Positions 1 through 64,000 of a stretch of DNA of 64,000 nt are shown piece by piece. Position 1 is the stretch's first letter. Every line of letters starts with the position of its first letter. The DNA is taken from assembly GCF_900091315.1 (NCBI RefSeq), contig NZ_FLSP01000007.1, positions 1-64,000 on the forward strand, read 5' to 3'. Made by a program: the position numbers and the translations under genes. The notes under the pieces are model-generated. The model worked only from the letters and a program-made list of their open reading frames with translations. It ran no database searches and had not been told where the DNA came from. Origin of the DNA: Streptomyces sp. DI166 (GTDB lineage Bacteria; Actinomycetota; Actinomycetes; Streptomycetales; Streptomycetaceae).

Positions 1-1207
1 AGTGCAGGGTGCGGGCCTCGGCCAGCTCGCGCTTCTGCGCGGCCGCGGACTTCTCGGCGGCGGCGAGCGCCAGCGAGGCGTGCCGGTAGGCGAGTTCGGC
101 GGCGACGAGCGCGCTGCGCTCACGGGCGGCCTCGGCGTGCGTGACGGCGTACGCGGCGGCGGTGACCCGCTGGGCGAGGTCGGCGGCCCGTACCCGCTCC
201 TGGACGCCGCGCGCGGACAGCCGCCGGGCCAGGGTCCGGGTGCGGCGCTCGGCCCCCGCGTGGATGTCACGCGCGCGTGCGCGGGTCTCGGCCGCCTCCA
301 CGATCCGCCCGAGCAGATCGACGGAACCGGCTGTGAAGTCCCGTTCGGCGATCAGCTCGGCACGTCGGCCCAGCTTGTTGCCGAAGCCGCTGACCAGGTC
401 GGCGAGCCCGTCGGTGTCGCGGGTGTCGGTGACCGCGCGCAGCAGCAGATCGGTGAAGTCGGAGTCCTTCTTCACCGCGAAGAGACCGGCCGCCTCGCCC
501 TCGTCGGCGTTCATCTCCCGCTGGTAGCGGAAGAGTTCGGGGTCGAGGCCGAGGTCGCCGAGGTGCTCGATCCACCGGTCGTGGATCTCCTCCCAGTGCA
601 CCTCCAGGTGCGGATACGCCTTGCCCGCCTCGGTGAGCGCGTCCCGGAAGCCCTTCATGGTGCGCCTGCGCCCCTGCGCGCCGGAGGTGCCCTCGACGGG
701 CGGCCGTACGGCGGTGGACTCGGCGACCGGCAGGTTGTCCAGGGAGAGGCCGGGGCCGGGCCGGAAGGAGTACCAGGCCTCGGCGAACTTGCGCGGGTCG
801 TTGGAGACCTGCCGTCCGCGCCACTCGCTGACCTTGCCGACCACCACGCACTCACCGGTCAGCGTGTGCTGCCACTCCAGGGCGACATGGCCGCAGTCGT
901 CGGCGAGCAGGAACTTGCGCAGCACGCCGGAGCTGGCGCCGCCGAGGGTGTTGCGGTGGCCCGGGAGCATCACCGAGAAGATCAGCTTGAGCAGGACCGA
1001 CTTGCCGCCGCCGTTCTCCAGGAACAGCACGCCCGCGGGCGCGGGCCGGCGCGGCGGGCCGACGGGCTCCTCCTCGAAGAACTCCGCCTGCGTGGGCGCG
1101 GGGTCGGGCACGGGCTCGCCCACGCCGCGCAGGTCAAGCACGGTGTCGGCGTAACGCGCACCGGCGGGCCCGATGGAGTAGAGGCGGACCCGGGACAGCT
1201 CGTACAT
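1..1207 (-). CDS. SMC-like ATPase, JetC/MksB-like (partial, C-terminal part off the left edge)
   Basis: The first 402 codons of a large ATPase are present, starting at ATG 1207; the gene leaves the window before any Walker B or signature motif. A Walker A loop of the SMC/RecN type (ENGGGKS, residues 64-70) is clear, followed by the stretch FRYQREMNADEGEA that resembles the segment after the head lobe of SMC-like ATPases, and from about residue 270 a long Ala/Glu/Arg-rich helix that looks like the start of a coiled coil. It lies 37 bp behind the 293-aa gene, so it is the third gene of one operon. The order (winged-helix/helical protein, smaller protein, SMC-like ATPase) matches MukF-MukE-MukB, MksFEB and Wadjet JetABC. 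What I see is the ATPase; its role as a condensin-like or plasmid-defence motor is inference. Confidence 0.75.
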   Translation of the reverse strand, partial: MYELSRVRLYSIGPAGARYADTVLDLRGVGEPVPDPAPTQAEFFEEEPVGPPRRPAPAGVLFLENGGGKSVLLKLIFSVMLPGHRNTLGGASSGVLRKFLLADDCGHVALEWQHTLTGECVVVGKVSEWRGRQVSNDPRKFAEAWYSFRPGPGLSLDNLPVAESTAVRPPVEGTSGAQGRRRTMKGFRDALTEAGKAYPHLEVHWEEIHDRWIEHLGDLGLDPELFRYQREMNADEGEAAGLFAVKKDSDFTDLLLRAVTDTRDTDGLADLVSGFGNKLGRRAELIAERDFTAGSVDLLGRIVEAAETRARARDIHAGAERRTRTLARRLSARGVQERVRAADLAQRVTAAAYAVTHAEAARERSALVAAELAYRHASLALAAAEKSAAAQKRELAEARTLH

Positions 1208-1244
1208 GGCGGACTCTCGTAAGTCTTCGGCAGGTGGGGGGTGT

Positions 1245-2126
1245 TCAGGCGGAGTGGAACGGCAGCCCGGCGTCGGCCACCAGGTCCAGGTCGTCGGTCT
1301 CGTCCGGCGGCAGCAGGGTCGCCGAGCCGTCGGTGACCGGGACGACGCCCAGTTCCAGCAGCTCTGCCATGGCGGCGCTGCCCGCCATGTCACGGACCTG
1401 GAGCTGGTAGCGGGCGGTGGTGCGGTACGTACCGCCGTTGTCGTCGCCGGTGCGCTGGAGGAACCCGGAGTCGGTGAGGAACGCGACGGCCTTGCCGACG
1501 ATGCCGGTGGTGGACCCGGCGAGGCGGCGGGCGTCCTTGGTGGCGCCGGTGGCGGTGCGTCTGGCCCAGATCCGCCAGGCGGCCTCCAGTCCGGGCGCGT
1601 CGGTGGCCGGGTCGGTGTTCTCGCCCTGCTGCTCGGCCCGCTCCTCCAGGCGCCGGCAGGCCTGCCGTACGAAGGCGTCGACGCCGTTGACGGAGACGCG
1701 GCCGATGTAGCCGTCGTCGGCGAGGTCCTCGGGCCGCGGGAAGGCCATGGCGGCGACGGCGAGGTGGGCGAGGCCGTGCAGGAACCGGTCGCCGCCGTCG
1801 GCGGAGGTGCGCCGGGCGTAGTCGCCCATACGGACGGCGAACACCGAGTCCTCGGCGGCGGTCACCGCCATCCCCGCGCGCGGGGACACCTCCAGCACGA
1901 TCAGGCCGAGCCCGGTGGCGACGGCGTCCGCGAGCCGGGCGAAGGGCGGGTCGTCGCGATAACGCCGGAGCAGTTCGGTGTACTCCTGGTCGCGCGCGGG
2001 CTGGAGCTTCGGCTGGAGGCCGAAGGACACCAGGCGCGCGGCGTCGGCGGCGTCGGCGGGCGTGACGGCGGCACCGGCGGAGGGGGCTGCGGCCTCCGGC
2101 TCGCTCCACTCGACGTGCTCGGTCAC
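1245..2126 (-). CDS. MksE/JetB-like putative condensin accessory protein
   Basis: A 293-aa acidic protein with no signal peptide or membrane segment, starting at GTG 2126 behind a strong AAGGAG site. I do not recognise it from motifs alone. Length, position between the 508-aa protein and the SMC-like ATPase, and a C-terminal half that reads like winged-helix segments (residues about 190-250, ending in TTARYQLQVRDM) fit the MukE/MksE/JetB class. The gaps are 31 bp upstream and 37 bp downstream, so the three genes should be co-transcribed. A JetD-like nuclease, if present, would lie beyond the left edge. Function is inferred from operon layout only. Confidence 0.6.
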   Translation of the reverse strand: MTEHVEWSEPEAAAPSAGAAVTPADAADAARLVSFGLQPKLQPARDQEYTELLRRYRDDPPFARLADAVATGLGLIVLEVSPRAGMAVTAAEDSVFAVRMGDYARRTSADGGDRFLHGLAHLAVAAMAFPRPEDLADDGYIGRVSVNGVDAFVRQACRRLEERAEQQGENTDPATDAPGLEAAWRIWARRTATGATKDARRLAGSTTGIVGKAVAFLTDSGFLQRTGDDNGGTYRTTARYQLQVRDMAGSAAMAELLELGVVPVTDGSATLLPPDETDDLDLVADAGLPFHSA

Positions 2127-2157
2127 GGTCGGTCTCCTTGCTGTGCTGTCTTTCGGG

Positions 2158-3684
2158 TCATGCTGCTTCCGTCCGGTCCGCCGCCATTCCGGCCGCGTCC
2201 AGCAGGGCCGTGCCGACGATCAGGTCCGCCCCGCCGAACTCCGGGTCGTCGAGTTCGGTGCCGTCGTCCACGGCGAACAGCAGCTTCTCCTCGCCCTGCC
2301 GGTAGGCGGTGCCGACGGCCGGGCTGGCCGCGTGCACGGCCAGCAGGGCGACCAGGTAGGGCAGGTCGGGGTCGGAGCGGCGGGCCTCGGCGAGCAGTCC
2401 GGACAGCCGGCGCGGCGCGTCCGCCGGGAGGTCGAGCAGTTCCATGGCGGCGGCGAGCTGCTCCTCGGTGAACCGGCTGTCGTCCGGAGTGGCGATGAGG
2501 TCCGGCTCGGGCATCTCCGCACCCAGGTGCTCCCGCTCCACCGGGGGCGTCAGCAGTATGTCGACCAGGTCGCCCACACGTACCGACACCGGCGTCCGCA
2601 GACCGGTCCCGCGCGCGAAGAACGCGTCGGTGACCCGGACCGCCTGTTCGACCGGCATCGGCAGCAGAGGCGCGACGAGCTGGCCGTAGAGGTCGATCCC
2701 GGCCGTGGCCGTGGGGGTGGCGAAGGCCTGCCGGTCCTGCTCCGCGCGGAACAGCGGTCCGGCCTCCAGCAGGCGGGACTGGAGCTGGGTGTGGCGCCGG
2801 ATGCAGTCCTTGACGATGTCGACGAGTTCGGCGGCGCGGCGCTTGTGCTCGGGGTCCTCGGACTCGTCGCGGGCCTTGCGGATGTTGGTGAGGATCGCGT
2901 TCTCGTGGCGGTAGCGGTCGGCGACGTGGTCCAGCGCCTCGGCGATCATGTCGGGCACGGCCTGGAGCCAGTCCACCGCGCGGACGTTGCGCCGGGTCGC
3001 GTCCAGGGCCCTGCGCAGGGTCTCCGAGTACTGCACGGTCCGGTAGCGGGCCTGCTCGGCGGCGAGCTGGGCGTCGGCGAGGCGGCCCCGGCTGATCAGC
3101 ACCTCCAGCTTGACCTCGGCGGCGATCTGGGCGCTGGTGACGTCGGTGTCGAGGGCGCCGACGAGGACGTTGACGGCCTCGTCCGTGGTCCGCAGGTACA
3201 CCGTGCCGCCGGGGCCGGGGACCTCCTCGATCAGCTTGAAGTCGTAGTCGCGCCGGACATAGGTGCCATCGGCGGTGAAAGTGCCGTAGACGGCGCGGAA
3301 TCCGCGGTCGATGCTGCCGACGTTGATCAGGTTCTCCAGCACCCAGCGCGCCACGCGCTCGTGCTCGGCGACGGGGCGCTGCGGGGCCTGTGCGGCGATG
3401 CGCGGGATGAGCCTGGCCACTATCTGATCGTGGTCGGCGCCCGTGTCGAAGTCCATGTTCAGGGTGACCAGGTCGATGGCGGCGAGCGCCACCTCCGCCA
3501 TGCCGTAGACCGAGTACTCACCGGCGAGGTTCGCCTTGCGCGCGTCGAGGTCGTGCAGGGGGGCGGTGCAGGCGAGCGCGCGCAGGCGCCGCGCCAGGCC
3601 CTCGTCGGCGGCCGGGCCCGGCGCGGGGCGCGGCCCCGCGCTGAGCTGGGGCGGAACGCTGTCCGTCGATGCAGGCGAAGTCAC
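2158..3684 (-). CDS. MksF/JetA-like putative kleisin subunit
   Basis: A protein of 508 aa from GTG 3684; longer versions from ATG 3714 or GTG 3747 are open but lack a ribosome site. I prefer 3684 because a TAGTCT -10-like hexamer ends seven bases before it, which would give a leaderless message. The N-terminal third looks like winged-helix folds, the middle (residues about 190-310) is helical and rich in Ala/Arg/Glu, typical of kleisin-type linkers, and the C-terminal part is mixed. No catalytic motif is visible. It heads the operon with the 293-aa protein and the SMC-like ATPase. MukF/MksF/JetA similarity is my reading of size, order and layout, not of a diagnostic motif. Confidence 0.6.
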   Translation of the reverse strand: MTSPASTDSVPPQLSAGPRPAPGPAADEGLARRLRALACTAPLHDLDARKANLAGEYSVYGMAEVALAAIDLVTLNMDFDTGADHDQIVARLIPRIAAQAPQRPVAEHERVARWVLENLINVGSIDRGFRAVYGTFTADGTYVRRDYDFKLIEEVPGPGGTVYLRTTDEAVNVLVGALDTDVTSAQIAAEVKLEVLISRGRLADAQLAAEQARYRTVQYSETLRRALDATRRNVRAVDWLQAVPDMIAEALDHVADRYRHENAILTNIRKARDESEDPEHKRRAAELVDIVKDCIRRHTQLQSRLLEAGPLFRAEQDRQAFATPTATAGIDLYGQLVAPLLPMPVEQAVRVTDAFFARGTGLRTPVSVRVGDLVDILLTPPVEREHLGAEMPEPDLIATPDDSRFTEEQLAAAMELLDLPADAPRRLSGLLAEARRSDPDLPYLVALLAVHAASPAVGTAYRQGEEKLLFAVDDGTELDDPEFGGADLIVGTALLDAAGMAADRTEAA

Positions 3685-3690
3685 GGTGCA

Positions 3691-3710
3691 CAGACTAGGT
3701 GCTAGGTCTG
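3691..3710. promoter_or_regulatory. Imperfect inverted repeat at the SMC-like operon promoter
   Basis: CAGACTAG-gtg-CTAGGTCTG is an inverted repeat with one extra base in the right arm. It covers the -10-like TAGTCT (minus strand) just before the preferred GTG start. It could be an operator for the condensin-like operon; the GntR regulator next door is a candidate but its own predicted site (4547) is different. Confidence 0.35.
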
Positions 3711-3794
3711 ACATCGACCCAAACGACTCAGAAGCCCCGGTCGTCACCGGGACGCGACAACGGGCCCGGCCGGCGACAACAGGCCCGACCGGCC

Positions 3795-4496
3795 TCAGGC
3801 GCCCCCGTCCTCCCCCACCCGCCGCCGGTAGACCTCCACCATCCGTCGCAGCGAGTCGTCGAGGTATCCGCCGAGGATTCGTTCCGCCTCGTCGCGGTCG
3901 CCGTTGTGGAGGGCCTGCAGGAGCTCCTGGTTGCGGACCAGATAGGGCTCGTGCAGCCGTCGCGGGTCGTCCACCACGTGGAAGGCCAGCCGCAGTTCGG
4001 CGAAGACGCTGCGCATCAGCTCGTCGGTACGGTCGCTGCCCGCCAGGGCCACCAGCTCCCGGTGGAAGTGGATATTGGCCGTACCCACTCCCTTCCAGTC
4101 ACCTTCGCGCGCCGCCCGCTGTCCCCCCGCGACGGCCTCCTCCAGGTCGCCGAGGTCGTACGGCGGCTTGCCGAGACCCCGGACGACAGCGCACTCGACG
4201 AGCTTGCGGGTGCGGTAGATGTCCTCGACGTCCTCGACGGTCAGGACCCGGACGAAGACGCCCCGGTTGAGCTCGTGGACGAGCAGGCGTTCGTGCGTGA
4301 GCAGCCGGAACGCCTCGCGCAGCGTGTTGCGGGAGACCCCGAGCGCGCCGCCGATGCCGTCCTCCGACAGGCGGGTGCCGGGCGGGAAGTACCCCTCGGC
4401 GATGCGGGTCCTGAGGATGTCCGAGACCCGCTCGGCGGTGCTGGTGCGCCCCAGGAGCGCACGGTCGTCGGCAAGACCCGACAGCTGCTCTGCCAT
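3795..4496 (-). CDS. GntR-family regulator, FadR/FCD subfamily
   Basis: A 233-aa DNA-binding regulator. The N-terminal winged helix (residues about 18-85) contains the typical GntR sequence PPGTRLSEDGIGGALGVSRN and the recognition helix NTLREAFRLL. The rest is an all-helical FCD ligand-binding domain with scattered Asp/His residues that usually bind a metal and a carboxylate ligand. It is divergent from pxpA, and the 140-bp gap holds a site matching the FadR-subfamily operator consensus. The likely job is repression of pxpABC, with 5-oxoproline or a related acid as the signal; that ligand is inference. Confidence 0.9.
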   Translation of the reverse strand: MAEQLSGLADDRALLGRTSTAERVSDILRTRIAEGYFPPGTRLSEDGIGGALGVSRNTLREAFRLLTHERLLVHELNRGVFVRVLTVEDVEDIYRTRKLVECAVVRGLGKPPYDLGDLEEAVAGGQRAAREGDWKGVGTANIHFHRELVALAGSDRTDELMRSVFAELRLAFHVVDDPRRLHEPYLVRNQELLQALHNGDRDEAERILGGYLDDSLRRMVEVYRRRVGEDGGA

Positions 4497-4540
4497 GCCC
4501 GGAATTCAAGCGCAGATACCGGAACGAAACAACGCGGGTA

Positions 4541-4570
4541 TTGAGGGATCGTTCAACAATCCTCTACCTT
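4541..4570 (+). promoter_or_regulatory. Putative pxpABC promoter
   Basis: TTGAGG (4541-4546), an 18-bp spacer and TACCTT (4565-4570) form a vegetative-type promoter about 65 bp before the pxpA start. The spacer contains the GntR operator, so bound repressor would cover the polymerase site. Confidence 0.5.
4547..4561. promoter_or_regulatory. FadR-type GntR operator between the regulator and pxpA
   Basis: GATCGTT-c-AACAATC is a near-perfect inverted repeat (one mismatch per arm). Its core TCGTTCAACAA fits the published FadR-subfamily consensus TNGTNNNACNA exactly. It sits in the intergenic region of the regulator and pxpABC, where an autoregulated local repressor would bind. Confidence 0.65.
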
Positions 4571-4636
4571 GCTACGGACGGCGCCCGCTTCCCCCACCAC
4601 TCCCGCACGGCAGGTTCGGCCGAGGACAGGAGACCC

Positions 4637-5395
4637 ATGACCGCGATCGATCTGAACGCCGACCTCGGCGAGGGCTTCGGCCGCTGGCGGCTGACCGACG
4701 ACGAACGGCTGCTGTCCGTCGTCACCAGCGCCAACGTGGCCTGCGGGTTCCACGCCGGGGACGCCGCCACCATGCGGCGGGTGTGCGAGCTGGCGGCCGA
4801 GCGCGGGGTTCGCATCGGCGCCCAGGTCTCCTACCGGGACCTCGCGGGATTCGGGCGGCGCGCGATGGACGTGCCGCCCGAGGAGCTGACGGCCGAGATC
4901 GCCTACCAGATCGGCGCGTTGGAGGTCTTCGCCCGCGCGGCGGGCACGCGCGTGTCCTACGTCAAACCGCACGGCGCGCTCTACAACCGGGTCGTGCACG
5001 ACGAGGAGCAGGCGGGCGCGGTCGTCGACGGAGTGCTCCTCGCCGACGCCTCGCTGCCGGTGCTCGGGCTGCCCGGCTCGCGGCTGCTGAAGCTGGCCGG
5101 GAAGGCGGGACTGCCGACCGTCACGGAGGCGTTCGCAGACCGCGCCTACACCGAGGAGGGCACGCTCGTGCCGCGCGGACGGGAGGGCGCCGTGGTCACC
5201 GACCCGGACGCCGTCGTGGCCCGCTCGGTGAGCATGGCCCGCTTCGGCGAGGTCGACGCCCACGGCGGGGCGCGCATCCGGGTGCGGGCCCGCTCCCTGT
5301 GTCTGCACGGCGACACGCCCGGCGCGGTGGACCTGGCCCGCCGGATCCGCGAGCGGCTCCTGGGCGCGGGCGTCCGGGTGGAGGCCTTCGCATGA
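4637..5395 (+). CDS. pxpA: 5-oxoprolinase subunit A (LamB/YcsF family)
   Basis: A 252-aa cytosolic protein opening with IDLNADLGEGFGRW, the signature of the LamB/YcsF family. PxpA carries the hydrolytic half of the ATP-dependent prokaryotic 5-oxoprolinase, which opens pyroglutamate to glutamate together with PxpB and PxpC. Further family features are CGFHAGD (about residue 37), VKPHGALYN (about 110) and a conserved C-terminal SLCLHGD. The start has a GGAGA ribosome site nine bases upstream. It overlaps pxpB by ATGA, so the three subunits are translationally coupled. The divergent GntR gene probably controls the operon. Confidence 0.95.
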   Translation: MTAIDLNADLGEGFGRWRLTDDERLLSVVTSANVACGFHAGDAATMRRVCELAAERGVRIGAQVSYRDLAGFGRRAMDVPPEELTAEIAYQIGALEVFARAAGTRVSYVKPHGALYNRVVHDEEQAGAVVDGVLLADASLPVLGLPGSRLLKLAGKAGLPTVTEAFADRAYTEEGTLVPRGREGAVVTDPDAVVARSVSMARFGEVDAHGGARIRVRARSLCLHGDTPGAVDLARRIRERLLGAGVRVEAFA

Positions 5396-6030
5396 GGGCG
5401 TTGCAGGTCGGCGGCGACGCCCTGCTCGTCGAGGTGTCCTCGGGCGAGCAGGCCCGGGCGCTGCACGCGGAGTTGCTGCGCCGCCGCGCGGAGGGCTCAC
5501 TGTCCGTCCGTGAGATCGTCCCGGCCGCGCGTACGGTCCTCCTCGACGGAGTGACCGACCCGGCCCGGCTGGCGTCGGAACTGACCGCCGCCGAGACCCC
5601 GGCCGCGCCCCCACGCGCGGGCGGGGTCGTCGAACTCCCCGTCCGCTACGACGGCCCGGACCTGGCGGACGTCGCCGCGCACTGGGGCGTCGGCCCCGAG
5701 GAGGCCGCCCGCATCCACGCGGACACCGAGTTCACGGTCGCCTTCTGCGGTTTCGCGCCCGGCTTCGGCTATCTGACGGGGCTGCCCGCGCACTACGACG
5801 TGCCCCGCCGGGCCACACCGCGCACCGCGGTCCCCGCCGGTTCGGTGGCGCTCGCCGGACCGTACACGGGCGTCTACCCGCGCTCGTCCCCGGGCGGCTG
5901 GCAGCTCATCGGCATCACGGACGCGGTTCTGTGGGACCACGCGCGCGTACCGGCCGCATTGCTGTCACCCGGCACGCGCGTGCGGTTCGTTCCCGTGACC
6001 GCCCCGGCGTCCACCGCGAGGCCCGCATGA
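5392..6030 (+). CDS. pxpB: 5-oxoprolinase subunit B (KipI-like)
   Basis: A 212-aa protein of the allophanate-hydrolase subunit 1/KipI family. The C-terminal half has the family core: FAPGFGYLTGLP, then RRATPRTAVPAGSVALAG and YTGVYPRSSPGGWQLIG. Together with PxpC it forms the ATP-using phosphorylating half of 5-oxoprolinase. The start ATG overlaps the pxpA stop and its own stop overlaps the pxpC start (ATGA both times), as expected for subunits made in fixed ratio. The N-terminal domain is shorter than in Bacillus KipI, where the protein also acts as a kinase inhibitor; nothing here suggests that second role. Confidence 0.95.
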   Translation: MRALQVGGDALLVEVSSGEQARALHAELLRRRAEGSLSVREIVPAARTVLLDGVTDPARLASELTAAETPAAPPRAGGVVELPVRYDGPDLADVAAHWGVGPEEAARIHADTEFTVAFCGFAPGFGYLTGLPAHYDVPRRATPRTAVPAGSVALAGPYTGVYPRSSPGGWQLIGITDAVLWDHARVPAALLSPGTRVRFVPVTAPASTARPA

Positions 6031-6893
6031 CCGACCGCGCCCTGGCCGTCGTACGCGCGGGTGCCCTGACCACGGTCCAGGACACCGGCCGTCCGGGCCA
6101 CGCCCACCTCGGGGTGCCCCGCTCCGGCGCCCTGGACGCCCCCGCGGCGGCGCTGGCGAACCGGCTGGTGGGCAATCCGCCCCAGGCTGCAGTGCTGGAG
6201 ACCACGCTCAACGGGGTCGCCGTGCGCCCGCGTTCGGCGGTCACCGCCGCCGTCGCGGGCGCCCCCTGCGCGGTCACCGTGGACGGCCGCCCGGCCCCGT
6301 GGAGCGCCCCGGTGCATGTACCCGCAGGAGCGGTACTGGACATCGGCCCGGCCGACCTGGGCCTGCGCAGCTACGTCGCCTTCGCGGGCGGCGTCATCGT
6401 GGACCCGGTGCTCGGCAGCCGCTCCACGGACCTGCTGTCCGGCCTCGGCCCCGCACCGCTGGCGGACGGCACGGTGCTGCCCCTGGGCATCCCGGCGAAC
6501 CTCCACGCGCGCGTGGACGTGGCCCCGCAGCCGTCCCCGCCCACGGAGCTGCTCCTCCGCGTCACCCTCGGCCCCCGCGACGACTGGTTCACGCCAGAGG
6601 CCGTACGGACCTTCACCACCCGCACCTACGAGGTCTCCCCCGCGAGCAACCGCATCGGCCTGCGCACCCGGGGCCCCGCCCTGGAGCGGGCGGCCGCGGG
6701 CGAACTCCCCAGCGAGGGCATGGTGCTGGGCGCGGTCCAGGTCCCGCCCGACGGCAGGCCGGTGGTGTTCCTGGCGGACCATCCGACGACGGGGGGCTAC
6801 CCGGTGATCGCGGTGGTGCGCCCCGAGGACCTTCCGGCAGCGGCCCAGGCGGTACCGGGGACGCCGGTGCGGTTCATCGCTGCGGGCAGGTGA
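6027..6893 (+). CDS. pxpC: 5-oxoprolinase subunit C (KipA-like, biotin-dependent carboxylase-like domain)
   Basis: A 288-aa protein of the allophanate-hydrolase subunit 2/KipA family. Typical segments are TTVQDTGRPGHAHLGVPRSG near residue 15, RSYVAFAGGV near 113, LGPRDDWFT near 180, SPASNRIGLR near 205 and the C-terminal ADHPTTGGYPVIAVV. With PxpB it phosphorylates 5-oxoproline for ring opening by PxpA. It is the last gene of pxpABC and is followed five bases later by a strong two-way terminator. At 288 aa it is close to the usual length. Confidence 0.95.
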   Translation: MTDRALAVVRAGALTTVQDTGRPGHAHLGVPRSGALDAPAAALANRLVGNPPQAAVLETTLNGVAVRPRSAVTAAVAGAPCAVTVDGRPAPWSAPVHVPAGAVLDIGPADLGLRSYVAFAGGVIVDPVLGSRSTDLLSGLGPAPLADGTVLPLGIPANLHARVDVAPQPSPPTELLLRVTLGPRDDWFTPEAVRTFTTRTYEVSPASNRIGLRTRGPALERAAAGELPSEGMVLGAVQVPPDGRPVVFLADHPTTGGYPVIAVVRPEDLPAAAQAVPGTPVRFIAAGR

Positions 6894-6898
6894 ACGAC

Positions 6899-6929
6899 GC
6901 GGGTCGGGCCCCGGGACGGCCCGACCCGC
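6899..6929. terminator. Bidirectional terminator between pxpC and the HEAT-like gene
   Basis: A perfect 12-bp stem, GCGGGTCGGGCC with GGCCCGACCCGC, and a 7-base loop lie between two convergent genes. There is no T-run, which is usual for Streptomyces terminators. Confidence 0.8.
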
Positions 6930-6938
6930 GCGGGGCGT

Positions 6939-8357
6939 TCACCCGGTGGGCGTGTCCGGCCCGATCCGGCTGCGTACGGCGGTCTGCACCTCGGCCTCCT
7001 CGGCCGGGTCGGCGGCGAGCCTGCGCAGACGCTCCACGACACGGTTGTCACCGGTCTCAGCGTGCCGGGCGGCGATCTCGCGGGTGGTCTCCTCGCAGTC
7101 CCAGAGGCACTCGACGGCGAACCCGGAGCGGAAGGAGGGATCGGTGGCGGCCAGCGCGCGGGCGGTCCGGCCGCGCAGGTGGGAGGAGGCGGTCTCGCGG
7201 TAGATGTGGCGCAGGACGGGGGCGGCGCAGGCGATGCCGAGCCGGCCGGCGCCGTCGACGAGCGTCCACAGGGTCGGCGCGTCGGGGCCCTCGCCCCGGA
7301 CGGCCTCGCGCAGTGCCGCGAGGACCAGGTCCTTGTCCTGGGCCCCACCGCGGCAGGCGAGCATGCGCCCGGCGGCGGCGCCCAGCGGATCGGGGCGGTG
7401 GACCCAGCCGCGGGCCCGGTCTACGGCGGCGACACTGCGCATCCGTTCGAAGGCGTCGACGGCGGCGTCCACGACGAAGCGCGGCCCGTCGGAGACAGCG
7501 GCCTCGATCAGGTCGAGGGCGTCGGGGTCGTCGCTGTCGGCGAGATAGCGCAGGGCGGTACAGCGGGCGCCCTCGGTGCCGTCCTTGGCGGCCTGCACGA
7601 TCTCCGGCCGGTCCTCGGGACCCGCGACGGCGGCGAGACACCGGGCGGCGGGCACATGGAGCACGGCACCGCGGTCGATGCCCTGCTGGGCCCATTCGAA
7701 GACGGCGCGCACGCTCCAGCCGGGGCGGGGCCCGGAGGGGCGCATCTGCCGCTGCCAGCGGTCGAAACAGCCGGCTTCCTGGGCGGCACGCACACGCGTG
7801 GCGATCGATTCGCGCGGATCCTCGGCCCACAGCCGCCACGGGCGTGGCTCGAAGGCGTCGCGTACGGCGGCGGCCAGGGCGGCCTCGCCCTCGGGGTCGG
7901 TGGAGAAGCGGGCCAGCACCGGCGCCGCGAGGGCGCGCAGGCCCGCGTCGTCGTCGCGCAGCGCCAGTTCGTCCAGGGCCCAGGCCCAGTTCGAGCCGGT
8001 GGCGGCGTACCTGCGCAGCAGGGCGAGCGCGTCGCGCCTGCCGTAGGACGCCAGGTGGCCGAGGACGGCCAGGGCCAGGCCCGTGCGTGACTCCTCGGTG
8101 TCGTAGACGTCCTCGACGCCGAGGAGATGGGCCTCGATCTCGTCCAGCTCGCCGTTGAGGTCGAGGTAGAGCCGGGCGTAGTAGAGGGAGCGGTTCTCCA
8201 CCTGCCAGTCGTGGCGGGGGTCGTTGAGCACGCAGTGGTTGAGGGCCGCGAGCGCTTCGGCCCGCGGTGCGGTGAGCGCGTGCAGCGTGCCGTCGCCGCG
8301 GCCCCGCTGGAGCAGGCCGAGCAACGTGCCACTGGGCGCTATGACCGGATCGAACAT
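6939..8357 (-). CDS. HEAT-repeat-like protein of unknown function
   Basis: A 472-aa protein built of helical repeats rich in Ala, Arg and Asp, for instance ALRYLADSDDPDALDLIEAAV and similar units, which read as HEAT/Armadillo pairs through most of its length. There is no signal peptide, membrane span or catalytic motif. I chose ATG 8357 (MFDPVIAPSG) over GTG 8372 because GAGG lies nine bases before it. Such proteins usually act as binding scaffolds. The neighbouring ankyrin-repeat gene is on the same strand, 300 bp upstream. No function can be named. Confidence 0.8.
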   Translation of the reverse strand: MFDPVIAPSGTLLGLLQRGRGDGTLHALTAPRAEALAALNHCVLNDPRHDWQVENRSLYYARLYLDLNGELDEIEAHLLGVEDVYDTEESRTGLALAVLGHLASYGRRDALALLRRYAATGSNWAWALDELALRDDDAGLRALAAPVLARFSTDPEGEAALAAAVRDAFEPRPWRLWAEDPRESIATRVRAAQEAGCFDRWQRQMRPSGPRPGWSVRAVFEWAQQGIDRGAVLHVPAARCLAAVAGPEDRPEIVQAAKDGTEGARCTALRYLADSDDPDALDLIEAAVSDGPRFVVDAAVDAFERMRSVAAVDRARGWVHRPDPLGAAAGRMLACRGGAQDKDLVLAALREAVRGEGPDAPTLWTLVDGAGRLGIACAAPVLRHIYRETASSHLRGRTARALAATDPSFRSGFAVECLWDCEETTREIAARHAETGDNRVVERLRRLAADPAEEAEVQTAVRSRIGPDTPTG

Positions 8358-8657
8358 GGGAAACAGCCTCACATCAAGCGTCGACGCAACCGGGGACGTG
8401 CTCTACCTGGCCGCGTGACAACACGTCGGGGCGCCCGCCGTTTCCTGCTTGCTGTAGACCATTTTCCTCTGCCTCTCGTCGGTGGCCCATGCGGACCGCA
8501 TCACGGTCCGCGCGGTGCGGCAACACCTGCCCAGCCATCGCGTCCGTGAATCACGACGCCATGATGACTCGGCAGTTCCGCCTGCCGCGACCGATATTTC
8601 GGCGGCCCCTTACCGCCTCCCCCGTTTTCTGTGTCGTTGCTGGTCAGACCATACGGA
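8358..8657. other. Gene-free 300-bp stretch between the ankyrin and HEAT-like genes
   Basis: It should hold the promoter of the HEAT-like gene (GAGG ribosome site close to its start). Short plus-strand frames here do not look like proteins. I see no clear promoter, hairpin or repeat. Confidence 0.5.
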
Positions 8658-9050
8658 TCACTGCGCGCCGAACAGTTCGAGCAGTTCGGTCCTGGCGAAC
8701 ATCCGGGCGGTGTCGACCGCCGACGGCGTCCCGGCGGAAGGATCGGCTCCGCCTTCCAGGAGAACCTTGATCACTTCCGTCTCACCCTTGAACGCGGCCC
8801 CGGCGAGCGGGGTTTGGCCCCGGTCGTTGATCCGGTCCGCCTCGGCGCCCCGCGCGAGGAGCGCGCGTACCGCGTCGGCGTGGCCGTGGTAGGCGGCGAG
8901 CATCACCAGGGAGTCGCCCCGGTCATTGGTGAGGTTGGCCGGAACACCCGCGTCGAGATACGCCACCAGCGCCTCGGTCCGCCCCTGCCGGGCCAGATCG
9001 AAGATCTTGGTCGCCAGCTCCACGACCTCGGGGTCGGGGGCTTCACTCAT
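8658..9050 (-). CDS. Small ankyrin-repeat protein
   Basis: A 130-aa protein with three to four ankyrin repeats: one around residues 25-55 (TEALVAYLDAGVPANLTNDR), one around 56-88 (LVMLAAYHGHADAVRALLARG) and one around 89-120 (TPLAGAAFKGETEVIKVLLE). It has no other domain and no signal peptide, so it is a cytosolic protein-binding module of unknown partner. The start ATG 9050 fits the family pattern MSEAPDPEVVELATKIFDLA. It stands alone, divergent from smeA. Confidence 0.9.
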   Translation of the reverse strand: MSEAPDPEVVELATKIFDLARQGRTEALVAYLDAGVPANLTNDRGDSLVMLAAYHGHADAVRALLARGAEADRINDRGQTPLAGAAFKGETEVIKVLLEGGADPSAGTPSAVDTARMFARTELLELFGAQ

Positions 9051-9207
9051 CGCCGGACCGCCTCTCCATACAACCGTTCAGGTGAATCGCCAGGGTACTG
9101 GCTCGCGCGGCACATGACCCGATGTGCCCGAGGTAAAGATCACCGGGAACCCGGTCGGACGCAAGAGCGCAGCTCATCCGGGCCGTGACGGCTCCGCCGA
9201 GCGGGGG

Positions 9208-9222
9208 AAATCCGCCGGATTT
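9208..9222. promoter_or_regulatory. Inverted repeat upstream of smeA
   Basis: AAATCCG-c-CGGATTT is a perfect 7-bp inverted repeat about 90 bp before smeA, in an AT-richer patch that continues to 9260. It may be an operator of the developmentally controlled smeA-sffA operon or of the divergent ankyrin gene. Confidence 0.35.
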
Positions 9223-9310
9223 CATCCGTTTGCACCTTTTATCGTATGGATACATCCTGTGAGCCTGGAAGTACTCATGGTGACTGTCCCCGCGAACCAG
9301 GAGATCCCAA

Positions 9311-9505
9311 ATGATCCTCTCCATCTCAGGCGTGGTCCTGCTCGGCATCATCGTCTTCCTGTTCTTCAAGAAGGACGGGTTGAAGGCGTCGCACGCACTC
9401 GTCGCATCCCTGTTCGGCTTCTACCTGGCGAGTACGGCCATCGCCCCGAGCATCAAGGCCGGCGGCGAGAGCCTGGCGAGCCTGCTCGGCGGCATCAAGT
9501 TCTGA
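9311..9505 (+). CDS. smeA: Small membrane protein SmeA
   Basis: A 64-aa protein with one N-terminal membrane helix (residues 3-19, ISGVVLLGIIVFLFF) and a second hydrophobic segment around 30-45. It directly precedes an FtsK/SpoIIIE-like gene, and size and layout match SmeA of S. coelicolor, which targets SffA to sporulation septa. The start has AGGAG seven bases upstream. The 40-bp gap to sffA supports one operon. In S. coelicolor the operon is switched on in aerial hyphae; no specific regulator site is certain here. Confidence 0.88.
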   Translation: MILSISGVVLLGIIVFLFFKKDGLKASHALVASLFGFYLASTAIAPSIKAGGESLASLLGGIKF

Positions 9506-9545
9506 GCCCGACCGCCCCGTCCGTACGCACCAACAGGAGACAGCA

Positions 9546-11111
9546 GTGGCCCGCCGCCCCCTCCCCCGCATCCTGAGCACAGGCAGCGCCCAGATCGCCC
9601 GGAGCCGGGAGCTGGCCCGCACGGCGGCCGACAGCGCCACCGACGTCCTGCATCCGCTGATCACCATCAGCCGCGGGTTGCGTCGGCTGGCCTCGGCCGG
9701 GCGGCACAAGTGGTCCGACACCCCGAAGGACAAACGCGGACCTCTGCTGTTCCTGGCGGCCTCGGTGATCCTGGTGGTGGTGCTCGTCCCGTACGGCCCG
9801 CTGCTCGCCGCCATCACCCTGATGGCGGCGGCGGCCTGGCACGGCCGGGAACGCGCCCCGGAGGCCCCCGAGGGCCCGGACGAGTCGCAGACGGAGCGCC
9901 TGAAGTCGCTGTACGAGGCGCTGGTGCCGTACTTCTCCACCGCCGAGGACCCGGCCCCGCTGTACTCCCACGGCGGCGCCTGGGAGAGCGCCTTCCCGGC
10001 GTACGAGTTCGACTCCTCGGGGCGGGTCACGAGCCTCACGGTCCGCTACCCCGCCTACTTCACCGACGGCGAGCCGGAGGCCCGCGCGCGGATCGAGCAC
10101 CTGCTCACCGCGAAGTCGGGGCGCGGCCGCGAGTACCGCTTCACCTGGGACGAGGAGGGCAACCAGCTCTCCGTCTCGGCCCTTCCCCCGCTGCCCGTGG
10201 ACATCGCCGCCCAGCGGTTCGTCACGGCACCGGGCGAGACCGTGCTCGGCTTCACCGACCCGGGTGAGGTCCAGCGCACGCTTCCCCTCACGCACGGCGA
10301 GGAGCAGCGCGACATGCCGCCGGTCGTCTGGCGCACCGGCATCCGCTCCACCGAGCCGCACCTGCTGGTCCTCGGCCAGCCCGGCACCGGCACGTCCACA
10401 TTGCTCCGCTCGATCGCCCTCCAGGCGCTCCAGCACGGGGACGTCGTCATCGTCGAGGGCGGCGGCACCGGCGAGTACGCCTGTCTGATCGGCCGCGACG
10501 GCGTGCTCGCCGTGGAGTGCGCGCTGGCCGGGGCGCTGGCCAGCCTGGAGTGGGCCGCGCACGAGACGGAACGACGGCTGATCGCCGCCAACCGCGCCCG
10601 GCAGGCGGGGCATCCGCCGCCGGAGGACACCAGGCGCCCGCTGTGGATCCTGCTGGACCGCCCGACGGCCTTCGCCCACCTGGCCGCGACCGACGGCCAC
10701 AAGGACCCCCAGTCCCTGCTCCAGGTCCCGCTGCGCCACGGCCGCGCCGCCAATGTCACGGTCGTCGTGGCCGACCAGTTCGACACCGCCGACCTGCTGA
10801 GCGACGCGGTACGTCAGCACACACGCGCGCGTGCCGTCCTCGGCCCCGCGACCGCCGACCAGCTCACGGCGTTCCTCGGCGCTCCCCCGCAGACCACCCC
10901 GCTCGCCCAGGTGCCCCCGGGCCGCGGTTACGCCCGCCTGGGCTCCGGCCCGGTGCTGCGCCTCCAGGTCCCGGCCACCCCGGACCCCTACGACGACGCC
11001 ACCTCCGACGCCCACCGCCAGGCGGTCCTGGACCTGCTCCCGCCCCGCACCACCCCGGCGGACCAGGAGGAGCCGGTCGCGACGGAGGCGGTACCCGCCG
11101 AGACGGCCTGA
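9546..11111 (+). CDS. sffA: SpoIIIE/FtsK-like septum-targeted protein SffA
   Basis: A 521-aa protein from GTG 9546 with GGAG upstream. Residues about 60-100 hold a membrane hairpin (LLFLAASVILVVVLVPYGPL). The C-terminal motor-like domain begins near residue 200. Its P-loop reads GQPGTGTST (277-285), so the Walker A lysine at 283 is threonine; the Walker B region is LWILLDRP (about 365). The FtsK gamma domain is absent. Homology and the smeA partner point to the sporulation septal protein involved in chromosome segregation in spores. Whether it hydrolyses ATP is doubtful given the missing lysine. A very long hairpin terminator follows. Confidence 0.88.
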   Translation: MARRPLPRILSTGSAQIARSRELARTAADSATDVLHPLITISRGLRRLASAGRHKWSDTPKDKRGPLLFLAASVILVVVLVPYGPLLAAITLMAAAAWHGRERAPEAPEGPDESQTERLKSLYEALVPYFSTAEDPAPLYSHGGAWESAFPAYEFDSSGRVTSLTVRYPAYFTDGEPEARARIEHLLTAKSGRGREYRFTWDEEGNQLSVSALPPLPVDIAAQRFVTAPGETVLGFTDPGEVQRTLPLTHGEEQRDMPPVVWRTGIRSTEPHLLVLGQPGTGTSTLLRSIALQALQHGDVVIVEGGGTGEYACLIGRDGVLAVECALAGALASLEWAAHETERRLIAANRARQAGHPPPEDTRRPLWILLDRPTAFAHLAATDGHKDPQSLLQVPLRHGRAANVTVVVADQFDTADLLSDAVRQHTRARAVLGPATADQLTAFLGAPPQTTPLAQVPPGRGYARLGSGPVLRLQVPATPDPYDDATSDAHRQAVLDLLPPRTTPADQEEPVATEAVPAETA

Positions 11112-11117
11112 CCGGGC

Positions 11118-11187
11118 CCGAGCCGGAACACGCACACCGCCTCCCGCCGGTCTTCCGGCGGGAGGCGGTGTGCGTGTTCCGGCTCGG
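11118..11187. terminator. Very long perfect hairpin between sffA and the MocR gene
   Basis: A perfect 33-bp stem (11118-11150 with 11155-11187) around the loop TCTT. It ends one base before the stop codon of the convergent MocR gene, so it serves both directions. Confidence 0.9.
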
Positions 11188-11188
11188 C

Positions 11189-12688
11189 TCAGGCCACGAA
11201 GGTCCGCGGCGCCTCCCCGCCCCCGGCCCCGCCGTTCTCCACCACTCGCGCAGCCGCTGCCAGCCGTACCGCCGCCTCCTCGGCTACCGCGCCCCCCACG
11301 GTGAACGGGAGCCGGACGTACCCCTCGAAGGCCCCGTCGACCCCGAAGCGCGGGCCGGACGGGACGCGGACGCCGACCCGCTCCCCCGCCTCGGCGAGCC
11401 GCGACCCGGACAGACCGCCGGTGCGGACCCACAGGGTGAGGCCGCCCTTGGGGACCTCGAACTCCCAGTCGGGCAGTTCCCGGCGCACGGCGGTGATCAA
11501 CGCCTCGCGGTTCTCCCGGGCCTGGCTGCGGCGCAGTTCCACCGCCTGTTCCCAGCCCCCGGTGCTGAACAGCCAGTTCACGGCGAGCTGCTCCAGCACG
11601 GGCGTCCCGAGGTCGGCGTAGGCGCGCGCGGCGACCAGACTGCGGATGACGTCGGGGGCGGCGCGGACCCAGCCGATGCGCATGCCCGCCCAGAAGGCCT
11701 TGCTCGCCGAGCCGACCGTGATGACGGTGGCCCCGGCGGGGTCGAAGGCGCAGACCGGCCGCGGCATGGTGACGTCCTCGTCCAGCCACAGCTCGCTCAT
11801 CGTCTCGTCGGCGACCAGTACGGTCCCGGCCGAGCGCGCCGCGTCCACCATCGCCCGGCGCTGGTCGTCGTCGGCCAGGGCGCCGGTCGGGTTGTGGAAG
11901 TCGGCGACCACGTAGGCGATCCGGGGCGCCGCGTCGCGCAGCACCTGCCGCCAGCGGTCCATGTCCCAGCCGGTGAGCCCCTCGGCCATGGCGACCGGCA
12001 CCAGCCGGGCGCCCGCCTCCCGCATCAGCTGCAGGATGTTGGCGTACGAGGGCGACTCCACCGCGATCCGCTCGCCGCGCCCGGCGAAGAGGTGGCAGAT
12101 GGCGTCGATGGCGCCCATCGCCCCGGTGGTCACCATGATCTGCTCGGGCATGGTGGGGATGCCCCGCGCGGTGTACCGCTCGGCGATCATCGCGCGCAGC
12201 GCGGGCAGCCCGGCCGGATAGTCGCCGTGCGTGTGGGCGTACGGCGGCAGCTCCTCCAGCGCGCCCTGCACGGAGCGGGTGAGCCAGGGCTCGGGCGCAG
12301 GGAGCGCCGCGCAGCCGAGGTCGATCATGGAGCCGAGGGCCTCGGGGGGCAGCGGTTCCAGACCGCGCGCGGGCAGCGGGTTCCCCGCGGGTACGGCGGT
12401 CCAGCTGCCGACGCCGCGCCGGGACTCCAGGAAGCCCTCGGCGCGCAGCGCCTCGTAGGCGGCGGCGACGGTCGTACGGCTGACGGACAGGCTGAGCGCC
12501 AGTTCGCGTTCGGCGGGCAGCCGTGCGGCCACCGGGACCCGGCCCTCCAGGACCAGCAGGCGGATGCCGTCGGCCAGTGCGCGATAGGCGGGCGGGCGGC
12601 GTGTGCCGGGGCCCGCGGGGCGGTCCTGCTGGGAGCTGAGCAGCCGGGCGAGCTGAGCCGGCCCCACCGCCGAGGTCCACTGCGCCAT
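11189..12688 (-). CDS. MocR/PdxR-type GntR regulator with aminotransferase-like domain (YczR-like)
   Basis: A 499-aa regulator. The N-terminal winged helix (residues about 30-100) has LPAERELALSLSVSRTTVAA; the remainder is a fold-type I aminotransferase domain with the PLP-binding motif SASKAFWAGMRIGW. I chose ATG 12688 (MAQWTSAVGP); a longer reading to 12784 has no good ribosome site and would fill the divergent promoter. It is transcribed away from a YczE-like membrane protein gene, the same pairing as yczR-yczE in Bacillus and Brevibacillus, where this regulator controls the transporter-like protein. Another MocR role, such as pyridoxal synthesis control, is less likely because no pdxST is near. 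Confidence 0.85.
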   Translation of the reverse strand: MAQWTSAVGPAQLARLLSSQQDRPAGPGTRRPPAYRALADGIRLLVLEGRVPVAARLPAERELALSLSVSRTTVAAAYEALRAEGFLESRRGVGSWTAVPAGNPLPARGLEPLPPEALGSMIDLGCAALPAPEPWLTRSVQGALEELPPYAHTHGDYPAGLPALRAMIAERYTARGIPTMPEQIMVTTGAMGAIDAICHLFAGRGERIAVESPSYANILQLMREAGARLVPVAMAEGLTGWDMDRWRQVLRDAAPRIAYVVADFHNPTGALADDDQRRAMVDAARSAGTVLVADETMSELWLDEDVTMPRPVCAFDPAGATVITVGSASKAFWAGMRIGWVRAAPDVIRSLVAARAYADLGTPVLEQLAVNWLFSTGGWEQAVELRRSQARENREALITAVRRELPDWEFEVPKGGLTLWVRTGGLSGSRLAEAGERVGVRVPSGPRFGVDGAFEGYVRLPFTVGGAVAEEAAVRLAAAARVVENGGAGGGEAPRTFVA

Positions 12689-12724
12689 GGAAATCAGTCC
12701 ACCTTCCCCGAATTGGCCATGGAT

Positions 12725-12764
12725 GGCCTGTCTCCTCAAGCCACAGGGTGTCATGAGGCAGGCC
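12725..12764. promoter_or_regulatory. Possible MocR operator in the divergent yczR-yczE gap
   Basis: GGCCTGTCTCCTCA (12725) faces TGAGGCAGGCC (12754-12764) as an imperfect inverted repeat, in a 101-bp gap between the two divergent genes. MocR regulators bind their own divergent promoters, so this is the most likely place. Confidence 0.4.
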
Positions 12765-12789
12765 ACTACCACCACAGGGGGCACCCACC

Positions 12790-13443
12790 TTGTCCACCAG
12801 GAGCCGTCTCGGACGACGGTTGACCCAGCTGTACGCCGGTCTCGCGCTGTACGGGGCCAGCTCCGCCCTTCTGGTCGAGGCCGGCCTCGGCCTCGAACCC
12901 TGGAACGTGCTGCACCAGGGCCTCGCCGAACTGACCGGGCTGACGATCGGCGTGGTGTCGATCATCGTGGGCGCGGCGGTGCTGCTCCTGTGGATCCCGC
13001 TGCGCCAGCGGCCGGGACTCGGCACCGTCTCCAATGTGTTCGTGGTCGGCATCGCCATGGACGCGACCCTTGCCGCCGTCCCCGCGGCGCACTCCCTGGC
13101 CGTCCGGATCCCCCTGCTCGTCGCCGGCATCGTCCTCAACGGCGTGGCCACCGGCCTCTACATCGCGGCCCGCTTCGGACCCGGCCCGCGCGACGGCCTG
13201 ATGACGGGGCTGCACCGGCGCACCGGACGCTCGATCCGGCTGATGCGCACAGGCATCGAGATCGCGGTGGTCATCACCGGCTTCCTGCTCGGCGGCACGG
13301 TCGGCGTGGGCACCGTCCTGTACGCGCTCGCCATCGGCCCGCTCGCCCAGCTCTTCCTGCGCCTCTTCGCCGTCCCCGCGACGTCGGACGGCAGCGCGGT
13401 CGTTGCCTCGCATGTCCCCCGGCGGGCCATACTGCGACGGTGA
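12790..13443 (+). CDS. YczE/YitT-like membrane protein
   Basis: A 217-aa integral membrane protein with about five to six helices, starting with RRLTQLYAGLALYGASSALL. The segment GLGLEPWNVLHQGLAE is the recognisable YczE family motif. The start appears to be TTG 12790, with a G-run (CAGGGGG) upstream; no ATG or GTG fits better. It may move a small substrate, but the substrate is unknown. It is divergent from its probable MocR-type regulator and overlaps glpQ by GTGA, so it is coupled to the phosphodiesterase gene. Confidence 0.82.
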   Translation: MSTRSRLGRRLTQLYAGLALYGASSALLVEAGLGLEPWNVLHQGLAELTGLTIGVVSIIVGAAVLLLWIPLRQRPGLGTVSNVFVVGIAMDATLAAVPAAHSLAVRIPLLVAGIVLNGVATGLYIAARFGPGPRDGLMTGLHRRTGRSIRLMRTGIEIAVVITGFLLGGTVGVGTVLYALAIGPLAQLFLRLFAVPATSDGSAVVASHVPRRAILRR

Positions 13444-14207
13444 GCACGCCGATACGCCATGCCTACCTCGACCACCCCGGTCCGATCCCCTTCGCCCACC
13501 GCGGCGGCGACGCCGACGGCCTGGAGAACACCCTGTTCCAGTTCCGCCGGGCGGTGGACCTGGGCTACCGGTACCTGGAGACCGACGTCCACGCCACCTC
13601 CGACGGCAGGCTGGTCGCCTTCCACGACGCGACGCTGGACCGGGTCACCGACGGGGCGGGCCGGATCGCCGACCTGCCCTGGGCGGACGTGCGGCACGCG
13701 CGCGTGGCCGGTCAGGAGCCGGTGCCGCTGTTCGAGGAGCTGTTGGAGGAGTTTCCCGAGGCGCGCTGGAACGTCGACGTGAAGGCGGAGCCCGCCCTGC
13801 TGCCCTTCCTGGAGCTGGTGGAGCGCGCCAACGCCTGGGACCGGGTCTGTCTGGGCTCGTTCTCGGAGGCGCGGGTCGTCCGGGCCCAGCGGCTGGCCGG
13901 TCCGCGGCTGGCCACGTCGTACGGCACGCGCGGGGTGCTCGGTCTGCGGCTGCGCTCCTGGGGGCTGCCCGCCGCCGTGCGCGGGTCCGCCGTCGCCGCG
14001 CAGGTTCCGGAGGCGCAGTCCGGGGTCCCGGTCGTCGACCACCGCTTCGTGCGCACGGCCCACGCGCTCGGGCTGCAGGTCCACGTATGGACGATCAACG
14101 AGGAAGATCGGATGCACCGGCTCCTGGACCTGGGAGTCGATGGCATCATGACCGATCACATCGAGACATTGCGCAAGGTCATGGAGGACCGGGGCGCCTG
14201 GGTCTGA
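13440..14207 (+). CDS. glpQ: Glycerophosphodiester phosphodiesterase
   Basis: A 255-aa GDPD-family enzyme that cleaves glycerophosphodiesters to glycerol 3-phosphate and an alcohol. It has the family signature FAHRGG (residue about 18), the acidic pair in YLETDVHATSDG and the catalytic His in VAFHDATLDRVT. The last part has the typical VHVWTINEEDRM and GVDGIMTDH. There is no signal peptide, so it acts inside the cell. The GTG start overlaps the stop of the upstream membrane-protein gene. The MFS gene follows after 42 bp. Confidence 0.93.
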   Translation: MSTPIRHAYLDHPGPIPFAHRGGDADGLENTLFQFRRAVDLGYRYLETDVHATSDGRLVAFHDATLDRVTDGAGRIADLPWADVRHARVAGQEPVPLFEELLEEFPEARWNVDVKAEPALLPFLELVERANAWDRVCLGSFSEARVVRAQRLAGPRLATSYGTRGVLGLRLRSWGLPAAVRGSAVAAQVPEAQSGVPVVDHRFVRTAHALGLQVHVWTINEEDRMHRLLDLGVDGIMTDHIETLRKVMEDRGAWV

Positions 14208-14249
14208 GCCCGGCGGCCCGCGGCCCGGACGGGGAAGCGAGGGGCGCGG

Positions 14250-15605
14250 GTGGACACCGGCACCATGGGCACGACGGCGGCCGAGCAGGTCGCGGACCGG
14301 CGCCGCGAACAGCGCGGCTGGTACTTCTACGACTGGGCCTGCTCCGTCTATTCGACGAGCGTGCTCACCGTGTTCCTCGGCCCCTATCTGACGTCGGTCG
14401 CCGAGAACGCCGCGGACACGGACGGCTTCGTCCATCCGTTCGGCATCCCGGTGCGCGCCGGGTCCTTCTTCGCCTACTCGGTCTCCCTGTCGGTGATCGT
14501 GGCCGTGCTGGTGATGCCGCTGGTCGGCGCCGCCGCCGACCGCACCGGCCGGAAGAAGCCGCTGCTGGCGGCGGCCGCGTACACCGGGGCCGCGGCGACG
14601 ACGGCGATGTTCTTCCTCGACGGCGACCGCTATCTGCTCGGCGGCGCCCTGCTGGTCGTCGCCAACGCCGCGCAGTCCGTGGCGATGATGCTCTACAACT
14701 CCTACCTGCCGCAGATCGCCCCGCCCGAGGAGCGCGACGCGGTCTCCTCACGCGGGTGGGCCTTCGGCTACGCGGCGGGCGCCCTGGTGCTGGTCCTGAA
14801 CCTGGTGCTGTATCTCGCCCACGACAAATTCGGCCTCTCGGAGTCCGCGGCCGTCCGGATCTGCCTGGCCTCCACCGGACTGTGGTGGGGCGCCTTCGCC
14901 CTTGTCCCCCTCCGGCGCCTGCGCGACCGCCGCTCGACCACCGAGGGCACCACGGCTCCGACGGCCACCGGCTTCCGACAGCTCGCCGCGACCCTGCGCG
15001 ACATGCGCCGCCACCGGCTGACCCTCGCCTTCCTGCTGGCGTACCTCGTCTACAACGACGGCATCCAGACCGTGATCTCCCAGGCCTCCCTCTACGGCTC
15101 CGAGGAACTCGGGCTCGGCCAGTCCACGCTGATCGGCGCCGTCCTGCTGGTCCAGGTGCTGGCGGTGGCCGGGGCGCTGCTGCTGGGACGGCTGGCGAGA
15201 ACCTACGGCGCGAAGCGCACCATCCTCGGCTCGCTGGTGGCGTGGACGGTCACGCTCGCGGCCGGCTACTTCCTGCCCGCCGGGGCGCCGGTGTGGTTCT
15301 TCGTACTGGCGGCCGGCATCGGACTGGTGCTCGGCGGCAGCCAGGCGCTGTCCCGCTCCCTGTTCTCCCATCTGGTGCCGCCGGGCAAGGAGGCCGAGTA
15401 CTTCTCCGCCTACGAGGTGAGCGACCGCGGGATGAGCTGGCTGGGCCCGCTGCTGTTCGGGCTCACCTACCAGCTGACCGGGAGCTATCGCGACGCGATC
15501 ATCTCCCTGGTGGCGTTCTTCGCGCTCGGGTTCGTGCTGCTCGCACGGGTTCCGGTGCGGCAGGCGATCTCGGAGGCAGGGAACCCCGTTCCGGCAAGGA
15601 TTTAG
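14250..15605 (+). CDS. MFS transporter, UMF1/Atg22-like family
   Basis: A 451-aa membrane protein with about twelve helices. The opening RGWYFYDWACSVYSTSVLTV and the loop ADRTGRKKPLL are typical of the UMF1 (YxiO/Atg22-like) branch. The best start is GTG 14250; ATG 14265 is a close alternative, both behind GAGGGG. It follows glpQ and may be in the same transcript, but the substrate is not known. Related fungal proteins export amino acids; that should not be assumed here. Confidence 0.88.
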   Translation: MDTGTMGTTAAEQVADRRREQRGWYFYDWACSVYSTSVLTVFLGPYLTSVAENAADTDGFVHPFGIPVRAGSFFAYSVSLSVIVAVLVMPLVGAAADRTGRKKPLLAAAAYTGAAATTAMFFLDGDRYLLGGALLVVANAAQSVAMMLYNSYLPQIAPPEERDAVSSRGWAFGYAAGALVLVLNLVLYLAHDKFGLSESAAVRICLASTGLWWGAFALVPLRRLRDRRSTTEGTTAPTATGFRQLAATLRDMRRHRLTLAFLLAYLVYNDGIQTVISQASLYGSEELGLGQSTLIGAVLLVQVLAVAGALLLGRLARTYGAKRTILGSLVAWTVTLAAGYFLPAGAPVWFFVLAAGIGLVLGGSQALSRSLFSHLVPPGKEAEYFSAYEVSDRGMSWLGPLLFGLTYQLTGSYRDAIISLVAFFALGFVLLARVPVRQAISEAGNPVPARI

Positions 15606-15691
15606 CGTTGGACGCGAAAGGGCTGTAGTGTACGCGTTTGGCCTGCCAGGCGTACCGTTACTGCGCGTCAAAGATGCCGAAACGCTGGGTG

Positions 15692-15709
15692 ACATCTGCT
15701 AGCAGATGT
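15692..15709. promoter_or_regulatory. Perfect 18-bp palindrome upstream of rbpA
   Basis: ACATCTGCTAGCAGATGT is a perfect palindrome in the 255-bp MFS-rbpA gap, about 80 bp before the sigma-R type promoter. It has no loop or T-run, so a dimeric regulator site is more likely than a terminator. Confidence 0.5.
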
Positions 15710-15772
15710 GACAAACCGGGCGCCGGTGGGTAGAACAAGGGGCGGCTACGACGGCGACGCATGACCCGGAAC

Positions 15773-15799
15773 GGGAATCTTTACCGCCGACCGGACGTT
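15773..15799 (+). promoter_or_regulatory. Sigma-R type promoter of rbpA
   Basis: GGGAAT (15773-15778), an exact 18-bp spacer and GTT (15797-15799) match the sigma-R consensus GGAAT-N18-GTT. It lies about 60 bp before the rbpA start. rbpA of S. coelicolor is known to be induced by thiol stress through sigma-R. Confidence 0.88.
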
Positions 15800-15860
15800 G
15801 ACCGGATGACGACGACAGCGACACCTGTCCTGTGGGCGACAAGCCCGGGAGGCACGATTC

Positions 15861-16235
15861 ATGAGTGAGCGAGCTCTTCGCGGCACGCGCCTCGTGGTGA
15901 CCAGCTACGAGACGGACCGCGGCATCGACCTGGCCCCGCGCCAGGCCGTGGAGTACGCATGCGAGAAGGGGCACCGCTTCGAGATGCCCTTCTCGGTCGA
16001 GGCGGAGATCCCGCCGGAGTGGGAGTGCAAGGTCTGCGGGGCCCAGGCACTCCTGGTTGACGGTGACGGCCCTGAGGAGAAGAAGGCCAAGCCCGCGCGT
16101 ACGCACTGGGACATGCTGATGGAGCGGCGCACCCGCGAGGAACTCGAAGAGGTCCTTGAGGAGCGCCTGGCCGTTCTGCGTTCCGGCGCGATGAACATCG
16201 CGGTTCACCCAAGGGACAGCCGCAAGTCGGCCTAG
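15861..16235 (+). CDS. rbpA: RNA polymerase-binding protein RbpA
   Basis: A 124-aa actinobacterial transcription factor that binds the primary sigma factor and RNA polymerase and helps open promoters. The sequence is that of RbpA throughout, with the zinc-binding residues Cys34, His38, Cys56 and Cys59 and the C-terminal sigma-interacting segment DMLMERRTREELEEVLEERL. The start ATG has GGGAGG upstream. A sigma-R type promoter precedes it and a strong terminator follows, so it is probably monocistronic. Confidence 0.98.
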   Translation: MSERALRGTRLVVTSYETDRGIDLAPRQAVEYACEKGHRFEMPFSVEAEIPPEWECKVCGAQALLVDGDGPEEKKAKPARTHWDMLMERRTREELEEVLEERLAVLRSGAMNIAVHPRDSRKSA

Positions 16236-16271
16236 CCCCATCGGGGTCCGGACCCGACAGAGCAACACAAG

Positions 16272-16311
16272 ACCGCGGGCGCCGTACGTTTCGACGTACG
16301 GCGCCCGCGGT
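16272..16311. terminator. Terminator between rbpA and fxsA
   Basis: An 18-bp perfect stem around the tetraloop TTCG, followed on the plus strand by TTTT. This is one of the few intrinsic terminators here with a T-run; it can also stop the convergent fxsA transcript. Confidence 0.92.
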
Positions 16312-16336
16312 TTTGTCCTGCGCTCAGGTCGTGCGC

Positions 16337-16894
16337 TCAGTGGGTCAACGGCGGACGCGGGCCCTCGGGGGTGTCGCGCGGTTCGTCCCGGATGACCTCG
16401 CCCTGGACGACCTTGCCGTCGGGCCGGTGGATTCGCGCCTGCTGGAAGGCGTCGCCCAGGGAGCCGGATCCGGCCTGGCGGAGCTTCTTCTCGACGGTCC
16501 GCTCCGCGTACCGCCCGAGCACCTTCTGGACCGGCGGGACCAGCAGGACCAGACCGATCGCGTCCGAGATCAGCCCGGGCAGCATCAGCAGCAGACCGCC
16601 GAGCATCATCAGACCGTTGCCGCCGCCGGAGGGCGCCGGGGTGCCGCCGCGCTGAAGCGCCTCGTTGAGGTTCTGGAAGGCGCGCCGGCCCGCGCGCTTG
16701 ATGACCACGCTGCCGAGCACCAGGCCGGCCACCAGCAGCAGGAAGACCACGAGGCCGCTGGTCGCGTCGGCGACCATGAGCAGCAGCCAGATCTCCAGCA
16801 CCAGCCAGGCGGCGATGCCCAGCGGCAGGAAGGTGCGCAGCCGGGAGCGCCGGGGCCGCGCGGGATACGTGGGACTCGGAGCGCCAGTCGTCAT
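16337..16894 (-). CDS. fxsA: FxsA family membrane protein
   Basis: A 185-aa inner membrane protein. Two helices at about residues 22-42 and 47-65 are followed by a third hydrophobic segment near 95-125 with the FxsA pattern LLLMLPGLISDAIGLVLLVP. The N-terminal PTYPARPRRSR and the long polar tail are cytosolic. E. coli FxsA suppresses F-exclusion of phage T7; in actinobacteria its normal job is unknown. It is convergent with rbpA and lies 125 bp behind ppm1 on the same strand. Confidence 0.92.
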   Translation of the reverse strand: MTTGAPSPTYPARPRRSRLRTFLPLGIAAWLVLEIWLLLMVADATSGLVVFLLLVAGLVLGSVVIKRAGRRAFQNLNEALQRGGTPAPSGGGNGLMMLGGLLLMLPGLISDAIGLVLLVPPVQKVLGRYAERTVEKKLRQAGSGSLGDAFQQARIHRPDGKVVQGEVIRDEPRDTPEGPRPPLTH

Positions 16895-16939
16895 GCGTCC
16901 AGTGTGCCTGGCGGCGGCTCAGTGCGGGATAAGCGCCGG

Positions 16940-17036
16940 TGGCGGGGTTACGGCCGGGCGATTCAGCGGGGTTGCGGCCGGGCGGCTCGGCGGGATACCG
17001 GCGGGGCGGCTCGGCGGGGTTACGGCCGGGGCGGGT
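16940..17036. repeat. Four imperfect 24-bp tandem repeats
   Basis: Four head-to-tail copies of a unit like CGGCGGGGTTACGGCCGGGC plus four bases (16940-16963, 16964-16987, 16988-17011, 17012-17036; the last has one extra G). They cover the end of ppm1 and the gap to fxsA. The ppm1 stop codon lies inside the last copy. Confidence 0.85.
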
Positions 17037-17835
17037 CGGCGGGCTTCTTCCCCCGCCCGAGGAGCTTGCCCGCCCTCTCCTGCGCGCCCCAGGTGGTGAC
17101 CCGCCACAGCGCCTCGACGAGGATGTCGCGGCTCATCTTGGAGTCGCCCAGCTCGCGCTCGACGAAGGTGATGGGCACCTCGACCACGTGGTAGCCGGCC
17201 TTGACCGCGCGGCGGGCCAGGTCGACCTGGAAGCAGTAGCCCTGCGAGGCCACGTCGTCGAGGCCGAGGCCCTCCAGGGTCTCGCGGCGGAAGGCGCGGT
17301 AGCCGCCGGTGATGTCGCGCAGCGGCAGGTCCAGGGCCACCCGGGAGTACAGGCTGCCGCCGCGGGAGATGAACTCACGGCTCCTGGGCCAGTTCACCAC
17401 CCGGCCGCCGGGCACCCAGCGCGAGCCGAGCACCAGGTCGGCGCTCTTGAGGGCGGTGAGCAGCCGGGGCAGTTCCTCGGGGCGGTGGGAGCCGTCGGCG
17501 TCCATCTCGACCAGGACGCCGTAGCCGTGCTCCAGGCCCCAGCGGAAGCCCGCGAGGTAGGCGGCGCCGAGGCCCTCCTTGCCCTTGCGGTGCAGCACCT
17601 GGACGTGATCGTCCTCGGCGGCCAGTTCGTCGGCGAGCTTGCCGGTGCCGTCGGGGCTGTTGTCGTCGGCCACCAGGATGTGCGCCTCGGGCACCGCCGT
17701 GCGCACCCGGCCGACGATCGCCTTGATGTTCTCCGCCTCGTTGTAGGTCGGAATGATCACCAACGCCGTGCCGAGCGGGCCGAACCGCCTCCCCGAGGAC
17801 TCCGCCTCACGGATCCCGTCGCCGTCGTTGTTCAC
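17020..17835 (-). CDS. ppm1: Polyprenol monophosphomannose synthase
   Basis: A 271-aa GT2 glycosyltransferase that makes polyprenyl-phosphate-mannose, the donor for protein O-mannosylation in Streptomyces. It has the GT2 opening VIIPTYNEAENI, the metal-binding DADGSH, VLGSRWVPGG, and the C-terminal FVERELGDSKMS. Start GTG 17835 has AAGGGG upstream. No membrane segment is present, so unlike the fused mycobacterial form this is the soluble catalytic domain; a separate Lnt-like partner would be needed and is not in the window. The stop codon lies in a tandem repeat, so the extreme C-terminus may vary among strains. Confidence 0.95.
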   Translation of the reverse strand: MNNDGDGIREAESSGRRFGPLGTALVIIPTYNEAENIKAIVGRVRTAVPEAHILVADDNSPDGTGKLADELAAEDDHVQVLHRKGKEGLGAAYLAGFRWGLEHGYGVLVEMDADGSHRPEELPRLLTALKSADLVLGSRWVPGGRVVNWPRSREFISRGGSLYSRVALDLPLRDITGGYRAFRRETLEGLGLDDVASQGYCFQVDLARRAVKAGYHVVEVPITFVERELGDSKMSRDILVEALWRVTTWGAQERAGKLLGRGKKPADPPRP

Positions 17836-17893
17836 TGCTGCCCCTTCGTGTGCGTCCGCAGATGCACCACCTTAGTGGTCTCGGCCTGCGATT

Positions 17894-17907
17894 ACGTGAC
17901 ATCACGT
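17894..17907. promoter_or_regulatory. Inverted repeat in the ppm1 upstream region
   Basis: ACGTGA-ca-TCACGT, about 60 bp before the ppm1 start. The symmetry and position suit a regulator site. Confidence 0.4.
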
Positions 17908-18342
17908 TCGTATGGTGGTGTCCATTGCACAAGAGCGGGGTAGTCATCTGCGTTTCGGATCATGCCCGCGCGCGGCGGATGGGGGCCCGGCACCCTTCGG
18001 GCCGACCTGGGGCCCGCTGGCTGCGGGTCGACCGAAAGCCGTTGTCTACTGAGCACCCGGGCCCCACCCGGGTCACACCTCCCCGACCGGCCGGAACGTT
18101 CCCTCGCCGTGGCGCGGGCGCTGAGCCTGGCTCCCTGGTGACGGTGCCCCGGTGCGGCACACCGTCCCTGACCCAGCGGCGTTTGCGACGAGTTCCCGGA
18201 CGTTGCCGGGTACCGGTTCGGGCGTCCGGTGGTGGACTCGCCGAACCTACCGGCCCCCTGCCGTCGACTGTCAACAGCCGTCTGACCTGCGTCTTTCCGG
18301 TCAATGCCCTGGTCAGCGGGGAGGATACGCAGGTCGCGCGAC

Positions 18343-18377
18343 GGGGTGGCGGCGCCGGATCGGCGGTACGCCACCCC
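18343..18377. terminator. Probable terminator behind the amidohydrolase gene
   Basis: GGGGTGGCG (18343-18351) pairs perfectly with CGCCACCCC (18369-18377) around a 17-base loop, seven bases after the stop codon. Confidence 0.6.
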
Positions 18378-18383
18378 GGGAGA

Positions 18384-19985
18384 TCACTCGCCCGGCCGTA
18401 CGAACACCGTCCGTCCGCCGACCACCGTGCGCAGACAGACCGGCAGGTCACGGCCGGGGGTGAGATCGGGCAGGCCGGGGGTGCCGGAGCGGGGGTCGGT
18501 GGACCAGCGGGCGACGCGGTCGTCGGGGGCCTGGACGACCAGTTCGTCGGTGCGCCACACGGCGTAGTCGGCGGGCGCGCCGGGCACCAGGACGCCCGCG
18601 TCGTCGCGCCCGGTCGCCCGCCAGCCGCCCCGGGTGTGCGCGGTGAACGCGGCCCGCACCGAGATCCGGTGCTCGGGGGTGCGGTGGAAGGCGGCGGCCC
18701 GGACCGTGCCCCAGGGGTCCAGCGGGGTCACCGGGCTGTCGGAGCCGAAGGCCAGCGGGACACCGGCCCGCAGCAGCGCCGCGAAGGGGTTGAGGGTGCG
18801 GGCCCGCTCGGCGCCCAGGCGGGCGGCGTACATGCCCTCCTCGCCGCCCCACAGGGCGTCGAAGGCGGGCTGGACGGAGGCGGTCAGGCCGAGTTCGGCG
18901 AAGGCGGCGATGGTCTCGGGGGTCAGCATCTCGACGTGCTCGACGCGGTGCCGGGCGGCGCGGACGCGGGCCAGGCCGACCTTCTCGGCGGCGGCGCGTA
19001 CGCCTTCGACGACGGCGGTCACAGCGGCGTCGCCGATGGCGTGGAAGCCCGCCTGGAGGCCCGCCTCGGTGCAGGCGGCGACGTGCTCGGCGACGGCGGC
19101 GGCGTCCAGGTAGGCGACGCCGGTGTGCCCGGCGTCGGCGTACGGGCGGTGCAGACAGGCGGTGTGCGAGCCGAGGGCGCCGTCGACGAAGAGGTCCCCC
19201 GCCGCGCCCACCGCGCCGAGCGCGCGTGCCTTGTCGACGTCGCGCTCGGCCCAGTAGCCGACCACCCGGGGGCCCGGCTCCTCGGCGGCGAGCCGGAGCA
19301 GACCGGTGAAGTCGTCCTCGGAGGAGATGTCCGGGCCCGCGCACTCGTGCAGGGTGCCGATGCCCAGGGAGGCGGCGTGGGCGAGGGCGGCGCGCTGGGC
19401 CTCGGCGCGCTGGGCGGGGGTGACGGCGCCGAGCGCGGCGGCCCGTACGGCGTGGTGGGCGTCGGCGGTGAGCGGGGCGTCGGGCGCGTCGAGGCCCGGG
19501 ACCAGGTCCAGCAGGGCCGTGCTGACGACCGCCGAGTGGACGTCGATGCGGGAGAGGTACAGGGGCCGTCCGCCGGTGGCCGCGTCCAGCTCGGCGCGGG
19601 CCGGGGGCCGTCCGCCGGGCCAGCGGGCGGCGTCCCAGCCGTGGCCGAGCAGAACCCTGTCGTGCGGGCGGGCGGCGGCGAAGTCCCGTACGAGGTCCAG
19701 GGCCGCCTCCAGGGTGGCGGCGGCGGACAGGTCGAGGCCGGTCAGGGCGAGGCCGGTGGCGGTGGTGTGCACATGGGCGTCGGTGAAGGCCGGGGTGACC
19801 AGGGCGCCGTCCAGGTCCACGACCTCGTCCACGCCGTCCGCGAAGGCGTCCGCGGCGCCCTCGGAGCCGACCCAGGCGACCTGGCCCCGCTCGACGACCA
19901 TCGCGGTGGCGAACGGGTCGGCGGGGCTGTGGACCTCTCCGCGGCGGAGCAGGACGGTGGTGGACTCGGCGGTGCGCTCACTCAT
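18384..19985 (-). CDS. YtcJ-like amidohydrolase (amidohydrolase_3 family)
   Basis: A 533-aa metal-dependent hydrolase. The N-terminal HxH metal motif is in TPAFTDAHVHTTATG (about residue 70), further ligands are in ALGSHTACLH and FHAIGDAAV, and the last Asp is in LAFGSDSPVTPLDPWGT. The protein has no signal peptide. Members of this family cleave amide or ester bonds of various small molecules; the natural substrate is unknown. It starts 48 bp after the Lrp-type regulator gene on the same strand, so the pair may be co-transcribed. Confidence 0.9.
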   Translation of the reverse strand: MSERTAESTTVLLRRGEVHSPADPFATAMVVERGQVAWVGSEGAADAFADGVDEVVDLDGALVTPAFTDAHVHTTATGLALTGLDLSAAATLEAALDLVRDFAAARPHDRVLLGHGWDAARWPGGRPPARAELDAATGGRPLYLSRIDVHSAVVSTALLDLVPGLDAPDAPLTADAHHAVRAAALGAVTPAQRAEAQRAALAHAASLGIGTLHECAGPDISSEDDFTGLLRLAAEEPGPRVVGYWAERDVDKARALGAVGAAGDLFVDGALGSHTACLHRPYADAGHTGVAYLDAAAVAEHVAACTEAGLQAGFHAIGDAAVTAVVEGVRAAAEKVGLARVRAARHRVEHVEMLTPETIAAFAELGLTASVQPAFDALWGGEEGMYAARLGAERARTLNPFAALLRAGVPLAFGSDSPVTPLDPWGTVRAAAFHRTPEHRISVRAAFTAHTRGGWRATGRDDAGVLVPGAPADYAVWRTDELVVQAPDDRVARWSTDPRSGTPGLPDLTPGRDLPVCLRTVVGGRTVFVRPGE

Positions 19986-20033
19986 GGGGAACAGTCTCGC
20001 GCCTGTCCGGGGCCGTCCTGCGCGCGGGTCGGC

Positions 20034-20474
20034 TCAGATACGCGGCGGGCGTGCCTCGTAGGGCGTGGAGAGGACCACCGTCGTACGGGTGGAGACGCCG
20101 GCCAACGAGCGCAGCCGGGCCAGGAGTTCCTCCAGTTCGTGCGGGGTCGACACGCGCACCTTGAGGATGTAGTTCTCGTCGCCCGCGACGCTGTGGCACG
20201 CCTCGATCTCCGGCACCCCGGCGAGCCGCTCCGCGATGTCGTCGGGCGCGCTGGGGTCGAACGGTTTCACCGAGATGAAGGCGGTCATGGGCAGCCCGAC
20301 CGCCTCGGGGTCCACGACCGCGCGGTAGCCGCGGATGACGCCTCGCTGTTCGAGCCGTCGCACCCGCTGGTGCACGGCGGACGTGGACAGGCCCGTGGCC
20401 TTGCCCAGGTCGGTGTAGCTCATTCGCCCGTCCTTGACGAGCAGCTGCACGATCTGTCGATCCAGCTCCTCCAT
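20034..20474 (-). CDS. Lrp/AsnC family regulator
   Basis: A 146-aa regulator with an N-terminal helix-turn-helix (YTDLGKATGLSTSAVHQRVR, residues about 19-38) and a C-terminal RAM/AsnC ligand-binding domain (residues about 65-135, with ACHSVAGDENYILKVRV). I chose ATG 20474 (MEELDRQIVQLL), the usual start for this family; a longer frame to 20627 reads like untranslated DNA. TAGGTT eight bases before the ATG suggests a leaderless message. It is divergent from the small zinc-ribbon-like gene and precedes the amidohydrolase. Confidence 0.92.
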   Translation of the reverse strand: MEELDRQIVQLLVKDGRMSYTDLGKATGLSTSAVHQRVRRLEQRGVIRGYRAVVDPEAVGLPMTAFISVKPFDPSAPDDIAERLAGVPEIEACHSVAGDENYILKVRVSTPHELEELLARLRSLAGVSTRTTVVLSTPYEARPPRI

Positions 20475-20742
20475 GGCGCTAGAACCTACAGTGCCTCTGA
20501 CCTCACGGGACACCTCGGCGGCCCAGGTCATACCCGGTTCGTGATCTGCGGGCGCCGGGCCGGCGAGCCGGCCGGGGGACAAACCGGCCGCCGCGGGCAC
20601 CTGCGGGCGGCATGTGACGAACGCCACAGGCGTGGAACCGGCTCCGTGATGTTCTCGTGATTACCGCCGAGACGGGGCGGGAAGTGCTTGCTGTGGTCGA
20701 GGCCGCAGTGCCTGAACGGCCCAGCCCGAGGGGGAGAATCCC

Positions 20743-21186
20743 ATGCAGAGTCTGAAGCGCCCCGGTCGTACCGCGGCAAAGCGTTCCAAGCCGGTTGTCG
20801 AGCCCGAGCCGGAGGGCGTCGAACCCGTCGCGTCCGACCTCGCGGACGAGGATTTCGACGCGTACGACACCTTCGAGATGTACCGGGTGATCTGCCCGGA
20901 CTGCGCGCAGCCCATCGCACTGCTGGCGGACGAGGAGGTCCTGCCGGAGCACGCGCTGTGCGCCTCGCCGTGGAACCCGTTCGGCCTGACGGTGTGCGCC
21001 GGCACCGGCCGCCGCGCCAGTGAGGCCCGTTCCGCGGACGAGTCGGCCGAACCCCAGGAGCAGGACACCGCCCTTCTGTTGACGCTCCCGCAGGGCCTCG
21101 ACTGGCGGATGCAGCCCTTCTCGCACGTCGGCGGCCCGGGATCACGCCCGATGCGCGTGCCGACGATGCGACGCCACGCCGCCTGA
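20743..21186 (+). CDS. Conserved hypothetical protein with CPDC motif
   Basis: A 147-aa protein of unknown function. The N-terminus is basic, then acidic (DLADEDFDAYDTFEMYRV), followed by ICPDCAQPIALLADEE and a further pair of cysteines (ALCASPWNPFG, TVCAGTG) that could bind one metal ion. No membrane segment. The start ATG has GGGGGAG upstream. It stands alone and ends at a clear hairpin terminator. It reads like a Streptomyces-conserved protein, but I cannot name a role. Confidence 0.8.
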   Translation: MQSLKRPGRTAAKRSKPVVEPEPEGVEPVASDLADEDFDAYDTFEMYRVICPDCAQPIALLADEEVLPEHALCASPWNPFGLTVCAGTGRRASEARSADESAEPQEQDTALLLTLPQGLDWRMQPFSHVGGPGSRPMRVPTMRRHAA

Positions 21187-21237
21187 GCGGTCCTGGCGCC
21201 GAGCACGCGGCCCGAGAGAGCGCCGAGAAAGCCGAAA

Positions 21238-21276
21238 GACCCGCACCACCGCCGTCAGGCTGCCGTGGTGCGGGTC
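21238..21276. terminator. Terminator after the CPDC-motif gene
   Basis: GACCCGCACCAC (21238-21249) pairs perfectly with GTGGTGCGGGTC (21265-21276); loop of 15 bases. Confidence 0.85.
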
Positions 21277-21377
21277 CGGTGAGGTGGGGGGCCTGCCGGC
21301 CCGCGGGGGTCAACGGCGAACGCACGCCCGATTCAACCGAGAGGTGACCTGCCCGGTCGCCCCCGCGTTGCCCTGGT

Positions 21378-21626
21378 ATGACCCCCACCTATTCCACGAC
21401 CGGGCGTCAGCTCCGCATCTTCGTGCCGCCACCCGCAGAATCGCTTCCGCCGGCGCCGCCGCTCCACCCCGACCCGCCGATCTACCGGGATCTGATGCGT
21501 GCGTGGGCGGACCGGGGCCGCACGCTTCCGGGCCACCACGACCCGGAGTGGGTCAGGCTGGCGGCGCCGACGGTGCGGCCCGGTGCGTTCAGCGCCCCTC
21601 GGGACCCGCGAGGTGACGGGCGATGA
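21378..21626 (+). CDS. Small hypothetical protein
   Basis: An 82-aa frame starting at ATG 21378. The protein is Pro- and Arg-rich (RIFVPPPAESLPPAPPLHPD) and then has a more ordered segment, YRDLMRAWADRGRTLPGHHD, that looks like a real helix. The third-position GC bias and the codon use are gene-like, but there is no good ribosome site, so it may be leaderless or not translated. Its last 38 bp overlap the end of the convergent acyl-CoA dehydrogenase gene. Confidence 0.55.
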   Translation: MTPTYSTTGRQLRIFVPPPAESLPPAPPLHPDPPIYRDLMRAWADRGRTLPGHHDPEWVRLAAPTVRPGAFSAPRDPRGDGR

Positions 21627-22761
21627 CCATGCGCTGGATCTGATTGGTGCCCTCGACGATCTGGAGCACCTTGGCCTCGCGCATATAGCGCTCGGCCGGG
21701 AAGTCGGCGGTGTAGCCGTAGCCGCCGAGGATCTGCACGGCGTCCGTGGCCACCTTCATCGCGGTGTCGGTGCAGTGCAGCTTGGCCATGGCGGCCTGCT
21801 TGGCGAACGGCCGCCCCGCGTCCCTCAGCCGCGCCGCCGCCAGGTACAGCGCGCGGCCCGCCTCGATCTGGGTCGCCATGTCGGCGAGCATGAACCGCAG
21901 GCCCTGGAAGTCGGAGATCGGCCGCCCGAACTGCCTGCGCCCCCGCGCGTAGGTCACGGCCTCGTCCAGCGCCGCCTGGGCCACGCCTATGGCGCAGGCC
22001 GCGATGCCGAGGCGCCCGGAGTCCAGCGCGGACAGGGCGATGGCGAAGCCCTGGCCCTCCTCGCCCAGGCGCCGGTCGTCGGAGACGCGGACGCCGTCGA
22101 AGTGGACCTGGGCGGTCGGGGAGCCCTTCATGCCCATCTTCTTCTCGGGCGCCGCCGCGCTCAGCCCCTCGGCGTCGCCGGGCACCAGGAAGGCGGTGAT
22201 CCCGCGCGGGCCCTCCTCGCCGGTGCGGGCCATGACCGTATAGAAGTCGGCGATGCCGCCATGGGTGATCCAGGCCTTCGTGCCGGTGATCACCCAGTCG
22301 TCGCCGTCGCGCACCGCCTTGGTGCGCAGGGAGGCGGCGTCGGAGCCGGAGGACGGCTCGGAGAGGCAGTAGGCACCCAGGAGTCCGCCGCCGAGCATCG
22401 CGGGCAGGTGCTCGACCTGCTGTTCCTTGGTGCCGTATGCGGCGAGGGCGTAGGAGGCCAGGGTGTGCACGCTGACTCCGAGGCCGACCGTGAGGCGGGC
22501 CGCCGCGAGCTCCTCAAGAACCTGGAGGTAGACCTCGTAGGGCTGCTCGCCGCCGCCGTACTCGGCGTCGTAGGGCAGTCCGAGCAGGCCGGACTCGGAC
22601 AGGAGGCGGAAGACCTCGCGCGGGAAGATCCCGGCGTCCTCCTCCTCGGCCGCCTTCGGGGCGATCTCGCGCTGGGCGATGTCGCGGACGAGCGAGATCA
22701 AGTCCCGGGCCTCGTCCGTGGGCAGTTGCCGGTCCACCGGCTGCGGGGCGCGGTCGGGCAT
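21589..22761 (-). CDS. Acyl-CoA dehydrogenase
   Basis: A 390-aa FAD enzyme of the CaiA family that oxidises acyl-CoA thioesters. Motifs: GAYCLSEPSSGSDAASLRTK (FAD-binding loop), WITHGG, GFAIALSALDSGRLGIAA, and the C-terminal DAVQILGGYGY with the catalytic Glu region RYMREAKVLQIVEGTNQIQR. The start at ATG 22761 (MPDRAPQP) has GGAGGAG upstream; a longer frame to 22836 is leader. The TetR-type gene lies behind it on the same strand and may control it. Substrate chain length cannot be read from sequence. Confidence 0.94.
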   Translation of the reverse strand: MPDRAPQPVDRQLPTDEARDLISLVRDIAQREIAPKAAEEEDAGIFPREVFRLLSESGLLGLPYDAEYGGGEQPYEVYLQVLEELAAARLTVGLGVSVHTLASYALAAYGTKEQQVEHLPAMLGGGLLGAYCLSEPSSGSDAASLRTKAVRDGDDWVITGTKAWITHGGIADFYTVMARTGEEGPRGITAFLVPGDAEGLSAAAPEKKMGMKGSPTAQVHFDGVRVSDDRRLGEEGQGFAIALSALDSGRLGIAACAIGVAQAALDEAVTYARGRRQFGRPISDFQGLRFMLADMATQIEAGRALYLAAARLRDAGRPFAKQAAMAKLHCTDTAMKVATDAVQILGGYGYTADFPAERYMREAKVLQIVEGTNQIQRMVIARHLAGPEGR

Positions 22762-23009
22762 GGCGACGCTCTCCTCCCTTTTCGGGCGCATCGGCGGACG
22801 TGCGCCTTGGGTGGGGCGGCTCCGCCGGGGTCTCACTTGGTGCGGGCCGAGGCTCGCACTCCCGGGTCACGGAAGCTGCTGACCAGCGGCTGCGCGCTGT
22901 GAGTATGCCCGATCGGAGGCACCCAGTCACCAGTTAACGACCGCTTACTCCAAGAAAGCTGGAGCCGACGGAAATGGTCCGGACCAATGATCCGTCCCCA
23001 GGGGGCGTG

Positions 23010-23675
23010 TCACCGCTCGCGGCGGGCCGGGGCCGGCGCCGGATAGGAGGGGGCGAGCTCCTCGACGGCACGCAGCGCGCCGCCCAGCATCTTCACCAGC
23101 AGGTCGCGCATGGTGTCGCGGGAGAGTTCGGGACGGTCGATCCAGTCCAGGGCCGCGCCCTCGACGCTGCATACCCAGGCCAGCAGACCCATCCGGGCCA
23201 CCGGGTCGATGTCGGTACGGCCGTACGCGCCCTCGGCGATGGTCGTGATGATCGCCTCGCGCACCCCGTCCCGGATGCCGTGCACCTCGGTGTCGAAGCC
23301 GACGCCGCCGCTGACGATGGTGCGGTAGGCGGCCTGGTTGGCCTCGGCGTAGCGCAGATAGCTGTCGATCGTGCGGTGGACCCGCTCCACCGGGGGCAGC
23401 TCGACACCGCTCGCCGCGTAGGTGACCAGGTCGGCGACGGAGTCCTCGATGATCGCCAGGTAGTAGCCGCGCTTGGACTGGAAGTAGTAGTAGATCAGCC
23501 CCTTGGCGACATGGGCGTGGCGCGCGATGTCGTCCATGGAGAGCGCGTCGTAGGAGGTGTCGGCGAACAACCTCCGCCCGATGGCGATGAGTTCGGCGCG
23601 CCGGGCCGCCGATCGCTCGGTGCCGCGAGGCCGGGGCCGGGGCCTGACGACCGCAACGTGCTGCTGACTGTTCAA
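23010..23675 (-). CDS. TetR family regulator
   Basis: A 221-aa regulator with the TetR helix-turn-helix at residues about 40-70 (SMDDIARHAHVAKGLIYYYF) and a helical ligand domain. The only usable start is TTG 23675 with a weak AGG upstream. It is on the same strand as and upstream of the acyl-CoA dehydrogenase, which suggests control of fatty-acid or related CoA-ester catabolism. An inverted repeat 45-65 bp before the start is a candidate autoregulatory site. Confidence 0.88.
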   Translation of the reverse strand: MNSQQHVAVVRPRPRPRGTERSAARRAELIAIGRRLFADTSYDALSMDDIARHAHVAKGLIYYYFQSKRGYYLAIIEDSVADLVTYAASGVELPPVERVHRTIDSYLRYAEANQAAYRTIVSGGVGFDTEVHGIRDGVREAIITTIAEGAYGRTDIDPVARMGLLAWVCSVEGAALDWIDRPELSRDTMRDLLVKMLGGALRAVEELAPSYPAPAPARRER

Positions 23676-23718
23676 TGTCGACCCTGGTCTTCATACGAGC
23701 GGCGGGACATCCGCAGTA

Positions 23719-23740
23719 TGACAGGTTCGAATATGTGTCA
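23719..23740. promoter_or_regulatory. Possible TetR operator
   Basis: TGACA (23719-23723) and TGTCA (23736-23740) form an inverted repeat with a 12-bp AT-richer centre, in the presumed promoter of the TetR gene. Confidence 0.4.
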
Positions 23741-23766
23741 GGTCACATCGGTCGGGTCACAACGGG

Positions 23767-23907
23767 TCAGAGCAGGCCGAGTTGGGTCACGAGCATCGCG
23801 ACCACCACGACCAGGGTCCACCCCAGGACGTGTTCGAGGATCTTCGGGCCGTTCTCCTGCGGTCCGCCGGTGCGGACCCGGCCGGCCGCGGCTGCGTTCG
23901 TGCTCAT
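23767..23907 (-). CDS. 46-aa single-span membrane protein
   Basis: A tiny protein from ATG 23907 with AAGGTGG upstream. The polar N-terminus (MSTNAAAAGRVRTGG) is followed by one membrane helix at the C-terminus, LGWTLVVVVAMLVTQLGLL. The good ribosome site, clean hydrophobic helix and separate position between the TetR gene and a terminator support a real gene. Function unknown; the orientation is probably N-in. Confidence 0.68.
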   Translation of the reverse strand: MSTNAAAAGRVRTGGPQENGPKILEHVLGWTLVVVVAMLVTQLGLL

Positions 23908-23961
23908 CCGCCCACCTTGCCACCGGCCGGGGCTTTTGCGACCGAGAGCTTGGTCACAGGG

Positions 23962-23994
23962 GACGGCCCCCGGACCCGGGGTCCGGGGACCGTC
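23962..23994. terminator. Terminator after the C39-like gene
   Basis: A 15-bp stem with one mismatch (23962-23976 with 23980-23994) and a 3-base loop, 13 bp after the stop codon. Confidence 0.8.
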
Positions 23995-24006
23995 GCCGCG
24001 CATCCG

Positions 24007-25371
24007 TCAGCGCACGCCCACCGAGGCCAGCGCGAGCCGCTGGCGCCCCGAGGGACGGGCCGGGAAGTACAGGTAGCAGACGCCTCCGGTGCCCGAGACG
24101 ACCTTGCCACTGGCGTTGTACCGCTTGGTGCGCAGCCAGATGTTCTCGAACTCCCGTCTGCGGTAGACCCGACGCACCGCGTCGTTGGTCGGCGAGGCCG
24201 GGTCGTTGGCGATGACGTCGCCGTCGGCGGTGAAGCCGATCACGGTCATCAGATGGCCCGAGGTGCCGTACCCCGCCCCGGTCAGCTCCTCCTTCAGGAA
24301 GGACTGGGACGTTATGGCCGGGATGCCGGCCGCGATCAGCCGCTCCAGCTCGGTCAGTGAGCCGAGCCGGGTGACCACGCCCTGCAGGCCGTCGAAGGTG
24401 GCCGCGTAGGCGGCGTTGAACGGCCAGTTGCCACAGCCGCCGTACTGGTAGTCGTAGGTGTACCGGGCCGCGTGGCACACCTGCGGGTCGGCGAACGTCG
24501 GGTCCACCCAGGCCAGTTGCTCCGGGGTGAGCCGGCCGCCCCAGTACTCGATGATCATCTGCGAGGAGGTGGGGCTGCACCAGGCCTCGCCGCCGTTGTC
24601 GTACTCGGGGTACTGGCCGACGTGGATCTCCTGCGAGTACCGGGGCACCGCGAGTTCCTGGGCGAGCCCGGGCGTGGTGGCGGGGACGGTGAAGCGGTCC
24701 GGGATGTCGGAGGCCATCGCGCCGAGCCGCCATACGACGGGCGACTTCTTCGTGCCGGGCTTGCGGTACAGGGTCAGCCGGAGCCGGTACGAGGTCAGGC
24801 GCAGGCCGGTCGCCGGGTCGTCGATGGCGAAGGTGTCGGTCCAGACCGTCGACCTGTCGTCGGTCTGGTCGTCGACGGAGGTCCGCTTGATGTCCCCGTC
24901 CCCGGCGGCCCAGCGCCCCATCACGTACCAGGGGCTGTCGGTGCCGTCGGAGTAGGTGCCCTTCAGTTCGATCTGGATCCAGGTCCCGGCCGGGGTGTGC
25001 GCGTTCCACGAGGCGATGGCCTCGGTCGAGGGCACGGACAGCCGGTGGACCGGTGAGGTCCAGGTGGCGTACTCCCAGGTGGCGGTGGTGCCGGTGTGCG
25101 GGTCGGTGTAGTCGGCGAGGCCGATGGGGGAACCGATCATCACGCCGGGCCGGGAGCCCGCGACGGCGCGGGTGCCCCTGGCGCTGCCCGAGCGCCAGTC
25201 GGTGTACGTCGTCCAGGCGCGGTTGTCGATCGGGCGGGCCGGGTGCTTGCCGTGGCCGGGCGCCCCGGTGGGGGCGGCGGCGGCCGGGACCGCACCGGCG
25301 CCACCGGCCACGGCGGCGGCGACCGCGGCGGTCAGGACAGTTCTGCGGGACGGCTGTTCGGATCTGCTCAT
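24007..25371 (-). CDS. Secreted C39-like cysteine peptidase, Tat substrate
   Basis: A 454-aa exported protein. The N-terminus has a twin-arginine signal, PSRRTVLTAAVAAAVAGGA, with probable cleavage after AAAA near residue 33. The C-terminal part is a peptidase_C39_2-like domain: candidate catalytic Cys in EAWCSPTSSQM, His in GTSGHLMTVIGF and the following Asp/Asn in VIANDPASP. The middle (about residues 75-225) is beta-rich and may bind substrate. It is not next to a bacteriocin exporter, so a leader-peptidase role is unlikely; a cell-wall or extracellular role is more plausible. Confidence 0.85.
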   Translation of the reverse strand: MSRSEQPSRRTVLTAAVAAAVAGGAGAVPAAAAPTGAPGHGKHPARPIDNRAWTTYTDWRSGSARGTRAVAGSRPGVMIGSPIGLADYTDPHTGTTATWEYATWTSPVHRLSVPSTEAIASWNAHTPAGTWIQIELKGTYSDGTDSPWYVMGRWAAGDGDIKRTSVDDQTDDRSTVWTDTFAIDDPATGLRLTSYRLRLTLYRKPGTKKSPVVWRLGAMASDIPDRFTVPATTPGLAQELAVPRYSQEIHVGQYPEYDNGGEAWCSPTSSQMIIEYWGGRLTPEQLAWVDPTFADPQVCHAARYTYDYQYGGCGNWPFNAAYAATFDGLQGVVTRLGSLTELERLIAAGIPAITSQSFLKEELTGAGYGTSGHLMTVIGFTADGDVIANDPASPTNDAVRRVYRRREFENIWLRTKRYNASGKVVSGTGGVCYLYFPARPSGRQRLALASVGVR

Positions 25372-25566
25372 GGGCGGAATGACCCCCAGGTGTCCGAGTC
25401 GGGGCAGGTCCTATGGTGTGTGGGCCAACTATGGACGTACGGAAAGGCTCCTGCCAGCACTTCGGGGCATGCCACGGCAGGAACATTGGACTCGACCTCT
25501 GACATCACCCCGGGGCCGGATCACTAGACTCGGCACGCACCCGCTCCCCATCCCCCGGGACCCGTC

Positions 25567-26187
25567 ATCGACCAGTTCGCCTCGCGCCTTCTCCGTCTGT
25601 CCCCCTCCTGCGGTCCGGTCCGGCTGGTCGGGGTCGACGGGCACGCCGGGTCCGGGAAGTCCACGTTCGCCGCGCGGCTGGCGCGTGCGATGGGCGGGGC
25701 GCCGGTGCTCAGGCTCGACGACATCGCCAGCCACGACGAGCTGTTCGAGTGGACCGACCGGTTGCTCACCCAGGTGATCACCCCGTTCTCCCGCGGCGAG
25801 AGCGCCCGCTACGCCCCCTACGACTGGCACGCCCGCGCCTTCGGGCCCCCCGTCCCGCTGCCGCCCTCCCCCGTCGTCCTCGTCGAGGGCGTCGGCGCCG
25901 GGCGCCGGGCGCTGCGGCCGTTTCTGGCTTTGCTTCTGTGGATGGATCTGCCGCGCGAGCAGTCCTGGGCGCGCGGCCGGGCGCGGGACGGGGAGGAGCA
26001 GCGGGAGTTCTGGGACACCTGGGTCCGGGCGGAACGCAAGCACTTCGCCGACGACCCGTCGGAGCCCTTCGCGGACTGGCTGGTACGTCAGTGCGGGGAG
26101 GGGTACGAGGTGCGTTCCGGGCCTGCCGGGACAGGAGAAACGGACCACTTCCTCACGCTCAGTGATGGACCGTCCCCAATGTGGTGA
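25567..26187 (+). CDS. Uridine kinase-like P-loop protein with no conventional start codon
   Basis: The reading frame contains an uninterrupted kinase domain: Walker A DGHAGSGKSTFAARLA, then LRLDDIASHDELFEW, YAPYDWHAR, VVLVEGVGAG and LLLWMDL. The upstream stop is TAG 25525 and the first ATG is at 25690, downstream of the P-loop. Between them no ATG, GTG or TTG is in frame, so I place the start at ATC 25567 (IDQFASRLLRL); CTG 25597 is another choice. A -10-like TAGACT at 25525 suggests transcription starts near 25537. It may use a rare start codon or have lost its true one through a small indel. Substrate unknown. Confidence 0.75.
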   Translation: MDQFASRLLRLSPSCGPVRLVGVDGHAGSGKSTFAARLARAMGGAPVLRLDDIASHDELFEWTDRLLTQVITPFSRGESARYAPYDWHARAFGPPVPLPPSPVVLVEGVGAGRRALRPFLALLLWMDLPREQSWARGRARDGEEQREFWDTWVRAERKHFADDPSEPFADWLVRQCGEGYEVRSGPAGTGETDHFLTLSDGPSPMW

Positions 26188-26236
26188 AGTTGTGAAGGGC
26201 CGCCTGCGAGAACTCGCCGGAGTGCCCCAACTCGGC

Positions 26237-26266
26237 TTGACCCAAGGGCCGTACAGGTCTTACGTT
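26237..26266 (+). promoter_or_regulatory. Vegetative-type promoter for a candidate small RNA
   Basis: TTGACC (26237-26242), an 18-bp spacer and TACGTT (26261-26266) is one of the best sigma-70-like promoters in the window. It lies in a 430-bp gene-free stretch and points to a terminator only about 70 bp downstream. Confidence 0.68.
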
Positions 26267-26272
26267 CTCAAT

Positions 26273-26344
26273 GTGCGGTCCTCGCAGACCGCCCGAAAGA
26301 CGCGAAGCCCCCGGTTGTTCCCCCGTGATCGGGGGCTTCGTTCT
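26273..26344 (+). ncRNA. Candidate ~70-nt small RNA
   Basis: The predicted transcript begins about seven bases after the -10 hexamer and ends at a strong terminator. It contains a first hairpin, GCGGTC-ctcgca-GACCGC (26275-26292), a purine-rich linker CCGAAAGACG, and the terminator hairpin. No open reading frame of note is inside. It could act as a trans sRNA or be an attenuated leader of the AAA+ gene that starts 270 bp further on. Confidence 0.55.
26303..26340 (+). terminator. Intrinsic terminator of the candidate small RNA
   Basis: CGAAGCCCCCG (26303-26313) pairs perfectly with CGGGGGCTTCG (26330-26340), followed by TTCT. The rest of the gap to the AAA+ gene (26345-26617) shows nothing I can assign. 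Confidence 0.8.
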
Positions 26345-26617
26345 GCCCTGACCCCGTTTTCCGGCCGTACCGAGGCCGAATCCGCTCACCCTCGGTCACC
26401 GAGTCGTGCGCTCCGGGTCCGTCCCCACCTCGCCAAACGGGCGGTGCGGCACCCTGGGGCGGGCGACGCCACCGCAGGTACGATGCCCTCGGTGCGACCT
26501 GGACAGTTGCTCCGCGCACCGTTGCAACTGCGGTCCGCCGTACGGCGGTTCGACTTGGCGGCCGACGGGTGAACGCCCGCCGGCCAACCGACGGGGGCAC
26601 GGTTTGTGGGGGACGTG

Positions 26618-28483
26618 ATGGACTTCGGCACGCAGGGCCCCGAGGCCCCGGCCGACCTCGCCTGGTTGCGAGGCGTGGACGCCTACACCATGGGCGCCTA
26701 TCCGCAGGCGGAGGAGGAGTTCCGCACCGCGGTGCGGATCGATCCCGGCATGGCCGACGGCTGGCTCGGCCTGCACGCGCTGCGCGTGGACACCACCACC
26801 GCGCTGCTGCGGATGTTCCGCCACCGCGACCGCTTCGGCGAACAGCGCACCCGCCACCGCCGCACCCTCAACTCCTGGTACTGGCTGGGCTGGTGGGTGC
26901 AGCCGGTGCTGGAAAGCCCGCGCGACCTGCTGCTCGCGCACGCCTCGCACTGGCTGGACGGCCGCCACGTACCCGAGCTGGACCGGGCCCTGGCCGGTCT
27001 GCCGCCGGTGGACACCGACCCCCAGGTCCGCTTCCTGCACGCCTGCCGGGCCTACCTGGTCAAGGACTGGGAACAGCTCGTCCGGCACACCGACCCGCTG
27101 CTCGACGACCCGATGCTCGGCATCGAGGCCGGGCTCTTCGGCGGGATGGCCCGGGTCCGTCTGGAGATGTACGGCCAGGCCGAGCCCCTGCTGTCCACGG
27201 CGCTGATGCGCTGCCGCAGCGAGCAGCCGCAGCGCAAGGAACTGCGCTACTGGCTGGCCCGCGCCCACGAGGGCACCGGCCGCTCGGCCGCCGCGCTGCC
27301 GCTGTACCGGGCGGTGCACCGGGTTGACCCGGCCTTCATGGACACCTCCGCCCGGCTCGCCGCCATCGCCGAGGGCGACGGGTACGAGGAGGCCGGCGAT
27401 CTCGCCCCGATCACGCTGACCGGGTTCGGCCAGGACTCCGTGGACGGCCCCGACACCCTGGACCCGCTCTTCGGCGAGGGCCGCGACCTGAAGCTGTCCG
27501 GGCCCGAGATGCCCTCCTCCGGCCCGCTCCCCCCGGTGATCGATCCGGCCGTACGGGAGCGGACGAGCCTGCCCGGCGGCCAGCCGCCGCCCGCGGGACC
27601 CACCGATCCCGGGTTACTTGAGGAGGCGCTCGCCGAACTGGAGCGCATGGTGGGCCTGGAGCCGGTCAAGCGCCAGGTGAAGGCGCTGTCCGCGCAGTTG
27701 AACATGGCCCGGCTGCGGGCGGGACAGGGGCTTCCGGTCCAGCCGCCGAAACGGCACTTCGTCTTCTCCGGGCCCTCCGGCACCGGCAAGACCACGGTCG
27801 CGCGCATCCTGGGCCGCGTCTTCTACGCGCTCGGCCTGCTCGGCGGCGACCATCTCGTCGAGGCGCAGCGCGCCGACCTGGTCGGCGAGTACCTGGGGCA
27901 GACGGCCGTGAAGGCCAACGAGCTGATCGACTCCGCGCTCGGCGGTGTCCTCTTCGTGGACGAGGCGTACTCGCTGTCCAACTCGGGCTACGGCAAGGGC
28001 GACGCGTACGGCGACGAGGCGCTCCAGGTGCTGCTGAAGCGGGCCGAGGACAACCGGGACCACCTGGTGGTGATCCTCGCCGGGTACCCCGAGGGCATGG
28101 ACCGGCTGCTCGCCGCCAACCCCGGGCTGTCCTCCCGCTTCACCACCCGTGTGGACTTCCCCTCCTACCGCCCGCTGGAGCTCACCGCGATCGGCGAGGT
28201 GCTGGCCGCGGAGAACGGCGACGTGTGGGACGAGGAGGCCCTGGACGAGCTGCGCTCCATCGCGGGGCACGTGGTGGACCAGGGCTGGATCGACGAGCTG
28301 GGCAACGGCCGCTTCCTGCGCACCCTGTACGAGAAGAGCTGCGCCTACCGGGATCTGCGGCTGTCGACGTACCCCGGGACGCTGACGCGGGACGACTTGT
28401 CGACTCTGCGGCTGCCGGACCTGATGCAGGCGTACGGGGAAGTGCTGTCGGGCCGGGGGCCCCAGGACCCGCCGGGGATGTGA
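26618..28483 (+). CDS. TPR-AAA+ ATPase, CbxX/EccA-like
   Basis: A 621-aa cytosolic protein. The N-terminal half (residues about 10-270) consists of TPR-like helical pairs (AYPQAEEEFRTAVRIDPGMA). The C-terminal AAA+ domain has Walker A SGPSGTGKTT (Lys391), Walker B VLFVDEAYSL (about 447), sensor segments VVILAGYPEGM and the arginine finger region PGLSSRF. The architecture is that of EccA, the type VII secretion ATPase, and of CbbX. No other type VII secretion gene is near, so this may be a free-standing paralogue. The start at ATG 26618 has a G-run upstream; GTG 26606 is possible. Confidence 0.88.
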   Translation: MDFGTQGPEAPADLAWLRGVDAYTMGAYPQAEEEFRTAVRIDPGMADGWLGLHALRVDTTTALLRMFRHRDRFGEQRTRHRRTLNSWYWLGWWVQPVLESPRDLLLAHASHWLDGRHVPELDRALAGLPPVDTDPQVRFLHACRAYLVKDWEQLVRHTDPLLDDPMLGIEAGLFGGMARVRLEMYGQAEPLLSTALMRCRSEQPQRKELRYWLARAHEGTGRSAAALPLYRAVHRVDPAFMDTSARLAAIAEGDGYEEAGDLAPITLTGFGQDSVDGPDTLDPLFGEGRDLKLSGPEMPSSGPLPPVIDPAVRERTSLPGGQPPPAGPTDPGLLEEALAELERMVGLEPVKRQVKALSAQLNMARLRAGQGLPVQPPKRHFVFSGPSGTGKTTVARILGRVFYALGLLGGDHLVEAQRADLVGEYLGQTAVKANELIDSALGGVLFVDEAYSLSNSGYGKGDAYGDEALQVLLKRAEDNRDHLVVILAGYPEGMDRLLAANPGLSSRFTTRVDFPSYRPLELTAIGEVLAAENGDVWDEEALDELRSIAGHVVDQGWIDELGNGRFLRTLYEKSCAYRDLRLSTYPGTLTRDDLSTLRLPDLMQAYGEVLSGRGPQDPPGM

Positions 28484-28484
28484 C

Positions 28485-28508
28485 CCCGCGCCCCCTGGGG
28501 GGCGCGGG
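28485..28508. terminator. Bidirectional terminator between the AAA+ and CNNM genes
   Basis: CCCGCGCCCC pairs perfectly with GGGGCGCGGG around a 4-base loop, in the 36-bp gap between convergent genes. Confidence 0.8.
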
Positions 28509-28519
28509 ACCACGTCCGG

Positions 28520-29566
28520 CTAACTCGCCAGCGCCTGCTTCGGCAGGGTCCGGTGCGCCGGGTCCGTCACCTCACCGACCAGCAGTTCCAGGACGTCCTC
28601 CAGTGCCACCAGACCGAGCACCCGGCCGGAGGCGTCCGCCACCTGCGCCAGATGGGTCGCCGCCCGCCGCATCACCGTCAGGGCGTCGTCCAGCGGGAGT
28701 TCGGGCCGCAGCGTCGTCATCGGCCGCCACACCTGCTGCGGCACCGCCCGTTCGGTGTCCTCCAGGTCGAGTACGTCCTTCACGTGCAGATAGCCCATGA
28801 AGGCGCCGGAGTCGGCGACCACCGGGAACCGGGAGTACCCGGTGCGGGCGGTGAGGCCGACGATCTGGCCCGGGGTGACCGAGGGCGGCACGGTGACCAG
28901 GGACTCCCTCTTCAGGAGCACGTCCGTCACCGGGCGGGACCCCAGTTCCAGGGCGTCCTCCAGGCGCTCCTGCTCCTCCGGGTCCAGCAGACCCGCCTGA
29001 CCCGCGTCCTCCACCAGCCGGCCCAGCTGCACGCTGGTGAAGACCGCCTCCACCTCGTCCTTCGGCTCCACGCGAAAGAGTCTGAGGATGCCCTGGGCGC
29101 AGGCGCCGAGGGCGACGGTGATCGGCCGGCACAGCCGGGCGAAGGCGACCAGGCCGGGGCTGAGCCACAGCGCGGCCTTCTCCGGCGCGGCCATCGCGAG
29201 GTTCTTCGGGACCATCTCGCCGATGACGAGGTGGAAGAAGACGACCGTCGCGAGGGCGATGACGTACCCGAGGGGGTGGATCATCGCGTGCGGGAGGTGG
29301 ATCCAGGCGAAGACGGGTTCCAGGAGGCGGGCCACGGTCGGTTCGGCGACCGCGCCGAGCGTCAGGGAGCAGACCGTGATGCCGAACTGGGCGGCCGCCA
29401 TCATCTGCGGCAGGTGTTCGAGACCGTAGAGCACCTGGCGGGCGCGGGCGGTGCCGAGCGGTTCGATCTGGCTGCGGCGCACGGAGACCAGCGCGAACTC
29501 GGCGCCGACGAAGAAGCCGTTGGCGAGCACGAGCAGCGCGGCGAGCAGGAGTTGGAGCAGGCTCAT
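28520..29566 (-). CDS. CNNM/CBS-domain membrane protein, short form
   Basis: A 348-aa protein of the HlyC/CorC family. The N-terminal DUF21 (CNNM) domain has about four helices, with LANGFFVGAEFALVSVRRSQ and VIGEMVPKNLAMAAPEKAAL. Two CBS domains follow (residues about 205-325). The C-terminal CorC_HlyC domain of the upstream partner is missing. CNNM proteins export Mg2+ or regulate divalent metal flux. The start overlaps the stop of the longer paralogue by ATGA, so the two are translated together and may form a heterodimer. Confidence 0.9.
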   Translation of the reverse strand: MSLLQLLLAALLVLANGFFVGAEFALVSVRRSQIEPLGTARARQVLYGLEHLPQMMAAAQFGITVCSLTLGAVAEPTVARLLEPVFAWIHLPHAMIHPLGYVIALATVVFFHLVIGEMVPKNLAMAAPEKAALWLSPGLVAFARLCRPITVALGACAQGILRLFRVEPKDEVEAVFTSVQLGRLVEDAGQAGLLDPEEQERLEDALELGSRPVTDVLLKRESLVTVPPSVTPGQIVGLTARTGYSRFPVVADSGAFMGYLHVKDVLDLEDTERAVPQQVWRPMTTLRPELPLDDALTVMRRAATHLAQVADASGRVLGLVALEDVLELLVGEVTDPAHRTLPKQALAS

Positions 29567-30888
29567 CGGGCGGCCTCCGCCACCGGGGCGGTCCGCACCA
29601 GGCGGACCCGCTCGGCCCGGTAGTGGCCGACCTGGCGCACCGACAGCCGCCAGCCGGGCAGTTCGGCCTTGTCGCCGGGGACCGGGATCCGGCCGAGCAG
29701 ATCGGCGACGAGCCCGGCGACGGTCTCGTACGGGCCCTCGGGCACGTCGAGTCCTATCCGCTGGAGCGTGTCGACCCGGCAGCTGCCGTCGGCGTCCCAG
29801 GCGGGCCTGCCGTCCTCGGCCGGGGCCGCGGCGAGTTCGGGCAGGTCCTGTCCGTCGTGCTCGTCGCGGACCTCGCCGACGATCTCCTCGACGATGTCCT
29901 CCAGGGTGACCACGCCCGCGGTGCCGCCGTACTCGTCGACGACGACCGCGATGGGCTGCTCGCTGCGCAGCCGGGCCAGCAGCGGCCGGACCGGCAGGGT
30001 CTCGGGGACCAGCAGGGGCGGGCGGGCGATGGCGTCCACCTGGGTGCGCAGGCGGTCGGCGGCGGGCACGGCGAGCGCGTCCTTGAGGTGGACCATGCCG
30101 ACGACCTCGTCGATGCGCTCCCGGTAGACGGGGAAGCGGGACAGGCCGGTGGCGCGGGTCAGATTGACCACGTCCTCGGCGGTCGCGGACGACTGGAGCG
30201 CGCTGACCTTCACCCGCGGGGTCATCACGTGCTGCGCGGTCAGCTCGCCGAGCGAGAGGGTCCGTACGAACAGGTCCGCGGTGTCCTGCTCCAGGGTTCC
30301 GGCGCGGGCCGAGTGGCGGGCCAGGGAGACCAGTTCACCGGGGGTGCGGGCGGAGGCCAGCTCCTCGGTGGGCTCGATGCCGACAGCGCGCACGAGCCGG
30401 TTGGCGACGGAGTTCAGGGCGGCGATGACCGGCCGGAACAGCCGCGCGAACAGGTGCTGGGGGCCCGCGACGAAGCGGGCGACCTGCATCGGGCGGGACA
30501 CCGCCCAGTTCTTCGGCACGAGTTCGCCGATCACCATCTGCACGGCCGAGGCCAGCAGCATGCCGACCAGGACGGCGACCCCGGAGACGGCGCCCTCGGG
30601 GACGCCGGTCGCGGTGACGGGGCCGTGCAGCAGCGCGGCGAGCGCGGGCTCGGCCAGCATGCCGACCACCAGGGAGGTGATGGTGATGCCGAGCTGGGTG
30701 CCGGAGAGCTGGAAGGAGAGTTCCTTCAAGGACTCGACCACGGTGCGGGCGCGGCGGTCGCCCTCGGCGGCGGCCTTCTCGGCCTCCGGGCGTTCCACCG
30801 TGACCAGGCCGAACTCGGCGGCCACGAAGAAGCCGTTGGCGAGGATCAGCAGGAATGCCGCGGCAAGGAGCAGCAGGGGGATGGTCAT
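29563..30888 (-). CDS. CNNM/CBS-domain membrane protein with CorC_HlyC domain
   Basis: A 441-aa paralogue of the downstream gene: DUF21 membrane domain (LANGFFVAAEFGLVTVERPE; VIGELVPKNWAVSRPMQVAR), two CBS domains (about residues 205-330) with VDEYGGTAGVVTLEDIVEEI, and a C-terminal CorC_HlyC domain (about 350-430). A role in Mg2+ or Co2+ flux is expected. It starts at ATG 30888 behind GAGG. It is the first gene of a two-gene operon. Confidence 0.93.
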   Translation of the reverse strand: MTIPLLLLAAAFLLILANGFFVAAEFGLVTVERPEAEKAAAEGDRRARTVVESLKELSFQLSGTQLGITITSLVVGMLAEPALAALLHGPVTATGVPEGAVSGVAVLVGMLLASAVQMVIGELVPKNWAVSRPMQVARFVAGPQHLFARLFRPVIAALNSVANRLVRAVGIEPTEELASARTPGELVSLARHSARAGTLEQDTADLFVRTLSLGELTAQHVMTPRVKVSALQSSATAEDVVNLTRATGLSRFPVYRERIDEVVGMVHLKDALAVPAADRLRTQVDAIARPPLLVPETLPVRPLLARLRSEQPIAVVVDEYGGTAGVVTLEDIVEEIVGEVRDEHDGQDLPELAAAPAEDGRPAWDADGSCRVDTLQRIGLDVPEGPYETVAGLVADLLGRIPVPGDKAELPGWRLSVRQVGHYRAERVRLVRTAPVAEAAR

Positions 30889-31008
30889 GCCGCCGCCTCG
30901 GTATGTCGGGAGGGGGCGGCGCAGGTACTACAGGACGATCCGTCCATCGCTGGAGGGGGTCACTCCTCGGGTAGCAGGGGGCCGCTGCGCACCCGGGGGG
31001 AGATCAGC

Positions 31009-31037
31009 GGCGGAGGCGTCACGACAACGCCTCCGCC
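31009..31037. terminator. Probable terminator after the rib-his-PH operon
   Basis: GGCGGAGGCGT (31009-31019) pairs perfectly with ACGCCTCCGCC (31027-31037) around 7 bases. It lies about 50 bp after the PH-protein stop, before the CNNM operon on the same strand. Confidence 0.75.
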
Positions 31038-31060
31038 AACAGATTAATCAAGAGGGGGCC

Positions 31061-31107
31061 GCCTACGGCAGATCCCTCGTGCCGGCCTACGGCAGATCCC
31101 TCGTGCC
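31061..31107. repeat. 24-bp tandem duplication over the PH-protein stop codon
   Basis: A 23-bp unit (GCCTACGGCAGATCCCTCGT plus GCC) occurs at 31061-31083 and again at 31085-31107 with one base between. The second copy encodes the last residues and stop of the PH protein; the first copy repeats them in the same frame behind the stop. Confidence 0.95.
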
Positions 31108-31539
31108 CCGGGCCTCCGCGAGGGCCCGCAGCGCGCGGGCGTCGGCGATGGCCCGCTGCTTGGCGATACCGGGCTGGATGCCCAGCGCGGGCAGGCTGGT
31201 GCCGTCGCTGAGGTCGAGGAAGACCCAGGGGTCACCCGGGCGGAGGTTCACCTGGATGATCTCGGCCCACTCCAGCCGGCGGCGGCTCGCGATGTTCACG
31301 ACCGTCACACCGGAGTCCTCGGCGACGACCTTGACCCGGGCGAGCATCGCCAGGACGCCGAACATCAGCGCCCCGGTGAGGATGAAGCTGAGCCGCTCGC
31401 CGGGGCCGAGCTTCTCCAGCAGCAGCGCCACCGCGGTGATCACCACGAGGATCGCGGCGCCCGCGGTGAGCAGCACGGCCCGGGTGCGGCCCGGCCGGAA
31501 GGTGACGGGCAGTTCGGGGAGGTCGGGCTGGTCGGACAT
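31087..31539 (-). CDS. PH-domain membrane protein
   Basis: A 150-aa protein with two membrane helices (residues about 22-42, AVLLTAGAAILVVITAVALL, and 50-68) and then a bacterial PH-like domain (about 70-130, VVAEDSGVTVVNIASRRRLE, WAEIIQVNLRPGDPW). Function unknown. It is found here 13 bp behind hisG, so it is probably the last gene of the rib-his transcript. Its C-terminus was duplicated as a 24-bp repeat without changing the protein. Confidence 0.87.
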   Translation of the reverse strand: MSDQPDLPELPVTFRPGRTRAVLLTAGAAILVVITAVALLLEKLGPGERLSFILTGALMFGVLAMLARVKVVAEDSGVTVVNIASRRRLEWAEIIQVNLRPGDPWVFLDLSDGTSLPALGIQPGIAKQRAIADARALRALAEARGTRDLP

Positions 31540-31552
31540 CGCTCGTGGTCCC

Positions 31553-32401
31553 TCAGAGACGGCAGGCGTGGATGGCCGTCGTCAGGATGGCCCGCGCGCC
31601 GATGTCGTACAGGTCGTCCATGATCCGCTGCGCCTCCTTGGCGGGGACCATCGCGCGGACGGCGACCCAGCCCTCGTTGTGCAGCGGGGAGACGGTCGGG
31701 GACTCCAGGCCGGGGGTGAGCGCGACGGCCTTCTCCAGCTGCTCGACCCGGCAGTCGTAGTCCATCATCACGTACGTCCGGGCCACCAGGACGCCCTGCA
31801 GACGGCGCAGGAACTGCTGCACCTTGGGGTCCTCGGTCTCGGCGCCGGTACGGCGGATGACGACGGCCTCGGACTTCATGATCGGCTCGCCGAAGACCTC
31901 CAGGCCGGCGTTGCGCAGCGAGGTGCCGGTCTCGACGACGTCCGCGATGACCTCGGCGACGCCGAGCTCGATGGCGGTCTCGACGGCGCCGTCGAGGTGG
32001 ACGACGGAGGCGTCGATCGCGTTGTCGGCGAGGTGGCGCTCGACGATGCCCTCGTAGGAGGTGGCGACGGTCTTGCCCTTGAGGTCCGCCAGGCCGCAGG
32101 CGGTGCCGGGCTTGGCGGCGAAGCGGAAGGTGGAGCGGGCGAAGCCGAGCGGGAGGATCTCCTCGGCGTCGGCGCCGGAGTCGATCAGCAGGTCGCGGCC
32201 GGTGATGCCGATGTCGAGGCGGCCGGAGGAGACGTAGATGGCGATGTCGCGGGGGCGGAGGTAGAAGAACTCGACCTCGTTCTCCGGGTCGACGATGCGC
32301 AGTTCCTTGGACTCGCGGCGCTGCTGGTAGCCGGCCTCATGCAGCATGTCCGCCGCAGGGCCTGAGAGGGAACCCTTGTTGGGGACGGCGATGCGCAGCA
32401 T
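31553..32401 (-). CDS. hisG: ATP phosphoribosyltransferase, long form
   Basis: A 282-aa enzyme for the first step of histidine synthesis, joining ATP and PRPP. It has the long form with a C-terminal regulatory domain for histidine feedback (about residues 210-282). Typical segments: RIAVPNKGSLSGPA, DIGITGRDLL, EVIADVVETGTSLRNAGL (PRPP loop). The start at ATG 32401 has GGAAG upstream. It follows hisE by 68 bp; the other his genes are not in the window. Confidence 0.98.
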   Translation of the reverse strand: MLRIAVPNKGSLSGPAADMLHEAGYQQRRESKELRIVDPENEVEFFYLRPRDIAIYVSSGRLDIGITGRDLLIDSGADAEEILPLGFARSTFRFAAKPGTACGLADLKGKTVATSYEGIVERHLADNAIDASVVHLDGAVETAIELGVAEVIADVVETGTSLRNAGLEVFGEPIMKSEAVVIRRTGAETEDPKVQQFLRRLQGVLVARTYVMMDYDCRVEQLEKAVALTPGLESPTVSPLHNEGWVAVRAMVPAKEAQRIMDDLYDIGARAILTTAIHACRL

Positions 32402-32469
32402 GAGGTCGGCTTCCTTCGTTGTGTGATTCGCGGGAGTCCGCGAGTGATGTGCGGGTGTGCGGCGTGGGC

Positions 32470-32742
32470 TCAGAGGTGGGCGTAGACGTCGTCCAGGGAG
32501 ATCCCGCGGGCGACCATCATCACCTGGACGTGGTACAGCAGCTGGGAGATCTCCTCGGCTGCCGCGTCCTTGCCCTCGTACTCGGCGGCCATCCAGACCT
32601 CGGCGGCCTCTTCGACGACCTTCTTGCCGATGGCATGGACGCCCTTCCCGACCAGTTCTGCGGTGCGGGAAGTGGCGGGGTCGCCGGTGGCGGCCTTCTG
32701 CTGGAGCTCGGTGAAGAGCTCCTCGAACGTCTTCTTGGACAT
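32470..32742 (-). CDS. hisE: Phosphoribosyl-ATP pyrophosphatase
   Basis: A 90-aa all-helical MazG-like enzyme for the second histidine step, cutting phosphoribosyl-ATP to phosphoribosyl-AMP. The metal motif is [11 protein letters not shown] with [16 protein letters not shown] 32742 ([10 protein letters not shown]) is the family start. It lies 34 bp behind ribH and 68 bp before hisG. Confidence 0.97.
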
Positions 32743-32776
32743 GGTGACGCTCAGCCTATGCCACATACCCGCTTCG

Positions 32777-33262
32777 TCAGCGCCAGGGTTCGGATACTGA
32801 ACGCAAGGTGGCCGCGGTGGCGACCGCCGCGGTGACCGCCTCGTGCCCCTTGTCCTCGCTGGAGCCCTCCAGGCCGGCCCGGTCCAGGGCCTGCTCCTCG
32901 GTGTCGCAGGTGAGCACGCCGAAGCCGACCGGTACCCCGGTCTCCACCGAGACCTGGGTCAGGCCCTGGGTGACGCCCTGGCACACGTAGTCGAAGTGCG
33001 GGGTGCCGCCCCGGATGACGACGCCGAGGGCGACCACGGCGTCGTAGCCCCGTCCGGCGAGGACCTTGGCGACGACCGGCAGCTCCCAGCTGCCGGGGAC
33101 CCTGAGCAGGGTCGGCTCGTCGATGCCGAGGTCGTGCAGGGCGCGCAGGGCGCCGTCCACCAGGCCGTCCATCACCTTTTCGTGCCACTGCGCCGCGATG
33201 ACGGCGACCCGCAGATCGCCCACGCCCTGTACGGACAGTTCCGGTGCGCCCTTGCCGCTCAC
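32777..33262 (-). CDS. ribH: 6,7-dimethyl-8-ribityllumazine synthase
   Basis: A 161-aa enzyme that condenses the DHBP four-carbon unit with the ribityl-pyrimidine. It has [32 protein letters not shown] (active-site His) and [22 protein letters not shown] 33262 has AAGGAG upstream. It is fourth in the rib run, 37 bp behind ribBA. Confidence 0.98.
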
Positions 33263-33299
33263 GTCTCTCCTTCGGAGTGTTTCTGGTTGTCGCTGTCGT

Positions 33300-34643
33300 C
33301 TACTGGTTGCCGCAGGCGGAGACGGGGGCCGCCTCCAGCCAGGGCAGGTCGTGGCCCATCCGGTCCCGCTTGGTGCGCAGGTAGCGGATGTTGTGCTCGC
33401 CCGCGGTGACGGGCATCGGCTCGCGGTCGGTGACCTCGATGCCGTGCCGGACGAGGGCGTCGGTCTTGTCGGGGTTGTTGGTCATCAGGCGGACGCTCAC
33501 AATTCCGAGGTCCCGCAGTATCCGCGCCCCGGCCGCGTAGTCCCGGGCGTCGGCGGGCAGGCCCAGCTCCAGGTTGGCGTCCAGGGTGTCGCGGCCGCGC
33601 TCCTGGAGCTCGTAGGCGCGCAGCTTGGACATCAGGCCGATGCCGCGACCCTCGTGTCCGCGCAGGTAGACCACGATGCCGCGGCCCTCGGCCTGGATGC
33701 GCCGAAGGGCGGCGTCGAGCTGGGGGCCGCAGTCGCAGCGCTGGGAGCCGAAGACGTCGCCGGTGAGGCACTCGGAGTGGACCCGGACCAGGACGTCCCG
33801 GCCGTCGCCGATGTCGCCGTGCACCAGGGCGACGTGCTCGATGCCGTCGACGGTGGAGCGGTAGCCGTAGGCGGTGAAGGTGCCGCGGCCGGTGGGCAGG
33901 TGCACCTCGGCCTCGCGGCGGACCACGGGCGCGGCGGCGGCCGGTGCGGCCTGCGGGGCCGCGGTGGTCTCGGCGGCCGGGGCCTCCGTGGCGCGGCGGT
34001 AGGCGATCAGGTCCTCGATGGAGATGATCGACAGGCCGTGCTTGCGGGCGAACGGGATCAGGTCGGGCAGCCGCAGCATCCGGCCGTCGTCCCCGGCGAT
34101 CTCGACGATGGCGCCGGCCGGACGCAGCCCCGCGAGACGGGCGAGGTCGACGGCGGCCTCGGTGTGGCCGTCGCGGACCAGGACGCCACCCGGGCGGGCG
34201 CGCAGCGGGAAGATGTGGCCCGGGCGGACGAAGTCGTCGCTCTCGGCCTTGCCGCTCGCCAGCAGCTGCAGCGTGGTGGAGCGGTCGGAGGCGGAGATGC
34301 CGGTGGTGACGCCGTGGACGGGTGCGGCGTCCACGGTGACGGTGAACGCGGTCCGCATGGACTCGGTGTTGTTCTCCACCATCAGCGGGATGCCGAGCCG
34401 GTCCAGTTCCTCGCCCTCCATGGGGGCGCAGATCATGCCGCGGCACTCGCGCATCATGAACGCGACGATCTCGGGGGTCGCCTTCTCGGCGGCGACGATG
34501 AGGTCGCCCTCGTTCTCCCGGTTCTCGTCGTCGACGACCACGACCGGACGTCCGGCGGCGATGTCGGCGATGGCCTGCTCGACGGGGTCCAGCGACCAGT
34601 CCTCGATGTTCTCGGTGCCGTACAGGGCGGTTGAGGTGCTCAC
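33300..34643 (-). CDS. ribBA: Bifunctional DHBP synthase / GTP cyclohydrolase II
   Basis: A 447-aa fusion. The RibB half (residues about 15-215) has [16 protein letters not shown] and makes DHBP from ribulose 5-phosphate. The RibA half (about 240-430) has the zinc site [18 protein letters not shown] and [13 protein letters not shown] and opens GTP. GTG 34643 overlaps the pnuX stop (GTGA). An Ala/Pro-rich linker (about residues 222-240) joins the halves. ribD is not in this cluster, so the deaminase/reductase must come from elsewhere. Confidence 0.97.
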
Positions 34644-35281
34644 GCGGGCGCTCCTTCCAGGACGGGCCGCGGGTCCCTGCGGGAGCGCAGCCACCAGTCG
34701 CGCATGCCCCACAGGACGAGTGCGCCGTAGATGACGTAGACGAAGCCGGAGAAGGCGTAGCCGTTGGCGAAGTTCAGCGGGACGCCGACGAGGTCGACCA
34801 GGAGCCAGGCGAACCAGAACTCGACCATGCCGCGGGCCTGGGCGTACATGGCGACGACGGTGCCGACGAAGATGTAGGCGTCCGGCCAAGGGTCCCAGGA
34901 CAGGCTCGGGTACGCCTTGAAGATCAGGGCCACCGCGACGGTGCCGGCGGCAGCGGCGGCGACCATGGTGGCGCGCTCCGGCCAGGTGGCGAAGCGGACG
35001 GCGATCCTGCCGTCCTCGGCCTTGCCGGTGCCGCGGCTCCACTGGGACCAGCCGTACAGCGCGACGGCCATGACGACGGCCTGCTTGCCCGCGCTGCCGC
35101 TGAGGTGCCCGTAGAAGGCGCCGAAGAGGACGAGACCGGAGAGGAACTGGACCGGCCAGGTCCACAGCGAGCGCCGGAAGCCGAGCGCGAGGGTGATCAG
35201 GCCCAGGGTGTTGCCGATCATGTCCGACCAGATGATGTGCTGGCCGAACAGGACGAAGGCCTCGGAGTTGAGCGTGTTCAC
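34640..35281 (-). CDS. pnuX: PnuC-family transporter, probable riboflavin permease PnuX
   Basis: A 213-aa membrane protein with about six to seven helices of the PnuC fold ([36 protein letters not shown]). PnuC itself takes up nicotinamide riboside, but inside an actinobacterial rib operon behind an FMN riboswitch the family member is PnuX, a riboflavin facilitator. Its GTG start overlaps the ribE stop and its stop overlaps the ribBA start, so it is tightly coupled to both enzymes. Confidence 0.9.
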
Positions 35282-35871
35282 CTGGCTGCTCCCAGCAGGC
35301 GTTCGACGTACTTGGCGACGACGTCGACCTCCAGGTTGACCGGGTCGCCGGGCTGCTTCACCCCGAGCGTGGTCAGGGCGAGCGTGGTGGGGATCAGGCT
35401 CACGGAGAAGTAGTCCGGGCCCGCGTCGACGACGGTGAGGCTGATGCCGTCGACGGTGATGGAGCCCTTCTCCACGACATAGCGGGCCAGGTCCACGGGC
35501 AGCGAGATCTTGATGATCTCCCAGTTGTCGGAGGGCTTGCGCTCCAGGACGGCGCCGGTGCCGTCGACGTGGCCCTGCACGATGTGGCCGCCGAGCCGGG
35601 CGCCGACCGCGGTGGGGCGCTCCAGGTTGACGCGGGAGCCGACGCCGAGGGCGCCGAGGCTGGAGCGGTTGAGGGTCTCGGCCATCACATCGGCGGTGAA
35701 CTCGTCGCCCTCGTGCTCCACGACCGTGAGGCAGACGCCGTTGACCGCGATGGAGTCGCCGTGCTTGGCCCCCTCGGTCACCACGGGACCGCGTACGCGG
35801 AAGCGACAGGAGTCACCGAGGTTCTCGACGGCGGTGATCTCGCCCAGCTCTTCGACGATTCCGGTGAACAC
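35278..35871 (-). CDS. ribE: Riboflavin synthase alpha chain
   Basis: A 197-aa enzyme with the two repeated lumazine-binding domains: [10 protein letters not shown] with NGVCLTV (first) and [13 protein letters not shown] with DGISLTV (second). It dismutates two lumazines to riboflavin. GTG 35871 has GGAGG nine bases upstream. It is the first gene behind the FMN riboswitch, with a 151-nt segment between. Confidence 0.97.
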
Positions 35872-36022
35872 TTCCCGGGTCCTCCTGCCTCAACGGGGCA
35901 CGGACTCCGGGGCTGTCGAAGAACGACAGAGACTGCGGACTGCGACACCGGGGGCGACGCCGGTGAGAATCGTCCCGAAGGACGTGCTCAGCATCGGCGG
36001 CGCGCACGAATGCCCGCCCGCC

Positions 36023-36150
36023 GCGCACTGCCTCCCATCCGGACTTTAACCGTCGGTCCAGGAATTTCACCTGGTCAACCGGCCGCTGGAAGCGGTCGGG
36101 TCGCGGACTGTAACCGCCGGTTCGGACTTTCACCGACCCCGGAGTGCGCT
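36023..36150 (-). promoter_or_regulatory. FMN riboswitch (RFN element)
   Basis: On the minus strand, GCGCACTCC pairs with GG..AGTGCGC as P1, and the conserved RFN segments are present: GGTCGGTGAAAGTCCGAACC, GGCGGTTACAGTCC, TTGACCAGGTGAAATTCCTG and CGGTTAAAGTCCGGATGGGA. It precedes ribE. The following 151 nt hold a small hairpin (35913-35929, CTGTCG with CGACAG) and the ribosome site and are the likely expression platform. FMN binding should lower rib expression. Confidence 0.97.
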
Positions 36151-36273
36151 GCTTTAGGTACAGGGCCAGTGTGCCACGCCTGACCTGCGTCCATGCGGGC
36201 GAGGGCTGTGGGGTGGCTCACAGGCGCCTTGCCCGGCCGGCCCCGGGCGCCCCTCGCATCCCTTGAACTCCAA

Positions 36274-36289
36274 ATTGGTCCATACCTAT
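36274..36289. promoter_or_regulatory. DasR-like box (dre) 1 upstream of the chitinase
   Basis: ATTGGTCCATACCTAT resembles the dre consensus ACTGGTCTAGACCACT (11 of 16 positions by my count). Confidence 0.6.
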
Positions 36290-36318
36290 TGACGCATTGG
36301 TCTAGTCCTTCCTATGGT
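36289..36318 (+). promoter_or_regulatory. Chitinase promoter
   Basis: TTGACG (36289-36294), an 18-bp spacer and TATGGT (36313-36318). The second dre-like box fills the spacer, so DasR binding would block polymerase. Confidence 0.7.
36296..36311. promoter_or_regulatory. DasR-like box (dre) 2 inside the chitinase promoter
   Basis: ATTGGTCTAGTCCTTC contains TGGTCTAG, the core of the dre consensus, and lies exactly between the -35 and -10 hexamers. The two boxes start 22 bp apart, about two helical turns. Confidence 0.75.
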
Positions 36319-36347
36319 CTGCGCAACTTCCGTGGAGAGGAACCGAC

Positions 36348-38681
36348 TTGCTGTCACGCAACCGAGCGAGAACCTCCCTGCTCGCGGGCGCCGCGGCCGT
36401 CGCCGGGCTGCTGCTCGCGGGTCTGCCGGCCACCGTCTCGCACGCCGCCGACCAGGAGTCCTGTCGCCCCGACGGGCTCTACACCACGCCCGGCGTGGAC
36501 GTGCCGTACTGCTCGGTCTACGACACCGAGGGCCGGGAGAAGATGGGCGCCGACCACCAGCGCCGGGTGATCGGCTACTTCACCGGCTGGCGCACCGGCA
36601 AGGACGGCACGCCCGCCTACCTCGCCCCGGACATCCCGTGGGACAAGATCACCCACATCAACTACGCCTTCGCGCACATCGACGGCTCGAACAAGATCTC
36701 CGTCGGCGCGGACGGCCCCACCAACGCCTCGACCGGGATGACCTGGCCGGGTGTGAGCGGCGCGGAGATGGACCCGGAGTACTCCTACAAGGGCCACTTC
36801 AATCTGCTCAACAAGTTCAAGAAGCAGCACCCCAATGTCAAGACGCTGATCTCGGTGGGCGGTTGGGCCGAGACCGGCGGCTACTTCGACGCCGACGGCG
36901 ACCGCGTGAACTCGGGCGGCTTCTACTCGATGGCCACCAACGCCGACGGCTCGGTGAACCAGGCGGGCATCGAGACGTTCGCGAACTCGGCGGTCGACTT
37001 CATCAGGAAGTACGGCTTCAACGGCGTCGACATCGACTACGAGTACCCGACGACCATGAAGGACGCGGGCAACCCGCTGGACTGGTCGGTCTCCAACGGC
37101 CGCCGGGCCGGGCTGGTCAAGGGCTACGCCGTGCTGATGAAGACCCTGCGCGAGAAGCTCGACCGGGCGGGCGCGGCGGACGGCAGGCACTACCTGCTCA
37201 CGGTCGCGGCCCCCTCCTCCGGCTATCTGCTGCGCGGCATGGAGACCTTCCAGGTGCAGAAGTACCTGGACTACGTCAACATCATGTCCTACGACCTGCA
37301 CGGCGCCTGGAACGAGTACGTCGGCCCGAACGCCTCGCTCTTCGACGACGGCAAGGACGCCGAACTGGCCGCCGCGGGCGTGTACGGGGCCAACCAGTAC
37401 GGCGGTATCGGTTACCTCAACACCGACTGGGCCTACCACTACTTCCGCGGCTCGATGCCGGCCGGCCGCATCAACATCGGACTCCCCTACTACACCCGCG
37501 GGTTCAAGAACGTCACCGGCGGCACTGACGGCCTGTGGGGCAAGGCGGCGTCCACCAACTGCCCGGCCGGGTCCGGGCTGACCAAGTGCGGTGACGGCGC
37601 CACCGGCATCGACAACCTCTGGCACGACCTGGACACCAACGGCAAGGAGTCGCCCGCGGGTTCCAACCCGATGTGGCACGCCAAGAACCTGGAGAAGGGC
37701 GTCGTCGGCGACTACGTGACCAAGTACGGCTTCCCCGCCGACACGCAGCTCACCGGCACCTACGCCCGCAAGTACGACTCCACGCTGGTCGCGCCGTGGC
37801 TGTGGAACGCCGAGAAGAAGGTGTTCCTGTCCACCGAGGACGAGCAGTCGGTGAAGGCCAAGGCCGACTACGTGGTCGACCGCGGGATCGGCGGCACCAT
37901 GGTGTGGGAGCTGGCCGGCGACTACCAGTGGAACGCGGCCAAGGGCCAGTACGAGCCGGGCTCGACGCTGACCACCGCGATGTACGACAAGTTCAAGTCC
38001 GCCTCCCCGTACGGGGCGAAGGTCTCGAACAAGCAGCTGCCCACCAAGGCGGTCGACATCGGTGTGGAGTTCGGGGAGTTCAAGCTCGGTGACTCCAACT
38101 ACCCGATCACGCCCAAGGTGAAGATCACCAACAACACCAAGGCCACCCTGCCGGGCGGCACGGAGTTCCAGTTCGACTACTCGACCGCCGCTCCGGCCAA
38201 CGCCTCCGACCAGTCGGGGTTCGGCGCCAAGGTGATCAGCAGCGACCACACCGGCTCCAACGTGGGCGGGCTGAAGGGCGACTTCCACCGGGTCTCGCTG
38301 AAGCTGCCGGGCTGGCAGTCGCTGGCGCCGGGCGCGTCGGTGGAGCTGTCCTTCAACTACTACCTGCCGGTGTCCACGCCGTGGAACTGGACGGTGAACA
38401 TCAACGGCACGACGTACGCGCTGGCCCAGGACCTGGCCCGGGGCGTGACGGTCGTGGAGCCGGGCTCGGACACCACCCCGACCCCGGAGCCGACGGACCC
38501 GACGCCGACCCCCACGCCGGGTGACTGCACCGCGCCCGCCTGGGACTCCTCGACGGCGTACGGCGGCGGCACCGAGGTCTCCCACGAGGGGCACACCTGG
38601 AAGTCGAAGTGGTGGACGAAGGGCGAGGAGCCCGGGACCACCGGTGAATGGGGGGTGTGGCAGGACCTCGGCGCCTGCTGA
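36348..38681 (+). CDS. Secreted GH18 chitinase with C-terminal chitin-binding domain
   Basis: A 777-aa exported enzyme starting at TTG 36348 behind GGAGAGG. Signal peptide residues 1-33 (cleavage SHA-AD). The catalytic GH18 domain (about 70-540) has SVGGW and the DxxDxDxE motif [10 protein letters not shown] with the acid Glu, plus [10 protein letters not shown] beta-rich domain follows (about 560-700), then a Thr/Pro linker ([14 protein letters not shown]) and a CBM5/12-type chitin-binding domain (about 727-777) with [20 protein letters not shown] and two cysteines at its ends. It hydrolyses chitin outside the cell; DasR/GlcNAc control is predicted from the two dre-like boxes. Confidence 0.96.
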
Positions 38682-38696
38682 CCCCGGAGCAGGACC

Positions 38697-38738
38697 GGCC
38701 CGGCGGCGGTGACGACGGCCCTTGCCCGCCGCCGGGCC
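38697..38738. terminator. Terminator after the chitinase gene
   Basis: GGCCCGGCGGCGG (38697-38709) pairs perfectly with CCGCCGCCGGGCC (38726-38738); 16-base loop. Confidence 0.8.
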
Positions 38739-38782
38739 TCCCAACGCCCACCCCGCCGGGCCCGCGTGGCAGGGTGACGTGC

Positions 38783-39667
38783 ATGACGACGACCGCGGAC
38801 GAGTTCGAGAACCACCGCCCCCGGCTGTTCGGGCTGGCGTACCGCATGCTGGGCTCCGCCCAGGAGGCGGAGGACGCCGTGCAGGACGCCTATCTCCGGT
38901 TCAGCTCCACCGAGCGCGCGTCGATCACGCACCCCGGCGCCTGGCTCGCCAAGGTCGTCACCAACCTCTGTCTGTCCCGGCTGACCTCGGCGCGCGCCCG
39001 CCGGGAGGTGTACGTCGGGGAGTGGCTGCCGGAGCCGGTCCTCACCTCCGACGGCACGCTCGGCCCGCTGGAGTCCGCCGAGCAGCGGGAGTCGGTGTCG
39101 CTGGCGATGCTGGTGCTGCTGGAACGGCTCACTCCGACGGAGCGGGCCGTGTTCGTGCTGCGGGAGGCCTTCGGGTACGGCCACCGGGAGATCGCCGAGG
39201 CGCTGGAGCTGACCGAGGCCAACTGCCGTCAGCTGTACCGGCGGGCGGTGCGCCGGGTGGGCGAACCGGGCTCCCGTTTCGAGGCCGAGCCGGAGCGGCG
39301 GCGAAAGCTGGTGGAGTCGTTCATCGCGGCCGCGCGGGAGGGCGATGTGACCACGCTGGAGAAGACGCTGGCGGCCGATGTGACCTGGACCGGCGACGGC
39401 GGCGGCAAGGTCAGCGCGGCCCGGCGTCCGATCGAGGGCCGCGACCGGGTGTCCCGCTTCCTGGTCGGGACACGGCAGACCTTCCTGGCCGGAGTGGAGT
39501 TCTCGGCCGTCGAGATCAACGGCGACACGGGCATGGCCGCCTGGTCCGGCGACACGCTGCTCTCGGTGGTCGCCTTCGAGGTCCGCGAGGGCGTCATCGT
39601 CCACGCGCGCGCCGTGCTGAATCCGGAGAAGCTGGACTTCGTGCGGCGTCAACTTGCACGGGCCTAG
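38783..39667 (+). CDS. ECF sigma factor, ECF41/SigJ type with SnoaL-like C-terminus
   Basis: A 294-aa sigma factor. Region 2 (YRMLGSAQEAEDAVQDAYLR, about residues 20-39) and region 4 (FGYGHREIAEALELTEANCR, about 133-152) are clear. The C-terminal extension is SnoaL-like and carries the three ECF41 signatures: WLPEP in the linker, DGGGK, and NPEKL near the end. In this group the extension replaces an anti-sigma factor and tunes activity. I chose ATG 38783; the longer frame has no support. The next gene encodes an SDR protein, the usual ECF41 target class. Confidence 0.94.
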   Translation: MTTTADEFENHRPRLFGLAYRMLGSAQEAEDAVQDAYLRFSSTERASITHPGAWLAKVVTNLCLSRLTSARARREVYVGEWLPEPVLTSDGTLGPLESAEQRESVSLAMLVLLERLTPTERAVFVLREAFGYGHREIAEALELTEANCRQLYRRAVRRVGEPGSRFEAEPERRRKLVESFIAAAREGDVTTLEKTLAADVTWTGDGGGKVSAARRPIEGRDRVSRFLVGTRQTFLAGVEFSAVEINGDTGMAAWSGDTLLSVVAFEVREGVIVHARAVLNPEKLDFVRRQLARA

Positions 39668-39681
39668 TTTCCGCCGGGGGC

Positions 39682-39708
39682 TGTCACATTTCGCGCCGCT
39701 GATCGGTC
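39682..39708 (+). promoter_or_regulatory. ECF41-type promoter of the SDR gene
   Basis: TGTCACA (39682-39688), 16 bases and GGTC (39705-39708). ECF41 promoters are described as TGTCACA with CGTC at -10; the -35 is exact and the -10 is off by one base. It lies about 60 bp before the SDR start. Confidence 0.72.
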
Positions 39709-39768
39709 CGAGCTGGTGCGGGAGCCCCGACGGTCGGGGCTCCGCCCTGCGAGAGGACGGAAACAGCG

Positions 39769-40512
39769 ATGACCACGATCCTGGTGACCGGCGGTACCGG
39801 AACCCTCGGACGGCTCGTCGTCGAGCGGCTGCGGGCGGACGGGCACGAGGTGCGGGTGCTCAGCCGGCGCAACCGGCCGTACGCGGTGGACCTGCGGAAG
39901 GGCGGTGCCGGGCTGGACGCGGCGATGTCCGGGGCGGACGCGATCGTGCACTGCGCGACATCGCCCCGGGGCGGTGACGAGGACGCGGCCCGGAATCTGA
40001 TCGCCGCCGCGCGGAAGGCCGGGGTGGGGCATCTGGTGTACATCTCGATCGTCGGGGTCGACCGGGTGCCGTTCGGCTACTACCGCAGCAAGCTCGCCGT
40101 GGAGCGGCTGATCGAGGACTCGGGGCTCGGCTTCACGATCCTGCGCGCCACGCAGTTCCACGATCTGCTGGCCCAGCTGTTCGGCACGCTGGCCAAGGCG
40201 CCGGTGCTGCTGCTGCCCGCCGGGGTGCCGGACCAGCCGGTGGAGGTGGCCGAGGTGGCGGACCGGCTGGCGGAGCTGGCTCTCGCGGCGCCCGCGGGGC
40301 GCGTGGACGACATGGCGGGTCCCGAGGTGCGGTCGATGGAGTCCCTGGCCCGCTCGTTCCTCCGGGTGACCGGCCGCAGGCGCCCGATCCTGAACGTACC
40401 GCTGGCCGGGAAGGCGTACCGGGCCTTCCGGGAGGGCGGCCATCTGGCACCGGAACGGGCGGTGGGCAAGGGCACGTTCGAGGAGTACCTGGCGGTACGG
40501 AACCGCCGCTGA
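39769..40512 (+). CDS. Atypical SDR, NAD(P)H-binding (NmrA-like)
   Basis: A 247-aa protein with the Rossmann motif VTGGTGTLGRLVVERL at the N-terminus, HCATSPRGG after strand 4 and YYRSKLAVERL with the usual YxxxK. It belongs to the atypical-5 SDR/NmrA group, which bind NAD(P)H and may reduce quinones or sense redox state. It stands directly behind the ECF41 sigma gene and its promoter has the ECF41 -35 element, so it is the expected target. Substrate unknown. Confidence 0.9.
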   Translation: MTTILVTGGTGTLGRLVVERLRADGHEVRVLSRRNRPYAVDLRKGGAGLDAAMSGADAIVHCATSPRGGDEDAARNLIAAARKAGVGHLVYISIVGVDRVPFGYYRSKLAVERLIEDSGLGFTILRATQFHDLLAQLFGTLAKAPVLLLPAGVPDQPVEVAEVADRLAELALAAPAGRVDDMAGPEVRSMESLARSFLRVTGRRRPILNVPLAGKAYRAFREGGHLAPERAVGKGTFEEYLAVRNRR

Positions 40513-40520
40513 CGCACGTA

Positions 40521-40619
40521 CGTCAGCCCCGGGCCGGTGTCGTCCGGTGCGTCAACCCCGGCCCGGTGTCGCTCGGCGCGTCAATCCCGGCCCGGTGTCG
40601 TCCGGTGCGTCAGTCCCGG
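40521..40619. repeat. 29-bp tandem repeats between the SDR and ROK genes
   Basis: Three copies (40521-40549, 40550-40578, 40579-40607) plus a partial fourth (40608-40619) of a unit beginning CGTCARYCCCGGSCCGGTGT. The ROK stop codon lies in the partial copy. Confidence 0.9.
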
Positions 40620-42190
40620 TAGCCGAACACGTCGTCCTGCGCCTTCTCCCGCGCCGTCAGCAGCGCGCCGCGCAGCACCGCCTCCCCGCCCAGCGCGCTG
40701 GGCCGCACCTCGGTCGGCAGCGGTGACAGGGCCGCCAGCCGGGACTGGACCCGCTCCGCCAGCGGCGTGCCGCCCGCTCGGCCGTTCTCGCCCGCGAGGA
40801 CCACGCAGCCGGGGTCGAGCACGGAGACGACGGCCGCCGCCCCCAGGGCGACGCGGTCGGCGAGGGCGTCCAGGAAGGCGGCGTGGGCCGGGACGGACGG
40901 GTCGGCCGACGCCGCCCTGACCAGCGCCGCTGCCTCGGGGACGGCTGTCCCGCGGGCGGCTGTCTCCGGTACGGCTGTCCCGCGGGCGGCTGTCTCCGGT
41001 ACGGCTGTCCCGCGGACGGCTGTCTCCGGTACGGCTGTCCCGCGGACGGCTGTCGCTGGGGCCGCCGCCTCCGGGGCCACCGCCTCCGGCGCGCCCGTCT
41101 CGGAGGCCGCCGTCTCCGGCGGACCCGTCTCGGGGGTCACCGCCTCCGGCGCGCCCGTCTCGGGGGTCACCGCCTCCGGGGTCACCGCCTCCGGCGCGCC
41201 CGTCTCGGTGGCCACCGCCTCCAAGGTCGCCGTCTCCAGGGCGCCCGTCTCGGAGGCCGCCGTCTCCCGCGCACCCTTCTCCGGCGCGCCCGCCTTCGGG
41301 ACCCCCGTCTCGGTGGCCGCCGCAGGACCGTGGGTGCCCACCTCCGCACCCGCCGCAAGACCGTGCGCGGCCGCCAGTTCGACCACCGCCGCGGAGCAGG
41401 CCAGCGAGTGGAAGCCGCCGTCGCAGCCGGTGGCCGAGGGCAGGCCCCCGGTCCCCGGCACCGGCAGGAAGCCGACCTCACCCGTGCCGCCCGACGCGCC
41501 CCGCCGGATCGCGCCGTCCAGCATCACGGCGGCACCCACGCCCACGCCGAGCCAGAGCAGCACGAAGGTGTCCCGGTCGCGGGCGGCGCCGTCGCGGTGC
41601 TCCGCCACGGCCGCGAGGTTGGTCTCGTTCTCCACGCTGACGCGGGACTCCGGGAGCCGTTCCTGGAGGGCCGCGACCAGCCGCCGGTGCCACTCCGGCA
41701 GCCCCGTGGAGTCGCGCAGTTCGCCGGTGGCCGGGTCGATCAGGCCGGGGGCGCCGATGCCCACGGTGTGCGGCCGGTCCACGCCGGCCTCCTTCACCGC
41801 CCGCTCCACCAGCGCCACCGCCTGCTCCACCGCGGGCCCGGTGCCCACCCCGGTGTCGATCGGCGCCGACGCCTCCGTGAGAACCCGCCCGAGCAGGTCG
41901 GACACGGCCACCGCGACACCCTCGGTGCGCACGTCGAGGGCGGCGAGGTGGGCGCGGCCGGCGACGATCCCGTACACCTTGGCGTTCGGTCCCCGGCGCT
42001 GTTCGCCGGACTCCCCCACCACCTCGATCAGTCCGGCGGCGGTGAGGCGTTCGAGGAGGTCGGCGACGCTCGGGCGGGACAGTCCGGTCAGCTCTTTGAG
42101 CCGCCCCGCCGTCAACGGGCCCTCCTGCTGGAGCAGTCGCAGGGCGAGCCGGTCGTTGATGGCCCGTGCGGTGCTGGGGGATGCGGGCAT
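40610..42190 (-). CDS. ROK-family regulator with a large low-complexity insertion
   Basis: A 526-aa regulator from ATG 42190 (MPASPSTARAINDRLALRLL); ATG 42235 with AGGGG upstream is possible and adds 15 residues. An N-terminal winged helix (TAGRLKELTGLSRPSVADLL) is followed by a ROK sugar-kinase-like domain with VGIGAPGLID, SVENETNLAAVAE and a degenerate zinc region GCDGGFHSLAC. Residues about 290-418 are a Pro/Glu/Thr/Ala insertion of 5- and 10-residue repeats inside the ROK domain; normal ROK repressors are about 400 aa, so this accounts for the extra length. It is divergent from an MFS gene and probably controls it. Confidence 0.86.
   Translation of the reverse strand: MPASPSTARAINDRLALRLLQQEGPLTAGRLKELTGLSRPSVADLLERLTAAGLIEVVGESGEQRRGPNAKVYGIVAGRAHLAALDVRTEGVAVAVSDLLGRVLTEASAPIDTGVGTGPAVEQAVALVERAVKEAGVDRPHTVGIGAPGLIDPATGELRDSTGLPEWHRRLVAALQERLPESRVSVENETNLAAVAEHRDGAARDRDTFVLLWLGVGVGAAVMLDGAIRRGASGGTGEVGFLPVPGTGGLPSATGCDGGFHSLACSAAVVELAAAHGLAAGAEVGTHGPAAATETGVPKAGAPEKGARETAASETGALETATLEAVATETGAPEAVTPEAVTPETGAPEAVTPETGPPETAASETGAPEAVAPEAAAPATAVRGTAVPETAVRGTAVPETAARGTAVPETAARGTAVPEAAALVRAASADPSVPAHAAFLDALADRVALGAAAVVSVLDPGCVVLAGENGRAGGTPLAERVQSRLAALSPLPTEVRPSALGGEAVLRGALLTAREKAQDDVFGYRD
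40938..41330. repeat. In-frame minisatellite inside the ROK gene
   Basis: Two adjoining arrays. At about 40938-41060 a 30-bp unit (coding PETAARGTAV) occurs four times with few changes. From about 41060 to 41330, 15-bp and 30-bp units coding ETGAPEAVTP-type peptides are repeated with more variation. All repeats are multiples of 15 bp, so the frame is kept. Confidence 0.92.
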
Positions 42191-42249
42191 GCCGGGATCC
42201 TGCCAGATCGGCGGGGACGGGCGGGAGGCGGTCATGGGATATCCCCTAT

Positions 42250-42272
42250 CTATCAGGCAGGGTTCCTGATAG
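42250..42272. promoter_or_regulatory. Probable ROK operator between the ROK and MFS genes
   Basis: CTATCAGG-cagggtt-CCTGATAG is a perfect 8-bp inverted repeat in the divergent promoter region, in the most AT-rich patch of the area. Confidence 0.7.
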
Positions 42273-42306
42273 TTTACGGCAGCATCGCAGAGGGAGGGGT
42301 CGGAGA

Positions 42307-43518
42307 ATGAGTGACGTGGTCCAGAGCGGACGCGAGGTGCGGCGGGCGCGCTATGCCGTGGCCGCCGTCTTCACCGTGCACGGCGCGGTGACCGGCTCCT
42401 TCGCCACCCGGGTGCCCTGGATCCAGGACCATGCCGGGGTGAGCGCCGGCCAGTTGGGCCTCGCCCTCGCCTTCCCCGCGCTCGGCGCCTCGCTGGCCAT
42501 GCCGCTCGCCGGAGGCATCACCCACCGCTTCGGCGCCCGCAACGCCCTGCGCGCGCTGATCGCCCTGTGGACGCTCGCCCTGGTCCTGCCCTCGCTGGCC
42601 CCGAACCTCCTCACCCTCTGCCTGGCCCTCTTCGTCTTCGGCGCCACCGCCGGCATGGCGGACGTCGCGATGAACGCCCTCGGCGTGGAGGTGGAGAACC
42701 GGCTCGACCGGTCGATCATGTCCGGGCTGCACGGCATGTGGAGCGCGGGCGCCGTCCTCGGCTCGCTCGGTGGCACCCTCGCCGCCCACCTGGACACCGA
42801 CGCCCGCGTCCACCACGCGGTGGCGGCGGCCGTGCTGACCGTCGCGGGCGTGACCGCCTGCGCCTGGGTGCTGGACCTCCAGCCCGCCCAGGACGAGGAA
42901 CCGCCGCCCCGGTTCGCGCTGCCGCCCCGATCGGCCCTGCTCATCGGTGCGGTCGGATTCTGCGCGGTGTTCGCGGAGGGTGCGAGCCTGGACTGGTCCG
43001 CGGTGTATCTGCGGGACGAACTGGAGAGTTCGGCCGGTCTGGCCGCCGCGTGCACCACGGGCTTCACGCTCACCATGGCGCTCGCCCGGATCGCGGGCGA
43101 CAAGGTGGTGGACCGCTACGGCGCCGTCCGCACGGTCCGCCTCGGCGGTGTCCTCGCCGCCCTCGGCGGCCTGCTGATCGTCCTCGCGGGCCATCCCGCG
43201 GTCGCGATGACCGGCTTCGGCCTGATGGGCCTCGGCATCGCGGTGGTCGTCCCGCTGTGCTTCGCGGCGGCGGGCCGCAGCGGTCCCAACCCCAGCCTGG
43301 CCATCGCGGGCGTCGCGACCATCACGTACACCTCGGGTCTCGTCGCGCCCGGCGCGATCGGCGGACTGGCCCAGGCGACCAGTCTGGTGGTGTCGTTCGG
43401 CCTGGTCACGGTGCTGGCGACCGGTCTCGCGGCCTTCGCGGGCGTGCTCCGCAGCGCCGACCGCAAGTCGGCCACGATCACCAAGGCGGACGCCGCGGTC
43501 CCGGACGCGCGCACCTGA
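42307..43518 (+). CDS. MFS transporter (YbjJ-like)
   Basis: A 403-aa protein with about twelve membrane helices; the first loop has GSFATRVPWIQDHAGVSAGQ, and the GxxxDxxxR-type loop between helices 2 and 3 is GGITHRFGARN. The pattern MADVAMNALGVEVENRLDRS is typical of the YbjJ branch. ROK regulators often control sugar transporters, and the divergent layout with a shared operator supports that link; the substrate is not known. ATG 42307 has GGAG upstream. Confidence 0.87.
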   Translation: MSDVVQSGREVRRARYAVAAVFTVHGAVTGSFATRVPWIQDHAGVSAGQLGLALAFPALGASLAMPLAGGITHRFGARNALRALIALWTLALVLPSLAPNLLTLCLALFVFGATAGMADVAMNALGVEVENRLDRSIMSGLHGMWSAGAVLGSLGGTLAAHLDTDARVHHAVAAAVLTVAGVTACAWVLDLQPAQDEEPPPRFALPPRSALLIGAVGFCAVFAEGASLDWSAVYLRDELESSAGLAAACTTGFTLTMALARIAGDKVVDRYGAVRTVRLGGVLAALGGLLIVLAGHPAVAMTGFGLMGLGIAVVVPLCFAAAGRSGPNPSLAIAGVATITYTSGLVAPGAIGGLAQATSLVVSFGLVTVLATGLAAFAGVLRSADRKSATITKADAAVPDART

Positions 43519-43536
43519 CCGACGCGCCCACGGGAC

Positions 43537-43647
43537 GTGCGGACGACCGGCGGTCCGGCGGGTCACCGGCCATGCGGTGGCCCGCCGGACGAACGCGTGA
43601 ACCGCTGTGCGGACGACCGGCGGACCGGCGCGTCAACGGCCATGCGG
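43537..43647. repeat. Two 41-bp direct repeats between the MFS and NCS2 genes
   Basis: GTGCGGACGACCGGCGGNCC and the following 21 bases up to CATGCGG occur at 43537-43577 and 43607-43647 with a few mismatches. Confidence 0.88.
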
Positions 43648-43679
43648 ATGATCGGCATCCGTTCGCACCCCTGACAATG

Positions 43680-43695
43680 GTGCGGACATCCGCAC
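43680..43695. promoter_or_regulatory. Inverted repeat just upstream of the NCS2 permease
   Basis: GTGCGGA-ca-TCCGCAC lies 26-41 bp before the start codon; it may be an operator or a leader hairpin. Confidence 0.45.
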
Positions 43696-43720
43696 GCACG
43701 ACCGAAAGCGAAACCGCACC

Positions 43721-45100
43721 ATGGATCTTGGCGTCCGCTGGAAACTGCACGGAGACGGACGCACTCCGGCGCCCGGCGCGGTGGTCCGGCCCGACGAACG
43801 GCTCTCCTGGCCGCGCACGGCGGGCCTCGGCGCCCAGCACGTGGTGGCGATGTTCGGGGCGTCGTTCGTGGCCCCGGTCCTGATGGGCCTGGACCCCAAT
43901 CTGGCGATCATGATGTCCGGCGTGGCGACCATGGTCTTCCTGCTCGCCACCCGCGGCCGGGTCCCCAGCTACCTGGGCTGTTCGCTGTCGTTCGTGGGCG
44001 TCGCGGCGGTCATCCGGGCCGACGGCGGCACCAGCGCCACCGTGACCGGCGCGGTCCTGGTGGTCGGCGTCGCGCTGTTCCTGGTCGGTGTCGCCGTCCA
44101 GCGGTTCGGCGCCCGGATCATCCACGCCGCGATGCCGCCGATCGTCACCGGCGCGGTCGTGATGCTGATCGGCTTCAACCTGGCCCCGGTCACCGCCACC
44201 ACCTACTGGCCGCAGGACCAGTGGACCGCCCTGCTGGTGATGCTCTTCACCGGCCTCGCCGTGGTCTGTCTGCGCGGCTTCTGGTCCCGGATCGCGATCT
44301 TCCTCGGCCTGGTCTTCGGGTACGGGATCTCCTGGCTGTTCGACCGGATCTTCGGCCGGATCCACTCGGCGGACGCGAGCGGCAAGGTCACCGACCACTG
44401 GCGGCTCGACCTCTCCGGGGTCGGCCAGGCCGACTGGATCGGGCTGCCCACCTTCCACGGGCCGTCCTTCGAGTGGTCGGCGATCCTGGTCGCCCTGCCC
44501 GTCGTGATCGCCCTGGTCGCCGAGAACGCCGGACACGTCAAGGCGGTCGGCGAGATGACCGGCGACGACCTCGACGACAAGCTGGGCACCGCGATCTCCG
44601 CAGACGGCGTCGGCTCGGTGCTGTCCACGGCGGTCGGCGGACCGCCCACCACCACGTACTCCGAGAACATCGGCGTGATGGCGGCGACCCGCGTCTACTC
44701 CACCGCCGCCTACTGGGCCGCCGCCTGCTTCGCCCTGCTGTTCGGCCTGTGCCCGAAGTTCGGCGCGGTCGTCGCCGCCATCCCCGGCGGCGTCCTGGGC
44801 GGCATCACCGTCATCCTGTACGGCATGATCGGCCTGCTCGGCGCGCAGATCTGGATCAACGCCGGGGTGGACCTGCGCAATCCGCTGAACCTGGTCCCGG
44901 CGGCGGCCGGCATCATCATCGGCGTCGGCAACGTGACCATGGAGTTCACCGACACCTTCGAACTGAGCGGCATCGCGCTGGGCACCTTGGTCGTGATCAC
45001 CGGCTACCACGCGCTGCGCGCCTTCGCCCCGGCCCACCTCAAGAACCGGCAGCCGCTCCTGGACGAGGGCACGTCCTCCTACGACGAGGCCAGTTCGTAG
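43721..45100 (+). CDS. NCS2 family uracil/xanthine permease
   Basis: A 459-aa transporter with about fourteen helices. The family features are GLGAQHVVAMFGASFVAPVL at the first helix, VALVAENAGHVKAVGEMTG (helix 8, with the conserved Glu of UraA) and GGPPTTTYSENIGVMAATRV (helix 10 motif). This is the UraA/RutG-like branch that imports uracil or xanthine. No ribosome site is strong (GAAAG). The last 22 bp overlap the end of the convergent cellulase gene. Confidence 0.93.
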   Translation: MDLGVRWKLHGDGRTPAPGAVVRPDERLSWPRTAGLGAQHVVAMFGASFVAPVLMGLDPNLAIMMSGVATMVFLLATRGRVPSYLGCSLSFVGVAAVIRADGGTSATVTGAVLVVGVALFLVGVAVQRFGARIIHAAMPPIVTGAVVMLIGFNLAPVTATTYWPQDQWTALLVMLFTGLAVVCLRGFWSRIAIFLGLVFGYGISWLFDRIFGRIHSADASGKVTDHWRLDLSGVGQADWIGLPTFHGPSFEWSAILVALPVVIALVAENAGHVKAVGEMTGDDLDDKLGTAISADGVGSVLSTAVGGPPTTTYSENIGVMAATRVYSTAAYWAAACFALLFGLCPKFGAVVAAIPGGVLGGITVILYGMIGLLGAQIWINAGVDLRNPLNLVPAAAGIIIGVGNVTMEFTDTFELSGIALGTLVVITGYHALRAFAPAHLKNRQPLLDEGTSSYDEASS

Positions 45101-46272
45101 GCGTACGACGCGGAGAACGTTCCCGGAGTGCCCTTGCAGCCGTCGGACTCGCCCGGGAGCTTCACCCACAGATAGCCGTCGATACGGGCCTCCCCCGTGC
45201 TCAGCGTCGGGGTGCGGCCCAGGGCCCGTCCGTCCGGGTCGCACCACTCGCCGTCGGCCGGGGCGCCGTTGCCGTTGCGGCTGGTGTCGATGACGGCGCC
45301 CAGGGAGGCGGGGCCGCCGAGGGCGGCGAGGACCTGTCGGGCGTAGGCGACCTCGGCGGCGGTGGTGTGGAAGTTGGAGACGTTGCTGAAGATCCCGTCG
45401 GAGGACGCGGCGGAGGCGGCGCCCGCCTGCCGCAGCCAGCCCGCCTGCTTGCCGGGGGCGTGCCAGCCGGAGTGCCCGGCGTCGTAGTAGACCCGGGCGT
45501 TGGGGTTGGCGGCCTTCAGCACGCGCCCGGCGCGGGCCAGCGAGGCGAACCGGGCGGCGCGCTCGCCGCTGGAGAGGCACTCGGCCTGCGCTATGGAGTC
45601 CGGTTCCAGGATGACGATGACGCTGCCGGAGCCGAGTCCGGCGGCGAAGCGGTCGATCCAGTCGTCGTAGGCGGCCAGGCTCGGCGCCCCGCCCTGGCTG
45701 GCGCCGCCGCAGTCACGGTCCGGGATCGTGTACGCCACGACCACCGGGGTACGGCCCTGGGCGGCGCCGCCCGAGGTGACCGCGCGGACCCGGGCGGTGA
45801 TGTTGTCCGGGGTGAAGTCGGCGAACCACACGGCGGCGGGCTGGGCGGCGATCCGGGACTGGATGACGCCGTGCCGGGAGTCGCCGGCGTTCGCGCGGAC
45901 CCAGTCCAGGACCTGGGACTGGGGGTGCCGGTAGAGCTGGGTGGAGACTGCGGCCGTGCTCGGGGCCCGCGTCGACTTCTTCGGCGTGGGCTTAGGGCTG
46001 GTCTTCTTCTTCGTCGGCGACGGAGAGGCGGAGGGCGAGGGCGACGCGGAGGACGGCGGCGGTGACACCGGCAGGTCCTGGAGGCGCGGCGAGTACGTCA
46101 CCTCGGGGCGGGCCTCGTCGGAGGCCGCCTCGTCGTCGAGCGCCGAGATCATCCCGGCGGCGGTGCCGACGGCGACCACGACGGACGCGGCCACCACCAT
46201 GGCGCCCCGCCGTGTGGACCGGCGGCGCGCCGCCCTGCGCGCCTCACGCCGCTGAACACGTGAGCCAGCCAA
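45079..46272 (-). CDS. GH6 glycoside hydrolase (cellulase), membrane-anchored or secreted
   Basis: A 397-aa protein starting at TTG 46272 behind a very strong GGAGGGGGAAGGG; a longer frame to GTG 46338 exists. After a basic segment (RREARRAARRRSTRR) there is one hydrophobic helix (MVVAASVVVAVGTAAGM) with no clear cleavage site, then a Ser/Pro/Lys linker (about residues 80-115) and a GH6 domain with VVVAYTIPDRDCGGASQGG, VIVILEPDSIAQ (catalytic Asp), VYYDAGHSGW and GYLWVKLPGESDG. It hydrolyses beta-1,4-glucan. No CebR box is visible upstream. Confidence 0.92.
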   Translation of the reverse strand: MAGSRVQRREARRAARRRSTRRGAMVVAASVVVAVGTAAGMISALDDEAASDEARPEVTYSPRLQDLPVSPPPSSASPSPSASPSPTKKKTSPKPTPKKSTRAPSTAAVSTQLYRHPQSQVLDWVRANAGDSRHGVIQSRIAAQPAAVWFADFTPDNITARVRAVTSGGAAQGRTPVVVAYTIPDRDCGGASQGGAPSLAAYDDWIDRFAAGLGSGSVIVILEPDSIAQAECLSSGERAARFASLARAGRVLKAANPNARVYYDAGHSGWHAPGKQAGWLRQAGAASAASSDGIFSNVSNFHTTAAEVAYARQVLAALGGPASLGAVIDTSRNGNGAPADGEWCDPDGRALGRTPTLSTGEARIDGYLWVKLPGESDGCKGTPGTFSASYAYELASS

Positions 46273-46357
46273 ACGCCCTTCCCCCTCCGTACGTGCGGGC
46301 CGTGTGCCGCCGGACCTCCCCAGACCGGTGCGGCTCACTCCCGTGACGGCGGGTGCG

Positions 46358-46375
46358 TTCCCCCGTTCTGGGGAA
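46358..46375. promoter_or_regulatory. Inverted repeat in the cellulase/DUF5995 divergent gap
   Basis: TTCCCC-ccgttct-like centre-GGGGAA is a perfect 6-bp inverted repeat with a 6-base spacer. It may be a regulator site for either gene. Confidence 0.35.
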
Positions 46376-46426
46376 GCGTCGGGCCCGCCGGCACTTCAGT
46401 CACCCTAAAGGTGCGACTCTGCCCTC

Positions 46427-47113
46427 ATGGCGCAATGCGAACAACTCACCTCACCCGTGGACGCGGTCATCGGCCGCATGCGCGCCGTCGCAGTGGATCT
46501 TCCCACACGGGACGGCGTAGCCGTCTTCAACCGTGTCTACCTGGCGGTGACCGAGGCCGTGGACCGGGGCATCGACGCCGGTCTCTTCCCGGACGCGCGG
46601 GCGGCGATCACGCTGGACGTGCGGTTCGCCGAGCGCTATCTCGCGGCGGTCGACGCCGCCGAGGCCGGACAGCGGCCCCCGGCCTGCTGGCGGCCCCTGT
46701 TCCAGTACCGGCGCCATCCCGGGGTACGGCCGTTGCAGTTCGCGCTGGCGGGCATCAACGCGCACATCGGGCACGATCTCGCGCTGGCCGTCGTGGACAC
46801 CTGTCGTACGCTCGGCTGCGAACCCGTCGAGCTGGAGGACGAGTTCGATCGCGTGGGTGATCTCCTCGTGGCGCTGGAGGAGCGCATCCGCGAGGATCTG
46901 ATGCCGGGCCCCGATCTGCTGCAGATCGCGGACCCGCTCACCCATCTGCTCGGCTCCTGGAGCCTGGAAAGGGCCCGGGACGCCACCTGGGCGGCGGCCC
47001 GGGCCCTGTGGGCACTGCGCAGGCTCCCCGACCTGGCCGAGGAGTTCACCGAACGGCTGGACGCGGCGGTGGGGTTCGCGAGCCGGATGCTGCTCACCCC
47101 GCTGCCGGACTGA
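46427..47113 (+). CDS. DUF5995-like protein
   Basis: A 228-aa protein that reads like the DUF5995 family: RDGVAVFNRVYLAVTEAVDR, VRFAERYLAAVDA, FQYRRHPGVRPLQFALAG, INAHIGHDLALAVVDTC. The conserved His and Asp residues in INAHIGHDLA suggest a metal site. No signal peptide. The function is not known. It ends four bases before the stop of the convergent amine oxidase. Confidence 0.8.
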   Translation: MAQCEQLTSPVDAVIGRMRAVAVDLPTRDGVAVFNRVYLAVTEAVDRGIDAGLFPDARAAITLDVRFAERYLAAVDAAEAGQRPPACWRPLFQYRRHPGVRPLQFALAGINAHIGHDLALAVVDTCRTLGCEPVELEDEFDRVGDLLVALEERIREDLMPGPDLLQIADPLTHLLGSWSLERARDATWAAARALWALRRLPDLAEEFTERLDAAVGFASRMLLTPLPD

Positions 47114-47117
47114 GGGT

Positions 47118-48818
47118 TCAGTCCTCGGGCAGCTCGACCGGTGCGATCTCGTCGTACAGGTCGCCCGGGCCGGGGTTGGTCGGGTCGGTCTCGCCGCCGA
47201 AGTGGTGCATGACGCCCCACACCGCGTTCAGCGCCGTCTGCACCGCGCCCTCGGCCCAGCCGGCCGTCCAGGAGATGTCGTCGCCGGCGAGGAAGATGCC
47301 GCGCTTGTCCTCGGGCAGCCGGTCCTGCATGAAGTGCGTGAACAGGCGCCGCTGGTAGCGGTAGTGGCCGGGCAGGTTGGCCTTGAACGCGCCCATGAAG
47401 TAGGGCTCGTTCTCCCAGGAGACGGTGACCGGGTTGCCGATGATGTGCTTGCGGATGTCGACCTTGGGATAGATCTCGCCGAGCGACTTCAGCATGACCT
47501 CCATCCGTTCCTGCGCGGACAGCGGCAGCCACTTCAGGCTGTCGTCGCACCAGGTGTAGGACAGGCAGATCACGGCGGGCTGGTCGGGGCCGTTGTCGAG
47601 GAGGTACGTGCCGCGCGTCATACGGTCGGTGAGGGTCATCGACATCACGTCCCGGCCGGTCTCCTCGTCCTTGTCCAGCCAGAACGGCCGGTCCACGGGG
47701 ACGAACAGCTTCGAGCTCTCCATGTAGTGGGTGCGCTCGATCGCGGTCCAGTGGTCGATCGGGAAGAGCGAGTCGTCGCAGTCGATCTTCGACAGCAGCA
47801 TCCAGGACTGCGCGGTGAAGATCGCGGCCGGGTAGGTGCGGATGTCGCCGTTGGCGTCGGTCACGGTGATCCGGTTGCCGGCGGCGCGGTGCAGGCGGGT
47901 CACGGCCGGACGGGGCGCGCGGTTCTCGTGCAGCGAGGCCAGCGAGGTGCCCTGGGCCCAGTGCACGATCTTCTCCGGCTCGCGCTCCCACATGCGCAGC
48001 GGCAGCTGCTGGGAGCCGCCGACGATGCCGCGGTGGTGGTCGTCGGCCTCGGTGTAGACGACGCGCAGGATCTCCAGGATGGAGTTGGGGAAGTCGGTGT
48101 CCCAGCCGCCGGTGCCGAAGCCGACCTGGCCGAAGATCTCGCGGTGCCGGAAGGACTTGAAGGCCTCGGAGTCGCAGAGGAAGCCGTAGAAGGTCTGGTT
48201 GTCGAGCTTCTCCACGAGCTTCGCCCAGATCTCACGGATCCGCGGCACGTCGCGCTCGCGCATCGCGCGGTTCATGTCGGAGAAGTCGGCGCCCTCGTCG
48301 AGGCACTTGTTCCACGCCTCGGCGACGTCGCGGTAGACCTGCGGCAGGTCGTCGATGGTCTCGGCGTAGTGGCTCTCGCCCTTGAGGTCGACGACGGTCG
48401 ACGGGGTGGCCTCGGCGAGCGGGTTCGGGAACGGCGCGGTCTTCAGGCCGACCAGGTCGATGTAGTGCTGGAGGGCGGTGGAGGACGGCGGGAAGCGCAT
48501 GGCGCCCATCTCCGCGGTCAGGCCCTCGGTCTCCGGGCCGTCGAAGCCGACGGTGCGCAGCCGGCCGCCGATCTGGTCGGCCTCGTAGACGACGGGCTTG
48601 AGGCCCATCTTCATCAGCTCGTACGCGGCCACGATGCCGGACAGACCGCCGCCGATGACCGCGACCTCGGTGCCGTGCTCGGTCGCCGGGATCTGACCCA
48701 GGCCCGCCGGGTGGGCGAGGTAGTCGTCGTAGGCGTACGGGAAATCCGGACCGAACATGGTGATCGGCGGCTGCTGCTCGTCGGCGTGCTGGACGGCGTT
48801 GGGCACCATGGACGTCAT
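47118..48818 (-). CDS. Flavin-dependent amine/L-amino acid oxidase
   Basis: A 566-aa FAD enzyme. The Rossmann motif EVAVIGGGLSGIVAAYELMK lies near residue 52, the flavin-adjacent GGRLRT near 84 and the C-terminal FAD segment GIFLAGDDISWTAGWAEGAV near 520. It belongs to the flavin amine-oxidase superfamily near tryptophan 2-monooxygenase and L-amino acid oxidases. No signal peptide, so it works in the cytosol. It lies 47 bp behind the nitrilase gene. The pair could turn an amino acid into an amide and then an acid, as in the indole-3-acetamide route, but the substrate cannot be read from sequence. Confidence 0.88.
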   Translation of the reverse strand: MTSMVPNAVQHADEQQPPITMFGPDFPYAYDDYLAHPAGLGQIPATEHGTEVAVIGGGLSGIVAAYELMKMGLKPVVYEADQIGGRLRTVGFDGPETEGLTAEMGAMRFPPSSTALQHYIDLVGLKTAPFPNPLAEATPSTVVDLKGESHYAETIDDLPQVYRDVAEAWNKCLDEGADFSDMNRAMRERDVPRIREIWAKLVEKLDNQTFYGFLCDSEAFKSFRHREIFGQVGFGTGGWDTDFPNSILEILRVVYTEADDHHRGIVGGSQQLPLRMWEREPEKIVHWAQGTSLASLHENRAPRPAVTRLHRAAGNRITVTDANGDIRTYPAAIFTAQSWMLLSKIDCDDSLFPIDHWTAIERTHYMESSKLFVPVDRPFWLDKDEETGRDVMSMTLTDRMTRGTYLLDNGPDQPAVICLSYTWCDDSLKWLPLSAQERMEVMLKSLGEIYPKVDIRKHIIGNPVTVSWENEPYFMGAFKANLPGHYRYQRRLFTHFMQDRLPEDKRGIFLAGDDISWTAGWAEGAVQTALNAVWGVMHHFGGETDPTNPGPGDLYDEIAPVELPED

Positions 48819-48865
48819 GGGGTACGGACTCCTTGCGAAAACGGTGAGCTGGGGGGAGGGGAGCT

Positions 48866-49654
48866 TCAGACGAGGGACCCGTAGAGGCCGGGACGGCGGT
48901 CCTTCAGGTACGGGTTGGCCTCGCGGGAGGCGGCGAGGAGGACGGGGTCGGTGTCGGCGAACACCAGGTCCTCCTCGCGTCCGGCGCGCGTGCGGGCGAC
49001 GCCGTCGGGGCCGGCCAGGGTGGAGAGGCCGACGAACTCGAACTCCCCCTCGCGGCCTACGCGGTTGACGTAGGCCACGTACATCTGGTTCTCGAAGGCG
49101 CGCACCGGGATCATCGACTCGGCGACGAACTGGAACGGGTGCATCTGCGCCGTCGGCACGACCAGCAGGTCGGTGCCGGCGAGGGCGTGGGCCCGGACGT
49201 TCTCCGGGAACTCGACGTCGTAGCAGATGAGGATGCCGACGCGGAGACCGTTCAGCTCGGCCTGCACCACCTGCTGCTCACCGGGGGTGAAGTGGTCCCG
49301 CTCGAAGCAGCCGAAGAGGTGGGTCTTGCGGTAGTTCGCGAGGCGGGTGCCGTCGGCGGAGATCAGCTGGGCGGAGTTGTAGACGGTCCCGCCGTCGCGC
49401 TCGGGGTAGCCGTACGCGACGGCGAGTCCGTGCCGGGTGGCGATCTCAGCGACGGTGTCCGCGCTGTCGCCGTCGGCGGCCTCGGCGAGTCGGGCGATGT
49501 CGTCGCCGATCGCGTACCCGGTGAGGAACATCTCCGGAGCGATCACCAGCCCGGCCCCGGCAGCGGCGGCACGGCCCGCGGCGTCGTCGAGCACCTTCAG
49601 GTTCTCGACGACCGAACCGGGGCGTCCGGAGCTCTGGAGCAGGGCGGTGCGCAT
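48866..49654 (-). CDS. Carbon-nitrogen hydrolase (nitrilase superfamily amidase)
   Basis: A 262-aa enzyme with the catalytic triad of the superfamily: Glu in APEMFLTGY (about 40), Lys in NYRKTHLFG (about 111) and Cys in VGILICYDVEFPENVR (about 145). It hydrolyses an amide or similar C-N bond. It is the first gene of an operon with the amine oxidase, and the region upstream carries the shared TTGCG element also found before the APC permease. The product of the oxidase may be its substrate. Confidence 0.93.
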   Translation of the reverse strand: MRTALLQSSGRPGSVVENLKVLDDAAGRAAAAGAGLVIAPEMFLTGYAIGDDIARLAEAADGDSADTVAEIATRHGLAVAYGYPERDGGTVYNSAQLISADGTRLANYRKTHLFGCFERDHFTPGEQQVVQAELNGLRVGILICYDVEFPENVRAHALAGTDLLVVPTAQMHPFQFVAESMIPVRAFENQMYVAYVNRVGREGEFEFVGLSTLAGPDGVARTRAGREEDLVFADTDPVLLAASREANPYLKDRRPGLYGSLV

Positions 49655-49737
49655 GCGTGATCCTCACCGGGCAAAGGGGGTTTGGGGGGCCATAAAGAAG
49701 GTACGGTCGCGCCGTCGACCCGGACAAGAAGAACCCG

Positions 49738-49797
49738 TTGCGCGCCGGTGAGCGAATCATTGCGTCGACAGGGCCTTCGACGGCGATTCGTTGCACG
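49738..49797. promoter_or_regulatory. Composite TTGCG element upstream of the nitrilase-oxidase operon
   Basis: TTGCGC (49738), ATCATTGCGT (49756-49765) and TTCGTTGCACG (49787-49797). The same three parts in the same order and nearly the same spacing occur before the APC permease (53292-53349). The spaced TTGC half-sites fit the multi-site binding of Lrp-type regulators. Confidence 0.72.
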
Positions 49798-49800
49798 CCC

Positions 49801-51030
49801 CTACGGCCGCTCCGGAACCTGCCCGGACAGTGCCCGGGCCGGACGCCACCGTCGCACCGAGGCCCAGGCCAGCGCCCACACCAGGTACGGCACCGCGAAC
49901 GCCGCGAACACCGTGCCGTGGGAGACGCGGTCGCCCGCCACCGCGTACGCCCCGTACACCAGGACCGTCATCAGTTCCGTGCCCAGGCCCGCCACCGAGG
50001 TCAGGGTCGCCCGGCCGCCTTCCTCGATGCGGTGCTGGAGGCGGACGTCGGCGAGGATCGTGGCCAGCTGGAAGCCCGCGAAGGCGACGGCGACCAGGGC
50101 AAGGCCGGCGGGTGTGCGCAGCGCGGCGCCGAGCGCCAGGGCGAGCCCGGACACCGCGATCAGGCCGAGGAAACCCGGCGTGCCGAGGCGTTCGGCCGGG
50201 CCCGCCAGCAGGCTGACCGCCGTGACCGCGGCCCAGATCAGCAGCAGGGCGTACGGGACGAAGCCGTCGGGGACGCCGGTCTCTCGGACCAGGAGGGGCG
50301 AGTACTCGTCCAGCGCGCCCCAGACGCAGGCCACCGCCGGGACCAGCAGCAGCGCGCGGCGCAGGGAGCGGTTCCGGCGGGCCGTCGACAGTCCGGTGCG
50401 CAGGGTCCGCGCCCAGCCTTCGTCGTCGGGCGTGCGGCCCCGGTCGTCCGGGAAGCGGGTGGCCACGAGCGACGCCAGCAGCGACGAGGCGACGCTCGCC
50501 GCGCCGACGGCCGGGTAGCCGCCCCACGCGAACACCGGGCCCGCCGCCCCCATCGCCCCGATCACACCGAGCAGGCCCGCCGCCCGGGCCCGTCCGAGCA
50601 CCCGGGCGTACCGGTCGGCGGCGCCAAGCCGGTCCAGTTCGTCGTAGACCAGGGCCTCCTGCGCGCCGGAGGCCAGCGCGCCGCTGATCCCCCACAGGAC
50701 GAAGCCGACCGCGAAGGACCAGTACGTGGGCACGAGCACCCACAGGGCGAACCCGGCCGCGGTCAGCAGCGGGCCCAGCCACAGCAGCAGCCGGCGCGAG
50801 ACGGCGTCGGCCCAGGCGCCGGAGGGCACCTCGAACAGGACGCCGGAGATCGACCACAGGGCGAACAGTGAGGAGATCTGCCACAGCGACAGCCCGCTGT
50901 CGGCGAAGAGCAGCGCGTACAGCGGGTAGAGCAGGACGAGGTTCTGGAGGAACTCGTAGCCGTACAGCGTGGCCGTGAGCCGTCGGACGCCGACGGAGGT
51001 GGTGGGCACACGCGCGGGTGAAAGTGTCAT
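49801..51030 (-). CDS. MFS transporter
   Basis: A 409-aa membrane protein with about twelve helices (LYGYEFLQNLVLLYPLYALL; ISGVLFEVPSGAWADAVSRR as loop 2-3). The motif EVPSGAWAD and LWGISGALASGAQEALVYDE are typical of drug-exporter-like MFS proteins. The start ATG 51030 has GGAAGG upstream. It lies between the two TTGCG-element operons but does not have the element itself, so it may be independently controlled. Confidence 0.86.
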   Translation of the reverse strand: MTLSPARVPTTSVGVRRLTATLYGYEFLQNLVLLYPLYALLFADSGLSLWQISSLFALWSISGVLFEVPSGAWADAVSRRLLLWLGPLLTAAGFALWVLVPTYWSFAVGFVLWGISGALASGAQEALVYDELDRLGAADRYARVLGRARAAGLLGVIGAMGAAGPVFAWGGYPAVGAASVASSLLASLVATRFPDDRGRTPDDEGWARTLRTGLSTARRNRSLRRALLLVPAVACVWGALDEYSPLLVRETGVPDGFVPYALLLIWAAVTAVSLLAGPAERLGTPGFLGLIAVSGLALALGAALRTPAGLALVAVAFAGFQLATILADVRLQHRIEEGGRATLTSVAGLGTELMTVLVYGAYAVAGDRVSHGTVFAAFAVPYLVWALAWASVRRWRPARALSGQVPERP

Positions 51031-51174
51031 GAGGCCTTCCCGTGGGGCGATGCGGACGCGAGTGGACGGCGTCCGCGGCGGCCCTCGGGAGGCACGACGC
51101 GTTATGGATCAATGTCGCCAGGTCATGACATCGATGGTAGGCCGCTCCGGCCGTGATCGACAGCGGAATTCCGC

Positions 51175-51627
51175 TTACGTCGGCGACCCCGACGAGAAGC
51201 GCCTGAGCAGCGGGGAGAGCACCAGCACCGACTTCGTGCGCTCCACGAACGGCTCCCCCGCGATCCGCTCCAGCACCCTCTCGAAGTGCCGCATGTCGGA
51301 GGCGAAGACCTGTGCGACGGCGTCCGCGTCCCCGGTGACGGTGGACGCGGCCACGACCTCCTGGTACCGCTCAAGACCGCGCTGGATGGTCTCCGGCGAG
51401 GTGTTGCGGCGGCAGTAGATCTCGACGAACCCCTCGGTCTCCCAGCCGAGCGCCGCCGGGTCCACCCGCACGGTGAATCCGGTGATGGCCCCCGTGGCGC
51501 GCAGCCGGTCCACGCGCCGCTTCACGGCGGGCGCGGACAGGCCGACGAGTTGCCCGATGTCGGCGTAGGAGCGACGGGCGTCCTCGGCGAGGGCGTGCAC
51601 GATGCGTTCGTCGAGATCGTTCAGCAC
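51175..51627 (-). CDS. Lrp/AsnC family regulator
   Basis: A 150-aa regulator. Helix-turn-helix: YADIGQLVGLSAPAVKRRVD (residues about 21-40); ligand-binding RAM domain (about 67-140, with VVAASTVTGDADAVAQVFAS). GTG 51627 starts 10 bp behind the APC permease stop, so both are on one transcript. It is the obvious candidate for binding the shared TTGCG element before its own operon and before the nitrilase-oxidase operon. The ligand is probably an amino acid or its breakdown product. Confidence 0.93.
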   Translation of the reverse strand: MLNDLDERIVHALAEDARRSYADIGQLVGLSAPAVKRRVDRLRATGAITGFTVRVDPAALGWETEGFVEIYCRRNTSPETIQRGLERYQEVVAASTVTGDADAVAQVFASDMRHFERVLERIAGEPFVERTKSVLVLSPLLRRFSSGSPT

Positions 51628-51637
51628 TGCGGGTGGG

Positions 51638-53143
51638 TCACTTCACTTCTGGTGTTGCGGGAGCTTCGGGCGCTGCGAGCGCTTCCCCCGTCGCGAGACG
51701 GGAACGGCGGTGGCCGTACAGGAAGTAGAACACGAGACCCGCCGCCATCCAGAACCCGAAGACGACCCAGGTCACGGTGTCGAGGCTGAACATGTTGTAC
51801 GCGCAGAAGAGGAAGCCGATGACCGGCAGCACCGGGCCGAACGGCACCTTGAAGGTCCGCTCCAGCTCGGGGCGCTTGTAGCGCAGCACGATCACCGCGA
51901 TGTTGACCAGGGCGAAGGCGAACAGCGTGCCGATGCTGGTGGCGTCGACGAGCTTGCCGAGCGGGATGAGCGCGGCGAGGACACCGCAGAAGGCGGACAC
52001 CAGGACGGTGTTGAGGCGCGGGGTGCCGGTCCGGCGGTCGACCTTGCCGAGCGCCTTGGGCACCAGGCCGTCGCGGGACATGGCGAAGAGGATGCGGGTC
52101 TGGCCGTAGAGGACGGTCAGGACCACGGAGGCGATGGAGATGACCGCGCCGAGGGCGAGCAGGGTGCCCCAGAAGGTCTGGCCGCTGACGTCGTTCATGA
52201 TCGCCGCGAGGGAGGCCTCGGAGCCCTCGAACTTGGTCCAGTTCCAGGCGCCGACGGCGACACCGGCGACCAGCACGTACAGCGCGGTGACGATGATCAG
52301 CGAGAGCATGATCGCGCGCGGCAGGTCCTTCTTGGGGTTCTTGGCCTCCTCACCGGCGGTGGAGGCGGCGTCGAAACCGATGTACGAGAAGAACAGGGTG
52401 GCTCCGGCGGCGCTGACGCCCGCCATGCCGAGCGGCATGAAGTCCTCGTAGTTGCCGGACTTGAAGCCCATGAAGCCGACCGCGCAGAACAGCACCAGCG
52501 CGGCGATCTTCACGGCGACCATGATCGTGTTGGCGCGGGCGGACTCCCGGACGCCGCCGAGCAGGAAGATCATCGCCAGGACCACGACGAGCAGCGCGGG
52601 CAGGTTGACGATGCCGCCCTCGCCGGGCGCCGAGGACAGCGCGTCGGGGATGGTGACGCCGATGGTGCCGTCGAGGAGTTCGTTGAGGTACTCGCCCCAG
52701 CCGACCGCGACCGCGGCCACCGAGACGCCGTACTCCAGCACCAGGCACCAGCCGCAGACCCAGGCGACGAGTTCGCCCATCGTTGCGTACGCGTACGAGT
52801 AGGAGGAGCCGGCGACCGGGATGCTGCCCGCCAGCTCGGCGTAGGACAGGGCCGAGAACAGGGCCGTGAGTCCGGCTATGACGAAGGCCAGGGTGACGGC
52901 GGGTCCGGCCTCGGGGACGGCGTCGCCGAGGACGACGAAGATGCCGGTGCCGAGGGTGGCACCGATGCTGATCATGGTGAGCTGCCACAGGCCCAGGGAG
53001 CGCTTGAGCGAGCCTCCCTCACCCTGGCCGCCCTCGGCGACCAGGAGTTCCACGGGCTTGCGTCGCATCAGACGCGCGCCGATCCCCGGGGACGGTGGGG
53101 CGGCCTGGCCTCTGTTCTGCGGGGGTGCGCCTTGGTCGAGCAC
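51638..53143 (-). CDS. APC family amino acid permease
   Basis: A 501-aa transporter with about twelve to thirteen helices. The first helix has the APC motif SIGATLGTGIFVVLGD, and helix 6 has FFSYIGFDAASTAGEEAKNP. It resembles the cationic amino acid transporter (CAT/YfnA) branch. GTG 53143 has AAGGAG upstream. It is first in an operon with the Lrp regulator and carries the TTGCG element about 170-200 bp upstream. It likely brings in the amine or amino acid oxidised by the neighbouring operon. Confidence 0.93.
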   Translation of the reverse strand: MLDQGAPPQNRGQAAPPSPGIGARLMRRKPVELLVAEGGQGEGGSLKRSLGLWQLTMISIGATLGTGIFVVLGDAVPEAGPAVTLAFVIAGLTALFSALSYAELAGSIPVAGSSYSYAYATMGELVAWVCGWCLVLEYGVSVAAVAVGWGEYLNELLDGTIGVTIPDALSSAPGEGGIVNLPALLVVVLAMIFLLGGVRESARANTIMVAVKIAALVLFCAVGFMGFKSGNYEDFMPLGMAGVSAAGATLFFSYIGFDAASTAGEEAKNPKKDLPRAIMLSLIIVTALYVLVAGVAVGAWNWTKFEGSEASLAAIMNDVSGQTFWGTLLALGAVISIASVVLTVLYGQTRILFAMSRDGLVPKALGKVDRRTGTPRLNTVLVSAFCGVLAALIPLGKLVDATSIGTLFAFALVNIAVIVLRYKRPELERTFKVPFGPVLPVIGFLFCAYNMFSLDTVTWVVFGFWMAAGLVFYFLYGHRRSRLATGEALAAPEAPATPEVK

Positions 53144-53291
53144 GCGCTGGCTCCTTCATCGCTGCCGGTCAGGGGGACGGGGACCGGCGGCACCCCCACG
53201 GACAGGGGGGACCCACCGAGCGGGGTCCCCGCCACGCCACGTACGAGGCGACAGCCTATGAGCGGGGCGTTGCCGTTGTAATGCAGCAACC

Positions 53292-53349
53292 TTGCGCACA
53301 CCCGCAAGATCATTGCGTTCCTGCGGACTGCGCGGATGTTCGTTGCACG
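53292..53349. promoter_or_regulatory. Composite TTGCG element upstream of the APC-Lrp operon
   Basis: TTGCGC (53292), ATCATTGCGT (53309-53318) and TTCGTTGCACG (53339-53349); a further TTGCGC lies at about 53364. It matches the element at 49738-49797. Confidence 0.72.
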
Positions 53350-53380
53350 GCGGCTTTCGAGCGTTGCGCGGAGCCCCGTT

Positions 53381-53875
53381 TCAGCCGAGTTCACGGACGA
53401 GGAAGGTACAGGGGTCGGCACACTCCCGCGGCACCCCTGCACGGTCCTCGTAGGAGTAGCGGTCGAGGTAGTCGATCAGGGGCCGGTAGCCGAGCCGCCG
53501 GTACAGCGCGGCGGCGCGCGGGTTGTCCTTGCCGACGCCGATCCCCGCGACCGTCAGGCGCCGCTCGCGGACCAGTTGTTCGGCGGCCCGCACCAGGGCC
53601 GTACCGATGCCGCGGGAGCGCAGGTCCTCGGCCACGGCGAGGCCGCCGATCTCCGGGCAGCCCGGTCGAGCCGCCCGCACCGAGGCGTCCGCGCAGCCCG
53701 TCCAGCGCAGTTCGGTGTGCCCGACGGGCCGGCCGTCCAGCCGGGCCACGAGGTACGCGCACTCCCCGGCCTCCTGGCGGGCGAACCGCCGGGCATGGAA
53801 GGACGTGCGGCCGGGCGAGGGCAGGCAGCGGTCGAGGAGCGCCACGTCCGGGGCTGTGCAGAGGGTGATCTCCAT
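53381..53875 (-). CDS. GNAT family N-acetyltransferase
   Basis: A 164-aa protein with the GNAT fold: GGLAVAEDLRSRGIGTALVR (acetyl-CoA loop, Q/RxxGxG/A) and NPRAAALYRRLGYRPLIDY at the end. I chose ATG 53875 (MEITLCTAPD); the longer frame to 54091 overlaps a terminator and is not supported. The substrate is unknown. It is separated from guaB1 by a terminator. Confidence 0.88.
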   Translation of the reverse strand: MEITLCTAPDVALLDRCLPSPGRTSFHARRFARQEAGECAYLVARLDGRPVGHTELRWTGCADASVRAARPGCPEIGGLAVAEDLRSRGIGTALVRAAEQLVRERRLTVAGIGVGKDNPRAAALYRRLGYRPLIDYLDRYSYEDRAGVPRECADPCTFLVRELG

Positions 53876-53903
53876 GCCGCGACGGTAGTGCGGAAGCATG
53901 CGA

Positions 53904-53948
53904 AACGGCCCCCGAATTGTCCCGGCGGGCGGGACAACGGGGGCCGTT
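53904..53948. terminator. Terminator after guaB1
   Basis: AACGGCCCCCG pairs with CGGGGGCCGTT, and inside it TTGTCCC pairs with GGGACAA; the bases between are GGCGGGC. It ends about 15 bp after the guaB1 stop. Confidence 0.88.
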
Positions 53949-53963
53949 CGGCGGTGAGTTGTG

Positions 53964-55472
<1,509 letters not shown>

Positions 55473-55512
55473 TCATTGTCCCATGTCAGGCGGATTGCCA
55501 TGCACGGTCGGT

Positions 55513-55827
55513 TCATCCAGGGTGCCCCGGAGGTGACTGGGAGGATCCTCCAAGGACCAGGGCCACGGTGACGGCGGAGGCGGTCGCGAAGACCTCGGCG
55601 GCGGTCCCCCACTCCTCCGGGCGCGCCTCGGCGTACGGCCGCCAGTTGTGCACGAGGACCACGACCGGGTCGCCGGGCCACCGGTCCGGGTCGGACAGGA
55701 CGTCGGCGAGGGCGTCCCAGTTGTTGCCGAACCAGTCGGGCAGGTCGAGGGCGCGGGCGCAGCGGTCCATCAGCGCGGCCTTGTCCAGCACCCCGTCCAG
55801 GTCCACCGTGACCACCCGCTCGGTCAT
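55513..55827 (-). CDS. Barstar family RNase inhibitor
   Basis: A 104-aa cytosolic protein with the barstar core LDLPDWFGNNWDALADVLSD. Its ATG overlaps the stop of the upstream ribonuclease gene by ATGA. The arrangement is that of a secreted RNase with its cytosolic inhibitor, which protects the producing cell. The barstar fold part ends near residue 95, and the tail GSSQSPPGHPG is extra. Confidence 0.93.
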   Translation of the reverse strand: MTERVVTVDLDGVLDKAALMDRCARALDLPDWFGNNWDALADVLSDPDRWPGDPVVVLVHNWRPYAEARPEEWGTAAEVFATASAVTVALVLGGSSQSPPGHPG

Positions 55828-56210
55828 CTCAGCACCGCCTTGAACGATCCGTAGTGATCATCGGTGTAGTAGACCTCCCCGTTCTGCCCGGTGACGATGC
55901 GGCGGGCGCCGCGGTCACTGGAGCCGGGGGTGGGAACGGTGTACTCGCGGTAGTAGCCGCGCGACTGCTCGGGCAGCTGCCGTTCGAAGTTGTTGAAGAC
56001 GGAGCCGTCCTTGGCGTACGGGAAGGGCCCGCCCTGATCGATGAGGTCCAGCGTCTCGCGCGCCTCCTCGGGCAGGTCGGAGACGGGGACGGTGACCATG
56101 TCCGCGGCCCAGGAGGGCGCGGCGGGACCGGAGTCGGCACCGCCGGCGCCGCACCCTGTCAGCAGCAGGAGGACGCCGAGCAGCACCCGGAGAACGAACC
56201 GCGGCAGCAT
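55824..56210 (-). CDS. RNase Sa/T1-family guanyl ribonuclease, predicted lipoprotein
   Basis: A 128-aa protein. Signal peptide with lipobox LLTGC (Cys20), then a small guanyl-specific RNase domain very like RNase Sa: ETLDLIDQGGPFPYAKDGSV, YYREYTVPTPGSS, GARRIVTG, YYTDDHYGSF. Catalytic residues by comparison with RNase Sa are Glu89, Arg100, Arg104 and His119, all present. The lipobox suggests anchoring on the outer face of the membrane rather than free secretion. Barstar follows immediately. Confidence 0.93.
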   Translation of the reverse strand: MLPRFVLRVLLGVLLLLTGCGAGGADSGPAAPSWAADMVTVPVSDLPEEARETLDLIDQGGPFPYAKDGSVFNNFERQLPEQSRGYYREYTVPTPGSSDRGARRIVTGQNGEVYYTDDHYGSFKAVLR

Positions 56211-56250
56211 GCTCGTGATGCTGCCACGGTCCGCCCGTGACGACCTTCTG

Positions 56251-57270
56251 TCAGGGTCCGTCCGGGTCAGCCCGGTTGAGCGCGGGCTTCGGCGTCGGCC
56301 CCGCTGTCATCAGCACGTCCGCCGCCGAGGTGTCCGTCACCAGGCTGGTGACCAGGCCCGAGCGCAGCACCGCGTCGATCGCGGACGCCTTGCGCGCCCC
56401 GCCCGCGATGGCGACCACCTCGGGGATGCGGCGCAGCTGGTCGGCCTTGACGGTGATGCAGCGCTCCCCCAGGTCGCGCCCGACCCGGCGGCCCTCGGCG
56501 TCGAAGAGGTGGGCCGACATCTCGGCGGCGACGCCGAGCGAGGCGTAGTGCGCCCGCTCCTGGTCGCTGAGCATGTCGTGCACCGTCGAGATGCCGGGCT
56601 CCCAGGAGCCGATGGAGACACAGGCGACGGTGACCTTGTCGAAGTACTCGAAGGCCCGCGCGATACCGGTCTGGCTGCGCAGCGCCGCCGCGGTGGCCGC
56701 GTCCGGCAGCAGCATCGGCGCGTAGATGGGGTGGGCGTCGCCGCCGGAGACCTGGGCGGCCCGGCGCACCGCCTCCACCGAGCCGCGCTCGGCGGTGCCG
56801 GCGTCGTACACCCCCGTCAGCTGGACCACCGTGCAGGGCGGCAGCCGGTCGAGGGCGGCCGCCATGTGGATGGTGGAGCGGCCCCAGGCGAGCCCGAGCA
56901 CATCTCCCTCGTTCACCAGTTCGCCGAGCAGATCGGCGGCGACCTCACCGAGGTTCTCCGGGTCGGGAGTGTCCTCGGCCTCGGCCGGCGACTCGACCAC
57001 GACGGCGTGCCTGAGGCCGTAGCGGGCGCGCAGCGCGTCCGAGCGCTCGGCGTCCAGCTCGGCGGGGACGCGGATCTCGATACGCACGAGATCCCGTTCG
57101 AGGGCCGTCTCCAGGACTCGGGCCACCTTGAAGCGGCTTACGCCGAACTCCTCCGCGATCTGGATCTTGGACTTGCCCTCAAGGTAGAAGCGGCGGGCCA
57201 TGGCCGCCGCCTGCACCAGCTCAGCGGGTCCCATCCGCATGGCTGACCGGCCCGCCGACATACCCGACAC
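56251..57270 (-). CDS. SorC/DeoR-type sugar-binding transcriptional regulator
   Basis: A 339-aa regulator. N-terminal helix-turn-helix: SKIQIAEEFGVSRFKVARVL (about residues 33-52), followed by a sugar-phosphate-binding SorC domain (about 80-325) with GLAWGRSTIHMAAAL and VAIAGGARKASAIDAVLRSG. I chose GTG 57270 because GAGGAG lies six bases before it; GTG 57294 lacks a ribosome site. It is next to rpe on the same strand, so control of pentose phosphate or ribose-related genes is possible. Confidence 0.9.
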   Translation of the reverse strand: MSGMSAGRSAMRMGPAELVQAAAMARRFYLEGKSKIQIAEEFGVSRFKVARVLETALERDLVRIEIRVPAELDAERSDALRARYGLRHAVVVESPAEAEDTPDPENLGEVAADLLGELVNEGDVLGLAWGRSTIHMAAALDRLPPCTVVQLTGVYDAGTAERGSVEAVRRAAQVSGGDAHPIYAPMLLPDAATAAALRSQTGIARAFEYFDKVTVACVSIGSWEPGISTVHDMLSDQERAHYASLGVAAEMSAHLFDAEGRRVGRDLGERCITVKADQLRRIPEVVAIAGGARKASAIDAVLRSGLVTSLVTDTSAADVLMTAGPTPKPALNRADPDGP

Positions 57271-57372
57271 GGCGATCTCCTCACTACTGTTCACATTCTG
57301 GATTCGCCGTTCATCCTTGCAGATCCGGCGCGATCGATCCGCCCTGATGGACGGCGTTCACGTTCCCTTGGC

Positions 57373-58059
57373 TCAGTGTCCGCACGCCCAGGCAGCGGAC
57401 TTCATCGCCCCCTCGGCCTGTGCGCGCAGCCCGCGGACCGCCTCGGCGGGGTCCTCGGCCCCGTAGACCGCGGAACCGGCGACGAAGACATCGGCTCCCG
57501 CCTCCGCGCACCGCTCGATGGTGGCGGCCGAGACCCCGCCGTCCACCTGGAGCCACAGCTCAAGGCCGTGCTTGCTGATCAACTCGCGGGTCCGGCGAAT
57601 CTTGGGGAGCATGATGTCGAGGAACGCCTGCCCCCCGAATCCGGGCTCGACCGTCATGATCAGCAGCATGTCGAGCTCCGGGAGCAGGTCCTCGTACGGC
57701 TCGATCGGCGTCGCGGGCCTCAGCGCCATGGAGGCGCGGGCGCCCTTGGCCCGGATCTCGCGGGCCAGGCGCACCGGAGCGGTGGCGGCCTCGACGTGGA
57801 AGGTGACGGAACCGGCCCCCGCTTCTACGTACTGGGGCGCCCACCGATCGGGGGCCTCGATCATCAGATGGCAGTCCAGCGGGGTGTCCGTCGCACGGGC
57901 CAAGGACTCTACGACCGGCACGCCGAGCGTGAGGTTCGGGACGAAATGGTTGTCCATGACGTCGACGTGGAGCCAGTCGGCTCCCTCGACCGCCTTCGCC
58001 TCGTCCGCGAGACGGGCGAAGTCGGCGGACAGGATGCTGGGGTTGATCTGCACGGCCAT
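57373..58059 (-). CDS. rpe: Ribulose-phosphate 3-epimerase
   Basis: A 228-aa TIM-barrel enzyme converting ribulose 5-phosphate and xylulose 5-phosphate. Motifs: [34 protein letters not shown] (metal site), [19 protein letters not shown] and [19 protein letters not shown]. It is divergent from the MMPL transporter. The SorC regulator follows 102 bp downstream. Confidence 0.98.
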
Positions 58060-58217
58060 GACCCAACTCTGCCATGTCCCGCGGGGGTCGGCCGAACGGG
58101 TCCACCCGGGAGACGCTTCTGTTATGACCGCGGACCGGGTGCGGCCGGGCGCGCGGCTGCCCGCGCCCCTTACGGGGCACGGTCGTGCGTGGCATTCTTT
58201 CGGCTTCGGGGGTGGTC

Positions 58218-60377
58218 ATGACCGAGCAGCGTGGGATTGCCCATTACGTCTGCGGGCGCCGGGCCAAGTGGGTCGTGCTGGTGTTCTGGCTCATCGTGCT
58301 GTTCATCGCGGCACCGTTCGCCCAGAAGCTCACCGACGCCCAGGACAATGACGCCGCCTCCTGGCTCCCCGGCTCCGCCGAATCCACCCAAGTACTGGAG
58401 ATCTCCGAGAACTTCCGGCCCGAGCAGATCCCCGCGATCGTCGTCTACGCGCGCGAGGGCGGCCTGACGGCCGAGGACCGCGCGGCCATCGAGGAGGACG
58501 TGCGCGAGCTGAAACAGCTCACCGCGTACGGCATCCGCGGCGACGAGACCCGCGGCCCCACCTACGACCGGGAGACCGATCCGCGCGCCGCCCAGGTGTA
58601 CGTGCCGATCACCATGGACGAGCAGGGCTGGGAGCGGATCTCGCCCGCGGTCGAGGACATCCGGGACATCGTCGGTGAGGGCGGCGGCGGGCTCGCCGTG
58701 CACATCACCGGCCCGGGCGGCACCTCGGCGGACTTCGCGGAGGCGTTCGAGGGCATCGACTCCACCCTGCTGTTCGCCGCGATGGCGGTCGTCATCGTCA
58801 TGCTGCTGATCACCTACCGCAGCCCGACCCTGCTGCTGGTTCCGCTGATCTCGGTGATCACCGCCCTGTTCACCGCGCAGGCCCTGGTCTACCTGCTGGC
58901 CGAGCATGCCGGTCTGACCGTGAACGGCCAGAGCGCGGGCATCCTCCTGGTGCTCGTCTTCGGCGCCGGGACGGACTACGCCCTCCTGCTGGTCGCCCGC
59001 TACCGGGAGGAACTGCGCGCCCACGAGGACCGGCACGAGGCGATGGCCCGCGCCCTGCACCGCGCCGGGCCCGCCGTGATCGCCTCCGGCGCGACCGTCG
59101 TCCTCAGCATGCTGGTGCTGATGGCCGCCGAGATGAACTCCACCAGCGGCCTGGGACCGGTCGCGGCGATCGGCGTCGCGATCGGCGTGGTCGCCATGAT
59201 GACGCTGTTCCCGGCCCTGCTGGTGATCTTCGGCCGGTGGATCTTCTGGCCGGTCATTCCGCACCTCGGGGCCCCGAACCCGCACGAGAGCGGAATCTGG
59301 GCCCGCATGGGCCGCCGTATCGCCGTCCGGCCCCGGATGGTCTGGGGCGTCACCGCGGTGGTCCTCGCCATCTGCTCGCTGGGCCTGATCCAGCTGCGCG
59401 CGGAGGGCATCAGCAACGCCGACGCCTTCACCGGCACCCCGGACTCGATCACCGGCCAGGAGGTCTCCGAGCGGTACTTCCCGGCGGGCAGCGGCGACCC
59501 CCTGGTCATCATCAGCAACCAGGCACAGGCCGAGGAGGTCGGCCGCGTCGTCTCGGAGACCCGGGGCGTGGTCCCGGAGTCGCTCGGACTGCCGCCGGGC
59601 ACCAAACCCGCCTTCGAGGGCAAGGTGCTGTTCGAGGCCACCATGACCGACCCGGCCGACAGCGAGGCCGCCAAGCAGACGGTGGAGCGGGTCCGGGACG
59701 CCGTGCACGCGGTGCCGGACGCCGACGCGCAGGTCGGCGGCGGTACGGCCGCCCTGCTGGACATGGACGAGGCCACCACGCACGACAACATCCTGATCAT
59801 CCCGCTGGTGCTGGTCGTCGTGCTGCTGATCCTCTGCGTCCTGCTGCGCGCCCTGATCGCCCCGCTGCTGCTGATCGGAACGGTGATCCTGTCCTTCGCG
59901 GCGGCCCTGGGCATCAGCGCGCTGGCGTTCCGGTACATCTTCGACTACGCGGGCGAGTCGACGGACTTCCCCCTGTTCGTCTTCGTGTTCCTGGTCGCCC
60001 TGGGCATCGACTACAACATCTTCCTGACCACCCGCATCCGCGAGGAGGCCGCCCACCAGGGCACCCGGCCCGGCGTGGTGACCGGGCTCGCGGCGACCGG
60101 TGCCGTGATCACCTCGGCCGGCCTGGTCCTGGCCGGTACGTTCGCGGCCCTGGGCACGCTCCCGATGGTCGCCTTCGCCGAGATCGGCTTCGCGGTCGCC
60201 CTCGGTGTTCTGCTGGACACCTTCATCGTGCGGTCCGTCCTGGTCACGGCCCTGTTCCTGGACGTCGGCCCGAAGGTGTGGTGGCCGCACCGGCTGGCGC
60301 GGGAGGACGGCGGTCAGCAGACCCCGGTCAGTCCCGCTGCGGCGGATACACCGTCGGGTCGTCCAACGGGACCTTGA
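58218..60377 (+). CDS. MMPL-family RND transporter
   Basis: A 719-aa membrane protein with twelve predicted helices in two halves, each with a large outer loop (about residues 40-180 and 400-530). Typical MMPL segments: FGAGTDYALLLVARYREELR and LVALGIDYNIFLTTRIREEA, with the proton-relay Asp-Tyr pairs. It exports lipids or hydrophobic compounds; substrate unknown. I chose ATG 58218 (MTEQRGIAHYVCGRR). The last 50 bp overlap a convergent frameshifted gene. Confidence 0.93.
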   Translation: MTEQRGIAHYVCGRRAKWVVLVFWLIVLFIAAPFAQKLTDAQDNDAASWLPGSAESTQVLEISENFRPEQIPAIVVYAREGGLTAEDRAAIEEDVRELKQLTAYGIRGDETRGPTYDRETDPRAAQVYVPITMDEQGWERISPAVEDIRDIVGEGGGGLAVHITGPGGTSADFAEAFEGIDSTLLFAAMAVVIVMLLITYRSPTLLLVPLISVITALFTAQALVYLLAEHAGLTVNGQSAGILLVLVFGAGTDYALLLVARYREELRAHEDRHEAMARALHRAGPAVIASGATVVLSMLVLMAAEMNSTSGLGPVAAIGVAIGVVAMMTLFPALLVIFGRWIFWPVIPHLGAPNPHESGIWARMGRRIAVRPRMVWGVTAVVLAICSLGLIQLRAEGISNADAFTGTPDSITGQEVSERYFPAGSGDPLVIISNQAQAEEVGRVVSETRGVVPESLGLPPGTKPAFEGKVLFEATMTDPADSEAAKQTVERVRDAVHAVPDADAQVGGGTAALLDMDEATTHDNILIIPLVLVVVLLILCVLLRALIAPLLLIGTVILSFAAALGISALAFRYIFDYAGESTDFPLFVFVFLVALGIDYNIFLTTRIREEAAHQGTRPGVVTGLAATGAVITSAGLVLAGTFAALGTLPMVAFAEIGFAVALGVLLDTFIVRSVLVTALFLDVGPKVWWPHRLAREDGGQQTPVSPAAADTPSGRPTGP

Positions 60378-60755
60378 GCCAGGCGATCATCTGCCGCAGC
60401 TGGTGGTACGCCGGCAGCCGCTCCTCGTCGCTGTCGGCCTCCTCGGCTGCGGCGACGGGCTCCCACAGCCGCGGCACCATCACCGGCCCCACCTCCAGCA
60501 GCCCGCCACTGCCCCCGGACGCCCAGCGGGCCAGCACGTACCGGGCGAGCGCGCCCACCGGGACATCCAGGTTCCGGGACATCCCGCGCAGGGTCTCCAG
60601 GGGGTCCAGAAGGCCGTAACCCGCCACGTCCGACTGAAGTTGGCGTGCGGGTCGTCCTCGTCCCACTCCCCCTTCCAGCGGCGCAGCCGGACGACGTCGT
60701 GGCCGTCGGCGTCGGTCCACACGTCGGGGTCCTCGGGCGTACTCGGCACGGGCAT
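60328..60755 (-). pseudogene. Frameshifted conserved hypothetical gene
   Basis: The coding sequence starts at ATG 60755 behind AGGAGG (MPVPSTPEDPDVWTDADGHD), continues to DDPHANFSR, and then must change frame to continue as DVAGYGLLDPLETLRGMSRN and end at 60328. A single missing C in the run at about 60630-60631 (one G on the coding strand, CGGAC instead of CGGGAC) restores one frame of 142 codons. The span of 428 bp is one base short of a multiple of three. Either the gene is broken or the base call is wrong. No domain is recognised. It overlaps the end of the MMPL gene by 50 bp. Confidence 0.85.
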
Positions 60756-60811
60756 CGGCCTCCTGGGGCGGGATCGGCTCCTAAGTGTCTCGCCCCGGCC
60801 GCCCGCCGCCG

Positions 60812-62230
60812 TCAGGCGGTCCGTCGGACAAGCGCCAGATACATCGCGTCGGTTCCGTGCAGATGCGGCCACAGCTGGACGTCGGGGCCCTCGCCGAGGT
60901 CCGGTACGCCGGGCAGCAGGGGCCGGGCGTCGAGGAGTTCGGCTCCGGGATGCTGCTTGAGCACGTCGTCGACAACCGCGCGGGTCTCCGCGAGATGCGG
61001 GGAACAGGTCGCGTAGCCGACGACGCCGCCGACCCGTACGGAGTCCAGCGCGGTGCGCAGCAGGCCCCGCTGGAGCGGCGCGAAGCCGTCGAGGTCCTCG
61101 GGCCTGCGCCGCCAGCGGGCCTCCGGACGCCGCCGCAGCGCGCCGAGTCCGGTGCAGGGCACGTCCATCAGCACCCGGTCGAAGGTGCCGGGCCGCCACG
61201 GCGGGCGGGTCCCGTCGGCGGCGATGACCTGGTACGGGCCGGGGTTCCCGGCGAGCGCCTTCGCGACCAGTCCGGCCCGATGCGGCTGCTTCTCGGAGGC
61301 GAGCAGTACGGCCCCGCGCTCCGCGGCCAGCGCAGCGAGCAGCGCGGCCTTGCCGCCGGGACCGGCGCACCCGTCGAGCCACTTGCTGTCGGAACCGTCC
61401 AGTGGGGCGTTGGCCAGCGCGAGGGCGACGAGCTGGCTGCCCTCGTCCTGCACCCCGGCGCGCCCCTCGCGCACGGCCTCGATGGCGCCGGGCTCCCCGC
61501 CCTCGGCCAGCCGCACCGCGTACGGCGACCAGCGTCCCGGCACCGCCGCCTCCTCGGTGAGGAGTTCCTCGGTGGTGGCCCGGCCCGGCCGGGCGACCAG
61601 GGTGACCTCGGGCCGCGCGTTGTCGGCCGCGAGCAGCTCCTCGATCCCGGCCCGGCCGCCGCCGAGCGAGTCCCACAGCGCGGAGACGACCCAGCGCGGG
61701 TGGGAGTGCACGACGGCGAGATGGTCCTCGGGGTCCTCGTCGTAGGGCGGCGCGACCCGCTCGATCCACTCGTCGAGGTCGTACTGGGAGACCTTGCGCA
61801 GCACGGCGTTCACGAACTTGGCCCGCCCGTCGCCGAGCACCACCCGGGCCAGCTCGACGGTGGCGGACACCGCGGCGTGCGTCGGGATCCGGGTGCCGAG
61901 CAGCTGATGCACACCCAGGCTCAGCACGTCGAGCACCGGCGGGTCGACCTCGCGCAGCGGCCGGTCCACACAGGCGGCGATGACCGCGTCGTACGTGCCC
62001 TGGCGGCGCAGCGTGCCGTACACCAGCTCGGTCGCCAGGGCCGCGTCCCGCCCGTCGAAGTCGCCCTTCTCCCGTGCCTTGCGCAGCAGCGGCGGCAGGA
62101 CGAGGTTGGCGTAGGCGTCCCGCTCGTCCACGGCCCGCAGGGCCTCGAAGGCGAGCATGCGGACAGGGTCCTTCTTAGGCCGCCGGTAGGGCTTGGCGGG
62201 CCTGCGGGGCCGACGGGAGGTGTCGCTCAC
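60812..62230 (-). CDS. rsmB: 16S rRNA (cytosine-967-C5)-methyltransferase
   Basis: A 472-aa enzyme with an N-terminal NusB-like RNA-binding domain (about residues 20-160, FEALRAVDERDAYANLVLPP) and a C-terminal SAM methyltransferase. The SAM loop is WLDGCAGPGGKAALLAALA; the two catalytic cysteines are in MDVPCTGLG and YATCSPHLAE. GTG 62230 starts it, behind fmt with a gap of 84 bp. Confidence 0.96.
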   Translation of the reverse strand: MSDTSRRPRRPAKPYRRPKKDPVRMLAFEALRAVDERDAYANLVLPPLLRKAREKGDFDGRDAALATELVYGTLRRQGTYDAVIAACVDRPLREVDPPVLDVLSLGVHQLLGTRIPTHAAVSATVELARVVLGDGRAKFVNAVLRKVSQYDLDEWIERVAPPYDEDPEDHLAVVHSHPRWVVSALWDSLGGGRAGIEELLAADNARPEVTLVARPGRATTEELLTEEAAVPGRWSPYAVRLAEGGEPGAIEAVREGRAGVQDEGSQLVALALANAPLDGSDSKWLDGCAGPGGKAALLAALAAERGAVLLASEKQPHRAGLVAKALAGNPGPYQVIAADGTRPPWRPGTFDRVLMDVPCTGLGALRRRPEARWRRRPEDLDGFAPLQRGLLRTALDSVRVGGVVGYATCSPHLAETRAVVDDVLKQHPGAELLDARPLLPGVPDLGEGPDVQLWPHLHGTDAMYLALVRRTA

Positions 62231-62314
62231 GAAAAAGGTGCTCCGGATTGCTGGATGACGCTGGTCGCGTGTGCGTCCAGCCTACGTCGCACCGGGCGCC
62301 CGGTGCGCGGCCGG

Positions 62315-63974
<1,660 letters not shown>

Positions 63975-64000
63975 CGCCCCAAGGCCGATCCCCCGCACTC

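What the first reader, a model, noticed from the sequence alone, without database searches (positions are those of the whole stretch)
49738..53349. Same composite TTGCG element before two neighbouring operons
TTGCGC, ATCATTGCGT and TTCGTTGCACG occur in this order at 49738/49756/49787 and at 53292/53309/53339. The 10-mer and 11-mer are identical and the spacers differ by one base (21 and 20). The operons are nitrilase-amine oxidase and APC permease-Lrp regulator, so a local Lrp-controlled regulon for uptake and oxidation of an amino acid or amine is predicted. The MFS operon between them lacks the element.
Basis: partly seen in the sequence, partly recalled or inferred. Interest (0 to 1): 0.66.

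Follow-up and report, generated by a model that had tools for sequence, protein, structure and literature searches.

The report
Shared Lrp-type operator for amino-acid breakdown
Two neighbouring operons in this Streptomyces genome start with the same ladder of GCAA repeats, almost certainly the landing site of the Lrp-family regulator encoded beside them, which probably switches on uptake and oxidative breakdown of a basic amino acid such as arginine or lysine.

Summary
In detail: the composite occurs exactly twice in the window, never in shuffles, and a related pattern only at these two places in the 8.87 Mb genome. Read with the genes (minus strand) it is a ladder of GCAA half-sites, found upstream of the permease in 64 of 64 and of the nitrilase in 74 of 74 distinct Streptomyces upstream regions that could be read. 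In both promoters GCAA lies 14, 35-36 and 65-67 nt before the -35: activator-like geometry. Of 16 Lrp/AsnC-domain genes in this genome only one other has this Lrp's recognition-helix motif; it precedes dimethylargininase and ornithine-aminotransferase genes whose promoter has the same ladder with mostly GCAG half-sites. Outside the genus, 12 of 24 loci with a related Lrp carry the two-site form near it. The 'amine oxidase' is 60% identical to a lysine 2-monooxygenase/oxidase and keeps its basic-substrate aspartate. So this is a local Lrp regulon for basic amino-acid catabolism: a new member of a known kind. Binding, direction of control and ligand are untested.

The parts
49787..49797 (-). nitrilase promoter, ladder site 1 (CGTGCAACGAA; GCAA start 67 nt upstream of -35)
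   Evidence: GCAA at distance 67 in 71 of the 73 promoters with a -35/-10 pair
49756..49765 (-). nitrilase promoter, ladder site 2 (ACGCAATGAT; GCAA 36 nt upstream of -35)
   Evidence: distance 36 in 73 of 73
49738..49743 (-). nitrilase promoter, ladder site 3 (GCGCAA; GCAA 14 nt upstream of -35)
   Evidence: distance 14 in 73 of 73
49722..49727 (-). predicted -35 of the nitrilase operon, TTGTCC
   Evidence: TTGTCC in 70 of 73
49698..49703 (-). predicted -10 of the nitrilase operon, TACCTT (18-nt spacer)
53362..53369 (-). permease promoter, extra distal repeat (GCGCAACG)
   Evidence: GCAA at this place in 49 of 64 permease upstream regions
53339..53349 (-). permease promoter, ladder site 1 (CGTGCAACGAA; GCAA 65 nt upstream of -35)
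   Evidence: distance 65 in 61 of 64
53303..53317 (-). permease promoter, ladder site 2, 15-bp near-palindrome CGCAATGATCTTGCG (GCAA 35 nt upstream of -35)
   Evidence: distance 35 in 64 of 64; right arm TTGC in 45 of 64, [TAG]TGC in 61 of 64
53292..53297 (-). permease promoter, ladder site 3 (GCGCAA; GCAA 14 nt upstream of -35)
   Evidence: distance 14 in 62 of 64
53276..53281 (-). predicted -35 of the permease-lrp operon, TTACAA
53253..53258 (-). predicted -10 of the permease-lrp operon, TAGGCT (17-nt spacer here; 18 in 61 of 64)
51638..53143 (-). APC-family permease, cationic-amino-acid-transporter-like
   Evidence: TIGR00909 583 bits, cutoff 556.8; best solved relatives 5oqt/6f34, then cationic transporters CAT4 and CAT1
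51175..51627 (-). Lrp/AsnC-family regulator, proposed binder of the ladders; starts 10 nt after the permease stop, so probably co-transcribed with it
   Evidence: PF13404 + PF01037; helix motif AVKRR found in only one other of the genome's 16 Lrp/AsnC loci
48866..49654 (-). carbon-nitrogen hydrolase (nitrilase superfamily), proposed amide hydrolase; E41, K110, C144
   Evidence: PF00795; the three residues in 74 of 74 aligned matches
47118..48818 (-). flavin L-amino-acid 2-monooxygenase/oxidase-type enzyme for a basic amino acid
   Evidence: 60% identical over 551 aligned residues to L-AAO/MOG 3we0; R108, W239, D242, Y421, W423, W521 unchanged in every distinct match that aligns there, 31 to 70 of them

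Best explanation
The element is a multi-site operator of the neighbouring Lrp/AsnC protein (51175-51627), perhaps shared with its close paralogue. Lrp dimers, probably as an octamer, bind three helically phased sites with half-site CGCAA, 30-31 and 21-22 bp apart (about 3 and 2 turns), the last starting 14 nt before the -35, and activate (a) the permease-lrp operon and (b) the nitrilase-flavoenzyme operon when a basic amino acid (arginine, lysine or ornithine) is present. The permease imports it, the flavoenzyme oxidatively decarboxylates it to an amide, the nitrilase-fold enzyme hydrolyses the amide. lrp, being behind the permease, is under its own ladder. SHOWN here: the shared ladder, its conservation, its fixed distance to a conserved promoter, its company with this Lrp clade, enzyme family and substrate-charge residues. 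INFERRED: binding, activation rather than repression, the ligand, and which basic amino acid.
For: Conservation: best ladder score 17-20 of 20 in 64/64 permease and 74/74 nitrilase upstreams, at most 15 in shuffles; spacing 30/21 in 62 of 64, 31/22 in 73 of 74. Geometry: all three repeats at fixed distances to a -35/-10 pair in 72/74, 61/64 and, for the paralogue's promoter, 16/22; mean 0 in 50 mononucleotide shuffles per set. Whole-genome scan: three GCAR at these spacings plus TT gives 4 hits in 8.87 Mb: nitrilase, permease, the promoter at the end of the paralogous lrp, and one inside a coding ORF; reversed controls 0. Helix: AVKRR occurs in only 2 of the 16 Lrp/AsnC loci, the window's and that paralogue's. 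The paralogue's next genes are dimethylargininase and an ornithine aminotransferase homologue. Other families: L221/L248 has Lrp, then a GCAACGAATCG-type ladder, then ornithine aminotransferase; of 30 best class-wide loci 13 have the 2-site form and 9 the 3-site form near the Lrp, 12 and 8 of the 24 outside the genus; counted over whole loci 16 and 12, against 0.25 and 0.1 in shuffles and 1 and 0 reversed. Co-occurrence: of 139 genomes with a nitrilase orthologue (E<=5e-85) 138 have the Lrp orthologue (E<=1e-67), of 11 without it 6 do (Fisher p 4.5e-6, not corrected for kinship; two of the five lacking both are under 85% complete). Enzyme: with PMC5832979 (passages). Inducer: the M. tuberculosis roc cluster (Rv2323c, rocD, rocE) is induced more than 20-fold and its neighbour regulator gene Rv2324 6-fold by arginine (PMC4569260, passages).
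Against: No binding, footprint or expression datum exists here for this Lrp. Of the 30 class-wide loci 17 show neither form near the Lrp by my regex; five of these are genus loci whose permease or nitrilase match reaches to or near the locus edge, 12 are from other families. Thirteen loci with an lrp but no permease match show no ladder before lrp in the 260 nt printed, so autoregulation is not general. In the nitrilase ladder only left half-sites are conserved, not palindromes. G028 has nitrilase and ladder but no Lrp orthologue in the search, though its contig ends just 5' of the ladder. Three residues of the second lysine site of L-AAO/MOG differ (E140K, E344D, Q349I). Loci are not phylogenetically independent.
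Confidence: 0.83

Rival explanations
1. The ladder is the operator of the neighbouring Lrp, but the Lrp represses and the basic amino acid (or a product) relieves repression.
For: Lrp-family proteins act both ways (general knowledge); the permease ladder reaches close to the -35 and some orthologues, the window included, carry a further GCAA inside the promoter spacer.
Against: In three promoter classes the conserved repeats all lie upstream of the -35 at fixed distances, and the commonest permease -35 hexamers (TTACGC, TTTCAG) depart from consensus, which suits an activator.
Confidence: 0.2
2. The paralogous Lrp (C9:63260-63721) binds these two promoters as much as, or instead of, the neighbouring one.
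For: The helix motifs differ at one residue (SAPAVKRRVDRL / SATAVKRRVDRL) and the promoter architecture is the same.
Against: Half-sites differ: the middle site is GCAG in 20 of 21 paralogue promoters and GCAA in 73/73 and 64/64 window-type promoters. Several genomes in which the window-Lrp search finds a single Lrp at E<=1e-40 (no paralogue) still have a ladder match beside the nitrilase, e.g. G012, G063, G098, G102, G105, G107, G117.
Confidence: 0.2
3. The ladder is bound by an unrelated regulator and sits beside the Lrp genes by coincidence.
For: No binding assay was possible; GCAA half-sites are short.
Against: In one genome the architecture occurs at three promoters, and all three belong to operons next to the only two Lrp genes with this helix motif; similar company in other families.
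Confidence: 0.06
4. Chance, or a stretch of DNA copied from one promoter to the other.
For: The two copies share exact 10- and 11-mers.
Against: The one-base spacing difference is kept across the genus (31/22 in 73 of 74, 30/21 in 62 of 64); sequences between the repeats differ freely; shuffles give none.
Confidence: 0.01

Closest known systems
Lrp/AsnC-family local regulators (Lrp, AsnC, LysM, LrpA)
   Same: AsnC-type HTH plus Lrp/AsnC ligand-binding domain; phased multi-site operator (inferred); regulator gene beside amino-acid transport and catabolism genes.
   Different: Scores under the equivalog cut-offs of the named NCBIfam members listed, best LysM 66.3 bits against 180. I recognised no description of a CGCAA ladder with this geometry in my paper searches (open-licence papers, most seen as listings only).
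Rv2324 / Rv2323c-rocD-rocE arginine cluster of Mycobacterium tuberculosis
   Same: Regulator gene beside a dimethylargininase-annotated gene, ornithine aminotransferase and permease, induced by arginine (PMC4569260, passages). The Streptomyces paralogue's next gene matches NCBIfam DiMArgaseDdahMtb, 402 bits against 300; that Rv2323c belongs to this model is inferred from its name.
   Different: The window's target enzymes are a 2-monooxygenase-type flavoenzyme and a nitrilase-fold hydrolase. The M. tuberculosis promoter and Rv2324 were not examined; that Rv2324 is AsnC/Lrp-type is recalled.
L-AAO/MOG of Pseudomonas sp. AIU 813; DavB/DavA lysine 2-monooxygenase and 5-aminovaleramidase
   Same: Flavoenzyme 60% identical to L-AAO/MOG, with the active-site charge and cage residues kept; paired with an amide-hydrolase-fold gene as davB and davA are paired functions (PMC5054628, abstract start in a listing).
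   Different: A515 is G520, C254 is A258, Q258 is H262, without exception in the orthologues aligned there; three second-site residues differ; the substrate may be arginine rather than lysine.
Streptomyces arginine monooxygenase / 4-guanidinobutyramide hydrolase (azalomycin starter unit)
   Same: Same two-step chemistry on a basic amino acid in Streptomyces (PMC5082578, passages).
   Different: That pathway feeds a polyketide. The paper states that S. lividans has no arginine monooxygenase; whether S. lividans carries the window's enzyme was not checked, so this may count against arginine.

Membership tests
Lrp/AsnC transcriptional regulator (protein 51175-51627) | AsnC-type HTH and Lrp/AsnC ligand-binding domain | tested here: met
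   PF13404 58.3 bits and PF01037 53 bits, both over cut-off
Lrp/AsnC transcriptional regulator (protein 51175-51627) | binds phased, dyad-symmetric sites | tested here: inconclusive
   phased conserved sites exist; only the permease middle site is clearly palindromic; binding not testable here
named equivalogs (LysM, AsnC, Lrp, LrpA) | NCBIfam equivalog cut-off | tested here: not met
   best 66.3 bits against 180; not filed as any of these
Clade of actinomycete Lrps next to ddaH/rocD | recognition-helix motif and common clade | tested here: met
   motif; tree: 45 of 53 rows on one side of a 94/97 branch, just short of the tool's strong mark, with only 8 of the genome's 14 other Lrp/AsnC genes included
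Clade of actinomycete Lrps next to ddaH/rocD | GCAR ladder near the Lrp gene | tested here: inconclusive
   13 of 30 class-wide loci (12 of 24 outside the genus), 17 of 30 without
L-lysine 2-monooxygenase / L-AAO-MOG | overall homology and the aspartate (D238) that binds the side-chain charge | tested here: met
   801.9 bits, 60% identity, D238 = D242
L-lysine 2-monooxygenase / L-AAO-MOG | monooxygenase rather than oxidase activity; lysine as substrate | not testable with these tools
   C254, which shifts the activity ratio (PMC5832979, passages), is Ala here; needs enzyme assay
nitrilase superfamily (CN hydrolase) | Glu-Lys-Cys triad | tested here: met
   PF00795; E41, K110, C144 in 74 of 74 matches; positions assigned from the recalled superfamily motif
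NCBIfam nitrilase equivalogs (nitrilase, N-carbamoylputrescine amidase and others) | equivalog cut-off | tested here: not met
   none of the 11 listed passes; best 124.9 bits against 500, aguB 113.6 against 410.25

The most novel reading that the evidence does not exclude
A clade of actinomycete Lrp proteins, marked by the helix motif SA[PST]AVKRRVDRL, has kept one promoter grammar (three CGCAR sites at about -50, -71 and -102, the last 14 nt before the -35) since before several of its families diverged, moving it between basic-amino-acid pathways: dimethylargininase/ornithine aminotransferase in several families, and in Streptomyces a 2-monooxygenase-amide hydrolase pathway plus permease. The two Streptomyces paralogues are insulated by a one-base change of half-site (GCAA versus GCAG) that goes with Pro versus Thr/Ser at one helix position.
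Probability: 0.4. Interest if true: 0.62.

Novelty: new member of a known kind. Interest (0 to 1): 0.5.

Why it matters
It gives a probable function and DNA code to an Lrp whose orthologue (E<=1e-67) is in 144 of 150 Streptomyces genomes sampled, and a code that can be looked for in relatives. It names two uncharacterised operons as a probable route for oxidative breakdown of a basic amino acid, and offers a paralogue pair in which the drift of Lrp specificity can be tested directly.

Tried and rejected
Arginine versus lysine: not settled. The pocket change A515G (the paper links Gly there, together with Phe for W235, to wider pockets in the Trp and Phe enzymes; W235 is kept here) leans to arginine; the statement that S. 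lividans lacks arginine monooxygenase may lean away.

Other regulon members in the genome: model R2 gave one strong hit, the window nitrilase (E 4.1e-19), and 30 weaker ones, the best at E 0.098; the loci of 19 of those 30 were searched with the six window proteins and gave no homologue, and were not otherwise annotated. The fourth hit of the degenerate scan, C3:81871, lies inside a 457-aa ORF. Treated as chance.

RNA element in the permease leader: Rfam none; the alifold consensus had weak stems with little covariation. Not pursued.

Sigma-70 scan: no promoter at its threshold; the promoters named here come from conservation.

Literature by S. coelicolor locus numbers (numbers recalled): 0 papers. 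Searches for this Lrp, its operator or the pathway: nothing that I recognised as describing it; apart from the five papers whose passages I read the hits were seen as listings.

Rows dropped: upstream regions were taken only where the protein match began at residue 1-3 and at least 150 nt of upstream DNA was held, which left out among others L012, L014, L053, L056, L061, L062 and L071 for the permease; one duplicate nitrilase upstream was merged (75 to 74). In one search the -35/-10 pair with a GCAR at 14 nt was preferred where several pairs fitted; one search counts a triple under any fitting pair, for real and shuffled sequence alike.
Full report
WHAT WAS CLAIMED AND WHETHER IT IS THERE. All are where stated. 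The composite pattern has two exact matches in the window and none in 100 dinucleotide shuffles. In the whole 8.87 Mb genome the core pair occurs twice, both here, with no match for the reversed pattern. Both operons run on the minus strand; seen from the genes the element is a ladder of GCAA repeats: CGTGCAACGAA - ACGCAATGAT - GCGCAA. The 200 nt upstream of the MFS start hold no GCAA or TTGC.

CONSERVATION. Eighty named loci were fetched with the Lrp protein, 30 with the nitrilase from 150 genus genomes, 5 with the pattern. Where the gene start and at least 150 nt of upstream DNA were held, 64 permease and 75 nitrilase upstream regions (74 distinct) could be read, the window's own among them. 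All carry the ladder: score 17-20 of 20, against at most 15 in shuffled copies; repeat spacing is 30 and 21 in 62 of 64 permease regions and 31 and 22 in 73 of 74 nitrilase regions. A model of the permease ladder finds a match at E<=0.01, of the permease ladder or more weakly of other copies, in 115 of 150 genus genomes.

PROMOTER GEOMETRY. With a -35/-10 pair sought, GCAA starts fall 14, 36 and 67 nt upstream of the -35 for the nitrilase (73, 73 and 71 of the 73 with a pair) and 14, 35 and 65 for the permease (62, 64 and 61 of 64); the promoter spacer is 18 in 71 of 73 and 61 of 64. prefers the pair with a repeat at 14 where several fit. In one search a complete triple under any fitting pair is found in 72 of 74 and 61 of 64 real regions and on average 0 in 50 rounds of mononucleotide shuffles. 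In the window: TTGTCC (49722-49727) and TACCTT (49698-49703); TTACAA (53276-53281) and TAGGCT (53253-53258). Repeats about two and three helical turns apart that stop just short of the -35 are what one expects of an activator; that is inference.

WHY THE LRP. (i) The genome has 16 loci with the Lrp/AsnC domain. The helix motif AVKRR occurs in two of them: the window's and C9:63260-63721, 54% identical. (ii) That paralogue stands before a dimethylargininase gene (NCBIfam DiMArgaseDdahMtb, 402 bits, cut-off 300) and an ornithine aminotransferase homologue (66% identical to the one of L248). The DNA between carries the same ladder at 14, 35 and 66 nt before TTGTCG or similar; the full triple in 16 of 22 paralogue loci. 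The middle site is GCAG in 20 of 21, the proximal GCAG in 11 and GCAA in 9, the distal GCAG in 15. (iii) Asked only for three GCAR at these spacings plus TT, the whole genome gives four hits: the two promoters of the finding, the paralogue's promoter, and one inside a coding ORF. (iv) In a genome of another family of the order, the Lrp with helix SAPAVKRRVDRL is followed by GCAACGAATCG-(31)-GCAACGAAC-(21)-GCAACGG-(14)-TTGGAA and then an ornithine aminotransferase. The other 10 Lrp-related loci of that search gave one more 2-site match, L230. (v) Of 30 best class-wide loci, 13 have the 2-site form and 9 the 3-site form near the Lrp; 24 of the 30 lie outside the genus, of which 12 and 8, all in two families (labels f19 and f33). 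Over whole loci the counts are 16 and 12, against 0.25 and 0.1 in shuffled and 1 and 0 in reversed loci. Seventeen of the 30 show neither form near the Lrp. (vi) 138 of 139 genomes with a nitrilase orthologue have the Lrp orthologue; 6 of 11 without do (Fisher p 4.5e-6, not corrected for kinship; G074 and G103, which lack both, are 82% and 78% complete). The exception, G028, has its ladder at a contig end. (vii) In a tree of 53 rows the related Lrps, 45 rows, part from 8 other Lrps of the genome (94/97, just short of the tool's strong mark); the window Lrp falls in a strong group of 10 (100/99); some deep branches are long. Thirteen loci have the lrp with no permease match and show no ladder before the lrp in the stretch printed, so the ladder goes with the target operons rather than with the lrp gene.

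WHAT THE OPERONS DO. The flavoenzyme is 60% identical over 551 residues to L-AAO/MOG of Pseudomonas sp. AIU 813, an enzyme limited to basic amino acids (PMC5832979, passages). The aspartate that holds the side-chain charge, and R102, W235, Y416, W418, F473 and W516 are kept; A515 is Gly, C254 Ala, Q258 His; at the second lysine site D393 and K424 are kept while E140, E344 and Q349 are Lys, Asp and Ile. The active-site states hold in every distinct match aligned there (31 to 70), except F478, Ser in one of 51. The partner is a CN hydrolase with E41, K110, C144 in 74 of 74 matches and under the cut-offs of the 11 NCBIfam models listed. The permease passes TIGR00909 and its best solved relatives are 5oqt/6f34 followed by CAT4 and CAT1. 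Together: import, oxidative decarboxylation to an amide, amide hydrolysis, as in lysine catabolism through 5-aminovaleramide or in the Streptomyces arginine pathway to 4-guanidinobutyrate (PMC5082578, passages). Which basic amino acid is open.

LIGAND. In M. tuberculosis the roc cluster with Rv2323c is induced more than 20-fold by arginine and the neighbouring regulator gene Rv2324 6-fold (PMC4569260, passages; the paper also notes homology of Rv2323c to a S. coelicolor dimethylarginine dimethylaminohydrolase). The Streptomyces paralogue beside such a gene is therefore probably arginine-linked, and the window Lrp probably senses a basic amino acid or a product of one. This is inference by kinship of targets; Rv2324 itself was not compared.

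VERDICT. Local Lrp regulons are a known kind. I recognised no account of this one, its operator grammar or its spread in the searches made, which cover only open-licence papers.

Noticed in passing
53146-53250: The permease leader (about 100 nt) has a conserved G/C-rich stretch (GGCGGGGACCCCGCTCGGTGGGTCCC in the window) in most relatives aligned; the predicted stems are weak with little covariation and Rfam has no match.
   Followed up: partly
L178-L181, L186-L189, L191-L212; G000 C9:63260-63792: Paralogous Lrp with a mostly GCAG version of the ladder before dimethylargininase and ornithine aminotransferase genes; the half-site change goes with Pro to Thr/Ser near the start of the recognition helix, except L212, which has Pro and a mixed GCAA/GCAG stretch. 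In the window's genome the ladder overlaps the 3' end of that lrp.
   Followed up: yes
L276, L277, L281: In another family of the class, related Lrps (SASAVKRRLDRL or SPSAVKRRVDRL) have homologues of the flavoenzyme or the permease on the opposite strand behind them: the link between this Lrp clade and these genes is wider than Streptomyces.
   Followed up: no
L230 (G054), about 1368-1467: A more distant Lrp (50% identical) is divergent from a gene that by eye resembles dimethylargininase, with GCAA-(22)-GCAA-(14)-TTGATT between them.
   Followed up: partly
L014, L032, L056: Possible remnants of the permease beside a kept lrp: only a C-terminal match in L014 and L056, and permease-like C-terminal codons seen by eye before lrp in L032; suggests loss of the permease with retention of the regulator.
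   Followed up: no
49801-51030: The MFS gene between the two operons has no match in some loci where lrp lies about 190-510 nt before the nitrilase (L019, L039, L040, L049, L063, L078), so it may be an insertion into an older lrp-nitrilase arrangement.
   Followed up: partly
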